Shown: piece by piece, positions 1 to 64,000 of the stretch
How positions within the stretch are numbered: position 1 is the first letter of the stretch
How the letters are laid out: the number at the start of each line of letters is the position of its first letter
From: Sedimentisphaerales bacterium
GTDB taxonomy: Bacteria; Planctomycetota; Phycisphaerae; Sedimentisphaerales; SM23-30
Assembly: GCA_028281535.1 (NCBI GenBank)
Contig: JANQJS010000059.1
Location: 1 to 64,000 of the forward strand
DNA length: 64,000 nucleotides
Reading direction: 5' to 3'
The notes under the pieces: generated by a model
Told to the model about the DNA's origin: nothing
Database searches by the model: none
What the model saw: only the letters and a program-made list of their open reading frames with translations
Translations under genes and position numbers: made by a program

Positions 1-3000
1 ATGATGCTCCTACATTTACGACTGTTGGGTTTCCACCGGTTATTTCTAGCACAACGGACATTGTCAGTATTACGCCGAATTCCGCCGTTTCTAAACAAGA
101 TAGTACTTATACCATCAAAGGTGAAAAAGCCGGTGTTTTGAATGTGAGTGTTTCATGGTGCTATGATAATCCTGATCCAGAGATTCCTCCATTCTGTAGC
201 CAGAATATTGTTACGGTGATTGTCAAAGAAGTATTCAATGGTTTTCCTCACAGCTTTTTTACTAATACGCTTTACGAATTTGAACAAGATTTGCAGGCTG
301 GTTTACTCCTTTGTATTGCTGAAGAATTAGAAGGTGAACCGTTTGGTGTTGATATTGAACTTGGATTTACTGACAAACGTTTTGGCACCAATTTTATTAT
401 TGATCCAACGACCATTTTGCCAAATTCATTTGGTTCAGTCGATGCGATTGGAACATTGAATGGATCACAAAATCAACTATTGAGTCGCATTGAAGCCAGA
501 GCTGCGGATGTGGATGGCCAAACCCTGGTAACGATTGATCCTGATTTTTCACCACTAGGTACATCCTCGGTAACCTTGGAATATTTTAATGGCAAAGATC
601 GTGTATTTCGAAAGTCAGGCGTAGGAGTGGATGACAATCCTTGGTTTAGACCCCAGGGAAATATGTTTACATCATGTGGACCTTCTCCTGAAAATGGTAA
701 TATGGATGTCGCGCTTCGATTTAGAGATGGCCCCATCAATATTCGAAATGCCGTGAATGGTGATTATCTTGCAGACCGAATTGTCTATCGTGCAGATGAT
801 CAATCAAATACCATAGGTGGTGTCGATTCATTGGAATTAAGAGCACTTAATGCTCCTTTCTTTAAGTTGAACCAAGAGCGTTTACGAAATGTGAATCGAC
901 AATTTGGCATAAAACATAAAAGCCTTGGCGGAGCGACACTGGCACCCAATGGTGGATTGCATGTTAATAATATCGGTGATAGCGGTGAGGATGGTTTTGG
1001 GATAAATGTAGGTTGTATGCAAGGCCTATTCTTGATTGATATATTAATGAATCCTGCCTTATTGTTTGCTGGCGATATTATTAATGTCAATACATTAGGC
1101 TCGGTCAATGGCCAAACGCGTCAACTCATTAGTTCAATCAATGCAGAGATGGTTGATAATGGCACCAATCAATTTGCCCGTGTGATTCCAGACTTTTCAC
1201 CCGTCGGAGCGGATACCTATCGCATGGATATTTGGAACGGTGATACTTTAATTTCGACTCAAGAAAATGTATCAGGTCCTTGCCTTCGTTTGATTCCACC
1301 TGCATATGCTTGTTATATTTGTGGGTGTGAGCCTGCAGATGAAGGTGGTTTATTGGCTTCAATAGCTGTTCGTGATGGAGAAGCTCCATTGCGTGTCGCA
1401 ACACAAGGTACTGAATTTATTGATGCAACGCGAGTTGATTTCAGACCTGAAAACCCAACGGCGACGGTAGATTTTGTATCCCATTTTAATACTACGCTTC
1501 GTGGGCTACCAAATTTAGCGATTCAAAATGAAGAATTTAGTTATTTCAATACTGATTTATTCTTTAAATTAGCGCTAACGGCCAAAGGGCTTTTGTCGCT
1601 TGATAAAGGATTCTATCGGTTAGAAGATTTTAATACGGATAATTATGATGTCGGATTAGGCTACCGATACGTCGGAGATGATGCCTTTCAAACACAAGTT
1701 AATTATGAACTGGATGATTTAGAATTACGTCATGATGATTCAGGTTTTGGTGTAGATATTCGAGGGGGCGTACCTGGAGATTCTGATTGGCTTCTAGGGC
1801 GTCTAAGATGTGAATATCGGTTAGATACTCATAATACTGTTATTGGTGGTCTCTTTTTTGGTAATACTGGAAATCAAGTAGATGTCGAAGCTGTTAAAGA
1901 TGATGGTTCGATAGGGAAAGTTACAGTTCAAGGTGATTCGTCTGGTGATTTTGTTGCCGGTACTATCGTCGGTAACGAACTGCCAACCATCCGATCTGTA
2001 ACAAGATTAGTACCGCAGATAACAACTGGTGGTGGTATTGCCATTGAATTCAAGGATGAAATTGCCTTGGATACTGGAAATGGTGTTTTACAAGGTAGTG
2101 AGTTACGAATTACACCACAAGTACAACCAGAAAATGTGAATACGATTTCTCAAATTGATTTAACAGGTAAGAATATCGACGAAATCAAAGTGACGAGTAA
2201 AAATACATCCATTATTCCAAAGCCCGCATCGATTATTTCTGCTACACCACTTAAAGGAAATCAAGGTCAGAAAATTGTAATTTTCGGTGAAAACTTTGGC
2301 AATAGCGTGGATGATCTTTGTGTCATTATTATGGATGGAAATCGTTCGATTCCAATTCATGTTGAGGAAGTAACACCAAATATTATTAAAGGACGTTTGG
2401 GAGCTGTACCTCCAGATGCTCAACCTGGTCCCATTATGGTCGGTAAGGGTAAAGGGGTTCGTACTAGCGATATTAATTTCAGCCTTTCTGGCACAACGTT
2501 ACTTGATGATGTCTGGGTCTGGAAAAAAGATCCGCCAGAAAGTGAAGATGCCGCTGGGCCAATTTTTACTGCGTTTCCAATTGGTATCGATCCTAATAAT
2601 CCTGATCCGAATTTTCCGGATCCCAATAATGTGCCACCGCCACCAGATGATCCTAACGTCTGTAAATTATTCAGTGGTGGTCCAACCAATGGACAATTGT
2701 GCTTAACGGTTGATTGTGATTGGCCAGAAGATTCACAGGTGAGTATTTCTGGTCGCATTCGTGACAATGCTCGCAACAAGGGTTTGGATTTATTTGCAGC
2801 ATGTACCGTATTCGATGGTGGACCTTACACCGCCTTTGAATGTGCACAACGCATTTGCGATCTATTACAGTCCGCATGGTTGCAACAAGCAGGGTTTGGT
2901 ATTAATTGTGCTGTGAATGATAATGGCGATGGCACTGCGAAAATTACTGTGACCTTCCCGCCGCCATGTACCATTGATTGGGGTAACCTGACGGTGTGTA

Positions 3001-3845
3001 TTAAATCAACTGGCCAAGGCGACGGTGGCGAAGATCCCAACGATCCGCCACTACCAACCGAAGAACCAAACGAAATTCTACCAAGTAAAATTTCAATTAA
3101 AGCTGATAAAGATCGCCAATCACCATCAGATGGTTTCTCGTTTACGGGAACATTTGATGCAGATGAAAGTGATTTTGTTGGCACACAATTGGTAGCTTTA
3201 GATCTTGTTGGTACGGATCCTATTTTTGGTACATCTGTTACTGTTGATTCGAATAACCTCAAGAAAGGTAAATTCAGAAGCAAAGGTGATGTATCTCTGA
3301 GTTTTGATTTTAATAAAGGGACTGTTGGTGTTAATGCTAAAAATGTCGATTTGAGTGGTTTACAAACGCCATTTAACATTGAGATCGGCTTTGGAGATTA
3401 CTCTGGCACGGCTATTATTGATGATTCTTTCTTTAAGAAGCCGCTTCCGATTTGTCTGATGACGGGTGTGGAAGATTCTTTAGATATTACCAAGCAGAAG
3501 TTCAAGTCTAGCAAGAAAGGATTTTCTTTGTCGTTGTCGGGTGGTATTGCTGCCGCAGATCAAGATCTTGATTTGACACTGGATGATATAACGTTTGAGT
3601 ATGGCGACAATTTCATAGAAACTCTGCCTGCTGGTTCGTTTACTAGTAAGAAGCCGGGTGTTTTTGGATTTAAACAACCTAAAGGTGGTAGCGGAGATAT
3701 CAATGGGTGTACTGTTGATCTGAATAAATGCACCTTTAAGTTTGATATTAAAGATAGCCAGATTCCGCTGGAAAACAGCGGCGATGTTGATTTCTTAATT
3801 TTTTCTGATGGATTTGAATCAGGAGATACCGCCGCCTGGAATTAA
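1..3845 (+). CDS. Large secreted/surface protein, 5'-truncated by the window edge; IPT/TIG domain, Asn/Asp/Pro linker, Cys-rich module, C-terminal DGFESGDTAAW motif
   Basis: The reading frame is open from base 3 (DAPTFTTVGFPPVISSTTDIVSITP...) into the listed ORF at 138, so the true start lies outside the window. TIG-like 'IISATPLKGNQGQKIVIFGENFG'; linker 'DPNNPDPNFPDPNNVPPPPDDPN'; ends FSDGFESGDTAAWN. Paralog of 4294..8361. Confidence 0.85.
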   Translation, partial: DAPTFTTVGFPPVISSTTDIVSITPNSAVSKQDSTYTIKGEKAGVLNVSVSWCYDNPDPEIPPFCSQNIVTVIVKEVFNGFPHSFFTNTLYEFEQDLQAGLLLCIAEELEGEPFGVDIELGFTDKRFGTNFIIDPTTILPNSFGSVDAIGTLNGSQNQLLSRIEARAADVDGQTLVTIDPDFSPLGTSSVTLEYFNGKDRVFRKSGVGVDDNPWFRPQGNMFTSCGPSPENGNMDVALRFRDGPINIRNAVNGDYLADRIVYRADDQSNTIGGVDSLELRALNAPFFKLNQERLRNVNRQFGIKHKSLGGATLAPNGGLHVNNIGDSGEDGFGINVGCMQGLFLIDILMNPALLFAGDIINVNTLGSVNGQTRQLISSINAEMVDNGTNQFARVIPDFSPVGADTYRMDIWNGDTLISTQENVSGPCLRLIPPAYACYICGCEPADEGGLLASIAVRDGEAPLRVATQGTEFIDATRVDFRPENPTATVDFVSHFNTTLRGLPNLAIQNEEFSYFNTDLFFKLALTAKGLLSLDKGFYRLEDFNTDNYDVGLGYRYVGDDAFQTQVNYELDDLELRHDDSGFGVDIRGGVPGDSDWLLGRLRCEYRLDTHNTVIGGLFFGNTGNQVDVEAVKDDGSIGKVTVQGDSSGDFVAGTIVGNELPTIRSVTRLVPQITTGGGIAIEFKDEIALDTGNGVLQGSELRITPQVQPENVNTISQIDLTGKNIDEIKVTSKNTSIIPKPASIISATPLKGNQGQKIVIFGENFGNSVDDLCVIIMDGNRSIPIHVEEVTPNIIKGRLGAVPPDAQPGPIMVGKGKGVRTSDINFSLSGTTLLDDVWVWKKDPPESEDAAGPIFTAFPIGIDPNNPDPNFPDPNNVPPPPDDPNVCKLFSGGPTNGQLCLTVDCDWPEDSQVSISGRIRDNARNKGLDLFAACTVFDGGPYTAFECAQRICDLLQSAWLQQAGFGINCAVNDNGDGTAKITVTFPPPCTIDWGNLTVCIKSTGQGDGGEDPNDPPLPTEEPNEILPSKISIKADKDRQSPSDGFSFTGTFDADESDFVGTQLVALDLVGTDPIFGTSVTVDSNNLKKGKFRSKGDVSLSFDFNKGTVGVNAKNVDLSGLQTPFNIEIGFGDYSGTAIIDDSFFKKPLPICLMTGVEDSLDITKQKFKSSKKGFSLSLSGGIAAADQDLDLTLDDITFEYGDNFIETLPAGSFTSKKPGVFGFKQPKGGSGDINGCTVDLNKCTFKFDIKDSQIPLENSGDVDFLIFSDGFESGDTAAWN

Positions 3846-3869
3846 ATTATTAATTTTGCTCACCTCATA

Positions 3870-3903
3870 GAAGGTCGTTATCGTATTGATAGCGGCCTTT
3901 TTT
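3870..3903 (+). terminator. Rho-independent terminator
   Basis: Hairpin aaggtcgttatc-gtatt-gatagcggcc followed by TTTTTT, just after the stop at 3845. Confidence 0.75.
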
Positions 3904-3907
3904 AATA

Positions 3908-3994
3908 TCCAGAGATATCATAGTTACCGTTGAATTGGAAATCTTCTCCGATGGTTTTGAATCAGGTGATACCGCCGCCTGGATTTTTGATTAA
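3908..3994 (+). pseudogene. Relic 3' end of a third copy of the DGFESGDT paralog family
   Basis: Open frame ...TVELEIFSDGFESGDTAAWIFD* (core 3929..3994) matches the C-termini of the flanking genes (FLIFSDGFESGDTAAWN*, TVELNLFSDGFESGDTTAWTFE*). No start codon or upstream gene body. Followed by its own terminator. Confidence 0.8.
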
Positions 3995-4018
3995 ACATTT
4001 TAGTAAATTGTCGATGAC

Positions 4019-4053
4019 AAGGTCGCGCTAATTTATATTCGCGGCCTTTTTTT
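4019..4053 (+). terminator. Rho-independent terminator of the relic copy
   Basis: aaggtcgcg ... cgcggcc TTTTTTT; resembles the terminator at 3870..3903. Confidence 0.75.
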
Positions 4054-4293
4054 GCCTGTTTGTAAAAACGGGTGGCCTATATAACATGTGATTAGGCCCA
4101 TAGATAAAATTAGTTTGTGCCATCATAAATTATTCCCGTTTTAGATTGTGTTGCTTTGTCTTGACTTAAAAAATGTCCGCTTTTATACTGTCGCACTTAT
4201 GGGTTTATATCTAAACATCAAAGAAAATAATTGACTTGTTAGTAGTTAATTAGAAGAGAGTAACCAGGGGTGGTTTCACAAAGGAGTTCTATT

Positions 4294-7200
4294 ATGCTTT
4301 TCAGGTTAAAAAAACGAAATTCTAAACTTCTGCATGGTTTGTTGGCATGTGCGATGTTATCAAGCTTGTCTGCAAAAAGTTTTGCGGAAGTTACCCCATC
4401 ATTCGAGGAGAGGACCGTTTTTGTTGGTGATTTGATTACTTGGATCTTGGTCGCCAATTTTTTCGATCCAATGTATAGCAAGAAAACCAAATATGATCCG
4501 CCACAACTTTCCAATCCTGCAAATGCGGATTTTGTGACCATCAGTCCCAGTAAAAAACAATCCGGTGCCAGTGCCGAATATGAAATCACTGCGTCAAAGG
4601 CGGGAAGTTATCTTGTTCTTCTGAATTGGGTAAATAATCAGTTTAATTTTACTGGCCAGAGTATTTTGAGTCTGACGGTTGAAGAACCGCCTGTAACCTT
4701 TGATGATTTTATTCACGATATTGTCAATGGTAGCGTGAAGATTGAAAATGATCAGCTCTGCATCACGCGAACCGATTCGAATACTTCTTTCGGTGTGGAT
4801 ATCAATTTTGACCCGACTTCCAATAAGCAATTTAATTTTAGTGGCACGGTCACGCCTGCTGATTTTCAGAATGTTGATATTCCATCGGGGCAATCGGTAA
4901 ACGCAGCATGGTCGACAGCAATTGGGACTGTTGGCGGGACACCCGGATCGACGATCTCAACCTACTTGTTGCAATTAATTGAACGAGATAGCAGTAATAA
5001 ATTGCGTCTCAATCCAACCTCAAGTGTCGGCGGCGATTATCGTATGCAGTTGCTTTGCAATAAAGATGTTATTTTTGAAGCTCCTTGTGTGGAAGAGCAG
5101 GACCTGCCATTCTTCGATCCACCGACAAATTTCAAAATGACTGTTGGGTTTGATGAAGATAACAACTGGGTCGTAGGCATGAGTTTGCCAGATGGCAAGC
5201 AAACCATTTGGCGTGATAGTCCCACCAATAACCAGTTTGAGAATATCAATAAAATCAATTTTATTCTAGATGCTCCAACCAGTACCATCACTGATTTTAC
5301 CCAACTTCAATACCGGGCTGATTATACGAACAGCTATAAAATTTATAGCGAAACATTATCTGCGATCGAAATTTTGAATGGTCTTCGTCATAGAACGCTG
5401 AAAGATGCGACCTTCTATGTCGATCCGCAAACTAATAAAGTCGTCATTGATGCTCCCAGTGCAGCATCAGATAATGGCTTTAAAATTACCACAGGTCAGT
5501 TTACGGGTGTGCAGCGTCTGTTAGCGGGTTATGCCACTGAATTTATGCAACCTGGAAATAGTGCGTCAACTTCATTGGTTGGTACACTGAATGGATCGAA
5601 GAATCAAACGTTAGGTACAGTGGATACGACCTTCTCAGATGATAACGGTATTATTTATGCGGATCTGGGTTTTAACCTGTCGCCTATTGGGGCCACCAGT
5701 CTTCAATGGTTTGTCTACAATGGCGATGATCAGCTTGCCACGGGGACCTCGATAACGCAAGGCCCAAGTATTCAAGCGCTTGCTTTTCAGGATGTCGATA
5801 TTCAATATGGATGTGGTCCCTGGCCAGGAGAAAATGCACCAAACTTAAATGGTAAGGAAACCTTGTTTGCTGGCGATATTTTTGTGAATATCTTTTTCAG
5901 TGATCAACCCGCATTAATCAAACCACCTGGGGAATCTCAGGCCGTTACCGGTGATCAAGTCATTGTCAAACCCGTGGGAGCAGATCCTTCAACGATTAGT
6001 AGTGTGAATCGTATTGAGTGGCTTTTGAATGGAACAGGCAGCAGCTCTGAAAATGAGGGAATCTTGGGAGTTGATCAGCATAGTATTCAATATTTTACAC
6101 CACGTTTATTTGGAACGACCTTTGGTAATGTTAATTATGACATTGATGAAAAACAAGTTCAGGTTCGTGATATTGATGAAGAAAGTTTTTCTGCAGGGAT
6201 TTCATATGATATCAATAATTATTCCCCCAGCGTGACTATCAGTTATGCCTTTGATGATGTAGAGATTGAAGAGGAAGGCGATGGCTTCCAGATTGAATCA
6301 CAAGGGACCTTTAATGACGTGCCTAATACCAATATCGGTTGTGGTTATATTACCTATTCAGGTGGCGACGCTCATTTGTTCGCCAACTTTGCGGGTAATA
6401 CAGGCAACAATGTTCAAATAGATTCATTTTTAAATGGAGTACACACCAATACAGCAACCGTTCCAGGGGGCACAGGTGTGTCTTTGGGGATTTTCAATAG
6501 CGACGTCGAATTATTTGGTACCGCTAAGTATGCACCTGATTTAACCTCAGGGGATTGCATTGGATTTTTCTTTGGTGATAGTGCGACTTTTACCGCGACA
6601 GACAGTACCGTTCTTGTGGGTAATGAGATTCGTGTTCAGCCGAGCGTCCATTCTGGTACGATCAATAGTTACTCTAATATCGATCTTTCGGTGCAAGGAG
6701 ATATTGATCGGTTAACCATCTTGGAAGCGACTGACAGTGATGCCGCTCAAGCTCCAACGATTACGAATGTTTCACCTTTGACCGGTGGTTCAGGGACGCA
6801 AGTGACTATCACTGGAACCAATTTCAGTACCAATAAATTAAATAACTGTCTTTTAATTATGGATGAAGACAACAATCGCTCTGTGCCATTGGATGTATTA
6901 GCGGTTAATGAAACGGGTACTGAGCTCATGGCAGAGCTTGGACCTGTGCCATACGATGTCGGCTCAACAGGGACTGTGATGGTTGGATTAGGCCGAAGCA
7001 CCTTTACGACCATTACAGGTGTTGCTGGCGTCGAAGATGAGACAGGTACCTGGATTTGGGAAAAATTCCCACGGCTTAATAATCCAGATGCGTCATTTGG
7101 CACGAACTTTCTATTGGTTCCTGATATTGATCCAAATGATCCTAATATGCCACCGCCAGATCCGAACATGCCACCACCTGATCCAAATGAATGCAAGCTC

Positions 7201-8361
7201 TTTAGTGGTGGTGTTACCAATGGACAATTATGTCTTACCGTTGATTGTGACTGGCCGGAAGATGCCAAAGTGAAAATGTATGGACGTATTCGTGATAATA
7301 GCCGCAACAAAGGATTGGATACCTTCTCAGCGTGCACTGTATTTGAAGGTGGTCCTTTCTCCGCATTTGAATGTGCTCAAAAGATTTGTGATTTTCTCCA
7401 GGCCTCTTGGTTGGCACAAGCGAATTTTACCATCAATTGTGTGGCTACAGACAATGGCGATGGCACAGCTAAAATTACCATTAGCTTTCCTTCACCTTGC
7501 CAGATCGATTGGGGTAACTTGACGATCTGTGCGAGTCCGTCACCTAAAACCAAAAAGACGGCCGACAACAAGAAGGTAGGGGTTAAGGTTGATAAAGATC
7601 GAACCAGCCCGCAAGACTCATTTAGCTACTCTGGTGAATTTACAGGCACATTGGAAGAGTTTAATGAAGCGGATGATATTGAAGTGATCATTTGCGATAA
7701 TGATGGCGAGGTGTTTTCCGAAACGATCATCATTAGCTCAAGCGACCTGAAGGGAAGTAAATATTCCTACAAAGGCAGTAAAGGTGTTGCAGGTGTTTCT
7801 TCGCTGAGCTTAGATTTTTCAAAGGGTTCTGTTTCAGTAACCGTCACCGATGACCTCAGCGGATTGGATGCCCCGATGAGTGTGAAAATCGAATATGGTA
7901 AAGTCATTATTACAGGTGCCATACCTTCATCAACGTTTAAGAAGCCACTGAGCGTTTGTTTGCAATCAGGTGTAGCCGATACGTTAACGATTGATAAATT
8001 AAAACTCAAAGAAAACAGCAAGAAGGGCGTTTCGTCACTCTCTATACAAGGTGGTATCGCAGCGTTAGATACAGATCTGGATTTTACAACTGAGTCGCTC
8101 ACTGTTGAGTGGGGCACGACATTTTCTGAAGTGCTCAATTCAGGTTTATTTACCAGTAAGAAAACAGGTATCTTCAGTTACAGGCAACCCAAGAGTGGTG
8201 GCGGTGATATTAGTGGGATTACCATTGATTTAAACAAATGTAGCTACAAACTCGATATCAAAAATACCTCGATACCTTTGGATTCAACCGGAACTGTTGA
8301 ATTGAATCTTTTCTCAGATGGATTTGAATCAGGCGATACAACCGCTTGGACATTCGAATAA
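4294..8361 (+). CDS. Large secreted/surface protein; signal peptide, IPT/TIG domain, DPN/Pro linker, Cys-rich module, C-terminal DGFESGDTTAWTFE
   Basis: AAGGAG Shine-Dalgarno before ATG 4294 (the ORF track starts upstream at a GTG). Signal peptide MLFRLKKRNSKLLHGLLACAMLSSLSAKSFA. TIG 'ITNVSPLTGGSGTQVTITGTNFS'. Collinear with the CDS ending at 3845. Confidence 0.85.
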   Translation: MLFRLKKRNSKLLHGLLACAMLSSLSAKSFAEVTPSFEERTVFVGDLITWILVANFFDPMYSKKTKYDPPQLSNPANADFVTISPSKKQSGASAEYEITASKAGSYLVLLNWVNNQFNFTGQSILSLTVEEPPVTFDDFIHDIVNGSVKIENDQLCITRTDSNTSFGVDINFDPTSNKQFNFSGTVTPADFQNVDIPSGQSVNAAWSTAIGTVGGTPGSTISTYLLQLIERDSSNKLRLNPTSSVGGDYRMQLLCNKDVIFEAPCVEEQDLPFFDPPTNFKMTVGFDEDNNWVVGMSLPDGKQTIWRDSPTNNQFENINKINFILDAPTSTITDFTQLQYRADYTNSYKIYSETLSAIEILNGLRHRTLKDATFYVDPQTNKVVIDAPSAASDNGFKITTGQFTGVQRLLAGYATEFMQPGNSASTSLVGTLNGSKNQTLGTVDTTFSDDNGIIYADLGFNLSPIGATSLQWFVYNGDDQLATGTSITQGPSIQALAFQDVDIQYGCGPWPGENAPNLNGKETLFAGDIFVNIFFSDQPALIKPPGESQAVTGDQVIVKPVGADPSTISSVNRIEWLLNGTGSSSENEGILGVDQHSIQYFTPRLFGTTFGNVNYDIDEKQVQVRDIDEESFSAGISYDINNYSPSVTISYAFDDVEIEEEGDGFQIESQGTFNDVPNTNIGCGYITYSGGDAHLFANFAGNTGNNVQIDSFLNGVHTNTATVPGGTGVSLGIFNSDVELFGTAKYAPDLTSGDCIGFFFGDSATFTATDSTVLVGNEIRVQPSVHSGTINSYSNIDLSVQGDIDRLTILEATDSDAAQAPTITNVSPLTGGSGTQVTITGTNFSTNKLNNCLLIMDEDNNRSVPLDVLAVNETGTELMAELGPVPYDVGSTGTVMVGLGRSTFTTITGVAGVEDETGTWIWEKFPRLNNPDASFGTNFLLVPDIDPNDPNMPPPDPNMPPPDPNECKLFSGGVTNGQLCLTVDCDWPEDAKVKMYGRIRDNSRNKGLDTFSACTVFEGGPFSAFECAQKICDFLQASWLAQANFTINCVATDNGDGTAKITISFPSPCQIDWGNLTICASPSPKTKKTADNKKVGVKVDKDRTSPQDSFSYSGEFTGTLEEFNEADDIEVIICDNDGEVFSETIIISSSDLKGSKYSYKGSKGVAGVSSLSLDFSKGSVSVTVTDDLSGLDAPMSVKIEYGKVIITGAIPSSTFKKPLSVCLQSGVADTLTIDKLKLKENSKKGVSSLSIQGGIAALDTDLDFTTESLTVEWGTTFSEVLNSGLFTSKKTGIFSYRQPKSGGGDISGITIDLNKCSYKLDIKNTSIPLDSTGTVELNLFSDGFESGDTTAWTFE

Positions 8362-8382
8362 TCATCAAGAGAATTAATTATA

Positions 8383-8419
8383 AAGGCTGTACTACCAATA
8401 GGTTGTACAGCCTTTTTTT
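8383..8419 (+). terminator. Rho-independent terminator
   Basis: aaggctgtac ... gtacagcc TTTTTTT directly after the stop at 8361. Confidence 0.85.
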
Positions 8420-8470
8420 GTGGTCATTTCACCGAAGTATCTCTGGTTAGATATTATTTTTTAAAAAAGG

Positions 8471-8508
8471 TTGACCTTTTTAGATTTTACAGTACTATAA
8501 ATACAGTA
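8471..8508 (+). promoter_or_regulatory. Candidate promoter with overlapping operator for the BlaI-like repressor
   Basis: TTGACC (8471-8476), 16 bp spacer, TACTAT (8493-8498); the imperfect palindrome TACTATA-AA-TACAGTA (8493-8508) overlaps the -10. Confidence 0.5.
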
Positions 8509-8533
8509 TTGTTGTCATAGTAGAGAGGTGATT

Positions 8534-8914
8534 ATGAAAAAACAGAAACCATCTGATCTTGAGTTACAAATTTTATCCCTGTTGTGGGACAAAGGGCCCT
8601 TGTCAGCTCGGGATATTCTAGAGTCAATGCCTGACGGTAAAAAACGAGCCTATACGACAATCCTATCCACGATGCAGGTCATGGAAAAGAAGGGGATTGT
8701 CTCCCATTCCACTCAGGGCGTTACCCATCTGTTTAAACCAGAAATTACAAAAAAGCAGGTATTGAAACCGTTTATTAAACGTGTGGTATCTGAATTTTTT
8801 TCCGGTAATCCCTCAGCCGTCATGGAGACGTTATTAGATGATGCTACCGTTGATCAGCAAGAGCTGCAGAAGATGAAACAGCTCTTAGATAAAAAATCTG
8901 AGAAAAACAGGTAA
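8534..8914 (+). CDS. BlaI/MecI/CopY family transcriptional repressor
   Basis: KKQKPSDLELQILSLLWDKGPLSARDILESMPDGKKRAYTTILSTMQVMEKKGIV is a typical BlaI/MecI winged helix. ATG 8534 follows GAGAGG. Confidence 0.9.
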   Translation: MKKQKPSDLELQILSLLWDKGPLSARDILESMPDGKKRAYTTILSTMQVMEKKGIVSHSTQGVTHLFKPEITKKQVLKPFIKRVVSEFFSGNPSAVMETLLDDATVDQQELQKMKQLLDKKSEKNR

Positions 8915-8922
8915 ATTTTACA

Positions 8923-11900
8923 ATGGCAGTTTGGCATTCCATTTTAGAGCTTCTCATGGATGAGCATTTACTCTGGACATTAATCCATACCTTATGGCAG
9001 GGCGGGATCATTTCAATAGTACTGCTAATTTTATTGAGTCAGCTGTCTTCAGAAAAAACCACATTGAGATATTTATTAAATCAAGGTGCCATGTATTGTA
9101 TTGTTCTAGCAGCATTTTTCACTTGGAACATCCTTAATTATCAATCTTCGAATGCCCAGGATACTACCACAAATGAGGTTTCTTCTGCGGCGGTTGATTC
9201 AGATCCTTCGCCAAGTGAAAGCATGACTGTGAGTCCCTTAAATGATAACCTTATTATAGAACCACCTTCACAAAAGCAAGTAGATGATTATTCCTGGCAG
9301 AGCATCTGTATGATTGTGTGGTGTTTGGGTGTCTGTTTGATGTTACTTCGACTGGCATTTCGAATCCATGGTAGTCAAAAGTTGGTTCGACAATGTCAAC
9401 CACTGGACAATCCACAGATTTCAGAATTAATCGAGTCCATATGCCAGATATTGCAGATTCGTCGTAAAATCACTGTATTCGTTGGTTCACATATTCGCAT
9501 GCCGGGCGTGGTTGGGTTTGTGCGTCCAACGCTGCTATTGCCGGTTTCCATTTATAGTGGCATTCCCATCAAAGATATCGAGGCGATGCTGGCACATGAA
9601 TTGGCCCATATTAAACGCCATGATTACTTGCTGCATTTTGTGCAAATGCTCATAGAATCGCTGCTCTTTTTTAATCCTTGGGTTTGGTGGATTAGCCGTC
9701 AAATAAATTTTGAGCGTGAAGCCTGCTGTGATCAGATGGCTTCCAAAATTATAGGTCATAAGCAAACCTACGCTGAATCTCTCATTGCCTGGTATGAGCG
9801 AGCCTTAACGGGCGACAAATTGCCAGATAATATCGTTATGGCATTTTCAGGATCCAATAAAACTCATTCCATGCTCGAACGTGTTCAACGGCTTTTAACG
9901 CCCAAATATCAACCCATCTTGAAATTATCGTGGATGAAAACGGTTTCGATATTTTTGGTATCGTTTCTATTATTAACAGGTCTATACCAAGCCAGCCATG
10001 TGGCTGTAGCCGTAGCGGGTCGTTGGCTAACACCTCAAGAACGTGTTGCTCTTATAAAAGAAATCGGCAAGGAAGTTGGTGAACAGTATAGTCTTAATGA
10101 TTTGGATGATGATAGACAAGTAATATTTTCTGGAACAATTAATGCCAAATTTCCATCGGATATTCCAACAGAGCATTGTAATTGCGATATTAGTGTACGC
10201 GTAAGACGACATCATTCGAGTGGATCCTATGGCTATGGGGTCGAATATGGAGAGCCATTTAATATTCAATCACCAGCGGGTGTAACTAATTTGGTTGTTA
10301 AATGCGATGGTTTTTCTCCAAAAGTATTTGAGACAGTTTATACTGAGCCCAATGATGTGATAGATAATCTTGTCATTGAATTAGTCAAAGGAGATTCAGG
10401 GAAGATCTTGTTTCTAAATGAAGATGATCAATTTATTCCTAATGTTTCGATACTAGGTGGTTTTCAATTAATTCCAAATACGCTATCTCATACTATTGTT
10501 GAAAATAATATTAAGAATGGGCATGTTGATATTTTGGATGCCGTTGGAGAGACGCTCACGTTACATGTCCTTGCGCCAGGTTATGAACATGATATGCGTA
10601 AAAACATAAAATTAGAATTAGATAAGCCCTATGTCTGGTATTTGAAAAAGGCTGAACCGCTTGAGTTTCTTATCACAGATGAACATACCAGAAAACCTAT
10701 TGAAAATGCTCAGGTTCGGTTTGTTTCAGTTATGAATGAACCTGGAACCTGGATTGCGCCGCTAGAAAATGATCACGATTATGATAGCTCTTTTGGTATT
10801 ATGGCAACAACCGATCAATATGGGAAATGTAGGGTAGATTTCTTGAAGAAAGAGGATCGCTATAAGTTATTTGTCTGTGCCGAAGGATATGAATATAAAT
10901 TTCTTGAAGATGTGACGGTGTCAGATCGACAAAAAATGATTTCCCTGGGAATGCCTTTAGTGATAAAAGGTGTGATTGAAACGGATGAATCATATGAAGA
11001 TTTAGAATCAAAAGAAGTTCACTATACAAATGTACATTACAGCAATGAAAATCAATCAAATGTATCATCTGGCTCTAAAGTCAAACTTGAGAATAAAGAT
11101 GGAAAAATATCTTTTGCGATTAACGATCATCTTTGGGGCGAAAAAATCAATGTGAGATATGCTGGTCAGCGGCAGGTCGTATATCTTGATGATTCTGACT
11201 CGCATTGTGTTGTATTTGAACACAAAAAAAATAACCCATTAAAAACTCGAGAGGTCGTTTTTAAATTTGATATGTATGATGAAACGATAGATCCTGAAGG
11301 TTGGATTCGTATTGATTACATCACTCCTAAAATGAAAAAGAATCAACAAGGAATGGTTCCTAAATGGCTTTCCATAAAAAATGGGATGGCAAAAATTGAT
11401 TTACCCATACCTTGTTATCTACAGTATAGTATTGATTATTCTTATGGGAAAAAGCCAATAGGCTTTTGGTTTAATGACCTGGACTGGCAAGATAAAATCT
11501 TTGTTGATCAAAACGATGACCCTAAAGAAATCTATATAAAAACATATCCAGCGGGATCTATTTATGGCAGTATTCCTCGGCCAGATAATGATAACCAACA
11601 TAACCAGATTAGCTTGTCTTTAAAAACAATAGATAAACCTGTGCATTTGAGTGAACAGTCTGACTATCATTTTGATCAAAATAATATCGATGCCGTTTTG
11701 TCTAAAGAGTTGGATAAAGTAAAGTATCATTTCGGAGCCATTCCACTAGGTGGGCGATATGTGATCATTGCAAAGCAAGGGAAAATGTTTGTGACATCAG
11801 AACCAATTGTTTTGGATAAAGAATATTCGGTTCGACAAGTCGATTTTGTTTTTCCTGAACCCCAGACCTTGAAAGGAAGGGTTTATCTACCAGATGGGCT

Positions 11901-12426
11901 ACCCGCTTTTCAAGCAATGGTAAAAATTTCTGCAAATGTCAATGTTTATGGTGGACATTCTTATGGTATGCTACCTATTAAAACAGATCTTCAAGGGCGT
12001 TTCGTTATTGAGTCGGTGAATACTGATTTTCCTGGAGATTATACACTTGAGATTAAGCAGCCAGGCTATCAAGTGGTTCAGAAAAAAGTTAAGTCATTAG
12101 ATCAACCGGTTGAGATTCATTTAAAGAAAGGCCATGTCTTTACCGGGAAGATTCTCGATCATCATACTGATCGTCCAATTGTCGGGGTTCAAGTAACTGG
12201 TTATGATGATAAGTATCGTTGGGTTGAGTCCGATCATGTAACAAATCACAAGGGGGAATTTGTATTCTCAACTTTAGATGATAAAGAGTATCAAATTCAG
12301 TTTTCACAAGTAAGATCAATTCATTCTCATACTATGAAAATAAGTCCGGGCAACACATCCCCACAAATATTTTATGCTGTGATTCCTGATTGGGCGTATG
12401 GCGTGCGTTTAGGTGATAAAAATTAA
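8923..12426 (+). CDS. M56 (BlaR1-like) membrane metallopeptidase with long C-terminal extension of carboxypeptidase-regulatory-like/Ig-like repeats
   Basis: HELAHIKRHDYLLHFVQMLIESLLFFNPWVWWISRQINFEREACCDQMA (HExxH, M56), N-terminal TM helices; about 800 aa C-terminal region with segments like 'LKGRVYLPDGLPAFQAMVKISANV', 'FTGKILDHHTDRPIVGVQVTGYDDK'. Confidence 0.88.
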   Translation: MAVWHSILELLMDEHLLWTLIHTLWQGGIISIVLLILLSQLSSEKTTLRYLLNQGAMYCIVLAAFFTWNILNYQSSNAQDTTTNEVSSAAVDSDPSPSESMTVSPLNDNLIIEPPSQKQVDDYSWQSICMIVWCLGVCLMLLRLAFRIHGSQKLVRQCQPLDNPQISELIESICQILQIRRKITVFVGSHIRMPGVVGFVRPTLLLPVSIYSGIPIKDIEAMLAHELAHIKRHDYLLHFVQMLIESLLFFNPWVWWISRQINFEREACCDQMASKIIGHKQTYAESLIAWYERALTGDKLPDNIVMAFSGSNKTHSMLERVQRLLTPKYQPILKLSWMKTVSIFLVSFLLLTGLYQASHVAVAVAGRWLTPQERVALIKEIGKEVGEQYSLNDLDDDRQVIFSGTINAKFPSDIPTEHCNCDISVRVRRHHSSGSYGYGVEYGEPFNIQSPAGVTNLVVKCDGFSPKVFETVYTEPNDVIDNLVIELVKGDSGKILFLNEDDQFIPNVSILGGFQLIPNTLSHTIVENNIKNGHVDILDAVGETLTLHVLAPGYEHDMRKNIKLELDKPYVWYLKKAEPLEFLITDEHTRKPIENAQVRFVSVMNEPGTWIAPLENDHDYDSSFGIMATTDQYGKCRVDFLKKEDRYKLFVCAEGYEYKFLEDVTVSDRQKMISLGMPLVIKGVIETDESYEDLESKEVHYTNVHYSNENQSNVSSGSKVKLENKDGKISFAINDHLWGEKINVRYAGQRQVVYLDDSDSHCVVFEHKKNNPLKTREVVFKFDMYDETIDPEGWIRIDYITPKMKKNQQGMVPKWLSIKNGMAKIDLPIPCYLQYSIDYSYGKKPIGFWFNDLDWQDKIFVDQNDDPKEIYIKTYPAGSIYGSIPRPDNDNQHNQISLSLKTIDKPVHLSEQSDYHFDQNNIDAVLSKELDKVKYHFGAIPLGGRYVIIAKQGKMFVTSEPIVLDKEYSVRQVDFVFPEPQTLKGRVYLPDGLPAFQAMVKISANVNVYGGHSYGMLPIKTDLQGRFVIESVNTDFPGDYTLEIKQPGYQVVQKKVKSLDQPVEIHLKKGHVFTGKILDHHTDRPIVGVQVTGYDDKYRWVESDHVTNHKGEFVFSTLDDKEYQIQFSQVRSIHSHTMKISPGNTSPQIFYAVIPDWAYGVRLGDKN

Positions 12427-12483
12427 TTCATCTCTTACACTCTGATAAAAATATTGTGATGTTTAGATGAGTTCTGTCTAGAT

Positions 12484-12551
12484 AAAAAATTACTCCAATA
12501 GCAGATGGGCGGTCGGGGAATAGGAGGGGAAAACCACCTGCCACTGGAGTA
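12484..12551 (-). terminator. Minus-strand 18-bp hairpin followed by a U6 run; terminator or small structured RNA
   Basis: Arms 12491-12508 and 12534-12551 pair fully on the minus strand if 3 G-U pairs are allowed (A-C mismatches on plus); minus-strand TTTTTT at 12489-12484. Confidence 0.6.
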
Positions 12552-12793
12552 TCAATGCAATTATTATAATTTTAATTCTATGCGAAGATTTCTATTTGTC
12601 AATACAATTCACCTGCGGATGCAGTAGTTAAATTATCTTCGTCTCTCTATTATTTAATACGCATGCCTGTCTAAAAAGTTCTTTGCGCACCCTAAGCACA
12701 ATTGGATTTTGCTAATCTTTAAAATCAGCGCGAACCCTATTCATCATACAGTTACCAAAATCAGTTCCCTAAATTTCCACTAAGAAAATGCAA

Positions 12794-12867
12794 TGGGCGA
12801 TACAGGACTTGAACCTGTGACCTCATGGATGTCGACCATGCGCTCTAGCCAACTGAGCTAATCGCCC
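12794..12867 (-). tRNA. tRNA-Val (anticodon GAC), CCA not encoded
   Basis: Minus strand GGGCGAT TA GCTC AGTTGGCTA GAGC G CATGG TCGACAT CCATG AGGTC ACAGG TTCAAGT CCTGT ATCGCCC A folds as a cloverleaf; anticodon GAC. Confidence 0.9.
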
Positions 12868-13054
12868 CAAAAGTAAAGAGAGAATGTACCGGATAAATCA
12901 TGTCCTGTCAACAGGATTTTACTTGTTGTAAATAAAGTGGTTAGCGTGTCTGGTTTTTTGCCTTTAACCAATTCTTTTGACTCTAAATTGGAATTAAATT
13001 ATTCTATTTTAGTGAAAAGTGTGATATGAAACCCATGTAAAAGGAGATCTTTTG

Positions 13055-13954
13055 ATGAATTTTTCCTCCAAGTCTATCTATTTATGCCTGGGCATAATTT
13101 TATGTCTTTCTCTTAACCTTAAAGCGCAGCATGAATGGCAAAAACCTCTGCCACCCAGAAGCAAAGCCGATCTGGAAAAAATCATGGGGCCTATCAAGCA
13201 GAAAAAATTTTCAAAAGATTTGAATGTGGTTTGGGTCTGGAGTAAGCATGATCATGATCCTGGATTTCATGAATATGAAAAAGTGAGAGATAAGTTTAAA
13301 AAGTTGTTTAAAAAATTACCTCAGATTAAATTTCAATCTGTTTATAAATTCCCTACAGAAAAACAATGGAAGACAGCAGATTTAGTCGTCTTCTATCTGC
13401 ATCTTGATGAATTAAAACAATCACAATATGATCAGATCAATCAGTTTGTAAAACGTGGCGGCGGTCTAGTCGCGATTCATGAAGCGATGATTATGCGCCC
13501 AACTGGAGATCGATTAGCAAGTTGCTTAGGTTTAGCTTGGGATGATGAACATTCAAGCTGGGGAGTGATGCCGACACCTTATAAAGTCGTTAAACGTAAT
13601 CATGACATCTTCAAAGGCTTTGATGAGAAAATCGACATGGTCGATGAATTCTATTGGAATCTTACGGGTGAGAAAAAGAAAATCGATATCCTTGCCGTAT
13701 CACAAGCAGGTCCAGAAGATGATACCAAAGGCCCACCTGATCCCAAAGAACTTGATGGTAAAGATTGGCCGCTCTTTTGGACCAAAGAAGAAGGGAAAGG
13801 AAGAGTGTTTGCCTCATTGCCAGGCCACAATTTATTTTCATACGATGATCCCTATTTCAGAATCATTCTACTTCGCGCTATGGCATGGACAACCAAAGAA
13901 TCCTTCGATCCTTTCAAGCCATTAGTGACTGAAGGGATTAAAGTCAAAAAGTAG
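13055..13954 (+). CDS. Secreted ThuA-like domain protein
   Basis: Signal peptide MNFSSKSIYLCLGIILCLSLNLKA; ThuA-like 'GGGLVAIHEAM', 'HDIFKGF', 'DEFYWNL', 'GRVFASLPGHN'. AAGGAG at 13041 before ATG 13055. Confidence 0.8.
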   Translation: MNFSSKSIYLCLGIILCLSLNLKAQHEWQKPLPPRSKADLEKIMGPIKQKKFSKDLNVVWVWSKHDHDPGFHEYEKVRDKFKKLFKKLPQIKFQSVYKFPTEKQWKTADLVVFYLHLDELKQSQYDQINQFVKRGGGLVAIHEAMIMRPTGDRLASCLGLAWDDEHSSWGVMPTPYKVVKRNHDIFKGFDEKIDMVDEFYWNLTGEKKKIDILAVSQAGPEDDTKGPPDPKELDGKDWPLFWTKEEGKGRVFASLPGHNLFSYDDPYFRIILLRAMAWTTKESFDPFKPLVTEGIKVKK

Positions 13955-13970
13955 CAAAGTGTAATAATAA

Positions 13971-16349
13971 TTAAGGGCTGGGAGCGACGACCTGGAATTG
14001 CCGCATCATTTCATGATCTTCATGTTCGAGGATATGACAGTGGTAGGCAAACTTACCGGTAAAATCAGTGAAGGTCGCAATGACACGTACCTGCTCAAAT
14101 GGATGCACTTGAACCGTATCTTTCCATCCGGCAAATTCAGGTTCCGGTGGTAAAGGCGATCCAACCGTCGTACCATCAGGCATGATCGCTTGTCGATCTA
14201 AAACTTGGAACATGACCAAATGCATATGCATCGGGTGGGTCATGCCAGAACGATTACTAAATGTCCAAATTTCCGTGGTGCCCAATACAGGAAATTCTGT
14301 AATATTATCCCACATCAATCCATTGATCAGCCAGGTGTTGCCAGTACAGGCATCAGGATGTTGCTGCAAAGTAAGTGTTCGATTTTGAATCGCTTGACCT
14401 TCTGGAATCACATTAAAGGTTCGTAACGGATCAGGAATAGCAGCGGTGTGTCCTGTTTGGCCTTGAACAATAAATTTCATTACGTTTGGAATAACACCAA
14501 CCCCAGTTGTACCAGGAAAAGGTGCTGGTGCATCATTCGTTAAAATAATTTCAGTGCCTGCAGCATGAGATGAAAAATCAATAATCAAATCGACACGCTC
14601 AGCAGGTGCAATGGTCACTTGTGATAAAGTCACAGGTGAAGGTAATAATCCGCCATCACTTCCAATGACTGTCATATTTTGGCTATTGGATAAACTTAAT
14701 CGATAAAAACGTGACCCACTGGCATTAACGATACGGAAACGATACTTACCTTGTTTAACATTCAGATAAGGCCATACTTTTCCATTGACCAGGATGCGAT
14801 TACCAAAATAAGTTTGTTGCCACGCGGCAGGATATTGCAGCGATCCATCCGCATTAAAAGTACGATCGCAAATCATCAATGGAATTTCAAATTCACCACT
14901 TGGCAAACCTAAACTGTTTTCTGTTGCATCTCGTATCAAATAAAAACCTGCTAATCCCATATAAACATTCAATCGTGTTATCCCTAATGCATGATCATGA
15001 TACCAAAGGGTCGCTGGTAATTGAATATTTGGGTATTCATGGGTGATGGATGTTTGGCCCGGCAAGAACGTATCTTCTGGATAACCATCAAATTGTTCCG
15101 CGGCATGAATACCATGTAGGTGAACAACAGTACGCGGCGAATCGCCTGCTAAGTCTGGACCGTGTGGACAGGTATCTACCGCCAGATAGTGTGATGTTCG
15201 CAAGTTATTATTTGGGTCACGCAAATCATTGGTCCAGTCTACCGTGACTTGCTGATTTGCTGTTGCTTCAATCGTAGGGCCTGGAAATTGCCCATCATAT
15301 CCCCATAACGTTGTTAGTGGTAATTGTTGATGCAGTTGTTGCTGGAATTCTACCATACTAATGTCGTAATGAGCTACGCCTCCCACACTTCCTGTGGTCG
15401 GTTGCTTAACTGTTAGGATCGGTAATGCATCCAAAAAGGGTGTTAGTTCAGGGCCCGAAGGCGGTGCATTTAAATTGATACAATGAATCCCATTTGGATC
15501 GGTACAGCTTAACCATTCTGAGGCAAACTGTGGATAAAGATTGGGATCAAGGATTGGAAAATCCATCATATCCACATAACAATCTTGATTATAATCAGAA
15601 GTTAAGACACCCCATCCATCACAATCTTGCACCGGTGCGGGTGGTGTTTCATCATAGATAACGGTTAGTTCTGGACGCTGGCTTGCCGTTAAATTTTCTC
15701 GTGATGAAAAACGTTTCGCCATGCCACTTACTTCATTTCCAATTAAGGCCCATCCGTAATTTGTCGTTGGATTATCGAGCCAGGATTGTACATCAGAAAT
15801 CATCAGGGCCGTAGAATTCCAAGTGTATGAACTATTGGGGACACCTACGATTTGACTAGCACGAGAATTTGGATCAAAGTCACCACCAGGATTTGTCCAA
15901 AATTGAGTGACGTAAAATGTATGATACCAGGTAGCACTATTTAATGTGGGGAATGTACCAGAACCTCCGCCACCCGCAGGAGGAAATGAGCCTCCTTCTC
16001 CCCAGTCATTTGTAACTCGAAATAATCGAATTAATTGTTGTTCAGAGCCGTCTCCACTCGCCTTATTCAGATAGAGCTTAAGTGTTACACTAGTAATCGT
16101 GGCGCCTGCTGGAATGTTTGCAGCGATATCAAATTTAACTAATCCTCTGCGTTTTTTCTGGCCACCTGCAAATCCGTTTCGACCAACAAAAAATGCATCT
16201 AAAGCTCCACCGGCTAGTTGACCATTAGCATCTTCATAGAGTGTTGCATCTTGAGTGGGAGAAATGTTAACGGTTGTCCCAGGCGCAGCTGTAGCTAGAA
16301 GTAAAGTGGCTAAAACTCCTAGCGCACATTTCAACACTGTATGTAACAC
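13971..16349 (-). CDS. Multicopper oxidase with N-terminal DNRLRE-like domain and dockerin-like segment
   Basis: MCO motifs VVHLHGIH, LWYHDHALGITR, HPMHMHLVMFQV, FAYHCHILEHEDHEMM; N-terminal 'ISPTQDATLYEDANGQLAGG...FVGRNG...RRGLVKFDI' is DNRLRE-like; 'SDYNQDCYVDMMDF' is dockerin-like. GTG 16349 follows AGGAG; the ORF track uses 16376. Confidence 0.87.
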   Translation of the reverse strand: MLHTVLKCALGVLATLLLATAAPGTTVNISPTQDATLYEDANGQLAGGALDAFFVGRNGFAGGQKKRRGLVKFDIAANIPAGATITSVTLKLYLNKASGDGSEQQLIRLFRVTNDWGEGGSFPPAGGGGSGTFPTLNSATWYHTFYVTQFWTNPGGDFDPNSRASQIVGVPNSSYTWNSTALMISDVQSWLDNPTTNYGWALIGNEVSGMAKRFSSRENLTASQRPELTVIYDETPPAPVQDCDGWGVLTSDYNQDCYVDMMDFPILDPNLYPQFASEWLSCTDPNGIHCINLNAPPSGPELTPFLDALPILTVKQPTTGSVGGVAHYDISMVEFQQQLHQQLPLTTLWGYDGQFPGPTIEATANQQVTVDWTNDLRDPNNNLRTSHYLAVDTCPHGPDLAGDSPRTVVHLHGIHAAEQFDGYPEDTFLPGQTSITHEYPNIQLPATLWYHDHALGITRLNVYMGLAGFYLIRDATENSLGLPSGEFEIPLMICDRTFNADGSLQYPAAWQQTYFGNRILVNGKVWPYLNVKQGKYRFRIVNASGSRFYRLSLSNSQNMTVIGSDGGLLPSPVTLSQVTIAPAERVDLIIDFSSHAAGTEIILTNDAPAPFPGTTGVGVIPNVMKFIVQGQTGHTAAIPDPLRTFNVIPEGQAIQNRTLTLQQHPDACTGNTWLINGLMWDNITEFPVLGTTEIWTFSNRSGMTHPMHMHLVMFQVLDRQAIMPDGTTVGSPLPPEPEFAGWKDTVQVHPFEQVRVIATFTDFTGKFAYHCHILEHEDHEMMRQFQVVAPSP

Positions 16350-16597
16350 CAATTTCTCCTGACGTAATAAATACAAATTGTCTTGTGGTCCGGCGTAGAT
16401 CCGTAATTGGACACAAAATGGGTAGCGTACATATGATCTTTAGGATAGATCGGATATTTCAATGGGTAAGATTATGACTTATAACCTATTATATTCAAAA
16501 AAGAGCGATAAAACAATTAATTTAAGATATCTCCGCTGAGATAAATATAATGATCTATCTATTAGGAGCTTACAAATAATATTTTTAGATATGATTA

Positions 16598-17323
16598 TCA
16601 AATGACACGTAGAGCGGCCAAATAGCTACCGAATGCCATACCAGCTGTTTCGGTACGTAAGATGGTATCACTGATACGAAGAGCCAGTGATGGATGCGAG
16701 AGGAGAAGGGATTCTTCAGAGTCGGCAAATCCACCTTCTGGTCCGATAAAAACAATCACATCTTCGTCTTGCCATGACAAAGTCGTAACTGGTTTTGCAG
16801 ATTCATTTAAGCTACCGATGAGCCACTGTGCATGTGGGTAGAGCGTTTGGCAATGCTCCAATGTTTCGGATAGTGACATCGGTGAATCAATTTGAGGCAA
16901 AAAAAGTCTTTCAGATTGCTTTGCCGCGGCAATGGCCAAATGTTCAAAACGCTCTAATATATTTTTGCCAGAACCTTTTTTGACGGTACGTTCATACAGC
17001 ACAGGGATGATATGATCGACACCTAATTCGCTGCATTTGCTAATCAGCCAGTCAAAGCGTTCTCCTTTTGCCAGGCTGACCGCTAGAATAATTCGTTGCG
17101 TGTCTCTTGCAGGAAACTGTTCAATACTGGTAATTGATATCAAAACTTTTTTTGATTTTACTTCAACGATACTAGCCTGGGCCAGGCATCCTTTGCCATC
17201 AAATAATTCCAACGAATCACCAACCTGACAGCGCATCACTTTAATGAGATGATGAGCTTCAGGACCTGTAATTTCTGAACCGCCTTGGTTTATAGGACTC
17301 TGGAAAAAGCGTTTTTCTTTCAA
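16598..17323 (-). CDS. rsmE: 16S rRNA (uracil1498-N3)-methyltransferase RsmE
   Basis: AEAHHLIKVMR-like N-terminus, 'FIGPEGGFADSEE', 'LRISDTILRTETAGM': typical RsmE/SPOUT motifs. Confidence 0.92.
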   Translation of the reverse strand: MKEKRFFQSPINQGGSEITGPEAHHLIKVMRCQVGDSLELFDGKGCLAQASIVEVKSKKVLISITSIEQFPARDTQRIILAVSLAKGERFDWLISKCSELGVDHIIPVLYERTVKKGSGKNILERFEHLAIAAAKQSERLFLPQIDSPMSLSETLEHCQTLYPHAQWLIGSLNESAKPVTTLSWQDEDVIVFIGPEGGFADSEESLLLSHPSLALRISDTILRTETAGMAFGSYLAALRVI

Positions 17324-17473
17324 TCAATGGTTCCTGTTAGTGCCAGCCAATAACTTAGATATCAATTTTGAAGTCATAATAGTCGATAATGGTCTAAGAG
17401 AAAACTCGAAAGTGGATCTTAAGTTTGTAAATGCTTAAGTCCCTACAAATCAAAAAGATAAAAGGTTGAAAAG

Positions 17474-19219
17474 ATGGCAGAGGAAAAAACAGGCGAAAGT
17501 TTGGATATTGAAAATAACATCGAAGCTGAAAATACCGATGCACAAGCTTCCGATAATGTCGATCAAGATGATATCGATAGCCTTCTGGATCAGGTAGCTC
17601 AATCTCTGGATGATAGTGATGAAGAAATTTCACAACAATCATCTGAGTCCTCGGAGCCGGAATCTGAACCTGATTCCGATAACATTGAGCAAGAACCTGT
17701 ATCAGAAAAAGATGCAGAAGCGGATGACCAAGTGGATGATGTTGAATCTGCTCTGGAAGAATTACAAGAGTCATTGAGTGAGTTGGATGACAATCTTGGT
17801 GAAGCATCCCCAGAAGCTGAATCTGCCACAGCGACCGATGATTCAGCCACCCCGCAAAGCAAAGCCGGCAAATCGACGGATCAAACCTTAAATAACCTTG
17901 AAGATGAAATCAGTAGCCTCGTTAGTGAGTTGAACGGTGATGTTTCTGAGGATTCCCCAGAAGCTGTTGCAACAGATGCTCCTCAAGATGAGGCTGCTTT
18001 AGAGACCGCTGATGCTGAAAATAGTATCGAAGAGGATATCTCTGGAGACAATGTAGACGATGCCTTAGCCTCATTAGCAGATGAGTTGGTAGATGTGGAA
18101 GATGAATCGGATATAGAAGATGTTACCATTGAATCTTCAGAGGCTGAAAGCGTTGTTGAAGAGTCTGTAGAAGATGTTTCTGATGTCGATTCCGCATTAG
18201 ATGCCTTCACAGACGAAATAAGTGATGAACCAGCTGTTGAAGATTCAACTGAATCCGCTGAAGATTTGGCTGATGCTATTCTTGGGCAAACAGGAACTGA
18301 GGTTGAAGAGCCCACAGATGAAGTAACGGATGTTGATGCGGCTCTGGATGCATTAGCAGATGACATCGAAGATGAACCGCAAGCCTCAACTGATTCAGCT
18401 GAAGCAGTGGCTGATGCAATCTTAGGTGTTCAAGATGACAATACCGAAGATACGGCTCCGCAATCAACAGGTGACGTGACAGATGTTGATGCCGCGTTGG
18501 AAGCGTTGGCCGATGATATTGATGATGAACCTGCTAGTCAAAATCAAGAGGCAGAAGCTACTGTCGAAACAGAAGAGGTTACAGATGTTGCAGAGCAAGT
18601 TTCTGAAGATCTTAACGACATAGATTCTGCATTGAGCGAGTTGGCAGATGATCTACAAGAAAGTGAACCTGAAGATGTCATTGTTGATGACATCGAACCA
18701 GAATCGCAAGAAGTTGCTCAGGAGGATATTGCAGAGTCTCCGTCATCAACAGGCGACGATGAAGACATTTCTGCCGTACAACAGGAAATTAATGAGCAAT
18801 TATTAAAAGCACAAGCCGCCCCTGAGAAATTAGCACCAAAAGATGCTGCCTCAGAATCTGAACCACAAGCTGAAGCCAGTGCGCCTGAACCAGGCGATGT
18901 GCCTGAAGAACCTCAACGTACCGCTGAAGATGATGCTTTTGATCAAGCATTGAAAAAACATTCGAAAAAACCAGCTGACGATCAGCCAGAAAATGCAATA
19001 GATGAAGCGACGGATGAGGATAAAGACGTTCAGTATGTTGCTGTGACCCCTTATGGTCACTTCCCGTTGCCACAACGTATGTTGGTAAAATCTCTTGATG
19101 CAATGGACAAACCATTTGAGTCTGTAAAACCTAGCACCAAAGAAATGGTTGGGTTTGCTGGCGTAATGACCTTCTTGGTTGTTATGGTTGCCACAGCATT
19201 TGTTTTGATGACAATGTAA
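17474..19219 (+). CDS. Highly acidic degenerate-repeat protein with C-terminal membrane anchor
   Basis: Repeated D[VI]DxALxxLADD[IL]xDE units; C-terminal 'EMVGFAGVMTFLVVMVATAFVLMTM' TM tail. No recognised enzyme domain. Confidence 0.8.
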   Translation: MAEEKTGESLDIENNIEAENTDAQASDNVDQDDIDSLLDQVAQSLDDSDEEISQQSSESSEPESEPDSDNIEQEPVSEKDAEADDQVDDVESALEELQESLSELDDNLGEASPEAESATATDDSATPQSKAGKSTDQTLNNLEDEISSLVSELNGDVSEDSPEAVATDAPQDEAALETADAENSIEEDISGDNVDDALASLADELVDVEDESDIEDVTIESSEAESVVEESVEDVSDVDSALDAFTDEISDEPAVEDSTESAEDLADAILGQTGTEVEEPTDEVTDVDAALDALADDIEDEPQASTDSAEAVADAILGVQDDNTEDTAPQSTGDVTDVDAALEALADDIDDEPASQNQEAEATVETEEVTDVAEQVSEDLNDIDSALSELADDLQESEPEDVIVDDIEPESQEVAQEDIAESPSSTGDDEDISAVQQEINEQLLKAQAAPEKLAPKDAASESEPQAEASAPEPGDVPEEPQRTAEDDAFDQALKKHSKKPADDQPENAIDEATDEDKDVQYVAVTPYGHFPLPQRMLVKSLDAMDKPFESVKPSTKEMVGFAGVMTFLVVMVATAFVLMTM

Positions 19220-19248
19220 AACATCAAGTCATCTTTAGAATTCTTGGG

Positions 19249-19518
19249 TCATTTGATCATTGCCATCAAAAATGGTATGAGAATGCTGCCGATTCCCATT
19301 AAGAGATATCCAATTTCATAATATCGTTGGTTACTTTTATTCATATCTATGCAGCCAAAAGAGAACCATTTCCCTTTTTCTTTGATTGATAATTTGGCTT
19401 TCAGAAATAAAAGTAAACCCATTGAATAGAATCCCATGATGATTAGATACAAAGTGTAGGGATCGATTAGTTGTATTGAACTGGCGAGATGCAATGTAAT
19501 ACTGGCAATGAGCATCAT
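19249..19518 (-). CDS. Small putative membrane protein (89 aa)
   Basis: Hydrophobic stretches at both ends; non-overlapping intergenic ORF. Weak evidence. Confidence 0.45.
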   Translation of the reverse strand: MMLIASITLHLASSIQLIDPYTLYLIIMGFYSMGLLLFLKAKLSIKEKGKWFSFGCIDMNKSNQRYYEIGYLLMGIGSILIPFLMAMIK

Positions 19519-19651
19519 GGAAAATGGAGTACTATTAGATTAATAAATCTATCAATTCATAACGACTCAATTCGTAAAAATTTTTCTAAATTGTGGTCGT
19601 ATTAATTTGACAAATACCTGCGGTATGAGTTCCATGATATTTTTAAAATGT

Positions 19652-21121
19652 TTATTTCACATTGTTCAACATATAATGGAACCAATGTTGCTCAATTTGA
19701 TGAATGTCGCCAAAAAACTGTTCGAAGAGTTGAATACGATTTTCAGAGGTGTCCGTGTAATTGATTTGCATTGATAAGTGATAAATGTAATCAAAAAACG
19801 GTTCATGGTATTCATTGGTTAGAAAATAAAACAAAGCCCAACTTGCAGCGTAGCCACTATTGGCTCCAGAGTGTTTCAATGATAAACTATAGTCATCACT
19901 GAGAAGTTTTTCCAATCGTAGTGGGTAACGCGATTGACTGTTTTTACGAAATACTTCCAGTCTATTTTTATGCACCTCACCTGGACCGTACCATAAGCCT
20001 TCATTAGCTGCTTCAAAATAAATCGCTAATCCTTCAATCAGCCATAAGGGGGTTGTGTTGGCAAGGCGGCTATGAATACCGCAGTTAAAAGCTAATTGAT
20101 GCACCGCTTCATGAACACATGTGGAAATATTATACTCATCATACCTTTGTTTTAAGTTAGTTAGGTTGGATTGAGCGGTTCTGATATCATTATCAATAAG
20201 ATCGAGAGCTTCTTGGGCTGTCAATTCTCTGATATCACCATTGCCCAGCGGTTGATTATACGAGGCGTCCGGGCCATTTTTGACGACTTGTTTTCGATCC
20301 TTTTCGAGTTTTTTTAACTTGGATAACCAATGGTGTTCATCGTCATTATAACGATGATCCAGAGCGTCATAAAAATAGCAACGATTTGTTTTGTGTTTGT
20401 AAAATCCAGCAGAATTTTTAAATTCCGGTTTAATCTTGGATGCATACTGAATATATTGTTTTCGGTTTTTAAACAACACTATTTCTAGACGGTCAGTAAT
20501 GGGAGCTGGTTTAAAGTGGCGGTCTGTGAAAAAGTATAAAAATTTACTATAGACATCTTCGAGTAAATCCCCACAAATCTCTGCATAGATATCCGAACTG
20601 TTGTAGCAAATGCGATAATGATGGGTACGTCTGATTTTGAATTCAGGCCCCATGTCATCAAGCATTTTTTGAGCTGCAGTTTCATTGTACGGTAAATAAT
20701 TGACCCGATGCTGATAATTTTGCAAAAGTTCATTTGCTCGCTGATGAGTTCGGTCGATTTGTAAGACACGCCTCAGTGTTAATACATATTCCTCCTTGAG
20801 GTTTTTAGAGTGAGCCCAACTTGCCAATTCCATAAGGCCATTGACGTCCTCTGAAACCGTTGAAAGTCTTTGATAAAATTCATTTTTTGGAAGAGCTTTT
20901 GGTTCGATTCCCTTCACGTCTGATTTTTTTATAATAAAAGATCCAGTATCAAAGGAGATGCGGAAAGAGTCACCAATATCTTCTACTTTACCTTCAACGC
21001 TGCCGCCGCTTTTTAGGTGGACGATATCGGCTTGGCCTGTTATTTGTGAGAACAGTAGTAAAGCTGCGAGGATATGAACAAATAATAATTTTTTAGATCT
21101 CATGGGTTTCTCCATCGTCAA
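19652..21121 (-). CDS. Secreted DUF1570-like putative metallopeptidase
   Basis: Signal peptide; 'CVHEAVHQLAFNCGI' (HExxH) and 'PLWLIEGLAIYFEA' gluzincin-like motif. Confidence 0.75.
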   Translation of the reverse strand: MTMEKPMRSKKLLFVHILAALLLFSQITGQADIVHLKSGGSVEGKVEDIGDSFRISFDTGSFIIKKSDVKGIEPKALPKNEFYQRLSTVSEDVNGLMELASWAHSKNLKEEYVLTLRRVLQIDRTHQRANELLQNYQHRVNYLPYNETAAQKMLDDMGPEFKIRRTHHYRICYNSSDIYAEICGDLLEDVYSKFLYFFTDRHFKPAPITDRLEIVLFKNRKQYIQYASKIKPEFKNSAGFYKHKTNRCYFYDALDHRYNDDEHHWLSKLKKLEKDRKQVVKNGPDASYNQPLGNGDIRELTAQEALDLIDNDIRTAQSNLTNLKQRYDEYNISTCVHEAVHQLAFNCGIHSRLANTTPLWLIEGLAIYFEAANEGLWYGPGEVHKNRLEVFRKNSQSRYPLRLEKLLSDDYSLSLKHSGANSGYAASWALFYFLTNEYHEPFFDYIYHLSMQINYTDTSENRIQLFEQFFGDIHQIEQHWFHYMLNNVK

Positions 21122-21192
21122 ACTATGGGCGAAGATGTAGAAAACAGCAAATAAAAAATTGATTAGGAAAAACTTGGCGGGGCATAAACAAA

Positions 21193-21218
21193 GTGAAGCA
21201 GGCTTCCACCTGCTTCAC
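21193..21218 (-). terminator. Perfect 10-bp hairpin, probable terminator downstream of the 21386..22120 gene
   Basis: GTGAAGCAGG-cttcca-CCTGCTTCAC; minus-strand continuation TTTGTTT. Confidence 0.5.
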
Positions 21219-21385
21219 CAGTATCTATCTAGTAGATTGTATTATGCTGTTTATGTTTGGTCCTCTACATACATAGATGACCCTGGTTGCCAAATGTCCC
21301 AATAATTTTATTTTAATTGTTATTTTTTTGTTATTTAGCATGAAATAATCATAAATAACTGTAAATAAAACACATATAGATTGAC

Positions 21386-22120
21386 TTATGTTGCCAAGGC
21401 TTCCATTACGACTTCTTCTACTTTTAAAGTATTGGCATTAATAGGTTTACGCTTTCGGCGTTTGGTGTCTTCTACGTGGCGATTCTCGCTAAGTGCTTCT
21501 TCCAGGGCATCTTTCGCAGTTGGAGCGAACAAATCAGCCCCAATTTCTTCCCAGAGGCCCTCTGCTCGATTAAAGATACCGCCGGATACCATGATTCGCA
21601 TGTTCGGGCAAGCACCGATAGATCGCGTTTTATCGATTAATTTTCGCACATTTGGGGCACCAGTTGGTTTTGTTCCATATATAAAAAGCATGTCCGTTTG
21701 ATCTCGACCGGCCAGCTCAGTAACTTCATCATTGGGCACATTTCCACCTAAAAATTTGACGTCCCAACCGTCTGATTCAAATAAATCGGCACACATCTGT
21801 GCACCTAGCTCTTCCGGCTCTTCATCTGCACATACAATGATCATTTTAAGCCCACGTTGCTCTCTATGGGGCAATTTGCTCTGTAATTGGTCTACTAAGG
21901 TGCGATTGATACGTGTTGCCATGTTTTCTGTGATGCGGTCTATGCGATTTTCACGAAATAGCTTTTCTACTTTTGCCATGACTGGCCAAAACAATTCTGT
22001 ATAAATTGTGTTGGCAGGAGTGCCAGTTTGTAAAGCTTCGCCTAATACCTCGCGGCAACCTACTCTATCGCCGTCCAACAGCTTTTCCATGTAGCGTTGA
22101 ATCATTCCTTCAAAGTCCAT
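21386..22120 (-). CDS. Stand-alone B12-binding-like (corrinoid) domain protein
   Basis: N-terminal helical cap 'MIQRYMEKLLDGDRVGCREVLGEALQTGTP' (B12-binding_2-like), Rossmann-like domain with 'IMVSGGIF...GADLFAPTAKDALEEA'. ATG 22120 preceded by GAGGTAT on the minus strand. Confidence 0.75.
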   Translation of the reverse strand: MDFEGMIQRYMEKLLDGDRVGCREVLGEALQTGTPANTIYTELFWPVMAKVEKLFRENRIDRITENMATRINRTLVDQLQSKLPHREQRGLKMIIVCADEEPEELGAQMCADLFESDGWDVKFLGGNVPNDEVTELAGRDQTDMLFIYGTKPTGAPNVRKLIDKTRSIGACPNMRIMVSGGIFNRAEGLWEEIGADLFAPTAKDALEEALSENRHVEDTKRRKRKPINANTLKVEEVVMEALAT

Positions 22121-22439
22121 AATTCGATACCTCGTCAGTTTGATAGTTTTGGGTAAATGACAATCCTTTGACATTTACTCTGTTTTGATTGTTTGAGGTA
22201 CTCATCCGTGTTCCCTTTAATTTCTATAAAATACTATAAATAATATACATATAACTAATTTAACCAGATTTTAAAATGTTAATTTAGTTAAGGTAAGTAT
22301 AAGATCGCCAAACCTTATTGAAAAACTTTAATATTAACTATATTAACTAAAATACCTAAATTGACATATTGGGCAAGCAATATTTTGAGAAAAAAAGGGG
22401 TAATTCAGGAATTGGGTATTTAGATTGAGTGCTAAGACG

Positions 22440-23522
22440 TCATTTCAAGTAGAGCTGGGTATATTTTTCGACCATACTTTTTAAGCTATAATTTTGGCGG
22501 ACATGAAGCCATGCATTATCAGACCTTAGTTTTGCTTTGTCTGGGTGCTGAAATGTTTCAAGGATAGCCTGGGTAAATCCATCAGTATGTTTGGGAGATG
22601 CAAGCAATGCTGTTGTATCATGTTTTAGTAAATCGCATAAACCCGTAGTGTCGCTGGCGACGATCGGCAATCCACTTGCCATCGCTTCCATTGTGGCCAG
22701 CGATAATCCTTCTCGATGGCTGGGGAGAACAAAAAGATCAGATGATTTCAATAGTTCTGGGATATTGTTTTGGGTACCGCTAAAAATAACATCTTCAGCA
22801 AGATTTAAGTGTTTGGCAAGTTGTTCAAGGGGACCTTTTTCAGGGCCATCACCTACGATGAGTAATTGGCAGGGGAATTGAGTTATGACATCTTTAAATG
22901 ATTTAATCAGGGTATCAATTCCTTTGACCGGAACTAATCGACCTACTGTTATGATTGTTTTTTTATTTTTCCTGCATCCAAGATAGTTTAAATCGATTGG
23001 GCTCGCGATTGCAAATTTATCACAATCAATGCCATGAATAATTAGCTCGAGCTTCTCATGAGGTACATGGCAGCGATAATTAACATAGTCTAGTACGGAT
23101 GGAGAAATACAAATTGTTTTTTTGCTTAATCGGTAGGTGAGATTTTCAGCTAAGGCATGCAGTCGTCTACGATCTGTACTGTGCAGTGAAGCAAACACTT
23201 TGTTGATGTTCAGCATTTGCCCGAAGAGCCTGCCTAACACATTCGCATGCATGAGAAAAGAATGTATGACATCTGGTTGAAACGACTGAATAGATTTAAA
23301 TAATTTTGGCAATATGTGCAGGTCGGATATCTTTTGTGCCCCCAGGCAATCGACCTGAAAGCCGCTGGATTGGAGTTCTTGGCTGATCTCACTTTCGTTG
23401 TCAAGGCAGACGATCTTTAGTTTGAATTTGGTTCGATCGAGTCCGAAGGCTAGCTGCTTTAAGTGCAATGGTGCTCCGCCAACATAGAGATCTGTTATTA
23501 GCATGAGCACTTTTATTTGCAT
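22440..23522 (-). CDS. Glycosyltransferase family 4
   Basis: 'LYVGGAPLHLKQLAFGLD', 'ITVGRLVPVKGIDTLIKSF', 'LPSHREGLSLATMEAMASGLPIVASD'. Confidence 0.9.
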   Translation of the reverse strand: MQIKVLMLITDLYVGGAPLHLKQLAFGLDRTKFKLKIVCLDNESEISQELQSSGFQVDCLGAQKISDLHILPKLFKSIQSFQPDVIHSFLMHANVLGRLFGQMLNINKVFASLHSTDRRRLHALAENLTYRLSKKTICISPSVLDYVNYRCHVPHEKLELIIHGIDCDKFAIASPIDLNYLGCRKNKKTIITVGRLVPVKGIDTLIKSFKDVITQFPCQLLIVGDGPEKGPLEQLAKHLNLAEDVIFSGTQNNIPELLKSSDLFVLPSHREGLSLATMEAMASGLPIVASDTTGLCDLLKHDTTALLASPKHTDGFTQAILETFQHPDKAKLRSDNAWLHVRQNYSLKSMVEKYTQLYLK

Positions 23523-23525
23523 GAT

Positions 23526-24341
23526 TTAGATAATTTCTTCTTTTTGTTTATAATTTAACTTAGGGTGTGTTGTTTCAAGTTTAATCCTGAGATTATCATA
23601 GGCTAGGTGGATATTGTCTGGCAATTGAGCGTCTACTTCGTCATGACTGATTTGATGTGCCATGTGCACAAAATAAGTCTGATTAGCCCCAATTTTTTCT
23701 GCAGCGGTAATAGCTTGGTCAATAGTAAAATGTTTTGGGTGTTCAGTGAACCGCAGTGCACCCAGTACTAGAATATCCAAGCCTTGTAATTGTGATATGA
23801 TTTCATCAGGCATTTCGCTCACATCGGTACAGTAGGCAATAGGACCCAACCTGTAACCAAAGACAAATTCCTTTCCGTGGGCGAGTTTGAGTGGCGTGAT
23901 TGGCCAGCCATTCAGCTCGATGGTGTCCTGAATAGTTTTGTAATTTAATCGAGGTAGATCCTTGTTGTTACCTGCTTGAATAGCGCAGGCGTAACCAAAC
24001 ACATTTTGAATGGCGGACAAATGTCTTTCATGAGCGTAAAGATCAATTGGGCTGCCCTGGATTTGGTTGTATCTTCGGATATCATCTAATCCTAGAAAAT
24101 GATCTGCATGCGTGTGGGTAATTAAGACGGTATCAATTCGGGGGATATTAGAATTCAAGCATTGTAATCGAAATTCAGGAGTTGCATCGATTAGTACGTA
24201 AAATCCATCTAAATTGACAACAGCACTGGTTCGCGTACGTCTGTCTTTAGGATTTTTGCTTTTGCAAACCTTGCAGTCACAACCAATAATCGGGATGCCC
24301 TGGCTGGTGCCAGAGCCTAATATGATTAATTCTAGACTCAT
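23526..24341 (-). CDS. MBL-fold metallohydrolase (PhnP-like phosphodiesterase group)
   Basis: 'LGSGTSQGIPIIGCDCKVCKS', 'LITHTHADHFLGLDDIR'. Confidence 0.87.
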   Translation of the reverse strand: MSLELIILGSGTSQGIPIIGCDCKVCKSKNPKDRRTRTSAVVNLDGFYVLIDATPEFRLQCLNSNIPRIDTVLITHTHADHFLGLDDIRRYNQIQGSPIDLYAHERHLSAIQNVFGYACAIQAGNNKDLPRLNYKTIQDTIELNGWPITPLKLAHGKEFVFGYRLGPIAYCTDVSEMPDEIISQLQGLDILVLGALRFTEHPKHFTIDQAITAAEKIGANQTYFVHMAHQISHDEVDAQLPDNIHLAYDNLRIKLETTHPKLNYKQKEEII

Positions 24342-24474
24342 AGTGACAGTTTAGCAGATCTGGCCTGCCGTGCTTAGTAAAAATTCATTAATCAACTTGC
24401 TGTAATGATTTAACCCGTTATAATAACGTCGCAACCGCAGATCATTACAAAGGAAGGCTGAGTATACCAAATAG

Positions 24475-25677
24475 ATGAAATTTACAGATCTGGATTTAAA
24501 ACCTGAAATCCTCGATAGCCTCTCTGATATGGGGTTCACAGATCTGACGGAGATTCAGGAGAAAACGCTCCCTCATATTCTGGAAGGTAAAGACTTGCTG
24601 GCTCTTGCCCAGACTGGTTCAGGAAAGACCAGCGCCTGTGCAATTCCGTTAGTTCAATTGATTGACCAGGATGATAAAGCCCTTCAAGGGTTGATTTTAG
24701 TCCCAACCCGTGAATTAGCTCAGCAATATGTTAGCGAAATGGCAGATGTGGCTCGTAAATCTAATGTGGTTCCATTTGCCGTTTATGGTGGATTTAATAT
24801 TGAAATCCAGCAAGGCAAGCTAAATCAAGGGGTTCATATATTGGTGGCAACACCTGGACGACTGATTGACTTGTTACGTAATTCCAATTTGAGTTTATCA
24901 AAGGTTCGTACCTTCGTTTTGGATGAAGCAGATGAAATGCTCAAAATGGGCTTTATTGATGATGTGGAATTTATTTTATCATGCATGATTCACCAGCATC
25001 AGACCATGTTCTTTTCTGCGACAATGCCCAAGCAGATCAAGCATTTGGTAGAAAAATACCTTAAAGAACCTGAGCGTGTTGAGTTGATTTCAAATAAAAA
25101 ATCACCCGACACATTGGAACATCATTTTCGTATGGTTAGGCCAGATTTTAGGCGTAGTGAATTAGAAAAATATATTGAACAACAAAAACCCAAGCAAGTT
25201 ATCATTTTTTCGAATTCTCGACATAATGGCGAGAAGTTATTTAGCCACTTGAAGAAGAAACTTAAGTCTGTTGATTTTATTCATGGTGGCTTAGAGCAAG
25301 CCAAACGCACGTCATTATTTAATCGGTTTAAACGAACTGAAGTGAAATATATGATCGCTACAGATATTGCAAGCCGAGGGTTGGATTTTTCACATGTTAC
25401 GCATGTGATTAATTATGAAATCCCAAACAATAATGAAATTTACACGCACCGAACTGGGCGAACAGCACGCATGGGGCGTAAAGGGGTCGCCATGACCTTT
25501 TTTACGCCAAGGGATTTGCGTGATTTGCGATCGTTGCTTAAGGTGAATCATATCGAGCCAATATATCATGGCAAAGAACCAGATTTCAGTAATATTTCAA
25601 ACCGATCGCATCGCAAAAAACATTATCGAGGATCTCGCAAAGGGAAAAAGAAGTCGCCTCGTCCCAAGAAATCTTAA
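24475..25677 (+). CDS. DEAD-box RNA helicase (RhlE-like)
   Basis: 'ALAQTGSGKTSA', 'PTRELAQQ', 'VLDEADEML', 'FSATMP', 'HRTGRTARMGRKG'; basic C-terminal tail. Confidence 0.93.
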   Translation: MKFTDLDLKPEILDSLSDMGFTDLTEIQEKTLPHILEGKDLLALAQTGSGKTSACAIPLVQLIDQDDKALQGLILVPTRELAQQYVSEMADVARKSNVVPFAVYGGFNIEIQQGKLNQGVHILVATPGRLIDLLRNSNLSLSKVRTFVLDEADEMLKMGFIDDVEFILSCMIHQHQTMFFSATMPKQIKHLVEKYLKEPERVELISNKKSPDTLEHHFRMVRPDFRRSELEKYIEQQKPKQVIIFSNSRHNGEKLFSHLKKKLKSVDFIHGGLEQAKRTSLFNRFKRTEVKYMIATDIASRGLDFSHVTHVINYEIPNNNEIYTHRTGRTARMGRKGVAMTFFTPRDLRDLRSLLKVNHIEPIYHGKEPDFSNISNRSHRKKHYRGSRKGKKKSPRPKKS

Positions 25678-25778
25678 ATAGCGATTTCATTATTTGCTTT
25701 AGTTGTCGCGGTGGGGCATTGGGTTAAGTAATGATGTGTGATGGGTGATAGCATGATCGTAATAAAGTATACAATAAA

Positions 25779-25808
25779 AAAAGGCCGAAATTAGTATTTC
25801 GGCCTTTT
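25779..25808. terminator. Bidirectional terminator between convergent genes
   Basis: AAAAGGCCGAAA-ttagta-TTTCGGCCTTTT with flanking A and T runs. Confidence 0.85.
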
Positions 25809-25831
25809 GTATTTTCAGTAAGAAAATCATA

Positions 25832-26806
25832 TCAGGGGTCAATAAACCACTCTCTGTTAGTTACGGTTTCAACTGCCTCTCTATATTTCAGTTTATAATC
25901 AGGATGCCATTCTTGTTGGAATAATTCAACAAATGGTACTTTTGAACCATGGCCATCCATGTAAACCATATTAATGGTGCCATTTGGATGTCGTTTCAAG
26001 AAAATCCTTGTAATCTCATCTTCTGGTGCATAACCATCTGCTGGTGTAAATGTTGCGGTGTCTGGTGCTTTAAGTGGTGAAGGTGCACCTTCCTCTGGCC
26101 ATCCTGCAACATCAACCCAGTCCTGCGATGGTGGTAGAAGAGTTTTCCACTCTTGGGTTGTTGGGTTACCAGTTTCTAATAAAAAGTCTACCTCTCCAGG
26201 GTATTGCTCAGTCACTTGGCTGTCCATAATAAGTGGAATTCTGTCTGTAGGGCCAACATCCATACTCCCCCAGTGTCTTTCTGCAGGTCTCTCATATCGA
26301 TCCTCTAGATCATAAGTGCTATGAGTCCAACCGTTTATGCCGTAGCTTCCTTCGGTACGAGGGACTTCATCATCTGATTGTAGGCCAAAATCAATGTACC
26401 ATTGATTTTCTTTGGCTCCAAAGCAGAATTTAGTGGGTTGATTTCCTGTTATGTTGTCAAATCCACATTTATTTTTGGCGCTACCGCTAGGGCAAATCCG
26501 AACTTTTGGATCACCTTGATATCTAACCATGATGTCAAGCCATGTGACTTCAGTATTGGTCTTTTGATTCAGCAGTGTACTAAGCACAAGCCCCGTCACA
26601 ACGCGGCCATCATTTTCACTAGCGTAAACAGCAAATCCGCTACCTAAACCTCGCAAGTGAGACAGGCATTTGACTGCTTTGGCCTGATCCCTGGCTTTAC
26701 CAAGAGCAGGCATTAAAATACTTACCAGCAAAGCAATGATGGAAATAACCACCAAGAGCTCTACCAGCGTAAACCCAGTTACTTTTCCTTTAGATTGACG
26801 TAACAT
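25832..26806 (-). CDS. Prepilin-type N-terminal cleavage/methylation domain protein
   Basis: MLRQSKGKVTG|FTLVELLVVISIIALLVSILMPALGKARDQAK; C-terminal 'NGTINMVYMDGHGSKVPF'. AAGGAG before ATG 26806. Confidence 0.88.
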   Translation of the reverse strand: MLRQSKGKVTGFTLVELLVVISIIALLVSILMPALGKARDQAKAVKCLSHLRGLGSGFAVYASENDGRVVTGLVLSTLLNQKTNTEVTWLDIMVRYQGDPKVRICPSGSAKNKCGFDNITGNQPTKFCFGAKENQWYIDFGLQSDDEVPRTEGSYGINGWTHSTYDLEDRYERPAERHWGSMDVGPTDRIPLIMDSQVTEQYPGEVDFLLETGNPTTQEWKTLLPPSQDWVDVAGWPEEGAPSPLKAPDTATFTPADGYAPEDEITRIFLKRHPNGTINMVYMDGHGSKVPFVELFQQEWHPDYKLKYREAVETVTNREWFIDP

Positions 26807-28067
26807 CCGTTTCTCCTTAAAAACGAAAATTATAATTGCTACATTGAGTATTGGCAGACTCAATAAAAAATGGCATATACAATAATTTTTATGATTAATG
26901 TTTTGTGATTTTGAGAATTATAGAGCTATGGACTTAGAAGAAAATTTCCCGCAAAATTACATATACGAAAAAACTGCACAAAGTCACACGAAATACAACA
27001 CACTAGATCGCAACAAGTTGTTATTAAAACTTACTGCAATACACTAATTTTTAATTCTCAAAAATAATCATTATGAAGGTGTTTGGCAGACTTATCATTT
27101 GATTATCTATTAAATTATACGAGATCAATTTAAAAAAAGAAACCTTTTTCCTGTAATATTCCTAAAAAAGGCTGCAAAATATCCTGTGGGAGATATTTAT
27201 GTAACTGTTTATCATTAAGTAAGATAAAGGATGTTAAGTTTATACGATGCATGAGTTTTAGTTGGTAAATGTCACAAGTCTGGCTGTTATGGTAATTGTT
27301 TGTGAATCAAGAGTTTAAGTTTATAAATAATGAATAGAAATCCTGTTGTTGGTTCGAATTGTAAAATATTGATTTTATGTTTAGTTTTTGGCGAGCACTC
27401 ATGCCTAGGTGCAATCACTATTTTGGTCATCATTGCAAAATAATGCATGGAAAAATATATGAAGATCTAGTGCTAAAGTGGGAGTTGAATTTAGCCAGGA
27501 ATTAGATTTTTTATAATTGCATAGATGCCCATGGTCGATTTTTTGAATTGTTGGATTATTTTTAGTAACGCGAGATTTTTAAATTAGATCGTTTTATGAG
27601 GTGGCGTTTATTTTTGGAGTCGGGCAAATAGGTGGTTGAGAGTGTGATGGTTTGTTTGTGGTATACATAATTGAATTCGTTTTTTGTGTGCTGTTCAGTG
27701 CAAGGTATTGTGTTGACTGGTGGGCGTTTATTATCAGGCAGGTCATAGTTGAAAAAATGAAATAAATAAGTTGATCTGTTGGGCTAGATTTATAAAACTA
27801 TGTATAAGAGGTATGGGTTGAGTTTTGCATATGATAAAAAGTCATTTCGCTATTAAGTGTTATTCATATGCATAAAGGTTGTGTTGAAATCATTTAAATT
27901 ATCGTGTCAGGAAATGCATCAATTTTATTTTTTCTAATGCTTTGCCTGATTTATTTGGTTGCCAAGTTGCGTAAACATGACTATGATCTTTTTTATTAAT
28001 AGGGAGGTTAAATCATCGGAAGTTGTCTTCCATGAATTTATCCATATATCGTAGGTTTGCCGAATTG

Positions 28068-28169
28068 ATGCGCGCCTGAAGCAGTGAAGCTATTTGCTCG
28101 GCCTCGGGTCGTTTCCCACTTGTTCCCGACCGGCGGCTCGGGGTCGAGTCTGTTATAATGTGCGCGCAT
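28068..28169. repeat. GC-rich island bounded by inverted ATGCGCGC / GCGCGCAT
   Basis: Perfect 8-bp arms at 28068-28075 and 28162-28169 in an otherwise AT-rich, ORF-poor 1.5 kb intergenic region. Confidence 0.5.
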
Positions 28170-28326
28170 ACGGTTATTGTTGTGATGGATTATCTGGAAG
28201 GGTTTGAGCAGAGAGGCATGAATACCGTTTGTTAAAGTTAATGTGGTTCGTTTTGTAGAATGATCGAAATAAGATTCGTGACTAATTTAAACTTTGATAA
28301 ACTATTGTGTGGACGTTCATAACCTT

Positions 28327-28785
28327 TTATTGATTGCTTTGGAATTCATTCGTAATAATGCTGTATATTTGCCAGCCTAATTTGAATGATTCTGGTTGCA
28401 CGCTTTTGTAGGTTTCAACCGATTGATGATCCGTTTTGTCAACTTTTCCATCAGATAAAATTTCGAGAATTGCCATTTCGCATTCAAGGTCTTTTCTTCT
28501 TTTTTCAATTAGTTTTTGTAGCGTGGCATTGTCGATATTTTCACGATTAAATTTAGGCTTTGGGACAGCAAAAATTTCACTGTTTCCTGTAATGAGTTCC
28601 AAAATCAACATGTCTTCTGTGAGTTCGAATAGTGCTCTCCAAATATTTACCGGAATATTTTTTTTGCGTCCACCGGTGTATTCATACACGGTTGAGTCAG
28701 CCAGCCCGCATTTTTGAGCCAATTGTGAGATCGTAATATCGTATTTGCTGAGAAGATCTTGCATCAGTAAATTTTCTGATTTCAT
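28327..28785 (-). CDS. HTH (XRE-like) DNA-binding protein
   Basis: 'LLSKYDITISQLAQKCGLADSTVYEYTGGRKKNIPVNIWRALFELT' fits an XRE-type HTH; MKSENLL start at 28785 (ORF track 28800). Confidence 0.65.
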   Translation of the reverse strand: MKSENLLMQDLLSKYDITISQLAQKCGLADSTVYEYTGGRKKNIPVNIWRALFELTEDMLILELITGNSEIFAVPKPKFNRENIDNATLQKLIEKRRKDLECEMAILEILSDGKVDKTDHQSVETYKSVQPESFKLGWQIYSIITNEFQSNQ

Positions 28786-28991
28786 AATTTCAGTCCTCAA
28801 ATTGCGTTGTTGGGCGTAAAAATAGCCTTTGAATTATGTTCCATGCCATTGATTGGCCAGATAAAATGTTTCTAAATGGTTGCCAGGGCCCTTACTGGCT
28901 TTCCGATACCGATTTACATCATTTAAGAATAAAGATAGCTGATCCGGTCGGTGACGTCAATATAGCAAATTATGGTCGTTTAATGTGTGGA

Positions 28992-29017
28992 ACTCCTGAT
29001 AACAGGAGTATAAGGAG
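28992..29017 (+). promoter_or_regulatory. Perfect hairpin carrying an anti-SD sequence immediately upstream of the SD of the ECF sigma gene
   Basis: ACTCCTG-ataa-CAGGAGT (28992-29009) followed by AAGGAG (29012-29017) and ATG 29025. Confidence 0.55.
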
Positions 29018-29024
29018 ATATTCT

Positions 29025-29603
29025 ATGAAAAAGCGTACAGAAAAATTTACAAGATTAGTCAAAGCGGCACAGGGAGGGTGTTGTTCATCGGTGGACGAGC
29101 TGGCGAGGGTCAGTTTAAAGCAGTTAGATCGGTATTTTTATCATAAAGGTTACTCGGCGAATCTACGTGATGATTTAGTACAAGAAACGGTGATGAATGC
29201 ATTTAAAAATTTAGGGCAGTTGGAAAATCCCGCTAGCTATTGGTCCTGGGTCTATCGCATTGCGGCCAATGTCAGACATAGCTATCATCGGCGGCAACAT
29301 ACAAGGCCTCAGGTGATTTTGTCAGATTTGCCAGATGGGATGCACTCAGAATTCGAGTCACATCAGATAAGCGGGGAGCATTTAGCTGTTGCCAGAGAAG
29401 ATAATCAAGGCGTTAAACAAATGATTGCTGGTTTGAAAGAAAATCAGCTGAAGATCATATCAAAGCATTTGATGGATACAATTGATTATGAGGCATTAAG
29501 CAAAGAGTTAGATTGTTCTCGAGGAGCTGCTCGAATGATGGTTCATCGTGCGAGAAAAAAATTGAAGGATATGTTTCTTAAAAAAGGTTTTACTGTTGCG
29601 TGA
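29025..29603 (+). CDS. RNA polymerase sigma factor, sigma-70 family (ECF)
   Basis: 'LRDDLVQETVMNAFKNLGQLENPASYWSWVYRIAANVRHSYHRR' region 2; C-terminal HTH 'DYEALSKELDCSRGAARMMVHRARKKLK'. SD AAGGAG supports ATG 29025 rather than 28836. Confidence 0.88.
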   Translation: MKKRTEKFTRLVKAAQGGCCSSVDELARVSLKQLDRYFYHKGYSANLRDDLVQETVMNAFKNLGQLENPASYWSWVYRIAANVRHSYHRRQHTRPQVILSDLPDGMHSEFESHQISGEHLAVAREDNQGVKQMIAGLKENQLKIISKHLMDTIDYEALSKELDCSRGAARMMVHRARKKLKDMFLKKGFTVA

Positions 29604-29623
29604 TAGTCATGGAAAACAAAAAA

Positions 29624-29697
29624 AGTAGGTCGGGCCGAATCTGATAATCATATCATGGATAGTGATATTATTAGGTTGCGGCCGGGCCTACTCTTTT
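29624..29697 (+). terminator. Rho-independent terminator
   Basis: AGTAGGTCGGGCCG ... CGGCCGGGCCTACT followed by CTTTTG. Confidence 0.65.
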
Positions 29698-30091
29698 GTA
29701 CTGGTTTGTGTATTGAATTGACTTTGGATAGTATCAATATAATTACACACCGGAAATAAGGTTTATTTGGGTCATTAGCACCGCCTTTCCTTAATCATCA
29801 CATTTTGTCATTTTTTATTTATATTCGAGAGTCTGCCAACTCCATAAACGCTTGATTTAGTGGATCACATTCGTTTTCGCGATGAGATCTAATAAGACAG
29901 TCCAGGTTTTGTATAAATCTTACGTTTTATTTTTAATAAAAAAGAAGATTGTTGGTAGGGTAGTGTAACTCTTTTTAAAGAATGTGTTTATGGGTATTGG
30001 GGGCGTGTTGTGGAAAAAAAGTGAGTAAAAGGGTATAATTAAGTAAAGAATAATCGTAAGTTTTAAATTAAATCGGGACTGATACTATATT

Positions 30092-31420
30092 GTGAAACAG
30101 CAAGATTATAGATCAAAAATCGCGCAAATCGTTAAGCAAATCCAAGCTGGGCAACATGACTCATTAGAGTATTTGATTCACTTGGTTCGAGATGATATGT
30201 GCAGTTATATATTTCGTTTGACACAGAATCGAGATATTACAGAAGATTTGGCTCAGGAAACTTTTTTGCAGATTCTTGAGTCAATCCATCAGATTAAGGA
30301 TCCGGATCGATTTCTTGCCTGGCTATATCGTACCGCTATGGGGAAGGTTCAGCATTATTATCGTGAGCAAAAACAAACGCAATCAATTCGTCAATCACAA
30401 CAGCAAAATGAACAAGAACTTTTAACGAAAATTGGAAAAATGAAAAACGAAGGTTTAAATAATTTATTACAAAAGGAATTGTACCGAACTGTTCGGGCGG
30501 CGTTATCAAAATTATCTTTTCGTCACCGTAATATATTAATCATGCGAGTTTATCAGCAGTTACCCTATGCGGTCATTGCAGAATCCATGAATTGTAGTCA
30601 GTTATCAGCGCAAGTTTTGTTTTATCGTGCCAAAAGTAATTTAAAGCGTCAGCTAAAAAAGCGTGGCGTTGGCCGCGATAAATTTATGACGGCATTAGGT
30701 CTTTTTGGTTTGGCCACACAGTATAGTGCTACTCAGGCTTCAGCAGGCGTTGTTTCTTGTGCTTTATTACAAACCAGTACTGCAGCAACGACATTGGGTT
30801 TTATTAGCACTACTTTGGTGAGCAGTTTTTCAGTCATTACTGCAGTTGTTACATCATTTGTGGGCGGCTTTTATTATGTTGAATCAATAGATCAAGTTCA
30901 AGCCGCATCAGGCATGCAACAACAAACACTCTATCGATATGAATCTCCTTCATATATATCTCATGCTGATTATCAAAGTGATGGGTGGAAAATCTTAAAT
31001 TTTTCAGGTGGGATAAATACATTTCAACCAGACAAAGACATTAAAAAATTTAACAAGCTGAGTACCACTTTGCCTATACCCGAAAATCAATCTATTGAGT
31101 TTGTGTATGACCAAGTAATAGAAGATGGGCCGGGCGGTGATATTTTAATTACAGATTATGCCCAGTTAGATGAAAGGGCAGATGTATTTGTAACCAATGG
31201 TCAGGGGAAAAAAGTGTTTCTTGGTTCTATTGATCATTCCATCGAGAGCGTGAAGCACTCAGTCGTTTCTATTGTTATTGGGCCTTGTACATATTTTGAT
31301 TTAAGTGATTATGATATTCCTTTTGAGCCTAAAGGTGTTTCTATCACTTGTACTTACCAAACTGATAATATCGGATTTAAAATACGTAAAATAAATGCCC
31401 GATTACATAATGACAATTAA
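30092..31420 (+). CDS. ECF sigma factor with C-terminal transmembrane and putative extracytoplasmic domain
   Basis: 'DITEDLAQETFLQILESIHQIKDPDRFLAWLYRTAMGKVQHYY' and 'LPYAVIAESMNCSQLSAQVLFYRAKSNLKRQLKKR'; then hydrophobic 'TTLGFISTTLVSSFSVITAVVTSFVGGFYYV' and about 175 further aa. Confidence 0.85.
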   Translation: MKQQDYRSKIAQIVKQIQAGQHDSLEYLIHLVRDDMCSYIFRLTQNRDITEDLAQETFLQILESIHQIKDPDRFLAWLYRTAMGKVQHYYREQKQTQSIRQSQQQNEQELLTKIGKMKNEGLNNLLQKELYRTVRAALSKLSFRHRNILIMRVYQQLPYAVIAESMNCSQLSAQVLFYRAKSNLKRQLKKRGVGRDKFMTALGLFGLATQYSATQASAGVVSCALLQTSTAATTLGFISTTLVSSFSVITAVVTSFVGGFYYVESIDQVQAASGMQQQTLYRYESPSYISHADYQSDGWKILNFSGGINTFQPDKDIKKFNKLSTTLPIPENQSIEFVYDQVIEDGPGGDILITDYAQLDERADVFVTNGQGKKVFLGSIDHSIESVKHSVVSIVIGPCTYFDLSDYDIPFEPKGVSITCTYQTDNIGFKIRKINARLHNDN

Positions 31421-31435
31421 ATTGTCATTATGTAA
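31403..31435 (+). repeat. Perfect 16-bp inverted repeat centred on the stop codon
   Basis: TTACATAATGACAATT-A-AATTGTCATTATGTAA; stop TAA at 31418-31420; followed by aggcctttttg. Confidence 0.85.
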
Positions 31436-31672
31436 AGGCCTTTTTGATTTAATATTTTGATCATATGTTTAGTGGGGCAGGGTAGACATTGTGATCATTA
31501 AATCCTTTAGAGGCATTGTTTAGCGGTGACATTTTTTGCCTGATAGGTAATTGATATTCCATTCATTTTTTATTTCGCCAGAAATTATAACTTTAAATAA
31601 ACTGTAATTATGGTAGATTGGTTCTGTTTCAGATATCTGGTCTAGTATTGATTTGTCTGAGACTCAGGGATA

Positions 31673-32422
31673 ATGAGTGGATTCAATGAGCGAAAGATGA
31701 GGGTGTTGGGTATGAAAGATTCTATACATAGAGGAAGTTCTCTTAAGATTGTAAGGTCTAGATATGATGGGTTTTTACTGTTACAAATGATGATAGCCAT
31801 CTTGCTTGGGATGATCATTTATTATTTTAGTTTTGTTCGTCCGAGTCAAAAAGAGATTGCTGACCAAATGGCATCGCCAGATACATACCCCTGGGTGCAA
31901 GAAGGGCGAATTGGAACCGGGCATCAGCACTATCTTCAAGATGAACAGTTGTTTCGAGAAACGATGATAGAGTTAAATTGTAAGGTGCTTGAGGAGTCTG
32001 CTAAGATAAATACTTCTCGTGGCAAAATGACGCTGTTTATTTCTCCGGATGGGCAGGTGTCTGGTGGATGGTCATCTTTAGGATATTACATGGATGATGG
32101 AAGTGAATACCAGGTGATGGGGGCTGAATTTTCCGGAAATACGGATCCAAGTAAAATCTATTCAGATACGAATGGTGAAGATCGGTCGTTACTTTATTTT
32201 ATAACCAAAGGGGAATTTCTTTTATTAAAAACCGACAGTAAAGGGCGTGTGAGTAGTCCCGCAGGAGAGATATTTGTAGTTGGTTGGTTACGAACTGATT
32301 CAACAGCTTTTGGACAAGTTCACTTAACACCTGATCGAGTTAAACAACATGTGTTTACCTGGAACGGTCGTCCTCCTATTAATTCTAAAAGTCTTAAGAT
32401 AGATCTTGGTCAGCTAAATTAA
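31673..32422 (+). CDS. Hypothetical protein with single N-terminal TM segment, possibly minor pseudopilin-like
   Basis: 'KIVRSRYDGFLLLQMMIAILLGMIIYYFSF' resembles a type IV pilin N-terminus with Gln at the +5 position. Confidence 0.55.
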   Translation: MSGFNERKMRVLGMKDSIHRGSSLKIVRSRYDGFLLLQMMIAILLGMIIYYFSFVRPSQKEIADQMASPDTYPWVQEGRIGTGHQHYLQDEQLFRETMIELNCKVLEESAKINTSRGKMTLFISPDGQVSGGWSSLGYYMDDGSEYQVMGAEFSGNTDPSKIYSDTNGEDRSLLYFITKGEFLLLKTDSKGRVSSPAGEIFVVGWLRTDSTAFGQVHLTPDRVKQHVFTWNGRPPINSKSLKIDLGQLN

Positions 32423-32663
32423 GTTTGTGTTTAAGTTGCTCTCGCTGAGCAGGAGGGACCAGGCTCCAATGAATGTCATCGAGAGCACCTTGTAAGGCCC
32501 AAAGTAAATTGAATGAGGTGTTCTGGCCACTTTCTCGTACTCGCCTATAGGCTTCTATAACTCCTACGGTCTCAAGGTCCAAACGAGTCTGAATGCCGAC
32601 CTTGCGGAGCCAGCCAGCAGAAATAGTACCGATGCCTACTAATTCTTCAATATCCTGGCTCAT
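32394..32663 (-). CDS. TfoX C-terminal-like domain protein
   Basis: 'IEELVGIGTISAGWLRKVGIQTRLDLETVGVIEAYRRVRE...SFNLLWALQGALDDIHWSLVP' matches the TfoX_C pattern. Confidence 0.82.
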   Translation of the reverse strand: MSQDIEELVGIGTISAGWLRKVGIQTRLDLETVGVIEAYRRVRESGQNTSFNLLWALQGALDDIHWSLVPPAQREQLKHKLNLADQDLS

Positions 32664-33019
32664 AGGATGTTTTCTGGCAGATTAAGGTGGGTAGATAATT
32701 TTTTTTTCAGCTCACATACTAAGTCGTTTTCCATAAACCCATATTCAGCACTAACATCTAAATTGATAACAGGTTTTCCATTTAAAGCGTTTTCGGCTTG
32801 GTTTTGGATGTGGATACGTTGATTTTCTTCCATGACAAAAATCATGTCAGCCCAATCTAGGTGCGCATGCGTTAATTTCACTTTGGCATTCGGGGCAAGT
32901 CCAGCTGATTTTGCTGAAAAGCCATCGATTTGCTCAAAAATTTTTTCTGCGGTACAACTTCGCATTTGGTTAAATGTGCATACGAATAACAGTTTGGTCG
33001 ATTCGTTATCCATATGCAC
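32660..33019 (-). CDS. Low-molecular-weight tyrosine phosphatase-like protein (COG4551-like)
   Basis: 'LLFVCTFNQMRSCTAEKIF' CX5R loop; 4-bp overlap with the TfoX_C gene. Confidence 0.78.
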   Translation of the reverse strand: MHMDNESTKLLFVCTFNQMRSCTAEKIFEQIDGFSAKSAGLAPNAKVKLTHAHLDWADMIFVMEENQRIHIQNQAENALNGKPVINLDVSAEYGFMENDLVCELKKKLSTHLNLPENIL

Positions 33020-33067
33020 ATTATAGCGGGATGCAACTTGAGTTCTATCATAATTTTACAGATCTTA

Positions 33068-33760
33068 TTATTCTGTTGCCTTTGCCCAAGAACTAAAGCC
33101 CAGGTGGTCTTTTCGCAAGAATTGCCAATCAATTAATTCAAGTTTTAGCGTTTTATGATCTGTATTGGATTTTTTTACAAGAAAACGTCCAATGTGCTCT
33201 TTATTTCTTTTGGTTTGTTGATCCAATTGTTCGAACAGACATTTTGTCAAATTTTGTGGTGCCTGGATTATGGCTTTCGCATTCTCTACCGGGGTAAATT
33301 TTAAATCCAATTCAACAAAGTTAAATTCATGTCCAGTGTTTGCGTTAGGGGGATCCTTCTGTTTTTTTTCGAATGTAGGGGTAATTTTTCCGAATATGAT
33401 AAATGGGGAAAGGGTGTGTTCTTCAGTAAGTTCTAATAGTGTATGTATAGAGCTTTCGTCGCCCTGTAATGCTAAAGGGGTGTTAATTTTTTTCTTTCTT
33501 TTGCGGTCTTGACGCTTTTTTAGATCAGCGATTTGTTGGTCAAAAAGTGTATTAAATGAGTTGGATGTGCTGGTGTTTGTGTCTGTTTTATAATGTGCGG
33601 GATGGAGCAGTTGTGGGTTTTGCCAAAGTCTCCATGCTCCGAAGGCACCCGTCAATAGGGCAGCTACAGCCAATAATAATCTTACCACAACTTGTCTCCC
33701 AAGGATGATGTTGATGACAATCATTTTAGTATTAAGCATTTCTCTGCTTAACACATACAA
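33068..33760 (-). CDS. Hypothetical protein with N-terminal TM
   Basis: Hydrophobic 'VVVRLLLAVAALLTGAFGAWRLW', then a charged low-complexity linker; start codon uncertain. Confidence 0.6.
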   Translation of the reverse strand: MYVLSREMLNTKMIVINIILGRQVVVRLLLAVAALLTGAFGAWRLWQNPQLLHPAHYKTDTNTSTSNSFNTLFDQQIADLKKRQDRKRKKKINTPLALQGDESSIHTLLELTEEHTLSPFIIFGKITPTFEKKQKDPPNANTGHEFNFVELDLKFTPVENAKAIIQAPQNLTKCLFEQLDQQTKRNKEHIGRFLVKKSNTDHKTLKLELIDWQFLRKDHLGFSSWAKATE

Positions 33761-33960
33761 TTCAAAGAGTCTACTTTCATCAATTAGACTAAGCGATCAT
33801 CTTTGATGATTATGGCTGCTTTCCATATGGTCTAAATGTACAATATAAAAAGCCGCGATCAAATATTTTAGGTAATTTTTAACGGCGGATTACTTTAGAT
33901 GAATTGTTAATTTGTATTAATTATCGGGATAAGTATGGTTAAATATCAGAGGTGAGGGGG

Positions 33961-34230
33961 TTACTCCTGCCCTGGAGCTTTGTCTTGCGCAATGTCTTCT
34001 TCGTCCCAATTGATTTTTTTCGTATTGATTTCATCGAGAATCTCTTGGGCTTTTTGCAGATCATCCTCATGGACAACGATATGGACTTGTCCCGGTGCTT
34101 CTGCGCGAAACCCGCTGGTGAGAATGCCCTCAATATCTGTTTCGATTCCATGGCCAGTAAGCAGACCTTTAATTAAGTTGGCTTCTATTTCGGTGGGGAC
34201 ACTTTTAAGAATGGCTGGTTTGTTGCTCAT
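33961..34230 (-). CDS. DUF2007-like putative signal-transducing protein
   Basis: 'LKSVPTEIEANLIKGLLTGHGIETDIEG...QVHIVVHEDDLQKAQEILDE'; GAGGTAAG SD before ATG 34230. Confidence 0.7.
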   Translation of the reverse strand: MSNKPAILKSVPTEIEANLIKGLLTGHGIETDIEGILTSGFRAEAPGQVHIVVHEDDLQKAQEILDEINTKKINWDEEDIAQDKAPGQE

Positions 34231-34274
34231 AATCTTACCTCGTAAAAATAAGATGACATTTATCAGTGGGCTGC

Positions 34275-35330
34275 TTAAGGCGGCCAAGTTACATGACTTA
34301 GCCATTGATCAGTAAATAAGATCAAGTCGTCGATGTCAACGATAGAATTGAAATTCATATCAGAACCATTGCAATAATTATTTGAAATTGTACAGTTTTG
34401 CTGCATCCAATGTTCAATGAAATCAACATGGTCGATTTGGTTCACTTGACAGTCGCATCTAAAATCGCCCGGAGAAATTTCTGGTGAGCAATTGATGATA
34501 TTTTGAATCCAGGAAGAATATATTGCGATTCGAACGCCAGCTGTCCAGTCTGCAGAATTTGGATCGATTGTATTTGGGTCATTTGGATTTCGAAAATGAC
34601 TTTGAGCCAATTGCCCATTTTCTACGGCAAAACCTAGACCTGCGACGTGCCATGTATCCTCTTTTTTGATAAACATCCCGCCTCCTGAATCGTGATTTGC
34701 CATTGCTGCTTCATAGATAGTACTGTTTGGATCGCCTGGTGCGTCGAAATCTATAATGATCAGAGATGTTGCAGATAATGGATCCAGTGATGTGACCGTT
34801 CCGGCGAAAGCGTCAATGGTGTTTGTTCCCCAGCGTTGCAATTGGTTTCCAAAACTTTCATTCCATTGATAGCCATAGGGGATGTTTGGTTCCACCAGGA
34901 GTGTTTCTCCTCGCCCATCGCCAAAACCACCCAAAACAATTTCTTTATCTATTTCATCAAATGCATCGTAAGGTGGAGCAAAGAATTGTAAGTTAGCTGG
35001 TTGACCAGACAAGGTTGTGATTCGACATAAACGAAGATCTGGATTGATATATTTCTCCGGTGGAAGGCATACCTGTGCTACAATATAATTCGTGTTTCCA
35101 AAGCGAACGGTTGAACCGATACCACCATTTTGATGATTTGTTGTGATCAGGTAGTTTGGTGCCACTGCAACACATGATGCGTTGGAGCTCCAGCGGCCAA
35201 CGATATTGGAATTGGGTTTGTCTGTCCAGGCTTCATTGGGTTCGTTAAATGGGTGCAGAACGATTCCGAATGCTGTTGCGCATACATTCAAACAAAGACA
35301 TGTTGTGATATAAATAAATTTAAATCGCAT
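34275..35330 (-). CDS. Secreted trypsin-like serine protease with C-terminal dockerin-like modules
   Basis: Signal peptide; 'NYLITTNHQ' (His), 'NPDLRLCRI' (Asp), 'NHDSGGGMF' (Ser); two Asp-rich modules 'DFRCDCQVNQIDHVDFIEHWM' and 'DMNFNSIVDIDDLILFTDQWL'. Confidence 0.75.
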   Translation of the reverse strand: MRFKFIYITTCLCLNVCATAFGIVLHPFNEPNEAWTDKPNSNIVGRWSSNASCVAVAPNYLITTNHQNGGIGSTVRFGNTNYIVAQVCLPPEKYINPDLRLCRITTLSGQPANLQFFAPPYDAFDEIDKEIVLGGFGDGRGETLLVEPNIPYGYQWNESFGNQLQRWGTNTIDAFAGTVTSLDPLSATSLIIIDFDAPGDPNSTIYEAAMANHDSGGGMFIKKEDTWHVAGLGFAVENGQLAQSHFRNPNDPNTIDPNSADWTAGVRIAIYSSWIQNIINCSPEISPGDFRCDCQVNQIDHVDFIEHWMQQNCTISNNYCNGSDMNFNSIVDIDDLILFTDQWLSHVTWPP

Positions 35331-35716
35331 GTTAGTATATTATTTTAGTTGTTTGATATTTTCAAACGGTTAATAAAAGATTCTGAACGCATTCGATTTA
35401 TTGTAAACCGCTTTTGTTATTTCTTTTTATAGCGTGTGTTATGGGCTTGTGGGTGACAGATTGATTCCTGTTATAAAAAGATTGTCTGAGATGATAAAAT
35501 AATATATAATGATCTTATAATATCTTTTATGTTTTGATCTGACATCATGCTTATATTCTTGAATTCAAAAGCAACTCTAAAACCATATCAAGTGTGATCA
35601 AGACATAGAAAACTTTGCCCAATTCGTTTTGAGACAAGTTGCAACCTTTCGGATTTACTCATAATATTTGTTATGAATTGGTATGGCATCCTATCTTGCT
35701 AAATGAGGTGATAGTC

Positions 35717-36181
35717 ATGATCGAATTTGTCTGTAGTCATTGTAAGGAATCATTGGAAGCCCCATTATCTCTCGAAGGCCAGCAGTTAGTCTGTCCAGGT
35801 TGTGGACGTGAAGAAGCTGTACCGTTACGGGATGATAGAGGGGAATACAAGATTTTAACTCCAGAAGAAATCGAAATTGTTGAGCAGGCTTCAGAGAGTT
35901 CATCAGGTAATGATCAGAGCCATATAGGCGACGAAGAAATTGAAGCCAACAATGGTCCTCGCTTGATTTTTATTAATACCGAGGGGGAAGTGATTATGAC
36001 CAATTATAACAAATCAGTTCAATGTCCTATTCGGCAAGAACGTTGTCGTTGTAGTTGTGCATGGTTTTCAATCGATCATGATTTAGAAATGGCTTATTGT
36101 CAAAGTTCGATCAAAATCGGGCATGTCACAAAAAATGAGTATGGCAAAAAAGATTCTGGGCAATCTAATCGATGGATTTAA
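35717..36181 (+). CDS. Zinc-ribbon-containing hypothetical protein
   Basis: 'MIEFVCSHCKESLEAPLSLEGQQLVCPGCGREEAVPLR'; GAGGTGAT SD before ATG 35717. Confidence 0.65.
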   Translation: MIEFVCSHCKESLEAPLSLEGQQLVCPGCGREEAVPLRDDRGEYKILTPEEIEIVEQASESSSGNDQSHIGDEEIEANNGPRLIFINTEGEVIMTNYNKSVQCPIRQERCRCSCAWFSIDHDLEMAYCQSSIKIGHVTKNEYGKKDSGQSNRWI

Positions 36182-36467
36182 TATCATAACATCCTATTAT
36201 GTAACGCCTAATGTAAAATTAGGGGTTTAAATGCTCCAAATCCCTATTTTTAGCGAATCTTGCTATATTTGCTTTGCTTGACGTAACGATCATTTGGTAT
36301 ATAATACTCTTGAATTCAAGGTCTTTCCTCCGTAGGCCCAACCTTATATATTTTTTTCAGACCAATACTGTTTTCAGCCTTTTAAAGATAGTGTGCGTAA
36401 ATTACACCTATGTTAATGTATCATAGTGGGTATTAAGCACGACTAGAGTAAATACTAAGTGTGAATA

Positions 36468-38342
36468 TTGAGGGATGTTTTGAAGTCTGTATCTGGTGTC
36501 AAAAAAGAGAATACAAGGCAATGTCAAGACCAAGCTTCCATGACAAATGTGCTCGTGAAGCCTAGTGTTGCTGCGGGTCAATTGCTAGCAACGGTATTTG
36601 ATTCACTTTCGAATGAGATAGTGATATTAGATTTATCGGGTAATATTCTTTATGCGAATCAGGCTTGGAAAACGTTAATTAAATCTGATATGCAAGTGTT
36701 TTCTAAATTGCAGGTTGGGCGTAATTTGAAAGAGTTATCTCGCTTGCATGTTGAGATGCCCGAGAATGACTTGATTCGATTGTGTCGAGATTTTGAGGAC
36801 TTTGTATCTAAAAAGATCAAAAACTATTCGATTGAATTTGAGCATCACGAAGAGCAGGAGGGCAGGACGTCTCGTGTGAGTTTTTCTGCATTAGAAACCG
36901 AAGCTCAATCTTTTGTTGTTTTAAATCTTGAAGATATCAGTTTGCGAAAACGAGCTTTGGAAGATCTGCAGGAAAAACAAAATGAGTTGGAGACCTTGTT
37001 AAATGCTGCTCCAATTTATATATGGCATAAAGATGTACATAATAATTTGATACGAGTGAATCAGGCTGCCGCGAAAGCCAAGCAGATGCCACTTGATGAA
37101 CTTGAAGGCCGTTCTATGTATGAACTAGTCTCTGAGGCGGTGGCTGATACGTTTTTTCAAGACGATCTTGAAGTTATTCGAACAGGAAAGCCCAAGTATG
37201 ATATCATCGAAAGGATGTATCCCAAGCAGGGAGGTTCCAGATGGATTCATACGAATAAAGCGCCTTGTTTTGATTTGCAAGGGAATGTCACAGGTGTTAT
37301 TGTTGCGTCTCAAGATATAACAGATCGGATATATGCCCAGACGTTATTGCAGAACATTATTGATATTACCGAAGAAGGTTTTTTTGTTATCGATAAAGAT
37401 CAGGGTGTTGTGCAAGCAAATCAATCCTTATTGGCCCTATTAGGGTTCGATCAAATGGATCAAGTCTTAGGCAAGTCAATTCAAGAGCTATTTAAGTCAG
37501 GCCTGATTCAGGATAATGTTGATATTTTTGATTTATGTGAAGAAAAGGGATTTTTGAAAGATCAGGATTTGACTTTTGAAAATAACCAAGGGCAATGTAA
37601 ACACGTGGTGATTAATGCTGTTTTGCAATATACTGATGAAGGGCGACGACTCTCGGCTTTGTGTCGTGATATAACGCAGCGAAAAGAAGCAGAGCAGAAG
37701 CTTCGCAGTTATGCTTCAAAGTTAATGATTGTTGAAGAGCGTGAGAGGCGACGAATTGCTACGGTGCTCCATGATCATGTAGGGCAATTGCTAGCCATGG
37801 CGAATTTAAAATTGACTGCATTAACACAGAAGGCTGAAGCTCCTTCTTCTGATATGTTAACTAGCATTCAGCAACTGATACAAGATGCGAATAGTTACGC
37901 AAAAACCTTAACCGTTGAATTGAGTCCGCCTATATTGTATGAGGTTGGGCTTGGGGCTGCGATACAATGGCTTTTGGAAAAATTTCAAACAGAAAGTGGT
38001 ATTTCGTACCAATTTAAACATGATGAACTTGATGTTTTGATTAATAATGAATTAAGAAGTCTTCTTTATCAAGCGGTTAAAGAATTGTTACACAATGTTG
38101 TTAAACACTCCCAAGCCAGCCGAGTTGCAGCATCTTTATTGCGAGTAGATGATGCTGTTGAAATAAAGATAGAAGATGATGGAATTGGATTTGACACTAA
38201 AAAATTAAAGAACTATGATGATGTGAGTAAAGGGTTTGGATTATTCAACATCAGGGAACATATTTATTACTTGGGTGGTTCTATGAGGATCTGTTCAAAA
38301 CAGGGACATGGGACAACTGTTTATTTACATGCTACTTTATAG
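36468..38342 (+). CDS. PAS-domain sensor histidine kinase (HisKA_3/NarX-type)
   Basis: Three PAS-like segments; 'ERRRIATVLHDHVGQLLAMANLKL'; ATPase 'ELLHNVVKHSQASRV', 'IEDDGIGFD', 'GFGLFNIREHIYYLGGSM'. TTG start assumed. Confidence 0.9.
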   Translation: MRDVLKSVSGVKKENTRQCQDQASMTNVLVKPSVAAGQLLATVFDSLSNEIVILDLSGNILYANQAWKTLIKSDMQVFSKLQVGRNLKELSRLHVEMPENDLIRLCRDFEDFVSKKIKNYSIEFEHHEEQEGRTSRVSFSALETEAQSFVVLNLEDISLRKRALEDLQEKQNELETLLNAAPIYIWHKDVHNNLIRVNQAAAKAKQMPLDELEGRSMYELVSEAVADTFFQDDLEVIRTGKPKYDIIERMYPKQGGSRWIHTNKAPCFDLQGNVTGVIVASQDITDRIYAQTLLQNIIDITEEGFFVIDKDQGVVQANQSLLALLGFDQMDQVLGKSIQELFKSGLIQDNVDIFDLCEEKGFLKDQDLTFENNQGQCKHVVINAVLQYTDEGRRLSALCRDITQRKEAEQKLRSYASKLMIVEERERRRIATVLHDHVGQLLAMANLKLTALTQKAEAPSSDMLTSIQQLIQDANSYAKTLTVELSPPILYEVGLGAAIQWLLEKFQTESGISYQFKHDELDVLINNELRSLLYQAVKELLHNVVKHSQASRVAASLLRVDDAVEIKIEDDGIGFDTKKLKNYDDVSKGFGLFNIREHIYYLGGSMRICSKQGHGTTVYLHATL

Positions 38343-38356
38343 ATTGGGAAACTAAA

Positions 38357-39010
38357 ATGGCAACCAAAATTATGTTAGTTGATGATCACCGAATTTTTCG
38401 TGAGGGTTTAAAAGCGTTAATTGAGAGTGATAGCCAATATCAGATAGTCGCTCAGGCCAATCATGGTGTTGAGGCTGTGGAGCTAGCTCAGGAATATCTT
38501 CCAGAAGTGGCGATTATTGATGTGGCTATGCCGCAGTTAAATGGGATTGATGCAACCAAGCGGCTTTTATTAAAATATCCAAAGATGAAGATTATTGCGC
38601 TCACGATGCATTCAAATCGCGTGTTCATTGAAGAGATGTTTCGGGCTGGGGCCAGTGCCTATTTGCATAAACAATGCCCTTTTCTTGAATTAATGCAAGC
38701 TATTGATAAAGTCATTGCGGGTGAGACTTATTTGAGTTCAGATTTTGATAATATCGAAATTGGTGATATTGTCGAAAATGAATATTCCAGTGCTTCATCA
38801 GTGCATGCTATTTTAACGCGTCGTGAGTGTGAAATTCTTCAATTGCTCGCAGAAGGTAATATGACAAAAGAGATCGCTATGTCGAGAAATATAAGTGTGA
38901 AAACCGTAGAAGCTCATCGCCAAAATATTATGAAAAAACTTAAAATTAATAATTTGGCTGGTTTAACTCGGTTTGCGATTAAGCAGGGGTTGACGACTCT
39001 GGATGTTTAG
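38357..39010 (+). CDS. NarL/LuxR-family response regulator
   Basis: 'IMLVDDHRIFREGLKALIESD', 'EVAIIDVAMPQLNG', LuxR HTH 'LTRRECEILQLLAEGNMTKEIAMSRNISVKTVEAHRQNIMKKL'. Confidence 0.93.
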   Translation: MATKIMLVDDHRIFREGLKALIESDSQYQIVAQANHGVEAVELAQEYLPEVAIIDVAMPQLNGIDATKRLLLKYPKMKIIALTMHSNRVFIEEMFRAGASAYLHKQCPFLELMQAIDKVIAGETYLSSDFDNIEIGDIVENEYSSASSVHAILTRRECEILQLLAEGNMTKEIAMSRNISVKTVEAHRQNIMKKLKINNLAGLTRFAIKQGLTTLDV

Positions 39011-39296
39011 CCAGTGAATTGAGAGCTATCGTTATATAACTCGTTTGGTGATTTGTAGGTACTATAAGTTGCCGATGAATTCTTTAGCGGCTGTCAGGCG
39101 TTGGAGTTTTTTGAAAAAACTGTTTGTCATTATTTTGCAATTATTTATCATATCTCAGGTCGAGAATGGTTTTCGATGAGCAACTTGACAAGCTCATTGA
39201 GTTATGGGATACTATAAACACATATATAGCAAAGGTTTTTGTTAACCAGTGTGACGTTGTCGCTTATCGCGATTGCTGAAGGATCTAATATTAGAA

Positions 39297-41180
39297 ATGC
39301 CTGTATTTGAGATATACGATGATCAGAAGCCTCGCTGTCTTCGAATTGAGACCGCCAGAATGACGATTGGTCGTACCGCTGAAAACCTGATTATTGTTGA
39401 TGATCGTAATGCATCCAGGATTCATTGCGAGATCCGGAATAGTCATGGTCATTTTGTCCTGCGAGATTTGGCGAGTCGAAATGGCACGATTCTGAATAAT
39501 GATTCTTTGGATCGGCCCGTGGTTTTGCAGGATGGCGATGAAATTCTTATCGGTCAAGCAACCGTTCGATTCTGGTCAAACAAACAAAAGCTATCTTCCA
39601 CAGCTCGAAAATTACCATTGATTGATCAAACGAAAAAGAAAAAGATGAAAAAGGGTATTTCTGCTCGTGAAGTCTACAAAAAGACAGGAAAAATCCCTAC
39701 CGCAGTATCAATGGCTAAAGAAGCTAAATTGGCTAAATCTGCTAAGCCGGACAAAGTGACTAAAGCCAAAAAGCCAGCGAAAAAATCGCGTAAACCTTCC
39801 CGTCCGCAACCTGCAATTCCCATGGAAGCTGCTGAAGAAGAGGGTGTAATTTTACCAGATATCAAGCTGAGCCATGAGAATTCTGTTGCAAAAAAGCAGG
39901 TCGTAAATCTTAGCAGTATGCCCGAAGTATTGGCGAGTGACCTGACGCTTAATCATGTTATACCTTTAAATAGTGAGGGTAAAGCCGCTCATACATCAGA
40001 TAAGGATGCCTCTGAAGTGTCTGTAGCGATGCTACGACTTAAACAGCTTTTGTTGCGAGCCTTTCAGTTTGCCGCGACAGATATTCATGTAGAACCTAAA
40101 GAGGATCAAATCCAATTGCGTTATCGCATTGATGGTTATTTGCATTCTTATGGCACACTCGATTTGGAAGTGGTCAATTCCGTTTATTCAATTGTTAAAT
40201 TATTGTGTAATCTGGATATTACCAAACGATCAGTTATGGTCGATGGCAGCTTTGCTGTTCAGCTTCCTAATCGGCGGGTGGATTTGCGTGTATCGATTGC
40301 GCCGACGACGATGGGCGATAAGATGGTGATCCGAATTCTTGATAAAAATCTGGCTCCACAAGATCTTGTCGATTTGGGGATGGATGAGGTTATTTATGAG
40401 CAGGTGCGTAAGCTTGCCAAGCATGAATCAAGTATGATGGTGGTGTGCGGTCCCACCGGAAGTGGAAAGACGACAACGGTATATGCCATTTTGCAGGAAA
40501 TGAACCACGTTGATAAGAATATTGTGACGGTGGAAGATCCTGTTGAATATAAATTGGAGAATGTTACCCAGATCCAGGTTAATCAGAAAATGGGTGTTAC
40601 TTTCGGGGCGGCTCTCACATCATTGTTACGTCAGGATCCTGATATTATCCTGGTAGGAGAGATGCGAGATCCTGAAACCGCTCAGATGGCTGTTCAGTCC
40701 GCGATGACTGGGCATCTTGTATTGAGTACACTGCATGCCCGAGATTCGATCAGTTCGATCTTTCGTTTTCTAGATTTAGGTGTTGAGCCATTCATGTTGG
40801 GCTCAGCTTTGACGGCAGTTTTATCACAGCGATTACTCAGGAGATTATGCGATCATTGTAAGATGCGTGTGCAGCATTCGGCAAAAAAATTATCTGATCT
40901 AGGATTATCCGAATTGACGCGGCATAAATTGTATAGCCAAGTTGGGTGTAAGCAGTGCATGGAAATTGGTTATCATGGTCGTATTCCTATTTTTGAAATG
41001 CTCAATATTAATGATCATGTTCGGGAGGCAATTACCCAAAAGCCTTCAATTCAGCAATTGCGAACGGCTGCAGGTGACTGGATTTTCCAAACGTTGCGGG
41101 AAGATGCCATCCGAAAACTGCGAAACGGACAAACGACATTGGAAGAATTTGCAGCCATTATTGGTTCTAGAGAAGGATAA
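39297..41180 (+). CDS. FHA domain-GspE/PilB ATPase fusion
   Basis: FHA 'MTIGRTAENLIIVDDRNASRIHCEIR...LRDLASRNGTILNN'; ATPase 'VCGPTGSGKTTTVYAIL', 'TVEDPVEYKLENVTQIQVN', 'LLRQDPDIILVGEMRDPETA'. Start may be TTG 39273. Confidence 0.9.
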   Translation: MPVFEIYDDQKPRCLRIETARMTIGRTAENLIIVDDRNASRIHCEIRNSHGHFVLRDLASRNGTILNNDSLDRPVVLQDGDEILIGQATVRFWSNKQKLSSTARKLPLIDQTKKKKMKKGISAREVYKKTGKIPTAVSMAKEAKLAKSAKPDKVTKAKKPAKKSRKPSRPQPAIPMEAAEEEGVILPDIKLSHENSVAKKQVVNLSSMPEVLASDLTLNHVIPLNSEGKAAHTSDKDASEVSVAMLRLKQLLLRAFQFAATDIHVEPKEDQIQLRYRIDGYLHSYGTLDLEVVNSVYSIVKLLCNLDITKRSVMVDGSFAVQLPNRRVDLRVSIAPTTMGDKMVIRILDKNLAPQDLVDLGMDEVIYEQVRKLAKHESSMMVVCGPTGSGKTTTVYAILQEMNHVDKNIVTVEDPVEYKLENVTQIQVNQKMGVTFGAALTSLLRQDPDIILVGEMRDPETAQMAVQSAMTGHLVLSTLHARDSISSIFRFLDLGVEPFMLGSALTAVLSQRLLRRLCDHCKMRVQHSAKKLSDLGLSELTRHKLYSQVGCKQCMEIGYHGRIPIFEMLNINDHVREAITQKPSIQQLRTAAGDWIFQTLREDAIRKLRNGQTTLEEFAAIIGSREG

Positions 41181-41186
41181 ATCCTT

Positions 41187-44100
41187 TTGTCTGATCATTT
41201 GGATCTTATTGATCGACAGATTTTAGCACAAGGCCAGCCGGTGAGTTTAAGGGGGCTGATCGAGTCTTTAGACAGGCCTCAGAGCTTGTCAGATTGTTCA
41301 CTTATCGAGTTGTCAGGTTTATGGGGATCATTAGGGCGATTGGTCGCTGCCATTATAGCTCGTCATCTCAATAAAAATTTAATTTATGTCACGGCGCATA
41401 TTCCTGATGCGGATATGATTCAGGATGATCTAGAAACTTTTTGTGGGCATTCAGTTGAATTATTTCCTGCCATTGAGACCATGCAGGATCAGGCAGATGC
41501 AACATCTGATATTGCTTGCGAGCGTTTACGTTTATGCCAATTATTGTCAGATTCCTATAAGCAAAGCCCAGTAGAAGTTACAGGTCATCAATCTTTTTCT
41601 GGACAATCCACCGTTTTTATTGCGACATCAATTGCAGCATTAATGCAGCCGGTTCCCAAGCAGAGTTTTTTAGATAAACAGTCTTTTACTGTTGAGGTCG
41701 GCCAGCAGCTAGAACAGGGGCCAGACACGTTGATCGATTGGCTTATCGATCAGGAATTTCAGCGAGTAGAACGGGTGGATGTCGTCGGTGAATTTGCAAC
41801 GCGGGGCGGTATTGTTGATTTTTTTCCGCCGGGATTTATTCATCCGGTACGTATTGAATTTTTTGGTGATGATGTTGATTCGATTCGAATTTTCAATCTG
41901 GATTCGCAAAGATCAGAGCAAAATATGGAATCCATTTCGATTAATGGTTGTTATCGAGAATGTCAGCCGGAAGATACAACCTGTTTTTTAGATTTGTTAG
42001 GCCCTCAAACCTTGGTGTTCTGGGAAGAAGCCTTAGAAATTACTCAAGTGGCGGAACTTTATCTTCAGCGGCTTGAAGATCCTAAGGGGACATTTACTCC
42101 GGATGCTGTTTTTAAAAGGGCCAGCGAATATGTGCTTTTTTTGAATAATCGATTTTCGAGTGGTGCTTCAGATCGATTATCAGGAAATGAAGTGGACTTA
42201 TCTGCTCAGAGTTTACAGCGATTTGAAAATCAGGGACTCCAAGGTCTTCTTGAATTGGTGGAGCAGGCGAAAGAAACAACGATTCAACTTTTTTGTGAAA
42301 ATACCACCCAGCAAAAGCGTTTAAAAGAGATTCTTACTGAGCAGGGCATTGAAACCATACCGGAAAAGTTATCGATGCCATTGGGGTATATACAGCAAGG
42401 GTTTTCGCTGGCTAATGAGTCCATCATTTTTTTGAGCCATCACGAGTTATTTGGTCAACAAACACGTCGACGTAAGATTCGTAAAATTAAAAGTGCCTCT
42501 ACGATTGATTCATTTTCTGATTTGGAAAAAGGTGATTTAGTCGTGCATGTCAATCATGGTATTGGTCGATTTCAGGGCATGAAAACGTTGACCAAAGATC
42601 AGAGGCAGGAGGAATTTCTGGCTGTAGAGTTTGCGCAAAAAGCGATTGTGCATGTTCCTGCCAATAAAATTGAATTAATCCATAAGTATGTCGGGGCCGG
42701 TGGGGTTGCCAAGTTAAGTAAGCTGGGCAGTCGCAGCTGGGAAAAACAAAAGCAAAAAGTGATGGAAGCGGTAGAAGATATGGCCGCAGAGCTTTTGGAG
42801 ATGCAGGCGCATCGTAATGTCATGGAAGGGATTCGTTATCCGGCAGATACTGCCTGGCAAAAAGAATTTGAAGAACTCTTTGCCTATCAAGAAACCGAAG
42901 ATCAGTTAACAACCGCAGAAGAGATTAAAAAAGATATGCAAAATACCCGACCGATGGATCGTCTTTTGTGTGGCGATGTTGGGTATGGAAAAACGGAGTT
43001 AGCACTTCGAGCGGTTTTTAAAGCCGTGGAATATGGTAAGCAGGTCGCGATATTAGTACCGACCACGGTGTTGGCTGAACAGCATTTTCGAACCTTTAAA
43101 GACCGCTTGGCAAATTTTCCATTTTCGATTGATGTCTTAAGTCGATTTAGAACCGCAGGCGAATCTAAAAAAATCATTATGAATGCCAAAAATGGTCAAG
43201 TCGATATTTTGATAGGTACGCATCGAATTTTAAGTGACGATGTCCAATTTCGCGATTTGGGTTTGGTCGTGATTGATGAAGAGCAGCGTTTTGGTGTTTC
43301 ACATAAAGAGCGACTCAAAAAAATGCGAAAGACCGTGGATGTACTTACGATGACTGCGACGCCGATTCCTCGTACGCTTCATTTGGCATTACTGGGGATT
43401 CGTGATATTTCATCATTGACTACGCCTCCGCTGGATCGACGAAGTATTGTCACAGAAGTGTGTAGTTATGACAGAAAACGAATTCGCCAGATTATTCTTC
43501 GTGAACTGTCGCGAGAAGGCCAAGTTTATTTTGTGCATAATCGCGTTAATAATATCAAGGGGATTGCTGACACAGTTCAGCGTTTGGTGCCGGATGCTCG
43601 GATTGTCTATGCTCATGGCCAGATGCCTAAGGCTGAATTAGAAGAAAAAATGCTGAAATTTGTGAATCAGCAGGCGGATGTTCTGGTCTCTACCACGATT
43701 ATTGAATCCGGACTCGATATTCCATCCGCCAATACGATGATTGTAAATGATGCCGATCGATTTGGTTTGGCTCAATTGCATCAATTACGTGGACGCGTGG
43801 GGCGGTATAAGAATCGAGCCTATGCCTACATGCTATTACCAGAAAAACGTGCGATTAATCCGATTGCTGTTAAGCGACTTAAAGCCATCGAAGAATATTC
43901 TCAGCTGGGTAGTGGGTTTCGTATTGCGATGCGAGATTTAGAAATTCGTGGTGCGGGTAATATTCTAGGCGTGGAGCAAAGTGGGCATATTGATGCGGTT
44001 GGGTATGAAATGTATTGTAAGCTGCTTTCGGGGGCGGTGAAACGTAAGCAGAAAGGCCGCGAGATGGGTGAGGGAGATTCTTTTGAACAAACTCTTGAAG

Positions 44101-44537
44101 TGCCAACGATTACTCAGCTGGATATTGGTATTCATAATTACATTCCTCGAAGTTATATTGCCTCAGATCGTCAGCGACTAGAAGTGTATCGGCGTTTGGC
44201 GGCGTGTAGCAATTTGGCTGACATTGAACAGTTAGAGGCGGATCTGGTAGATCTATTTGGGAAAATTCCGCGGTCTGTGGATGATTTATTGCAATTAACC
44301 CATATTCGCATTCTGGCCGCTCAGTGGCATATTCGCAGTATTGTTGAGCATCAACCCAGTTTGATCTTTACAATGGACCGTATGGATTTAGTCGACTCTA
44401 TTTTCAAGGGTCGCAATGCACCCTATAAAATCCAAGACCATGAAACTGTTTATGTGAAATTAAAACCAACCTATTTTGATTCACCGGGAACTTTATTAGC
44501 TTTCTTAAGAAAAATTCTCGGTAAACCACCAGCATAA
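41187..44537 (+). CDS. mfd: Transcription-repair coupling factor Mfd
   Basis: '[17 protein letters not shown]', '[21 protein letters not shown]', '[16 protein letters not shown]', 'TATPIPRTL', 'RAGNILG'-like motif and TRCF C-terminal region. Confidence 0.96.
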
Positions 44538-44555
44538 TCAAGAGATAGTGTCGAG

Positions 44556-45437
44556 ATGGATAAGAAACTAGCTTATCGTACGAATTATTGTAAAGATCAA
44601 TCGCTTAAAAGAAAGCTCATTCAATTTGCTGAGACGACGTTTGGGATTCCATTGTTGCAATGGGATCGGATGGGGATGTGGGATCCTAAGTTTCGTCCTT
44701 TCTCATTTTTTGATAATAACAAGATCGTTTCTAATATATGTACTTATGAGGTAAATGTCGTTATTGCCGGTAAAAAAAAGAAGGCTGCGATTATATCAAC
44801 GGTGATGACAGATCCGGCATACAGACATCAAGGGTTGGTACGCGACCTATTTGAAAAGGTGCATTCATGGTGTGAGACTCGCTATGATTTGTGTTATTTA
44901 TTTGCTAATAAGACGGTTCAAAAGTTTTATCAACCATTTGGTTATCGCATGGTGCATGAGCATCAATTTGTCATAAAACCTGGTGATACGTCGAAAAAAA
45001 CAGGGATTCGAAAATTAGACATGACAAATAAGAGCGATCTTAGTTTTTTAAAGATGATGATTCGCCAACGTGATATACTCTCTAATAAATGTACTGTCTT
45101 AAATGATCGATTAAGTTTGTTTCATTTATTAATTGAATTTAAAAAAAATATTTATTACATCCAAGAATTAGATGTCATACTTGTTTATGTTGTTCGCAAG
45201 GGGAGGTTGACGGTTATTGATATCTATGGGCGAGACATTCCAGCCTTTGAAAAAATCGAACCTTATCTCTGCAGGCATAAAATCTCAAAAATCGTTCTTG
45301 CGTTTAGTCCGGATCGTTTAAAAGTAAAAGGGAGAGGGCAATTTGTGCCAAGTACTGCGAGTACAAAATGTTTTGTTCGAGGGGATTTTGCTATCGTCCG
45401 TCACAAATTTATGTTTCCCTACACGAGTTGTGCTTGA
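44556..45437 (+). CDS. GNAT-family acetyltransferase
   Basis: 'VMTDPAYRHQGLVRDLFEKVHSW' acetyl-CoA-binding motif; 'FYQPFGYRMVHEHQF'. Confidence 0.75.
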   Translation: MDKKLAYRTNYCKDQSLKRKLIQFAETTFGIPLLQWDRMGMWDPKFRPFSFFDNNKIVSNICTYEVNVVIAGKKKKAAIISTVMTDPAYRHQGLVRDLFEKVHSWCETRYDLCYLFANKTVQKFYQPFGYRMVHEHQFVIKPGDTSKKTGIRKLDMTNKSDLSFLKMMIRQRDILSNKCTVLNDRLSLFHLLIEFKKNIYYIQELDVILVYVVRKGRLTVIDIYGRDIPAFEKIEPYLCRHKISKIVLAFSPDRLKVKGRGQFVPSTASTKCFVRGDFAIVRHKFMFPYTSCA

Positions 45438-45567
45438 ATAAAAGCGATTTGCTATAAATTTATAGCTGATTTTCCCCGCCTATGACCCTACTTGCATATC
45501 GTAATCCATTGGTGTATACTGGTTTGCTACCATTTTGTTTCGATTTAGTCTATCTAGAGGTTAATAA

Positions 45568-46662
45568 ATGAATAAGTTGTTTGGTGTTATGGTACTGGTG
45601 CTAAGTATTTCTAGCTTGTTGTGTGCACAGCCTTTACGGCCGGCAGAATTAAATAAAACGATAGCTGCTGAGCAGGAAGCCATTGTGTCAGGCTTGGTGT
45701 TTCAGGTGAATGATGATGCGATCACATCCACTCGAATTATAAAACTACTCATGGAAGGGCAATCTCCCATTAAAGAGTGGGCCTCGAAGTTGACTCGTGA
45801 AGAATTTGTCAAGCAGAGTCGTGATCTTGTGACACGGGTAGCTATGGGTGAAATTTATAACTTGCTGCTTTATCAGCATGCCAAGAAAGATTTGGGTGAA
45901 CAAGAGCAGTTCAATGCCATGATCCAATCGGCCATGAATGAGCAGCGAAAAAATATTATAAATAAATATGGTCCCAGTGAAGCTCTGGCTTTACAAAAAA
46001 TACAGGAGCTAGGGACCACGATGGATGATATGCTCAGTGAATTTCGTCAACAAGTTGTGATTGAAGGTTATCGTCAAAATAATTTTATGCCCTCGATAAA
46101 ATTAACCCGTCGTGAGATGATGCAATATTACCAGTCAAATATCGATAGCTTTACGACGAAAGCGGAAATTCAATTTCAGTTGGTGGACATTCAAGTCAAG
46201 GATGATGTGACTGTCGAGCAAGCTCAGGCTAAAGCCCAGGGGGCATATCAAAAACTTTTGGATGGCGAGAGTTTTTCTCAGGTAGCGGTTGATTATTCAG
46301 ATGGATTTCGCAGTAAACAGGAAGGCTATTGGCGACCTATGGACCCGGCTTCTATTAATGAAAAGTATGAGCCCGTTACCCAGGCATTGCAATCTGTGGA
46401 CATTGATGAAATAACGAATATTATCGAAGCTGAAAATCGCTTCTTTATCGCCAAGCTACTGAAGCGAACCGAAGCGGGTCAACAACGATTTAAAGATGTA
46501 CAAATACAAATCAAGGATGCGATCATCCAACAAAAATGGGTGTTATATCGGAAAGATCTTGATCAGGTACTATTGGAAAAAGCATCATTAGGTAACCTGG
46601 AGAATTTTTCACTGATTACCTCATTGGAACTCTATCAACGTTTAACACAAAATGAAAACTAA
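45568..46662 (+). CDS. SurA/PpiC-like periplasmic peptidyl-prolyl isomerase
   Basis: Signal peptide; 'VNDDAITSTRI'; parvulin-like 'AQAKAQGAYQKLLDGESFSQVAVDYSDGFRSKQEGYW'. Confidence 0.82.
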   Translation: MNKLFGVMVLVLSISSLLCAQPLRPAELNKTIAAEQEAIVSGLVFQVNDDAITSTRIIKLLMEGQSPIKEWASKLTREEFVKQSRDLVTRVAMGEIYNLLLYQHAKKDLGEQEQFNAMIQSAMNEQRKNIINKYGPSEALALQKIQELGTTMDDMLSEFRQQVVIEGYRQNNFMPSIKLTRREMMQYYQSNIDSFTTKAEIQFQLVDIQVKDDVTVEQAQAKAQGAYQKLLDGESFSQVAVDYSDGFRSKQEGYWRPMDPASINEKYEPVTQALQSVDIDEITNIIEAENRFFIAKLLKRTEAGQQRFKDVQIQIKDAIIQQKWVLYRKDLDQVLLEKASLGNLENFSLITSLELYQRLTQNEN

Positions 46663-47200
46663 CGATATTACCAATCTCTGGGCGCCCTGGCGAATCGGTT
46701 ATTTACGCGATTTGGAGGAGAAGGATAAACTGCCTCCTGAGGCAAAAGGGTGTTTTCTATGTCATTATTGGAACCACCCAGAAGATGATAAAAAGAACTT
46801 GGTGCTTTGGCGGACAAAACGCTGCATGGTGGTGTTCAATCGCTATCCATATACCGGAGGACATATGCTCATTGTGCCCAGTGATCATGTCCCAGACTTA
46901 GATTCGCTCGATGACGCCACGCTATTAGAATTAATGCATTTGACTCGTGATGTTAAAAAGGTGTTGACTCAAGCCATTCACCCTCATGGATTTAATATGG
47001 GGATAAATTTTAATCGGTGTGCGGGTGCCGGATTGCCTGATCATGTACATATCCACTTAGTGCCTAGATGGGATGGCGACACGAATTTTATGAGCGTAAC
47101 GGGAGATGTTCGCGTTATAAGTCAAGGGTTGGATGACTTGTATGATGAGTTGACGACATTATCGAAGGAAATGAATCTTCCTGCCATATCTGCTAAGTAA
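46652..47200 (+). CDS. HIT-family protein
   Basis: 'PYTGGHMLIVPSDHV', 'GAGLPDHVHIHLVPRW' HIT triad; 11-bp overlap with the upstream gene. Confidence 0.9.
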   Translation: MKTNDITNLWAPWRIGYLRDLEEKDKLPPEAKGCFLCHYWNHPEDDKKNLVLWRTKRCMVVFNRYPYTGGHMLIVPSDHVPDLDSLDDATLLELMHLTRDVKKVLTQAIHPHGFNMGINFNRCAGAGLPDHVHIHLVPRWDGDTNFMSVTGDVRVISQGLDDLYDELTTLSKEMNLPAISAK

Positions 47201-47210
47201 AAGAGAAACA

Positions 47211-47471
47211 ATGACGATCAAAGAATTTCAAGCATTAATCGAAGAAAAGTATGGCCAACGTGACCGCGAGCGTGGCACAGATAAAACCTTTCTTTGGTTT
47301 ATCGAAGAAGTGGGTGAATTGGCAACGGCATTAGCTGGCGATGATCAAGCGAATAAGCAGGAAGAATTTGGCGATGTTTTTGCGTGGCTTTGTACTTTGG
47401 CAAATATCAATGACGTTGATTTGGAAGCTGCCGTTGAGAGATATAAACATCGTAACGATGGATATAAGTAA
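47211..47471 (+). CDS. MazG-like nucleotide pyrophosphohydrolase domain protein
   Basis: 'FLWFIEEVGELATALAGDDQANKQEEFGDVFAWLCTLANINDVDLEAAVERY'. Confidence 0.85.
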   Translation: MTIKEFQALIEEKYGQRDRERGTDKTFLWFIEEVGELATALAGDDQANKQEEFGDVFAWLCTLANINDVDLEAAVERYKHRNDGYK

Positions 47472-47473
47472 GC

Positions 47474-49399
47474 CTAAGCCGGTTTCATTGTAATATAGGG
47501 GATGTCTGACATTTCAGGTTTTTGCGTCGGAAGTTCAATTTTAAAAGTAGCTCCCTTACCAAGAATACTATCGACTTGAATCGAGCCGCCCATCATCTCT
47601 ACCAGTTCTTTCACGATTGCCAGGCCCAGACCAGTCCCAGAGTGTTGGCGTGTCATTGAACCATCAAGTTGCAAGAATTTTTCAAATATTTTTTCTTGAT
47701 CATCTTTTGATATCCCTGGACCCGTATCTGCAATTTTCATGATAAACCGTGATTCATCTAATAATGAAATATTGATATCGATGCGTCCATGTTTTGGTGT
47801 AAACTTAATCGCATTGCTCATCAGGTTAAAAAGTATTTGTTGGATTTTCCCTGGATCGGTTTCAACGAGTCCCATCGTTTCATCTACAAACAACTTGACC
47901 GTGAGGTTTTTTTCCATTGCCAGGGGTTTGGTAAAATTAACTAATGCATCAGCAATTTCACGCACGGAACTTTTTTCCCAATGGATTTCCATTTTTCCAG
48001 CTTCAATTTTTGCCAAGTCAAGCAAGTCATTAATAATGATTAAAAGCATTTTACCCGATTCGATCACATTTTTGACATATCGACTTTGTTTTTCATCTCC
48101 TTGCGAATCCGTTTTTTCTTTCAGGATTTCGCCAAATCCAATAATGGCATTAAGAGGCGTTCGTAATTCATGGGAAATATTTGCCAGGAATTCACTCTTA
48201 AGTTTATTGGCTTCGTAGAGGGCCATGTTTTTCTCAGCGAGTTTATCAATTTTTGTGTCCAGGGCCTGATTGGTTTGCCAAAGGTCATCCTGGATTTTTC
48301 GCAATCGTTTCAGCATATGCCCAAATGCTGTCGCTAGTTTTTCAAATTCATCTCCTGTTTTTATTTCAGAGGTGATTTTAATGGCTTGTTGCCAAGAGAC
48401 GGCTTGATTATCAAGATCAGGCTGACTGCTGATAATATTAGATTCCGTTAATAGGTCTGTGGCGTCACGTAAATTACGTACAGGGTGTAATATAAAACGC
48501 TGGGTGATCAAGTAAAAGGTGACCATCGCGCAAATGCTTGCCAAGATGCCACCCACGATAATAAAAACTCGATTAAATAATAATGTTGGCCCAATTTCCC
48601 CTTCGGGTAGTGTCACAGATATGACACCAACTAATTGGCCCTCATTAAATATTCTAGGTAGCGATTCTATCGCCGCAGTTTGTAAATCTGAAGTTGGTGT
48701 TGTCGGAGCGTTATGGCATCCACTGGTTAGACAATTTTTCGCAGCATAGATCGCACGTAAATATCGAGCTGTTTCATCGAATTGAAAAATTTTCGTTGTC
48801 TGAGGAGATTGTAAAATTTCTTTTATACCATTTTTCACAAAATTATCTGAGGTGATTTTGTCTAGTAATTCATCGATACTTTTTTGTTGTTTTATGGTAT
48901 TTTCGATTTGTTCTTGTTCATCTTCGGTTGATAAATTATTTTGAGGTAGTTGAGTGGATAGCACATTCAAGGTGTCTGGCAAGCTGATCCATTCTGTTAA
49001 TAATGATTCTTTGATATCATTATTTTCGTTTAAGCTGGTTTCCGTTGAGGTATTGGCTTGGCTGGGGGCAACAACATAAACGCCTTGAATTTGTTCTGTG
49101 GAGTTGTTGCGTTGTATAAATTCCCATTTTCCCGTTAAGACCTGTTCTTCATCATCGCTACTGAGAGCTAAGGGGGGATGTGTATTTGGTTGGTCAGGGT
49201 TCTTGATATTTTTGAAATGCCTGGCCAATAACTGTTGGGTTTCAGCTTGGGCGAGTTCCTGTTTGCCCTGCTCGACCAGTTTGTCCATCCAGCGATACGG
49301 CAGAATGAGAGCGGCGCCAATAATCAGAAAAACGGCCACGGCAAAGCCCAGACGGCATTTGGTGGCTAGAGAAATGGACATGCGATACCATTTAGCCAT
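47474..49399 (-). CDS. Membrane sensor histidine kinase with periplasmic CX3CH motif and HAMP domain
   Basis: 'FLANISHELRTPLNAIIGFGEIL', 'NLMSNAIKFTPKHGRI', 'DTGPGISKDDQEKIFEKF', 'GTGLGLAIVKELVEMMGG'; two TM segments flank a periplasmic region with CLTSGCH (48713-48733). Confidence 0.92.
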   Translation of the reverse strand: MAKWYRMSISLATKCRLGFAVAVFLIIGAALILPYRWMDKLVEQGKQELAQAETQQLLARHFKNIKNPDQPNTHPPLALSSDDEEQVLTGKWEFIQRNNSTEQIQGVYVVAPSQANTSTETSLNENNDIKESLLTEWISLPDTLNVLSTQLPQNNLSTEDEQEQIENTIKQQKSIDELLDKITSDNFVKNGIKEILQSPQTTKIFQFDETARYLRAIYAAKNCLTSGCHNAPTTPTSDLQTAAIESLPRIFNEGQLVGVISVTLPEGEIGPTLLFNRVFIIVGGILASICAMVTFYLITQRFILHPVRNLRDATDLLTESNIISSQPDLDNQAVSWQQAIKITSEIKTGDEFEKLATAFGHMLKRLRKIQDDLWQTNQALDTKIDKLAEKNMALYEANKLKSEFLANISHELRTPLNAIIGFGEILKEKTDSQGDEKQSRYVKNVIESGKMLLIIINDLLDLAKIEAGKMEIHWEKSSVREIADALVNFTKPLAMEKNLTVKLFVDETMGLVETDPGKIQQILFNLMSNAIKFTPKHGRIDINISLLDESRFIMKIADTGPGISKDDQEKIFEKFLQLDGSMTRQHSGTGLGLAIVKELVEMMGGSIQVDSILGKGATFKIELPTQKPEMSDIPYITMKPA

Positions 49400-49664
49400 G
49401 AAGGAGTTCCAAAAGCATTATTGTGACCTTCTTAAAACAGGGTGACATCATCATTAACTAATCAGTTTAAATTATCTGTAGCTCATTGGCAAGACATTAC
49501 TTATCGGTCCCTGTGGGGAGTTGACCTCGAGGGCGAGTAATGGTATACTCTTTGTTCTAAATAGATGTCATTTTTAGAGATAGGCTTCAAGTCGTCCTTT
49601 CTGTATTCCGATTTTAGAGATATGGAATTATTTCAATATGGCTTGATTATCTACGGAGACTGAT

Positions 49665-50648
49665 TTGTTAGCACAAAACCCCAAAGTTTCGATTGTGGTG
49701 CCTTTATACAATGAAGAAGAAAGTGTCACAGAGCTTGTTCAATCGATAGATCAGGTGATGAGTCAATCAGGTCTCACGTATGAAGTGATCTTAATTGATG
49801 ATGGCAGTGTGGACCAAACCGTTTCGATCTTAACGGAATTACAAAAAAAACATCAATTTGTCCGAATCGTCCAATTTCGCCGTAATTTTGGCCAAACGGC
49901 AGCCATGGCTGCTGGTTTTGATCATTCAACAGGTGAAGTGATTGTGCCATTGGATGGAGATTTGCAGAATGATCCAGCAGATATTCCTAAGATGGTTGCC
50001 AAATTGGATGAAGGGTATGACGTCGTGAGTGGTTGGAGAAAAAATCGTAAAGATACCTTGATCACGCGAAAAATTCCATCATGGATAGCCAATGCATTAA
50101 TTGGATATTTTACCGGCGTAAAGTTGCATGATTATGGTTGTACTCTCAAAGCCTATCGCCGGGAAGTTGTAGATCATATGCGGCTTTATGGTGAGATGCA
50201 TCGTTTTATACCAGCTTTAGCGAGTTGGACGGGTGCCAAAGTCACTGAAATGGTCGTAAATCATCGTCCCAGGATTTATGGAACAACAAAATATGGATTG
50301 ATGCGTACGTTTAAAGTGGTTTTAGATTTACTAACCGTGAAATTTTTAGGTTCTTTTAGTACCAAGCCTTTGCATATTTTTGGTGGGATTGGCATCGTGA
50401 CAGCTTTTGTGTCCTTGCTGTCTGGTCTGGCCGTTTTGTATAAAAAATATTTAAGCGACCCCAGCTTACCAATGAACCGAAATCCACTGCTAACATTAAC
50501 CGCTATGTTGATGTTGATGAGTGTGCAATTTTTACTCATGGGACTCATGGCTGAGATGATGGCGCGTACCTATCATGAATCTCAAGATAAACCGACCTAT
50601 GTTGTTCGGAAAGTGTTTGAGCCAACCCAAGCTGACCCAAAAGCATAA
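49665..50648 (+). CDS. Glycosyltransferase family 2, DPM1/GtrB-like with C-terminal TM helices
   Basis: 'VSIVVPLYNEEESVTELV', 'VILIDDGSVDQT', 'PLDGDLQNDPADIPKMV', C-terminal TM pair. Confidence 0.92.
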   Translation: MLAQNPKVSIVVPLYNEEESVTELVQSIDQVMSQSGLTYEVILIDDGSVDQTVSILTELQKKHQFVRIVQFRRNFGQTAAMAAGFDHSTGEVIVPLDGDLQNDPADIPKMVAKLDEGYDVVSGWRKNRKDTLITRKIPSWIANALIGYFTGVKLHDYGCTLKAYRREVVDHMRLYGEMHRFIPALASWTGAKVTEMVVNHRPRIYGTTKYGLMRTFKVVLDLLTVKFLGSFSTKPLHIFGGIGIVTAFVSLLSGLAVLYKKYLSDPSLPMNRNPLLTLTAMLMLMSVQFLLMGLMAEMMARTYHESQDKPTYVVRKVFEPTQADPKA

Positions 50649-50662
50649 GAGATGCCTCGTCA

Positions 50663-52804
50663 ATGCAAAAACGATCTTCAAAAAAAGAGTCACATCTTAA
50701 AAATGATCCTACACCTGAGTCTGCATTGAAATTGCCCTGGAAACGACTCGTTTCTGTTCTCATTCCTTTTGCCTTGGCCGCGATACCATTTATCTATGGC
50801 AAATATATTGAATTTAATACGCCAGGGGCGTTTGATGGTGCTTTGTATGTGTATGATGCCAATCAAGTTGTTCAAGGAAAGTTAATTGGCAAAGAGGTGG
50901 CTCCTACAGCACGGCCCGCAACATTATTAACCAATATGGTTGGGGTGTGGCTGTTTGGGTATTCAGAGCTTGGGCCAAAAGTTTTGCAGACACTGATGCA
51001 GATTGTCGCATTGATATTAATGTATATTACCTTGTGCCGAATTTATGGGAGATTTCCTGCAGCCATTGCATTGATTTTAGCGGCTTCTTTTTTAAGTTGC
51101 CCACCATTTGCCAAATATGGAAATGTCAAAGAACAATTTATGATTGCTTGTATGGTCATCTCTGTTTGTTCTTTGCTTCTTTGGCATAAAGGAGGATCGA
51201 TTGGGTGGCTTCTTGTTTCAGGCATATTTGCCGTGAATATTTGTTATTATAAGCCGACCGGGGCATCGGCGATTGTTGGCATGGCTGTTTATTTAATTCT
51301 TCAACCCTTATTTCGCTTGAGAACAATTAAGCAGTTCTTCTTAGATATAGGTGGCCTATTGTTAGGTGCGATCATTGGTGTCTTGCCATTATTTATATTA
51401 TTTGCATCGCATGGCCAATTAATTATGTTGTTGGGGAAAACGCCAGGTGGTCTTTCACTGATACGAGCTTTTAAAGAGAAGCCAGCGACTGCCGCTAAGC
51501 CAACATTAGGTGGGCGTTATATTAAGACAAGTCGTTCAGTGTCCAATTATGAAAGTCAATTTAATACTGTATTTAGGTATTACAAAAGTTTTATCGTTCC
51601 TATTGGAATGAGTTTGCTTGCGATTGGTTTTGGGCTTGTTGGTTCAATTCGTGCGATCCTTCTATATATTCGAGGCAAAAAGAAATCTGATGAACCACCA
51701 GATGAGGAAAAATCAGATTATCAATCAAGGTTATTTCATGGCAGCTTAATTCTGCTTTTTGGAATATGGTGGATTCTTGATATGTGCTTTATTTGGGTGT
51801 CACCAAGGAGCTATGTTGAGTATTATCTTCCATTGAATAGTTCCGCGGCGATGTTAACAGCATCTGCAGTGTGGCTTATGTCTAAAAGACAGTATGGAAT
51901 TCTCATTTTATTGGGAATGTGGTTTATCATTGAGCTTCTGTTTACTGGGCTGGCTCCTGTTTCAACTTTTCCTTATATTTCATTCGAATTTTCGCGGTTT
52001 GAGTCATTGGGATCTAGTTGGATCAAACATCTCATTATTTTTGCTTTAGCAATTACTGCGTTTTTTCTTTTAAAGCGAAAGTTGTCCACATTTCGTCCTG
52101 TCGTATTGGTCGTATTATGTTTGGTTTCAGCCTATTTTTTAAATACGGCAAATCTAGCTACGTTTCAAAAACGCTATGCAGATGTCCACCGCCAAAAGAG
52201 CCAAAATCACAATGCCATCTGGGTACAAATTTCAAAATTAATCAAGGATAACTCAACCCCTGAAGATTCAATATATGTTTGGGGGTGGTATCCAGGAATT
52301 TATGTTGAGTCACAAAGAGTGAGTGCCGCAAGACGACCAGCCTATAGCAATATGCATAGTGAGAAACCTGTTACTGTCGGAAGGCATGCGAATTCTCTCG
52401 TTCAGCAATTTGAGAAAAACAAACCAAAATTTATTGTTGATTCGCAAAAAATGCATTTTCCATTTTGGGATCATCCTGTTATGGATTTATGGCCACGATG
52501 GTCGGATTCTAAAAAGCGTTCCTTTAGTTTTAATTATGGTGCTGCTCAAGCTGTAAGGAAGAGTGTTTTTATGCATCCTGATGAATGGCAAGCCCATCAT
52601 AAGATTCGCTATGAGCATTTGAAACAGGTTGTTAAGCAATTATTGAAACGTAAGAAGCTGCCAAAAGAACAAGTGGAGAAACTTGCAGAGCAAGAGCAAC
52701 AAAGACATATGGCCATCAAACCATTAAGAGATTATATGATGAAGTATTACAAGCCTATTTCAAAGCCATCAGACCCGATGTTGGTTTTTCAACGGGTAAA
52801 ATAA
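50663..52804 (+). CDS. Polytopic membrane protein, GT39/PMT-like glycosyltransferase
   Basis: Many TM helices; 'FDGALYVYDANQVVQGKLIGKEVAPTARPATLLTNMVGVWLFGYSELGPKVLQTLMQ' early-loop layout. Confidence 0.7.
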   Translation: MQKRSSKKESHLKNDPTPESALKLPWKRLVSVLIPFALAAIPFIYGKYIEFNTPGAFDGALYVYDANQVVQGKLIGKEVAPTARPATLLTNMVGVWLFGYSELGPKVLQTLMQIVALILMYITLCRIYGRFPAAIALILAASFLSCPPFAKYGNVKEQFMIACMVISVCSLLLWHKGGSIGWLLVSGIFAVNICYYKPTGASAIVGMAVYLILQPLFRLRTIKQFFLDIGGLLLGAIIGVLPLFILFASHGQLIMLLGKTPGGLSLIRAFKEKPATAAKPTLGGRYIKTSRSVSNYESQFNTVFRYYKSFIVPIGMSLLAIGFGLVGSIRAILLYIRGKKKSDEPPDEEKSDYQSRLFHGSLILLFGIWWILDMCFIWVSPRSYVEYYLPLNSSAAMLTASAVWLMSKRQYGILILLGMWFIIELLFTGLAPVSTFPYISFEFSRFESLGSSWIKHLIIFALAITAFFLLKRKLSTFRPVVLVVLCLVSAYFLNTANLATFQKRYADVHRQKSQNHNAIWVQISKLIKDNSTPEDSIYVWGWYPGIYVESQRVSAARRPAYSNMHSEKPVTVGRHANSLVQQFEKNKPKFIVDSQKMHFPFWDHPVMDLWPRWSDSKKRSFSFNYGAAQAVRKSVFMHPDEWQAHHKIRYEHLKQVVKQLLKRKKLPKEQVEKLAEQEQQRHMAIKPLRDYMMKYYKPISKPSDPMLVFQRVK

Positions 52805-52866
52805 GTTCGTATAATGAGTATCGATGGCAATGTAATGTGAAGAATTGGATGGATCAAAAGTAAACG

Positions 52867-53976
52867 ATGAATGTTCTTATGCTAAATTATGAATTTCCAC
52901 CGATTGGAGGTGGAGCGAGTCCTGTGACTTTAGAATTGTCACGTCATTTAGTGAAATTGGGACATTCAGTCGACGTTATTACTATGCATTATAGTGATTT
53001 ACCGCGTCATGAAGTGATAGATGGGATTGACGTATACCGAACTGCTGCACTGAGAAAAGCTCCTGAAATTTGTCATACGCATGAAATGGCAACTTATATT
53101 CTGGGGGCGTTGCCAGCTTTATTCAAACTAATTAATCGTAAAAAATATGATGTGATTCATGCGCACTTTATTATTCCAACCGAGCCACTTGCTTTTCTCG
53201 CTAGCAAAATAAAAAATATCCCTTTTTTAGTAACGTGCCATGGCAGTGATGTGCCCGGGTATAATCCTGATCGATTTGGCTTGATGCATAAACTTTTATC
53301 GCCTGCCTGGAAGTTTTTAGCTCGGCAGGCACCTTTGTTAGTTTCTCCAAGTCAATCACTCAAAGACTTAATTCTGCAGCGGTGCCCCAAAGCCAGGGTT
53401 GAGGTTATTCCAAATGGTATTTATGGCAATATGTTTCAAGAGAAGGCCAAGCAGAATCGCATATTAATGTGTAGCCGGATTTTGCCCCGAAAAGGATTTC
53501 AATATGCCTTGGAAGCCATTAAAGAACTGAAAACCGATTGGCAAGTGGATGTGATTGGTGAGGGGCCTTATTTAGATGAGTTAAAAAATATCGTGGCTGA
53601 TAGTGATTTGGCTGTTACCTTCTGGGGGTGGTTAGATAAAGAAGATAAACAATTCAAAGAATTATATGAAACCAGTAGTATATTTATTTTCCCATCAGAA
53701 GCAGAAAATTTTCCCACGGTTCTTTTGGAAGCGATGTCTGCCTCAATGGCAATTATTTCTTCAAATGCTGGAGGGTGTCCCGAAGCTGTCGGAGATGCAG
53801 GCATATTAGTGCCGCCAAGAGATACTCAGGCGATCAAGAGAGAGCTAGTTACATTGCTACAATCGCAAGATATTAGAGTGGATTTGGCGCAAAAAGCCCG
53901 ATTGCGAGCAGAATCATTTGGCTGGGATGTTATTACAAAAAAATATATTGAAAAATATCAATCACTTATCAATTAA
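52867..53976 (+). CDS. Glycosyltransferase family 4
   Basis: 'YEFPPIGGGASPVTLELSRHLVKLGHSVDVIT', 'FIFPSEAENFPTVLLEAMSASMAIISSNAGG'. Confidence 0.92.
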   Translation: MNVLMLNYEFPPIGGGASPVTLELSRHLVKLGHSVDVITMHYSDLPRHEVIDGIDVYRTAALRKAPEICHTHEMATYILGALPALFKLINRKKYDVIHAHFIIPTEPLAFLASKIKNIPFLVTCHGSDVPGYNPDRFGLMHKLLSPAWKFLARQAPLLVSPSQSLKDLILQRCPKARVEVIPNGIYGNMFQEKAKQNRILMCSRILPRKGFQYALEAIKELKTDWQVDVIGEGPYLDELKNIVADSDLAVTFWGWLDKEDKQFKELYETSSIFIFPSEAENFPTVLLEAMSASMAIISSNAGGCPEAVGDAGILVPPRDTQAIKRELVTLLQSQDIRVDLAQKARLRAESFGWDVITKKYIEKYQSLIN

Positions 53977-53997
53977 GAGTAGCTTGTCAAAGTAAAC

Positions 53998-55110
53998 ATG
54001 ACGAACGTAACGAAACATCATCCAATAAAGGTCTGTTTTATTTCACCTAAAGCCTACCCCATTTTTAATCCAAAGATTGATGGTGTTTTTGGTGGTGCAG
54101 AAGTCGATCTATATTTACTTTCTCGTGAATTAGCAAAAGATAAAAACTTTCAAACCAGTGTGATTGTGGCAGATTATCATCAAGAGCCACAGGAAATCAT
54201 AGACCATGTTTATTTGATTCGTAGTGTGGATTTTAAGAAAAATCCTATGATAAATCTGATTAGACTGTGGAAAGCAATGAAACGGATTGAAGCAGATATT
54301 TATTTTATGGAATCGGCAACACTGGGGTGTGTTATTATATGTTTGTTTTGCCTGTGGCATAAAAAGAAATATATGTATCGTACAGCTAATGATGGCGAAT
54401 GTGATGGATCTTATATTAAAGAAAAAGGTATTGCTGGGAAATTGTTTCGCTGGACCATGCAAAAAACATCTGTTTTGGTAACCCAAAATGAAGAGAATGC
54501 CGAGCAGCTAGAGCGAACTGTTGGTGTCAGTCCTGTCGTCATCCGTAATGGAGGAGAAATACCTGAATTATCCATGTTGCCACGTGAATATGTGTTGTGG
54601 GTAGGTCGTAGTGCACATGTAAAACGGCCAGATCTTTACTTGGATTTGGCTCAGCAGTTTCCCAAGGAGTCATTTGTTGCGATATGTCCGCAAGGTACCT
54701 ACGATCATACGTATAAGCAACTCCAGCAGCGTGCAAGGTCGTTAGGGAATCTAAAATTCTTGACAGGCGTTCCATTCGAAAAAATTGACGACTATTTTTC
54801 AAAGGCAAAAGTGCTCGTAAATACCAGTGATTCGGAAGGGTTTCCAAACGTTTTTTTACAAGCGGCAAAATGTGCAACACCGATCTTGTCCTTAAATGTC
54901 AATCCTGATCAAATATTGACACAATATAAATTTGGATTGTTTGCTCAAGGCGATATGGAGCTAATGAAACAACAACTAGAATCTTTATTGAATCCTGCGG
55001 TCGTAGAGGACATGGGTCGTAATGGATATCATTATGCGAAAGAGCATCATGATATTAAGAAGATTACCGAACAATATAAAACCATTTTCAATAAGGAGTT
55101 TGGCCATTAA
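53998..55110 (+). CDS. Glycosyltransferase family 4 (tandem paralog A)
   Basis: 'FGGAEVDLYLLSRELAKD', 'VLWVGRSAHVKRPDLYLDLAQQF', 'VLVNTSDSEGFPNVFLQAAKCATPILSLNVNPD'. Confidence 0.88.
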   Translation: MTNVTKHHPIKVCFISPKAYPIFNPKIDGVFGGAEVDLYLLSRELAKDKNFQTSVIVADYHQEPQEIIDHVYLIRSVDFKKNPMINLIRLWKAMKRIEADIYFMESATLGCVIICLFCLWHKKKYMYRTANDGECDGSYIKEKGIAGKLFRWTMQKTSVLVTQNEENAEQLERTVGVSPVVIRNGGEIPELSMLPREYVLWVGRSAHVKRPDLYLDLAQQFPKESFVAICPQGTYDHTYKQLQQRARSLGNLKFLTGVPFEKIDDYFSKAKVLVNTSDSEGFPNVFLQAAKCATPILSLNVNPDQILTQYKFGLFAQGDMELMKQQLESLLNPAVVEDMGRNGYHYAKEHHDIKKITEQYKTIFNKEFGH

Positions 55111-55118
55111 GTTTCGCT

Positions 55119-56222
55119 ATGGATCCTCAAGAAATCAGACAAATTAGAATATGCTTTATCTCATTGAGAGCCTATCCATTGTTTAATTCCCAGGTGCATG
55201 CAAACTTTGGTGGCGCAGAAGTGGATCTCTATCATATTGCTACGGAGCTTGCCAAAGATCCAGACTATGATGTCCATATGGTTGTCGGAGATTATGGTCA
55301 GCCACAAATTGAAAAGATAGAAGATGTAACGTTGCATAAAAGTTTGGATGTAAATAAAAATCTATTTATGCAAGCCTCTCGCATCTGGTCTGCTCTTCGT
55401 AGAGCCGATGCTGAAATTTATATGACTAAATTACTGTCACTAGCAACTGTGTTATTCGCTCTCTTTTGCAAAATAAATAAGCGTGTTTTTCTTTATCGAA
55501 CAGCCCACACCCATGAATGCGATGGTACCTATTTTAAAGAAAATCCATTGCGTGCTCTTGCGGTAAGATGGGCATTACGTCAAGCTAATACGATCTGGAC
55601 TCAAAACGAAACGGATTCAGGCTATTTAAAACAAACCATGGATTTGCCATCCATCCATATTCGAAATGCACACCGATTGCCATCAGATGAATTGCAACCA
55701 CGAAAGTTTATTTTGTGGGTAGGGCGATTTGTGGCGATGAAGCGGCCAGAGAAGTATTTAGAGATGGCACGGGCGTACCCAGAGCTACAGTTCAAAATGG
55801 TGTGCCAGGCTCCTCCAGATGCTCAAGGGTTTGAAGCGTTTAAAAATGAAGCAAGCCAAATTCCCAATCTAACATTATTGCCATTTTTACCATATCAGCA
55901 AATGGAAGAAACATTTAAGCAGGCGGCCCTATTTGTATCGACAAGTGTGGCTGAAGGATTTCCAAACACCTTTATACAAGCTTGTAAATACCGTGTTCCA
56001 ATCTTATCCCTTAAAGTGAATCCTGATCAATTCTTGGACAAGAATAATTGTGGCTTTTGTGCTAAAGATGACTGGGATTTATTTTGTCGGTTATTTAAGG
56101 AATTATTGGATGAAAAGAGATGCTGTGAGTTGGGTCAGAATGGTCTTCAGTATGTCGATGCGTATCACAATATCGAAAAAATTATTGAGCAGTATAAAGT
56201 GAATTTTAAACAATATGTTTAA
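55119..56222 (+). CDS. Glycosyltransferase family 4 (tandem paralog B)
   Basis: 'FGGAEVDLYHIATELAKD', 'ILWVGRFVAMKRPEKYLEMARAY', 'LFVSTSVAEGFPNTFIQACKYRVPILSLKVNPD'. Confidence 0.88.
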   Translation: MDPQEIRQIRICFISLRAYPLFNSQVHANFGGAEVDLYHIATELAKDPDYDVHMVVGDYGQPQIEKIEDVTLHKSLDVNKNLFMQASRIWSALRRADAEIYMTKLLSLATVLFALFCKINKRVFLYRTAHTHECDGTYFKENPLRALAVRWALRQANTIWTQNETDSGYLKQTMDLPSIHIRNAHRLPSDELQPRKFILWVGRFVAMKRPEKYLEMARAYPELQFKMVCQAPPDAQGFEAFKNEASQIPNLTLLPFLPYQQMEETFKQAALFVSTSVAEGFPNTFIQACKYRVPILSLKVNPDQFLDKNNCGFCAKDDWDLFCRLFKELLDEKRCCELGQNGLQYVDAYHNIEKIIEQYKVNFKQYV

Positions 56223-56258
56223 TTAAAATTCAATTGTTGGGCTCACAATAGTTGTAAG

Positions 56259-57263
56259 TTATTTTCGTGGTGGGCGTTTTACAGTGTGATACATTGGTAG
56301 TATTCGCAATGTTTTTGAAATGGTCATTAAAATAAGTTCAGTACTTCGTGGGAATGTTGCGAGCAAATTTATCAGTAAACGGTACCCTGGTGGCAAAATG
56401 GTTTTAAAACGTCGGTTTAGATCTTTGACATAAATAGCGTGCTCATGTCGAAATAAGTAACCTCGGATTAGTCGTTGGATTCTATTTTTCATGCATCGTT
56501 CTACTGGGCCAAAGCGATCTGTATTTTTGGCTAGCTCGATCACTCTGGCAACGTTATCAGCTGTGGCATCAAATTGTTTTTTATAGTCAATTTCGTTCAT
56601 TGTGCTGCCAGGTCGTTGAAGATGGTACACGGAAATAGGTTCACATATAAAGCCTATTTGTGGATAGGATAAAGCGATCCGATTCCACATGTCTGCATCT
56701 TCACCACTAGGGATTTTGCCAAATAAGCCCACTTTTTTGAAGCAGGAGTGATGAATCATCATACTATTTGAATTACCCATTGCATCAAAACGATAAGCGT
56801 CATAAAAATCATCAAAATAGTCTTTGCCATTTAATAGCTTTTTTAATAGTTTTGTTGAGCACTTAATGCTTTTGCGATCATCTTCTTTTCGATAGCTATA
56901 AAGATTAGATGAGCTCCACTTTAAATGTGGGTTGCGTTTCAGTAAATCTACATGTAATTCCAAAAAGTTGTTGAGCCATTCGTCGTCACCATCTAAAAAG
57001 GCGATCCAGTCGTGTTGGGCTGCTTCGATGCCCCGATTTCGTGCAATGCCAGCTCCTTGATTGTCCTGATAGATATATTGAACTGTCTCAGGAAATTGTT
57101 TAACAATGTTAGCGGTGTTGTCTGTGGAACCATCATCAACGACGATGATTTCACTCGCAGGATATGTTTGGGCTAATACGCATTCGATGGCTCGTGCGAT
57201 ATAATTCTCTATATTATACGCTGGTATAATTACACTGACTTTTAGAGGTATTTCTTGAGTCAT
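56259..57263 (-). CDS. Glycosyltransferase family 2
   Basis: 'VSVIIPAYNIENYIARAIECVLAQTYPASEIIVVDDGSTDNTANIV', 'FLDGDDEW'. Confidence 0.92.
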   Translation of the reverse strand: MTQEIPLKVSVIIPAYNIENYIARAIECVLAQTYPASEIIVVDDGSTDNTANIVKQFPETVQYIYQDNQGAGIARNRGIEAAQHDWIAFLDGDDEWLNNFLELHVDLLKRNPHLKWSSSNLYSYRKEDDRKSIKCSTKLLKKLLNGKDYFDDFYDAYRFDAMGNSNSMMIHHSCFKKVGLFGKIPSGEDADMWNRIALSYPQIGFICEPISVYHLQRPGSTMNEIDYKKQFDATADNVARVIELAKNTDRFGPVERCMKNRIQRLIRGYLFRHEHAIYVKDLNRRFKTILPPGYRLLINLLATFPRSTELILMTISKTLRILPMYHTVKRPPRK

Positions 57264-57265
57264 AT

Positions 57266-58273
57266 TTACTTGCTTGGCCTACGAATGATTTTTTTTCGTA
57301 AATTAAAATAGCGAACAAAACGCGAAATCATATGGCAAGTATTTGCCGTCGCTTTAGGAAAAATGATTAATAGCCGGATAAACAAAACAAAGTGACTGGG
57401 TAATAAATAGCCAAAATTCTTGAATATCTTACGTATTTCTTGCGGGTCGTTATCAAATAGTAAACTGCGTGTCCATCGTTTCGCTTGACGTTGCAGTACC
57501 TTTTCGTAATCTTTTCTGCGATCAAATGCTTCAGATAGTTTTAGATGCCGCTGTGCTAATTCGATGAGAAGGTCGATTTTTTTTTGAACCTGGGTAATAC
57601 TGTTCGCAATATTCATATGGTACGTGGCTAGTGGCTGACTAATAAAACCAATCGGATATCGACGATAGGCAATCCGATACCATAGATCAATATCATTCCC
57701 TCTTAGTTGGCCAGGGCGAAATAATCCCGCTTCAATTAAGATGTCTTTACGGATCAGCATGGTCCCAGTCCAGCCGCAACCGCCTTGAAGTGGATATGTC
57801 AAATAGTCTTCGAAATATTCCTTGCCTTCCAAAGCCTTGTCGATGAGTTTGATGGGGGCATTGGGGCCTTGACGATTATCGGCACAGAGGCAATTCGTGA
57901 AATTTGCCGTAGTCCAGACCAGTTGAGGATGCCGTTTCAGATGATCAATTTGCAAAGCAAGTTTTTCTGGAATCCATTCATCGTCACCATCTAAAAAGGC
58001 GATCCAGTTATATTTTGCGGCTTCAATGCCACGATTACGTGCAACACTTGCGCCTTGGTTCTCCTGGTAGATATAGTGAACATGATCAGAAAATGTTTTT
58101 ACAATCTCGGCAGTATTGTCCGTGGAGCCATCATCAACCACAATGATTTCATCAGCAGGCAGAGTTTGATCAATGACACTTTTTAGCGTTCGGTCTAAAT
58201 GCTTTCCATTATTGTAGGCTGGAATAACCACGCTAATCTGGTAGTGTTCATTATTTTGGTGTTGATTCATCAA
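57266..58273 (-). CDS. Glycosyltransferase family 2 (paralog of 56259..57263)
   Basis: 'ISVVIPAYNNGKHLDRTLKSVIDQTLPADEIIVVDDGSTDNTAEIV', 'FLDGDDEW'. Confidence 0.92.
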   Translation of the reverse strand: MMNQHQNNEHYQISVVIPAYNNGKHLDRTLKSVIDQTLPADEIIVVDDGSTDNTAEIVKTFSDHVHYIYQENQGASVARNRGIEAAKYNWIAFLDGDDEWIPEKLALQIDHLKRHPQLVWTTANFTNCLCADNRQGPNAPIKLIDKALEGKEYFEDYLTYPLQGGCGWTGTMLIRKDILIEAGLFRPGQLRGNDIDLWYRIAYRRYPIGFISQPLATYHMNIANSITQVQKKIDLLIELAQRHLKLSEAFDRRKDYEKVLQRQAKRWTRSLLFDNDPQEIRKIFKNFGYLLPSHFVLFIRLLIIFPKATANTCHMISRFVRYFNLRKKIIRRPSK

Positions 58274-59196
58274 GAACGCCCCTTACCTTGAAGGCGAAAA
58301 AGGGAGCTAATCATTCCCAACAAGCCCGATATACGACATAGATAATCAATCCACCAGGTTGGGACTAGTTTGGGAGTGATATTCTTAGCACTTCTTTCTT
58401 CTATCCGCTTCTTGATGATAGATGGTTTGATTGGAATAAGGGGTTTGATAAAACTTTCCATGATGGACAAAGTGCTTCTTCCCTGGCTTCGCCATAATCG
58501 AAGTGCACCTTTGCCAACACGAAACCTTTTTTTCAATAACTCACCTAAATTTCGAGCAGGATGTTCGACAAATGCCTCAGCACAATAAATAAGTTTGAAT
58601 CCATGTTGAGTGGCCTTTTGGGTCCATGCATGATCTGAACCTGAAACCACCGAGTCATCAAATGGACCTAATGTATTAAATAATTCCGCTTTGGTCATCA
58701 AATTGGCTGTGACTGCCACTTTATCTTTGGCAACTATTTTATCAATTTGCATATGGGTAATCGCATCATAAATTTCAGCATGTGTTTTTGAGTCTGAGAA
58801 GGTGAATTTGACCCTTCCTGCAACAAGATCAGCTGATTCAGATTGTAATTGAGTCACCCCTTTAAAAATCCACTCCTCGCTGGCTTGGCAATCGGCATCA
58901 ATAAAGGCATAAATATCACCCGTTGCATGTCGTAACCCCAGATTTCTCGCGGCATAAGAGCTCTGTCGCTCCTTTTCTTCTAGAAATTGTACCGGGTATT
59001 TTTGGATGATTTCAGGGGTTTGGTCAAAAGAGCCATTATCGACGATGAAAATTTCTAATAATTCTTCTGGATATGTTTGGGCAAGTAGTGACTCAATCAG
59101 GCCTGAAATTGACTCCTGGCCATTATAGACTGGAGCAATGACAGATACTTTGGGAAGATCCTTGGATTTCAAATGATTATGATCCATTCTTGACAT
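58270..59196 (-). CDS. Glycosyltransferase family 2
   Basis: 'VSVIAPVYNGQESISGLIESLLAQTYPEELLEIFIVDNGSFDQT', 'FIDADCQASEEWI'; 4-bp overlap with the next gene. Confidence 0.9.
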   Translation of the reverse strand: MSRMDHNHLKSKDLPKVSVIAPVYNGQESISGLIESLLAQTYPEELLEIFIVDNGSFDQTPEIIQKYPVQFLEEKERQSSYAARNLGLRHATGDIYAFIDADCQASEEWIFKGVTQLQSESADLVAGRVKFTFSDSKTHAEIYDAITHMQIDKIVAKDKVAVTANLMTKAELFNTLGPFDDSVVSGSDHAWTQKATQHGFKLIYCAEAFVEHPARNLGELLKKRFRVGKGALRLWRSQGRSTLSIMESFIKPLIPIKPSIIKKRIEERSAKNITPKLVPTWWIDYLCRISGLLGMISSLFRLQGKGRS

Positions 59197-59674
59197 TTCG
59201 AGGACTGGCCACTCAGCTCATTCTCATCCCAATATGCGAAATTTGGAATGAGTTAAAATTAACGTAACTTTTGTTATGGTAAACATATATTAATCTATCG
59301 ACCATTTTTGTCAATGAGTTTGGAGCCCGGCTGATTCGGATCAAAAGCCATGCAATTATTTGATAAAACTGAGATTAAAGTAAAACCATGGAGATGGACG
59401 ATATTTTTTGCATCCCCTTATGGGACTATTTTTTAGAAAAATTTGTTTTTTAGTAATTTTAGATCTTTTTAAGGCCGATAATTTTTTATATCCAAACTAT
59501 CAAATGTTTTGGAGAAATCGGACGATGAATAGATTATCAAATTAAACGGCTTGTTAGAATGGATTTGAAACAAGCCAAAAATTAAAAATCATTCCTTATA
59601 GCTAGGCAGGAGGCCAGGCAAAACGGGAATCAAATTATAGAAGAAGCTTTATTTCTTCTTGAGGCTCTGAAATT

Positions 59675-60811
59675 TTGGCACGAATAGCAACAAGGATTGT
59701 AGTTCTACTGGTTTTTTCTCTTGTCTGTGTAACGGGTTGTTCAAAATCTCAAATGACCGAGTACGTTACCGCGACGCCAAAAGGGGAAACAAAAACAGAA
59801 CCTATCAATAGCCATTTAAAAACGAATCTTTATGGCGAACTTGATGGGTGGAAACCCGTCGCATATTCCCAAAAACCAACCGGATCCATGATTCAACACA
59901 GTTTTGCCCAAGAGGGTGGCGACAGTGATCCAGTGATGAGCCCAGATGGAAAATGGATCGTTTTCAGTTCATTAAGACATTCTCCAAATCCTGATATATA
60001 TATTAAGCCAACTTATGGTGCAATTGTTACAAGGTTAACCTCTGATCCTGCCAGTGAAATGCAACCCAGTATTTCTCCTATGGGTGACAAAGTGGCCTAT
60101 GCTTCAAACCGTTCAGGAAGCTGGGATATTTGGGTCGTAGGAATTGATGGTACAAATTCGACTCGTTTAACTGATTCTGCAAGTAATGAAATTCACCCCT
60201 CCTGGGCACCCGACGGTAAACAATTAGTTTATTGTACTTTTGGGTCACGTTCCCAGCAATGGGAGCTCTGGATTGTGGATGTGACTTCGCCTAGTACGAA
60301 AAAAATGATTGGCTATGGACTGAATCCTGCTTGGTGTCCGAATCCTAATATACCCAAAATTGCCTATCAGCAATCTCGTTTTCGTGGCAGTAACTGGTAT
60401 AGCATTTGGACATTGGATTATATTGATGGTGACGCCAAATTTCACACAGAAATCATTAGTAATGTAGAACATGCGTGTATTTGTCCATCCTGGTCACCAG
60501 ATGGTAGCAAACTTGCTTATGGCACAGTGAGTCAAAGTAATTATGAAGATGGTGTAGACGCTCCGGTACCTGATACCAGCGGTGAAGCCATTTTTATCAT
60601 AGATCTTGATGGTAGAAACAATCTCAGGTTGACAAATGAGGATACAATTAATTTTGCTCCAGCCTGGGGAGTCGACGGACGAGTTTTTTATTGCTCTGAT
60701 CGTAAAGGGATTGACAACGTTTGGTCGATAAAACCATATCAGCTTGATTTAACAAGAGATAAACCTGTTGATTTGAGTCAGCATCCGCTGAGCATCTTGC
60801 AGGCGAATTAA
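59675..60811 (+). CDS. TolB/PD40-like beta-propeller lipoprotein
   Basis: Lipobox-like VCVTGC; repeats 'DPVMSPDGKWIVFSS', 'QPSISPMGDKVAYASNRSGSWDIWV', 'HPSWAPDGKQLVY', 'CPSWSPDGSKLAY'. TTG start assumed. Confidence 0.85.
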   Translation: MARIATRIVVLLVFSLVCVTGCSKSQMTEYVTATPKGETKTEPINSHLKTNLYGELDGWKPVAYSQKPTGSMIQHSFAQEGGDSDPVMSPDGKWIVFSSLRHSPNPDIYIKPTYGAIVTRLTSDPASEMQPSISPMGDKVAYASNRSGSWDIWVVGIDGTNSTRLTDSASNEIHPSWAPDGKQLVYCTFGSRSQQWELWIVDVTSPSTKKMIGYGLNPAWCPNPNIPKIAYQQSRFRGSNWYSIWTLDYIDGDAKFHTEIISNVEHACICPSWSPDGSKLAYGTVSQSNYEDGVDAPVPDTSGEAIFIIDLDGRNNLRLTNEDTINFAPAWGVDGRVFYCSDRKGIDNVWSIKPYQLDLTRDKPVDLSQHPLSILQAN

Positions 60812-60850
60812 TAAACTGTCTTTAAAAAGTTAATAGAGAAGAACCCGAAA

Positions 60851-61582
60851 ATGACCCAAAATCGCCGAAATTGGTTGTGGATAGGGTGTCTGTGTTGTAT
60901 CTGCTTGTGCTTGATCGGCTGTCGATCAAAACCACAAACCAGATATTACCAAAATCCATATCCGCAAGCCCGTAAGATGGCTGTTGTGCCCTTTAAGAAC
61001 CTATCTGGTTCTCAGGACCTCAATGTCATCGCTGCAACGGATGAATTTATCATCGAATTGCAGCAAATAAAAGGGCTTATGGTTTTGCCGGTTGATCGGG
61101 TTTTGGCCAAGTTGAACGAACTGGGTATGGCAGGCGTGGAAAGCCCCGTAGATGCCATGACCCTGGCAGACGCTTTGGGAGTTGATGGTATTATCGTAGG
61201 TTCCATCAATCGATATCAGCCATATAGTCCGCCGCTTGTATCAATTGCCGTTGAACTGTATGGCCGAAAACATGTGCATGATCAGCAAAATATGCAGAGA
61301 TTGCATGTGGATCCAGCGGATCTGTCAAGAGCTGGAAAACCCTACGAACTGAATTTAGATAATAAGATTGAACCAATGGCAGTGGTTGTAAGAGTTTTTG
61401 ATGCGAATCAGGACGCTACTGTAGAGAGAATGAAACAATACTCTCAATCGCGACAAGAAGTCGAAACACCGCTCAGTTGGAAAAAATATATGTTACAACG
61501 CAATTATTTGCGATTTGTATCACATGAGGTAATAGGTGAATTAATGTTCTCTGAAAAGAACCGCTTAAACCACCAGATGTAG
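60851..61582 (+). CDS. Hypothetical lipoprotein
   Basis: 'WLWIGCLCCICLCLIGCRSK' lipoprotein signal; 'MAVVPFKNLSGSQDLNVIAATDEFIIELQQI...ALGVDGIIVGSI' envelope-lipoprotein-like fold. Confidence 0.65.
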   Translation: MTQNRRNWLWIGCLCCICLCLIGCRSKPQTRYYQNPYPQARKMAVVPFKNLSGSQDLNVIAATDEFIIELQQIKGLMVLPVDRVLAKLNELGMAGVESPVDAMTLADALGVDGIIVGSINRYQPYSPPLVSIAVELYGRKHVHDQQNMQRLHVDPADLSRAGKPYELNLDNKIEPMAVVVRVFDANQDATVERMKQYSQSRQEVETPLSWKKYMLQRNYLRFVSHEVIGELMFSEKNRLNHQM

Positions 61583-61592
61583 GAGACGAGCT

Positions 61593-61856
61593 ATGTCTCA
61601 GAAGAAACAGCTGTCATTAGTCAAAGGTCAAGAGCGTTTCATATTTAGGTATGAACCAGGACGCGAAGAAAATGTGCTCGACGCCTTTGTAGATATGGCA
61701 AACGAACCTAATTCCAGTTTTGACTGGTTTGATGCTGCTGTATTGAGCTTCCAGCTAAGCAAGAACCTGGTGGAGGAAGCGGATCGTTTGCTATGTCAAG
61801 ACAGCTCTCGTCAGGGATCGACGGAGTCGAACCTTCCTTGGAATAAAGGATTATAA
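61593..61856 (+). CDS. Hypothetical small protein (87 aa)
   Basis: In-line, 10 bp after the preceding CDS, AGGAGACGAGCT before the ATG. Confidence 0.6.
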   Translation: MSQKKQLSLVKGQERFIFRYEPGREENVLDAFVDMANEPNSSFDWFDAAVLSFQLSKNLVEEADRLLCQDSSRQGSTESNLPWNKGL

Positions 61857-61983
61857 ATTTAAGGGACGCGATGATACCTGGTCAGGAGCCGAGAAAACTG
61901 AGGCTCAAAGTGCTCGATACAATGCATTGACCCTGCGTTGTATTGGAGGATAATTTGTAAATACTGTAACTCATCGCCGTTGA

Positions 61984-62979
61984 GTGGCTAGAATTATGCA
62001 GGACTCCCAATTATTACATGAATTTCACGACTATTTGATTTATGAGAAACATTTCTCGCAACACACGCTGAAATGTTACTCAGCTGATCTTAAGCAGTAC
62101 GCTGAATTCTTGGGGTCGCAATCTTCTTCATCTGGAGATGATACGACAACAGGATTTCAGTCAACAGATCAAAATGGCGCAGCAACAGCGACCGCAACTG
62201 ATCTGACAAGTACAATACTTAAGGTTGATGTCAACACCATTCGAGCGTTTCTAGCTCATTTGAATGAACAAAGTTATTCTAAATCGACCTCAGCAAGGAA
62301 ATTAGCGACATTACGTAGTTTCTATAAATTCCTGGTACGCCGAGGCCATTTGTCCAGCAGTCCCGTTTCTGCAATACGGACACCAAAACAAGAAAAGAGG
62401 TTACCACTCTTTTTGACACCTGAGCAGATAAATACTCTGCTAAATTGCCCCAACACAAATGACATGCTGGGTGCTAGAGATCGGTCCATCATGGAAACGC
62501 TCTATAGCAGCGGACTTCGTGTCAGTGAATTGGTGGCACTTAACTTGACCGATGTGGATTTCCTGGGTGAAGTCATACACATCGTTGGTAAGGGTAAAAA
62601 AGAACGACTGGCGCCTATTGGCTCTAGTGCCTTGCAAGCCATTCAGCACTATCTAACCTTTAGGGATAAAGATCCACGTAAGCCGAATTTTGATCCAAAT
62701 GCATTATTTATTAATAAGCACGGCAAGCGGCTTAGCACACGATCTGTTCGTAGAAAGTTAGATAAGTATCTATTGCAAGCTGGTTTAGATCCGAGGATCA
62801 GTCCTCATACTTTACGCCATAGCTTCGCAACGCATATGCTGAACAATGGAGCTGATCTACGGGTTGTACAAGATTTACTAGGACACCAGTCCCTAAGTAC
62901 AACGCAAATTTATACCCATTTGACCACCAACAAGATGAAGGATATCTATGATAGTTCTCATCCACGTGACCAAATTTAG
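61984..62979 (+). CDS. XerC/XerD-family tyrosine recombinase
   Basis: 'LYSSGLRVSELVALNLTDVDF', 'GKGKKERLAPIG', 'SPHTLRHSFATHMLNNGADLRVVQDLLGHQSLSTTQIYTHL'. GTG start assumed. Confidence 0.92.
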   Translation: MARIMQDSQLLHEFHDYLIYEKHFSQHTLKCYSADLKQYAEFLGSQSSSSGDDTTTGFQSTDQNGAATATATDLTSTILKVDVNTIRAFLAHLNEQSYSKSTSARKLATLRSFYKFLVRRGHLSSSPVSAIRTPKQEKRLPLFLTPEQINTLLNCPNTNDMLGARDRSIMETLYSSGLRVSELVALNLTDVDFLGEVIHIVGKGKKERLAPIGSSALQAIQHYLTFRDKDPRKPNFDPNALFINKHGKRLSTRSVRRKLDKYLLQAGLDPRISPHTLRHSFATHMLNNGADLRVVQDLLGHQSLSTTQIYTHLTTNKMKDIYDSSHPRDQI

Positions 62980-63056
62980 CTGATTAATACCAGTTTGCAT
63001 GGATCATACTGTGTTGGGAGTCAAGATAGGGTAAGCAGGTGAAATTCGATATTAAT

Positions 63057-63096
63057 CCCGGCATGACACAAACGTGCTCTGCCGGGTTTCTGTTTT
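63057..63096 (+). terminator. Rho-independent terminator after the xer-like gene
   Basis: CCCGGCA ... TGCCGGG followed by TTTCTGTTTTT. Confidence 0.7.
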
Positions 63097-63253
63097 TATG
63101 AGTTCTGCCATCATTCCTTAATTTTCTCGATTTATTCTTAAATATTGTTGTTAGAACGATTGACTTAAGGGATGGTAAATTTATAATGAATGAGTATGTT
63201 GTTGTTTAGTAATCTTCTTTGAATACGCTAAAAGGAGCGGTTGATTTACCGCG

Positions 63254-64000
63254 ATGGATAAAAAGTTAAGCCAACGCAAAGTCTTGGTTGTTGGGGGCAA
63301 AAGTGATAAAAACACAGATTTGATAGAGAATCTGCAGCAATGTTTTGATCTGACCGTTGTCAATTCCACTCAAGAGGCGCAGAGATTATTAACACAGCAA
63401 TCCTTTGATGCCGTCTTTTCTGAGGCCGACCTTTATCATTCCAATTCAAAAGAGCATGTTTCTGAACAAGCCGTAGAAATATTAAATACGATCGGTGAAG
63501 GTGTATGCCTGGTGGGGATGGATGGGATCGTCCTTTGGGAGAATAACAACATGGCCGATTACGATAAAACCATCAAAGATGGTATTTCTAAAGTCAGCCA
63601 TGAGGCTTTTGAAGCATTTCGCAAAATCTCTTATGAGCGTGCATCTGAATCGCCATTAAAGCATCGGAAGCGTTCATTTATCGATCCGGAATCTAATCGA
63701 TATTTTGAATTAATTACAACTCCCATGTATGATGAGAATGAAGCATTGACTCAAGTAGCTACTGTTATCTGGGAAGCAACAGACAGTCGACGTTTACAGC
63801 AAAGAATTGATGCGATTGATAAATCAGGTCGAGAATTAGTTCGTTTGGATGCAGAAGCGATCAAAGGGAAAACGGTTGAGCAGAGAATTAGTTTATTACA
63901 AGACAAGATCGTTAAGTATGCTAAAGATTTACTTTACTTCGATCATTTTGTCGTGAGAATTCTTAATAGAAAAAGTAATCAATTAGAAGTGCTTTTTGGT
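63254..64000 (+). CDS. Signalling protein, 3'-truncated by the window edge; receiver-like N-terminus and PAS-like domain, possible GAF onset
   Basis: Not in the ORF track, but ATG 63254 opens a frame with no stop to 64000: MDKKLSQRKVLVVGGKSDKNTDLIENLQQCFDLTVVNSTQEAQRLLTQQSFDAVFSEADLYHS...VEILNTIGEGVCLVGMDGIVLWENNNMADYDKT... Confidence 0.75.
   Translation, partial: MDKKLSQRKVLVVGGKSDKNTDLIENLQQCFDLTVVNSTQEAQRLLTQQSFDAVFSEADLYHSNSKEHVSEQAVEILNTIGEGVCLVGMDGIVLWENNNMADYDKTIKDGISKVSHEAFEAFRKISYERASESPLKHRKRSFIDPESNRYFELITTPMYDENEALTQVATVIWEATDSRRLQQRIDAIDKSGRELVRLDAEAIKGKTVEQRISLLQDKIVKYAKDLLYFDHFVVRILNRKSNQLEVLFG

Follow-up and report, generated by a model that had tools for sequence, protein, structure and literature searches.

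The youngest pseudogenes of Salmonella are reportedly deleted quickly (Kuo and Ochman 2010, PMC2916853). The element analyzed here, an orphan tail in the form of a scrap of approximately 70 to 90 bases between two related neighboring genes, is like a bacterial pseudogene remnant in being a gene fragment with neither start codon nor body beside intact paralogs. It differs in that approximately 22 to 29 codons are left, that these codons still look constrained as coding sequence, and that the genomes searched yielded no intact ortholog to attest the loss of the gene. A second likeness is to tandem paralog arrays that expand and contract: two full-length neighbors are present at this locus and a four-gene array lies elsewhere in the genome. 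However, an unequal crossover between the homologous tails of neighboring genes fuses them into a single gene that ends in a single tail; a spare tail with its own terminator, such as the one found here, would not remain.

The tail also resembles C-terminal sorting tags of the PEP-CTERM type, which likewise are short conserved motifs at the C-terminus of a protein. In contrast to such tags, the motif here aligns with the ordinary last residues of a C-terminal domain and is confined to one locus. A sorting tag would be expected in many unrelated proteins, whereas the codon pattern for DGFE-x-G-[DN] had 3 matches in the 4.44-Mb genome, all at the locus (reversed-pattern control, 0), and the sorting tag was rejected. 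DGFESGD was not found in print in the literature searched.

The two neighboring genes and their family

The window analyzed is a stretch of 64,000 nucleotides. Its first feature is the 3' part of an upstream paralog, gene 1 (1 to 3845), which is followed after a 448-bp spacer by a downstream paralog, gene 2 (4294 to 8361, 1355 aa); these and all features of the locus given below are on the forward strand. From the sequence and the open reading frame list, gene 1 ends in FSDGFESGDTAAWN and a stop codon at 3845 (SDGFESGDTAAWN in the shorter form), and gene 2 ends in FSDGFESGDTTAWTFE and a stop codon, also cited as TVELNLFSDGFESGDTTAWTFE or SDGFESGDTTAWTFE. Gene 1 starts on the preceding contig, C54, the end of which (C54:97437-97535) is identical to positions 1 to 99 of the window. 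Joined across this 99-bp overlap, gene 1 has 1347 codons and an N-terminus that, judged by eye, is like a signal peptide.

Genes 1 and 2 are homologous along their full length (36% identity), whereas the likeness of their relatives is limited to the C-terminal 250 residues, approximately. Orthologs of genes 1 and 2 were absent from 12 genomes of the same family, approximately 160 genomes of the same order, the GTDB contig collection, and IMG/VR, where the shared C-terminal domain alone was found; no relative with a third copy was found among these genomes, which lack orthologs of the two genes. An alignment with nine further paralogs of the C-terminal domain from this genome placed FSDGFESGDTAAW at the ordinary C-terminus of the family, as in SSDNFSATDTIIF. 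Four genes with the same domain form a tandem array with short gaps on another contig (C45:57552-66754, or L032:3553-12755). No orphan tails were seen by eye in the approximately 110 bases past the stop codons of other paralogs, including those of this array. A structure model of the domain was mostly beta but of low confidence (mean pLDDT 51.8, below 50 in the tail) and was not used, and a search of solved structures returned no match.

Two other observations concern these genes. One is a block of approximately 115 residues, several of them cysteines (..LCLTVDCDWPED..GRIRDN.RNKGLD..), encoded at approximately 7190 to 7540 in gene 2. Its identity to the aligned block of gene 1 is about 60-84% in bins of 25 residues, far above that of the remainder of the two proteins, and a search of the relatives did not find it. 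The other is that the region adjoining gene 2 downstream (8528 to 12426) encodes, by eye, a BlaI/MecI-like repressor and, directly after it, a large M56 (BlaR1-like) peptidase whose C-terminal part is long.

The orphan tail and its terminator

The original prediction was that the gap between the paralogs has no gene body yet still encodes a tail in frame, and this was borne out. Positions 3926 to 3994 encode TVELEIFSDGFESGDTAAWIFD followed by a stop codon, as identified by alignment and by the genome motif search, with no usable start: the frame is open only from 3893 and has no ATG, and a TTG at 3935 would give 19 codons. A tblastn search of the 448-bp spacer for remnants of a gene body returned nothing convincing, and neither did a comparison of the regions upstream of genes 1 and 2 for similarity. 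The tail had been proposed to start at 3908; however, clear homology begins only at approximately 3926. Possible extra codons of the relic at 3905 to 3925 (ISRDIIV, compared to IPLDSTG and IPLENSG) are suggested by in-register similarity of 9/21 identities, which approximately 6% of background windows equal.

The orphan tail was significantly homologous to the 3' ends of both intact genes. Local alignment of gene 1 and the orphan matched 3786 to 3903 with 3929 to 4052, stop codon and terminator included, with a score of 94 (shuffled sequences: mean 23.0, sd 3.7, maximum 38). A 6-nt in-frame gap just before the stop codon leaves the tail of gene 1 (3783 to 3845, DVDFLIFSDGFESGDTAAWN and stop) 2 codons shorter than the relic. 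The single-base difference claimed for a 28-nt core was verified (3813 to 3840 compared to 3956 to 3983). The end of gene 2, for which an alignment had been proposed, showed homology at 8293 to 8365 (78%) with a score of 87 and a shuffle maximum of 33. A match falling to chance outside the core would have spoken against the original prediction; similarity stayed above chance on the coding side, whereas the stretch between stop codon and terminator was at chance level when gene 1 and the relic were compared (216 of 500 shuffles did as well).

The orphan shares features with each neighbor. It is like gene 2 in TVEL.. and in W-x-F-[DE] before the stop codon, where gene 1 differs, and like gene 1 in GATACCGCCGCCTGGA and in its terminator. 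Its ending, -IFD and stop, resembles those of other family members (-YNFD, -ITLD, and -VELD, each followed by stop). One scenario is a recombination patchwork, in which a paralogous tail and terminator were inserted, or the 3' end of gene 1 was swapped and its former end, displaced downstream, is what now appears as the relic. Gene 1 has the end that is shorter by 6 nt and carries the most amino acid changes while the orphan retains the family-like ending, and an exact 16-nt patch is common to both, as this scenario would have it. However, it requires an extra event and a donor, and the genome has no other DGFESGD-type tail; we regard it as unlikely.

The relic was also predicted to have its own terminator similar to that of gene 1, and the sequence agrees. 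Alignment, pattern search, and folding placed a terminator-like hairpin at 3871 to 3903 behind gene 1 (AAGGTCG...GCGGCCTTTTTT) and a homologous one at 4019 to 4052 behind the relic. Both sites have a hairpin and a T run, as in a putative intrinsic terminator, and both fold, at -18.3 kcal/mol (z -6.5) for gene 1 and a less stable -12.6 kcal/mol (z -2.8) for the relic. Neither was listed by a simple scan for a terminator consensus. The signature AAGGTCG-N-CGGCCTTTT had 3 matches in the genome, 2 of which are those behind the tail of gene 1 and the orphan tail. By folding, gene 2 has a terminator-like hairpin at 8383 to 8418 of a type other than AAGGTCG. A promoter-like site (TTGACT-17-TATACT, consensus match only) lies between the relic and gene 2 at 4161 to 4189. 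Elsewhere in the window, at 25779 to 25808, is a near-perfect hairpin that resembles a terminator in both directions and reads AAGGCCGAAAT...ATTTCGGCCTTTT on either strand.

The longest exact words common to the tails are only 11-17 nt, which bears on two further scenarios. The orphan tail could be an assembly artefact, as there is a contig break inside gene 1 and the assembly is fragmented (67 contigs) with 99-bp overlaps at contig ends. However, one-to-one overlaps of exactly 99 bases join 23 pairs of contig ends; the break in gene 1 is one of them and hence ordinary, and it was rejected as a sign of local heterogeneity because such breaks are generic for this assembly. Since the exact words that the tails have in common fall far short of 99 bases, a de Bruijn assembly at a word length of approximately 99 would not be expected to confuse them, and an artefact is extremely improbable. 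The same words are short for homologous recombination, which weighs against the orphan tail still having a function, such as that of a maintained silent 3' cassette that recombines with either neighboring gene and would thereby vary the C-terminal end of a giant secreted protein. The intact frame and constrained substitutions are what a cassette would show, but the open frame has no ATG, terminator-like hairpins flank the tail, and no variants were seen; we give this scenario very little credence.

Substitution pattern in the three tails

Changes unique to one tail were distributed unequally. The relic had 3, all synonymous. Gene 1, by comparison, had 6 nonsynonymous changes and 1 synonymous change, and gene 2 had 4 nonsynonymous and 2 synonymous changes. 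In this small comparison of 22 codons, dN/dS (NG86) was 0.126/1.36 between the relic and gene 2, 0.165/0.75 between the relic and gene 1, and 0.274/0.577 between genes 1 and 2, so that the ratio of the relic to each neighbor was lower than that of the neighbors to each other. Under neutrality, three unique changes would all be synonymous with p of approximately 0.013. Were four changes to fall neutrally in the 39-nt core, all would be synonymous with a probability of 0.002, a value that overstates the contrast, as some of the four differences perhaps arose in gene 1 under selection.

By these comparisons, the orphan is the most constrained of the three tails. Neutral DNA around it has diverged far, because the stretch between stop codon and terminator is at chance similarity. 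Divergence of the coding type, which points to a past within a complete gene, was thus found in the orphan tail, albeit in small numbers. Because its unique changes are synonymous, its dN/dS is the lowest, the noncoding stretch has drifted, and the ending -IFD and stop has been kept, the orphan tail most likely spent most of its history within a working protein-coding gene.

The same pattern bears on a simpler origin, a short tandem duplication. Gene 1, or its ancestor, would have had a unit of approximately 143 bp, made up of its last 28 or so codons, stop codon, and terminator, copied head to tail by slippage; the copy would have been noncoding since, and a third gene would never have existed. 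The spacing from tail to tail is 143 bp, the homologous block spans the stop codon and terminator in both copies, and the weak in-register similarity to 3905, if real, brings the relic to abut the end of the first terminator, as a head-to-tail duplication of this length predicts. However, a noncoding copy should change fastest, yet every change unique to the orphan is synonymous and the lowest dN/dS values are those of the orphan; its codons were kept while the stretch between stop codon and terminator drifted to chance; and it is like gene 2 at residues where gene 1 differs. A short duplication therefore fits less well than a lost third paralog and, although possible, is doubtful.

A lost third paralog as the probable origin

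The original prediction combined a relic of a third paralog with unequal recombination in a tandem array. Its first part is the best-supported explanation of the locus, through constraint at the protein level and the mixture of features of genes 1 and 2. The second part was not supported in its strict form. The orphan tail stands apart from gene 1, behind the stop codon and terminator of gene 1 itself, and neither a junction in homologous sequence nor a hybrid gene was found. As a homologous crossover leaves a single tail, a non-homologous deletion would be needed for a second tail and terminator to remain.

We put the probability at roughly two in three that the orphan tail is a non-functional 3' remnant of a third tandem paralog that stood between genes 1 and 2. 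We counted in favor the homology to both neighbors, the motif found at this locus only, the duplicate terminators of a rare type, and the tandem arrays of the family elsewhere. Counted against it were the lack of any trace of a body in the spacer, the failure to find a relative with a third copy in the genomes searched, the small numbers of substitutions, and the possible extension to 3905. The remnant would comprise no fewer than 22 terminal codons of the lost gene, together with its stop codon and terminator. The body and 5' region of this gene may have been removed by a non-homologous deletion, probably fairly recent and mediated by microhomology or slippage. One end point of this deletion would lie at the terminator of gene 1 or just past it, and the other no more than approximately 25-30 codons from the end of the lost gene.

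Such a remnant would be an ordinary kind of genome debris that leaves general views unaffected. It would also be a neat small example of the last codons and terminator of a gene outliving its body. For the family, the orphan tail suggests that the tandem array has changed in copy number, and it would be useful mainly as a marker for a third gene in related strains.
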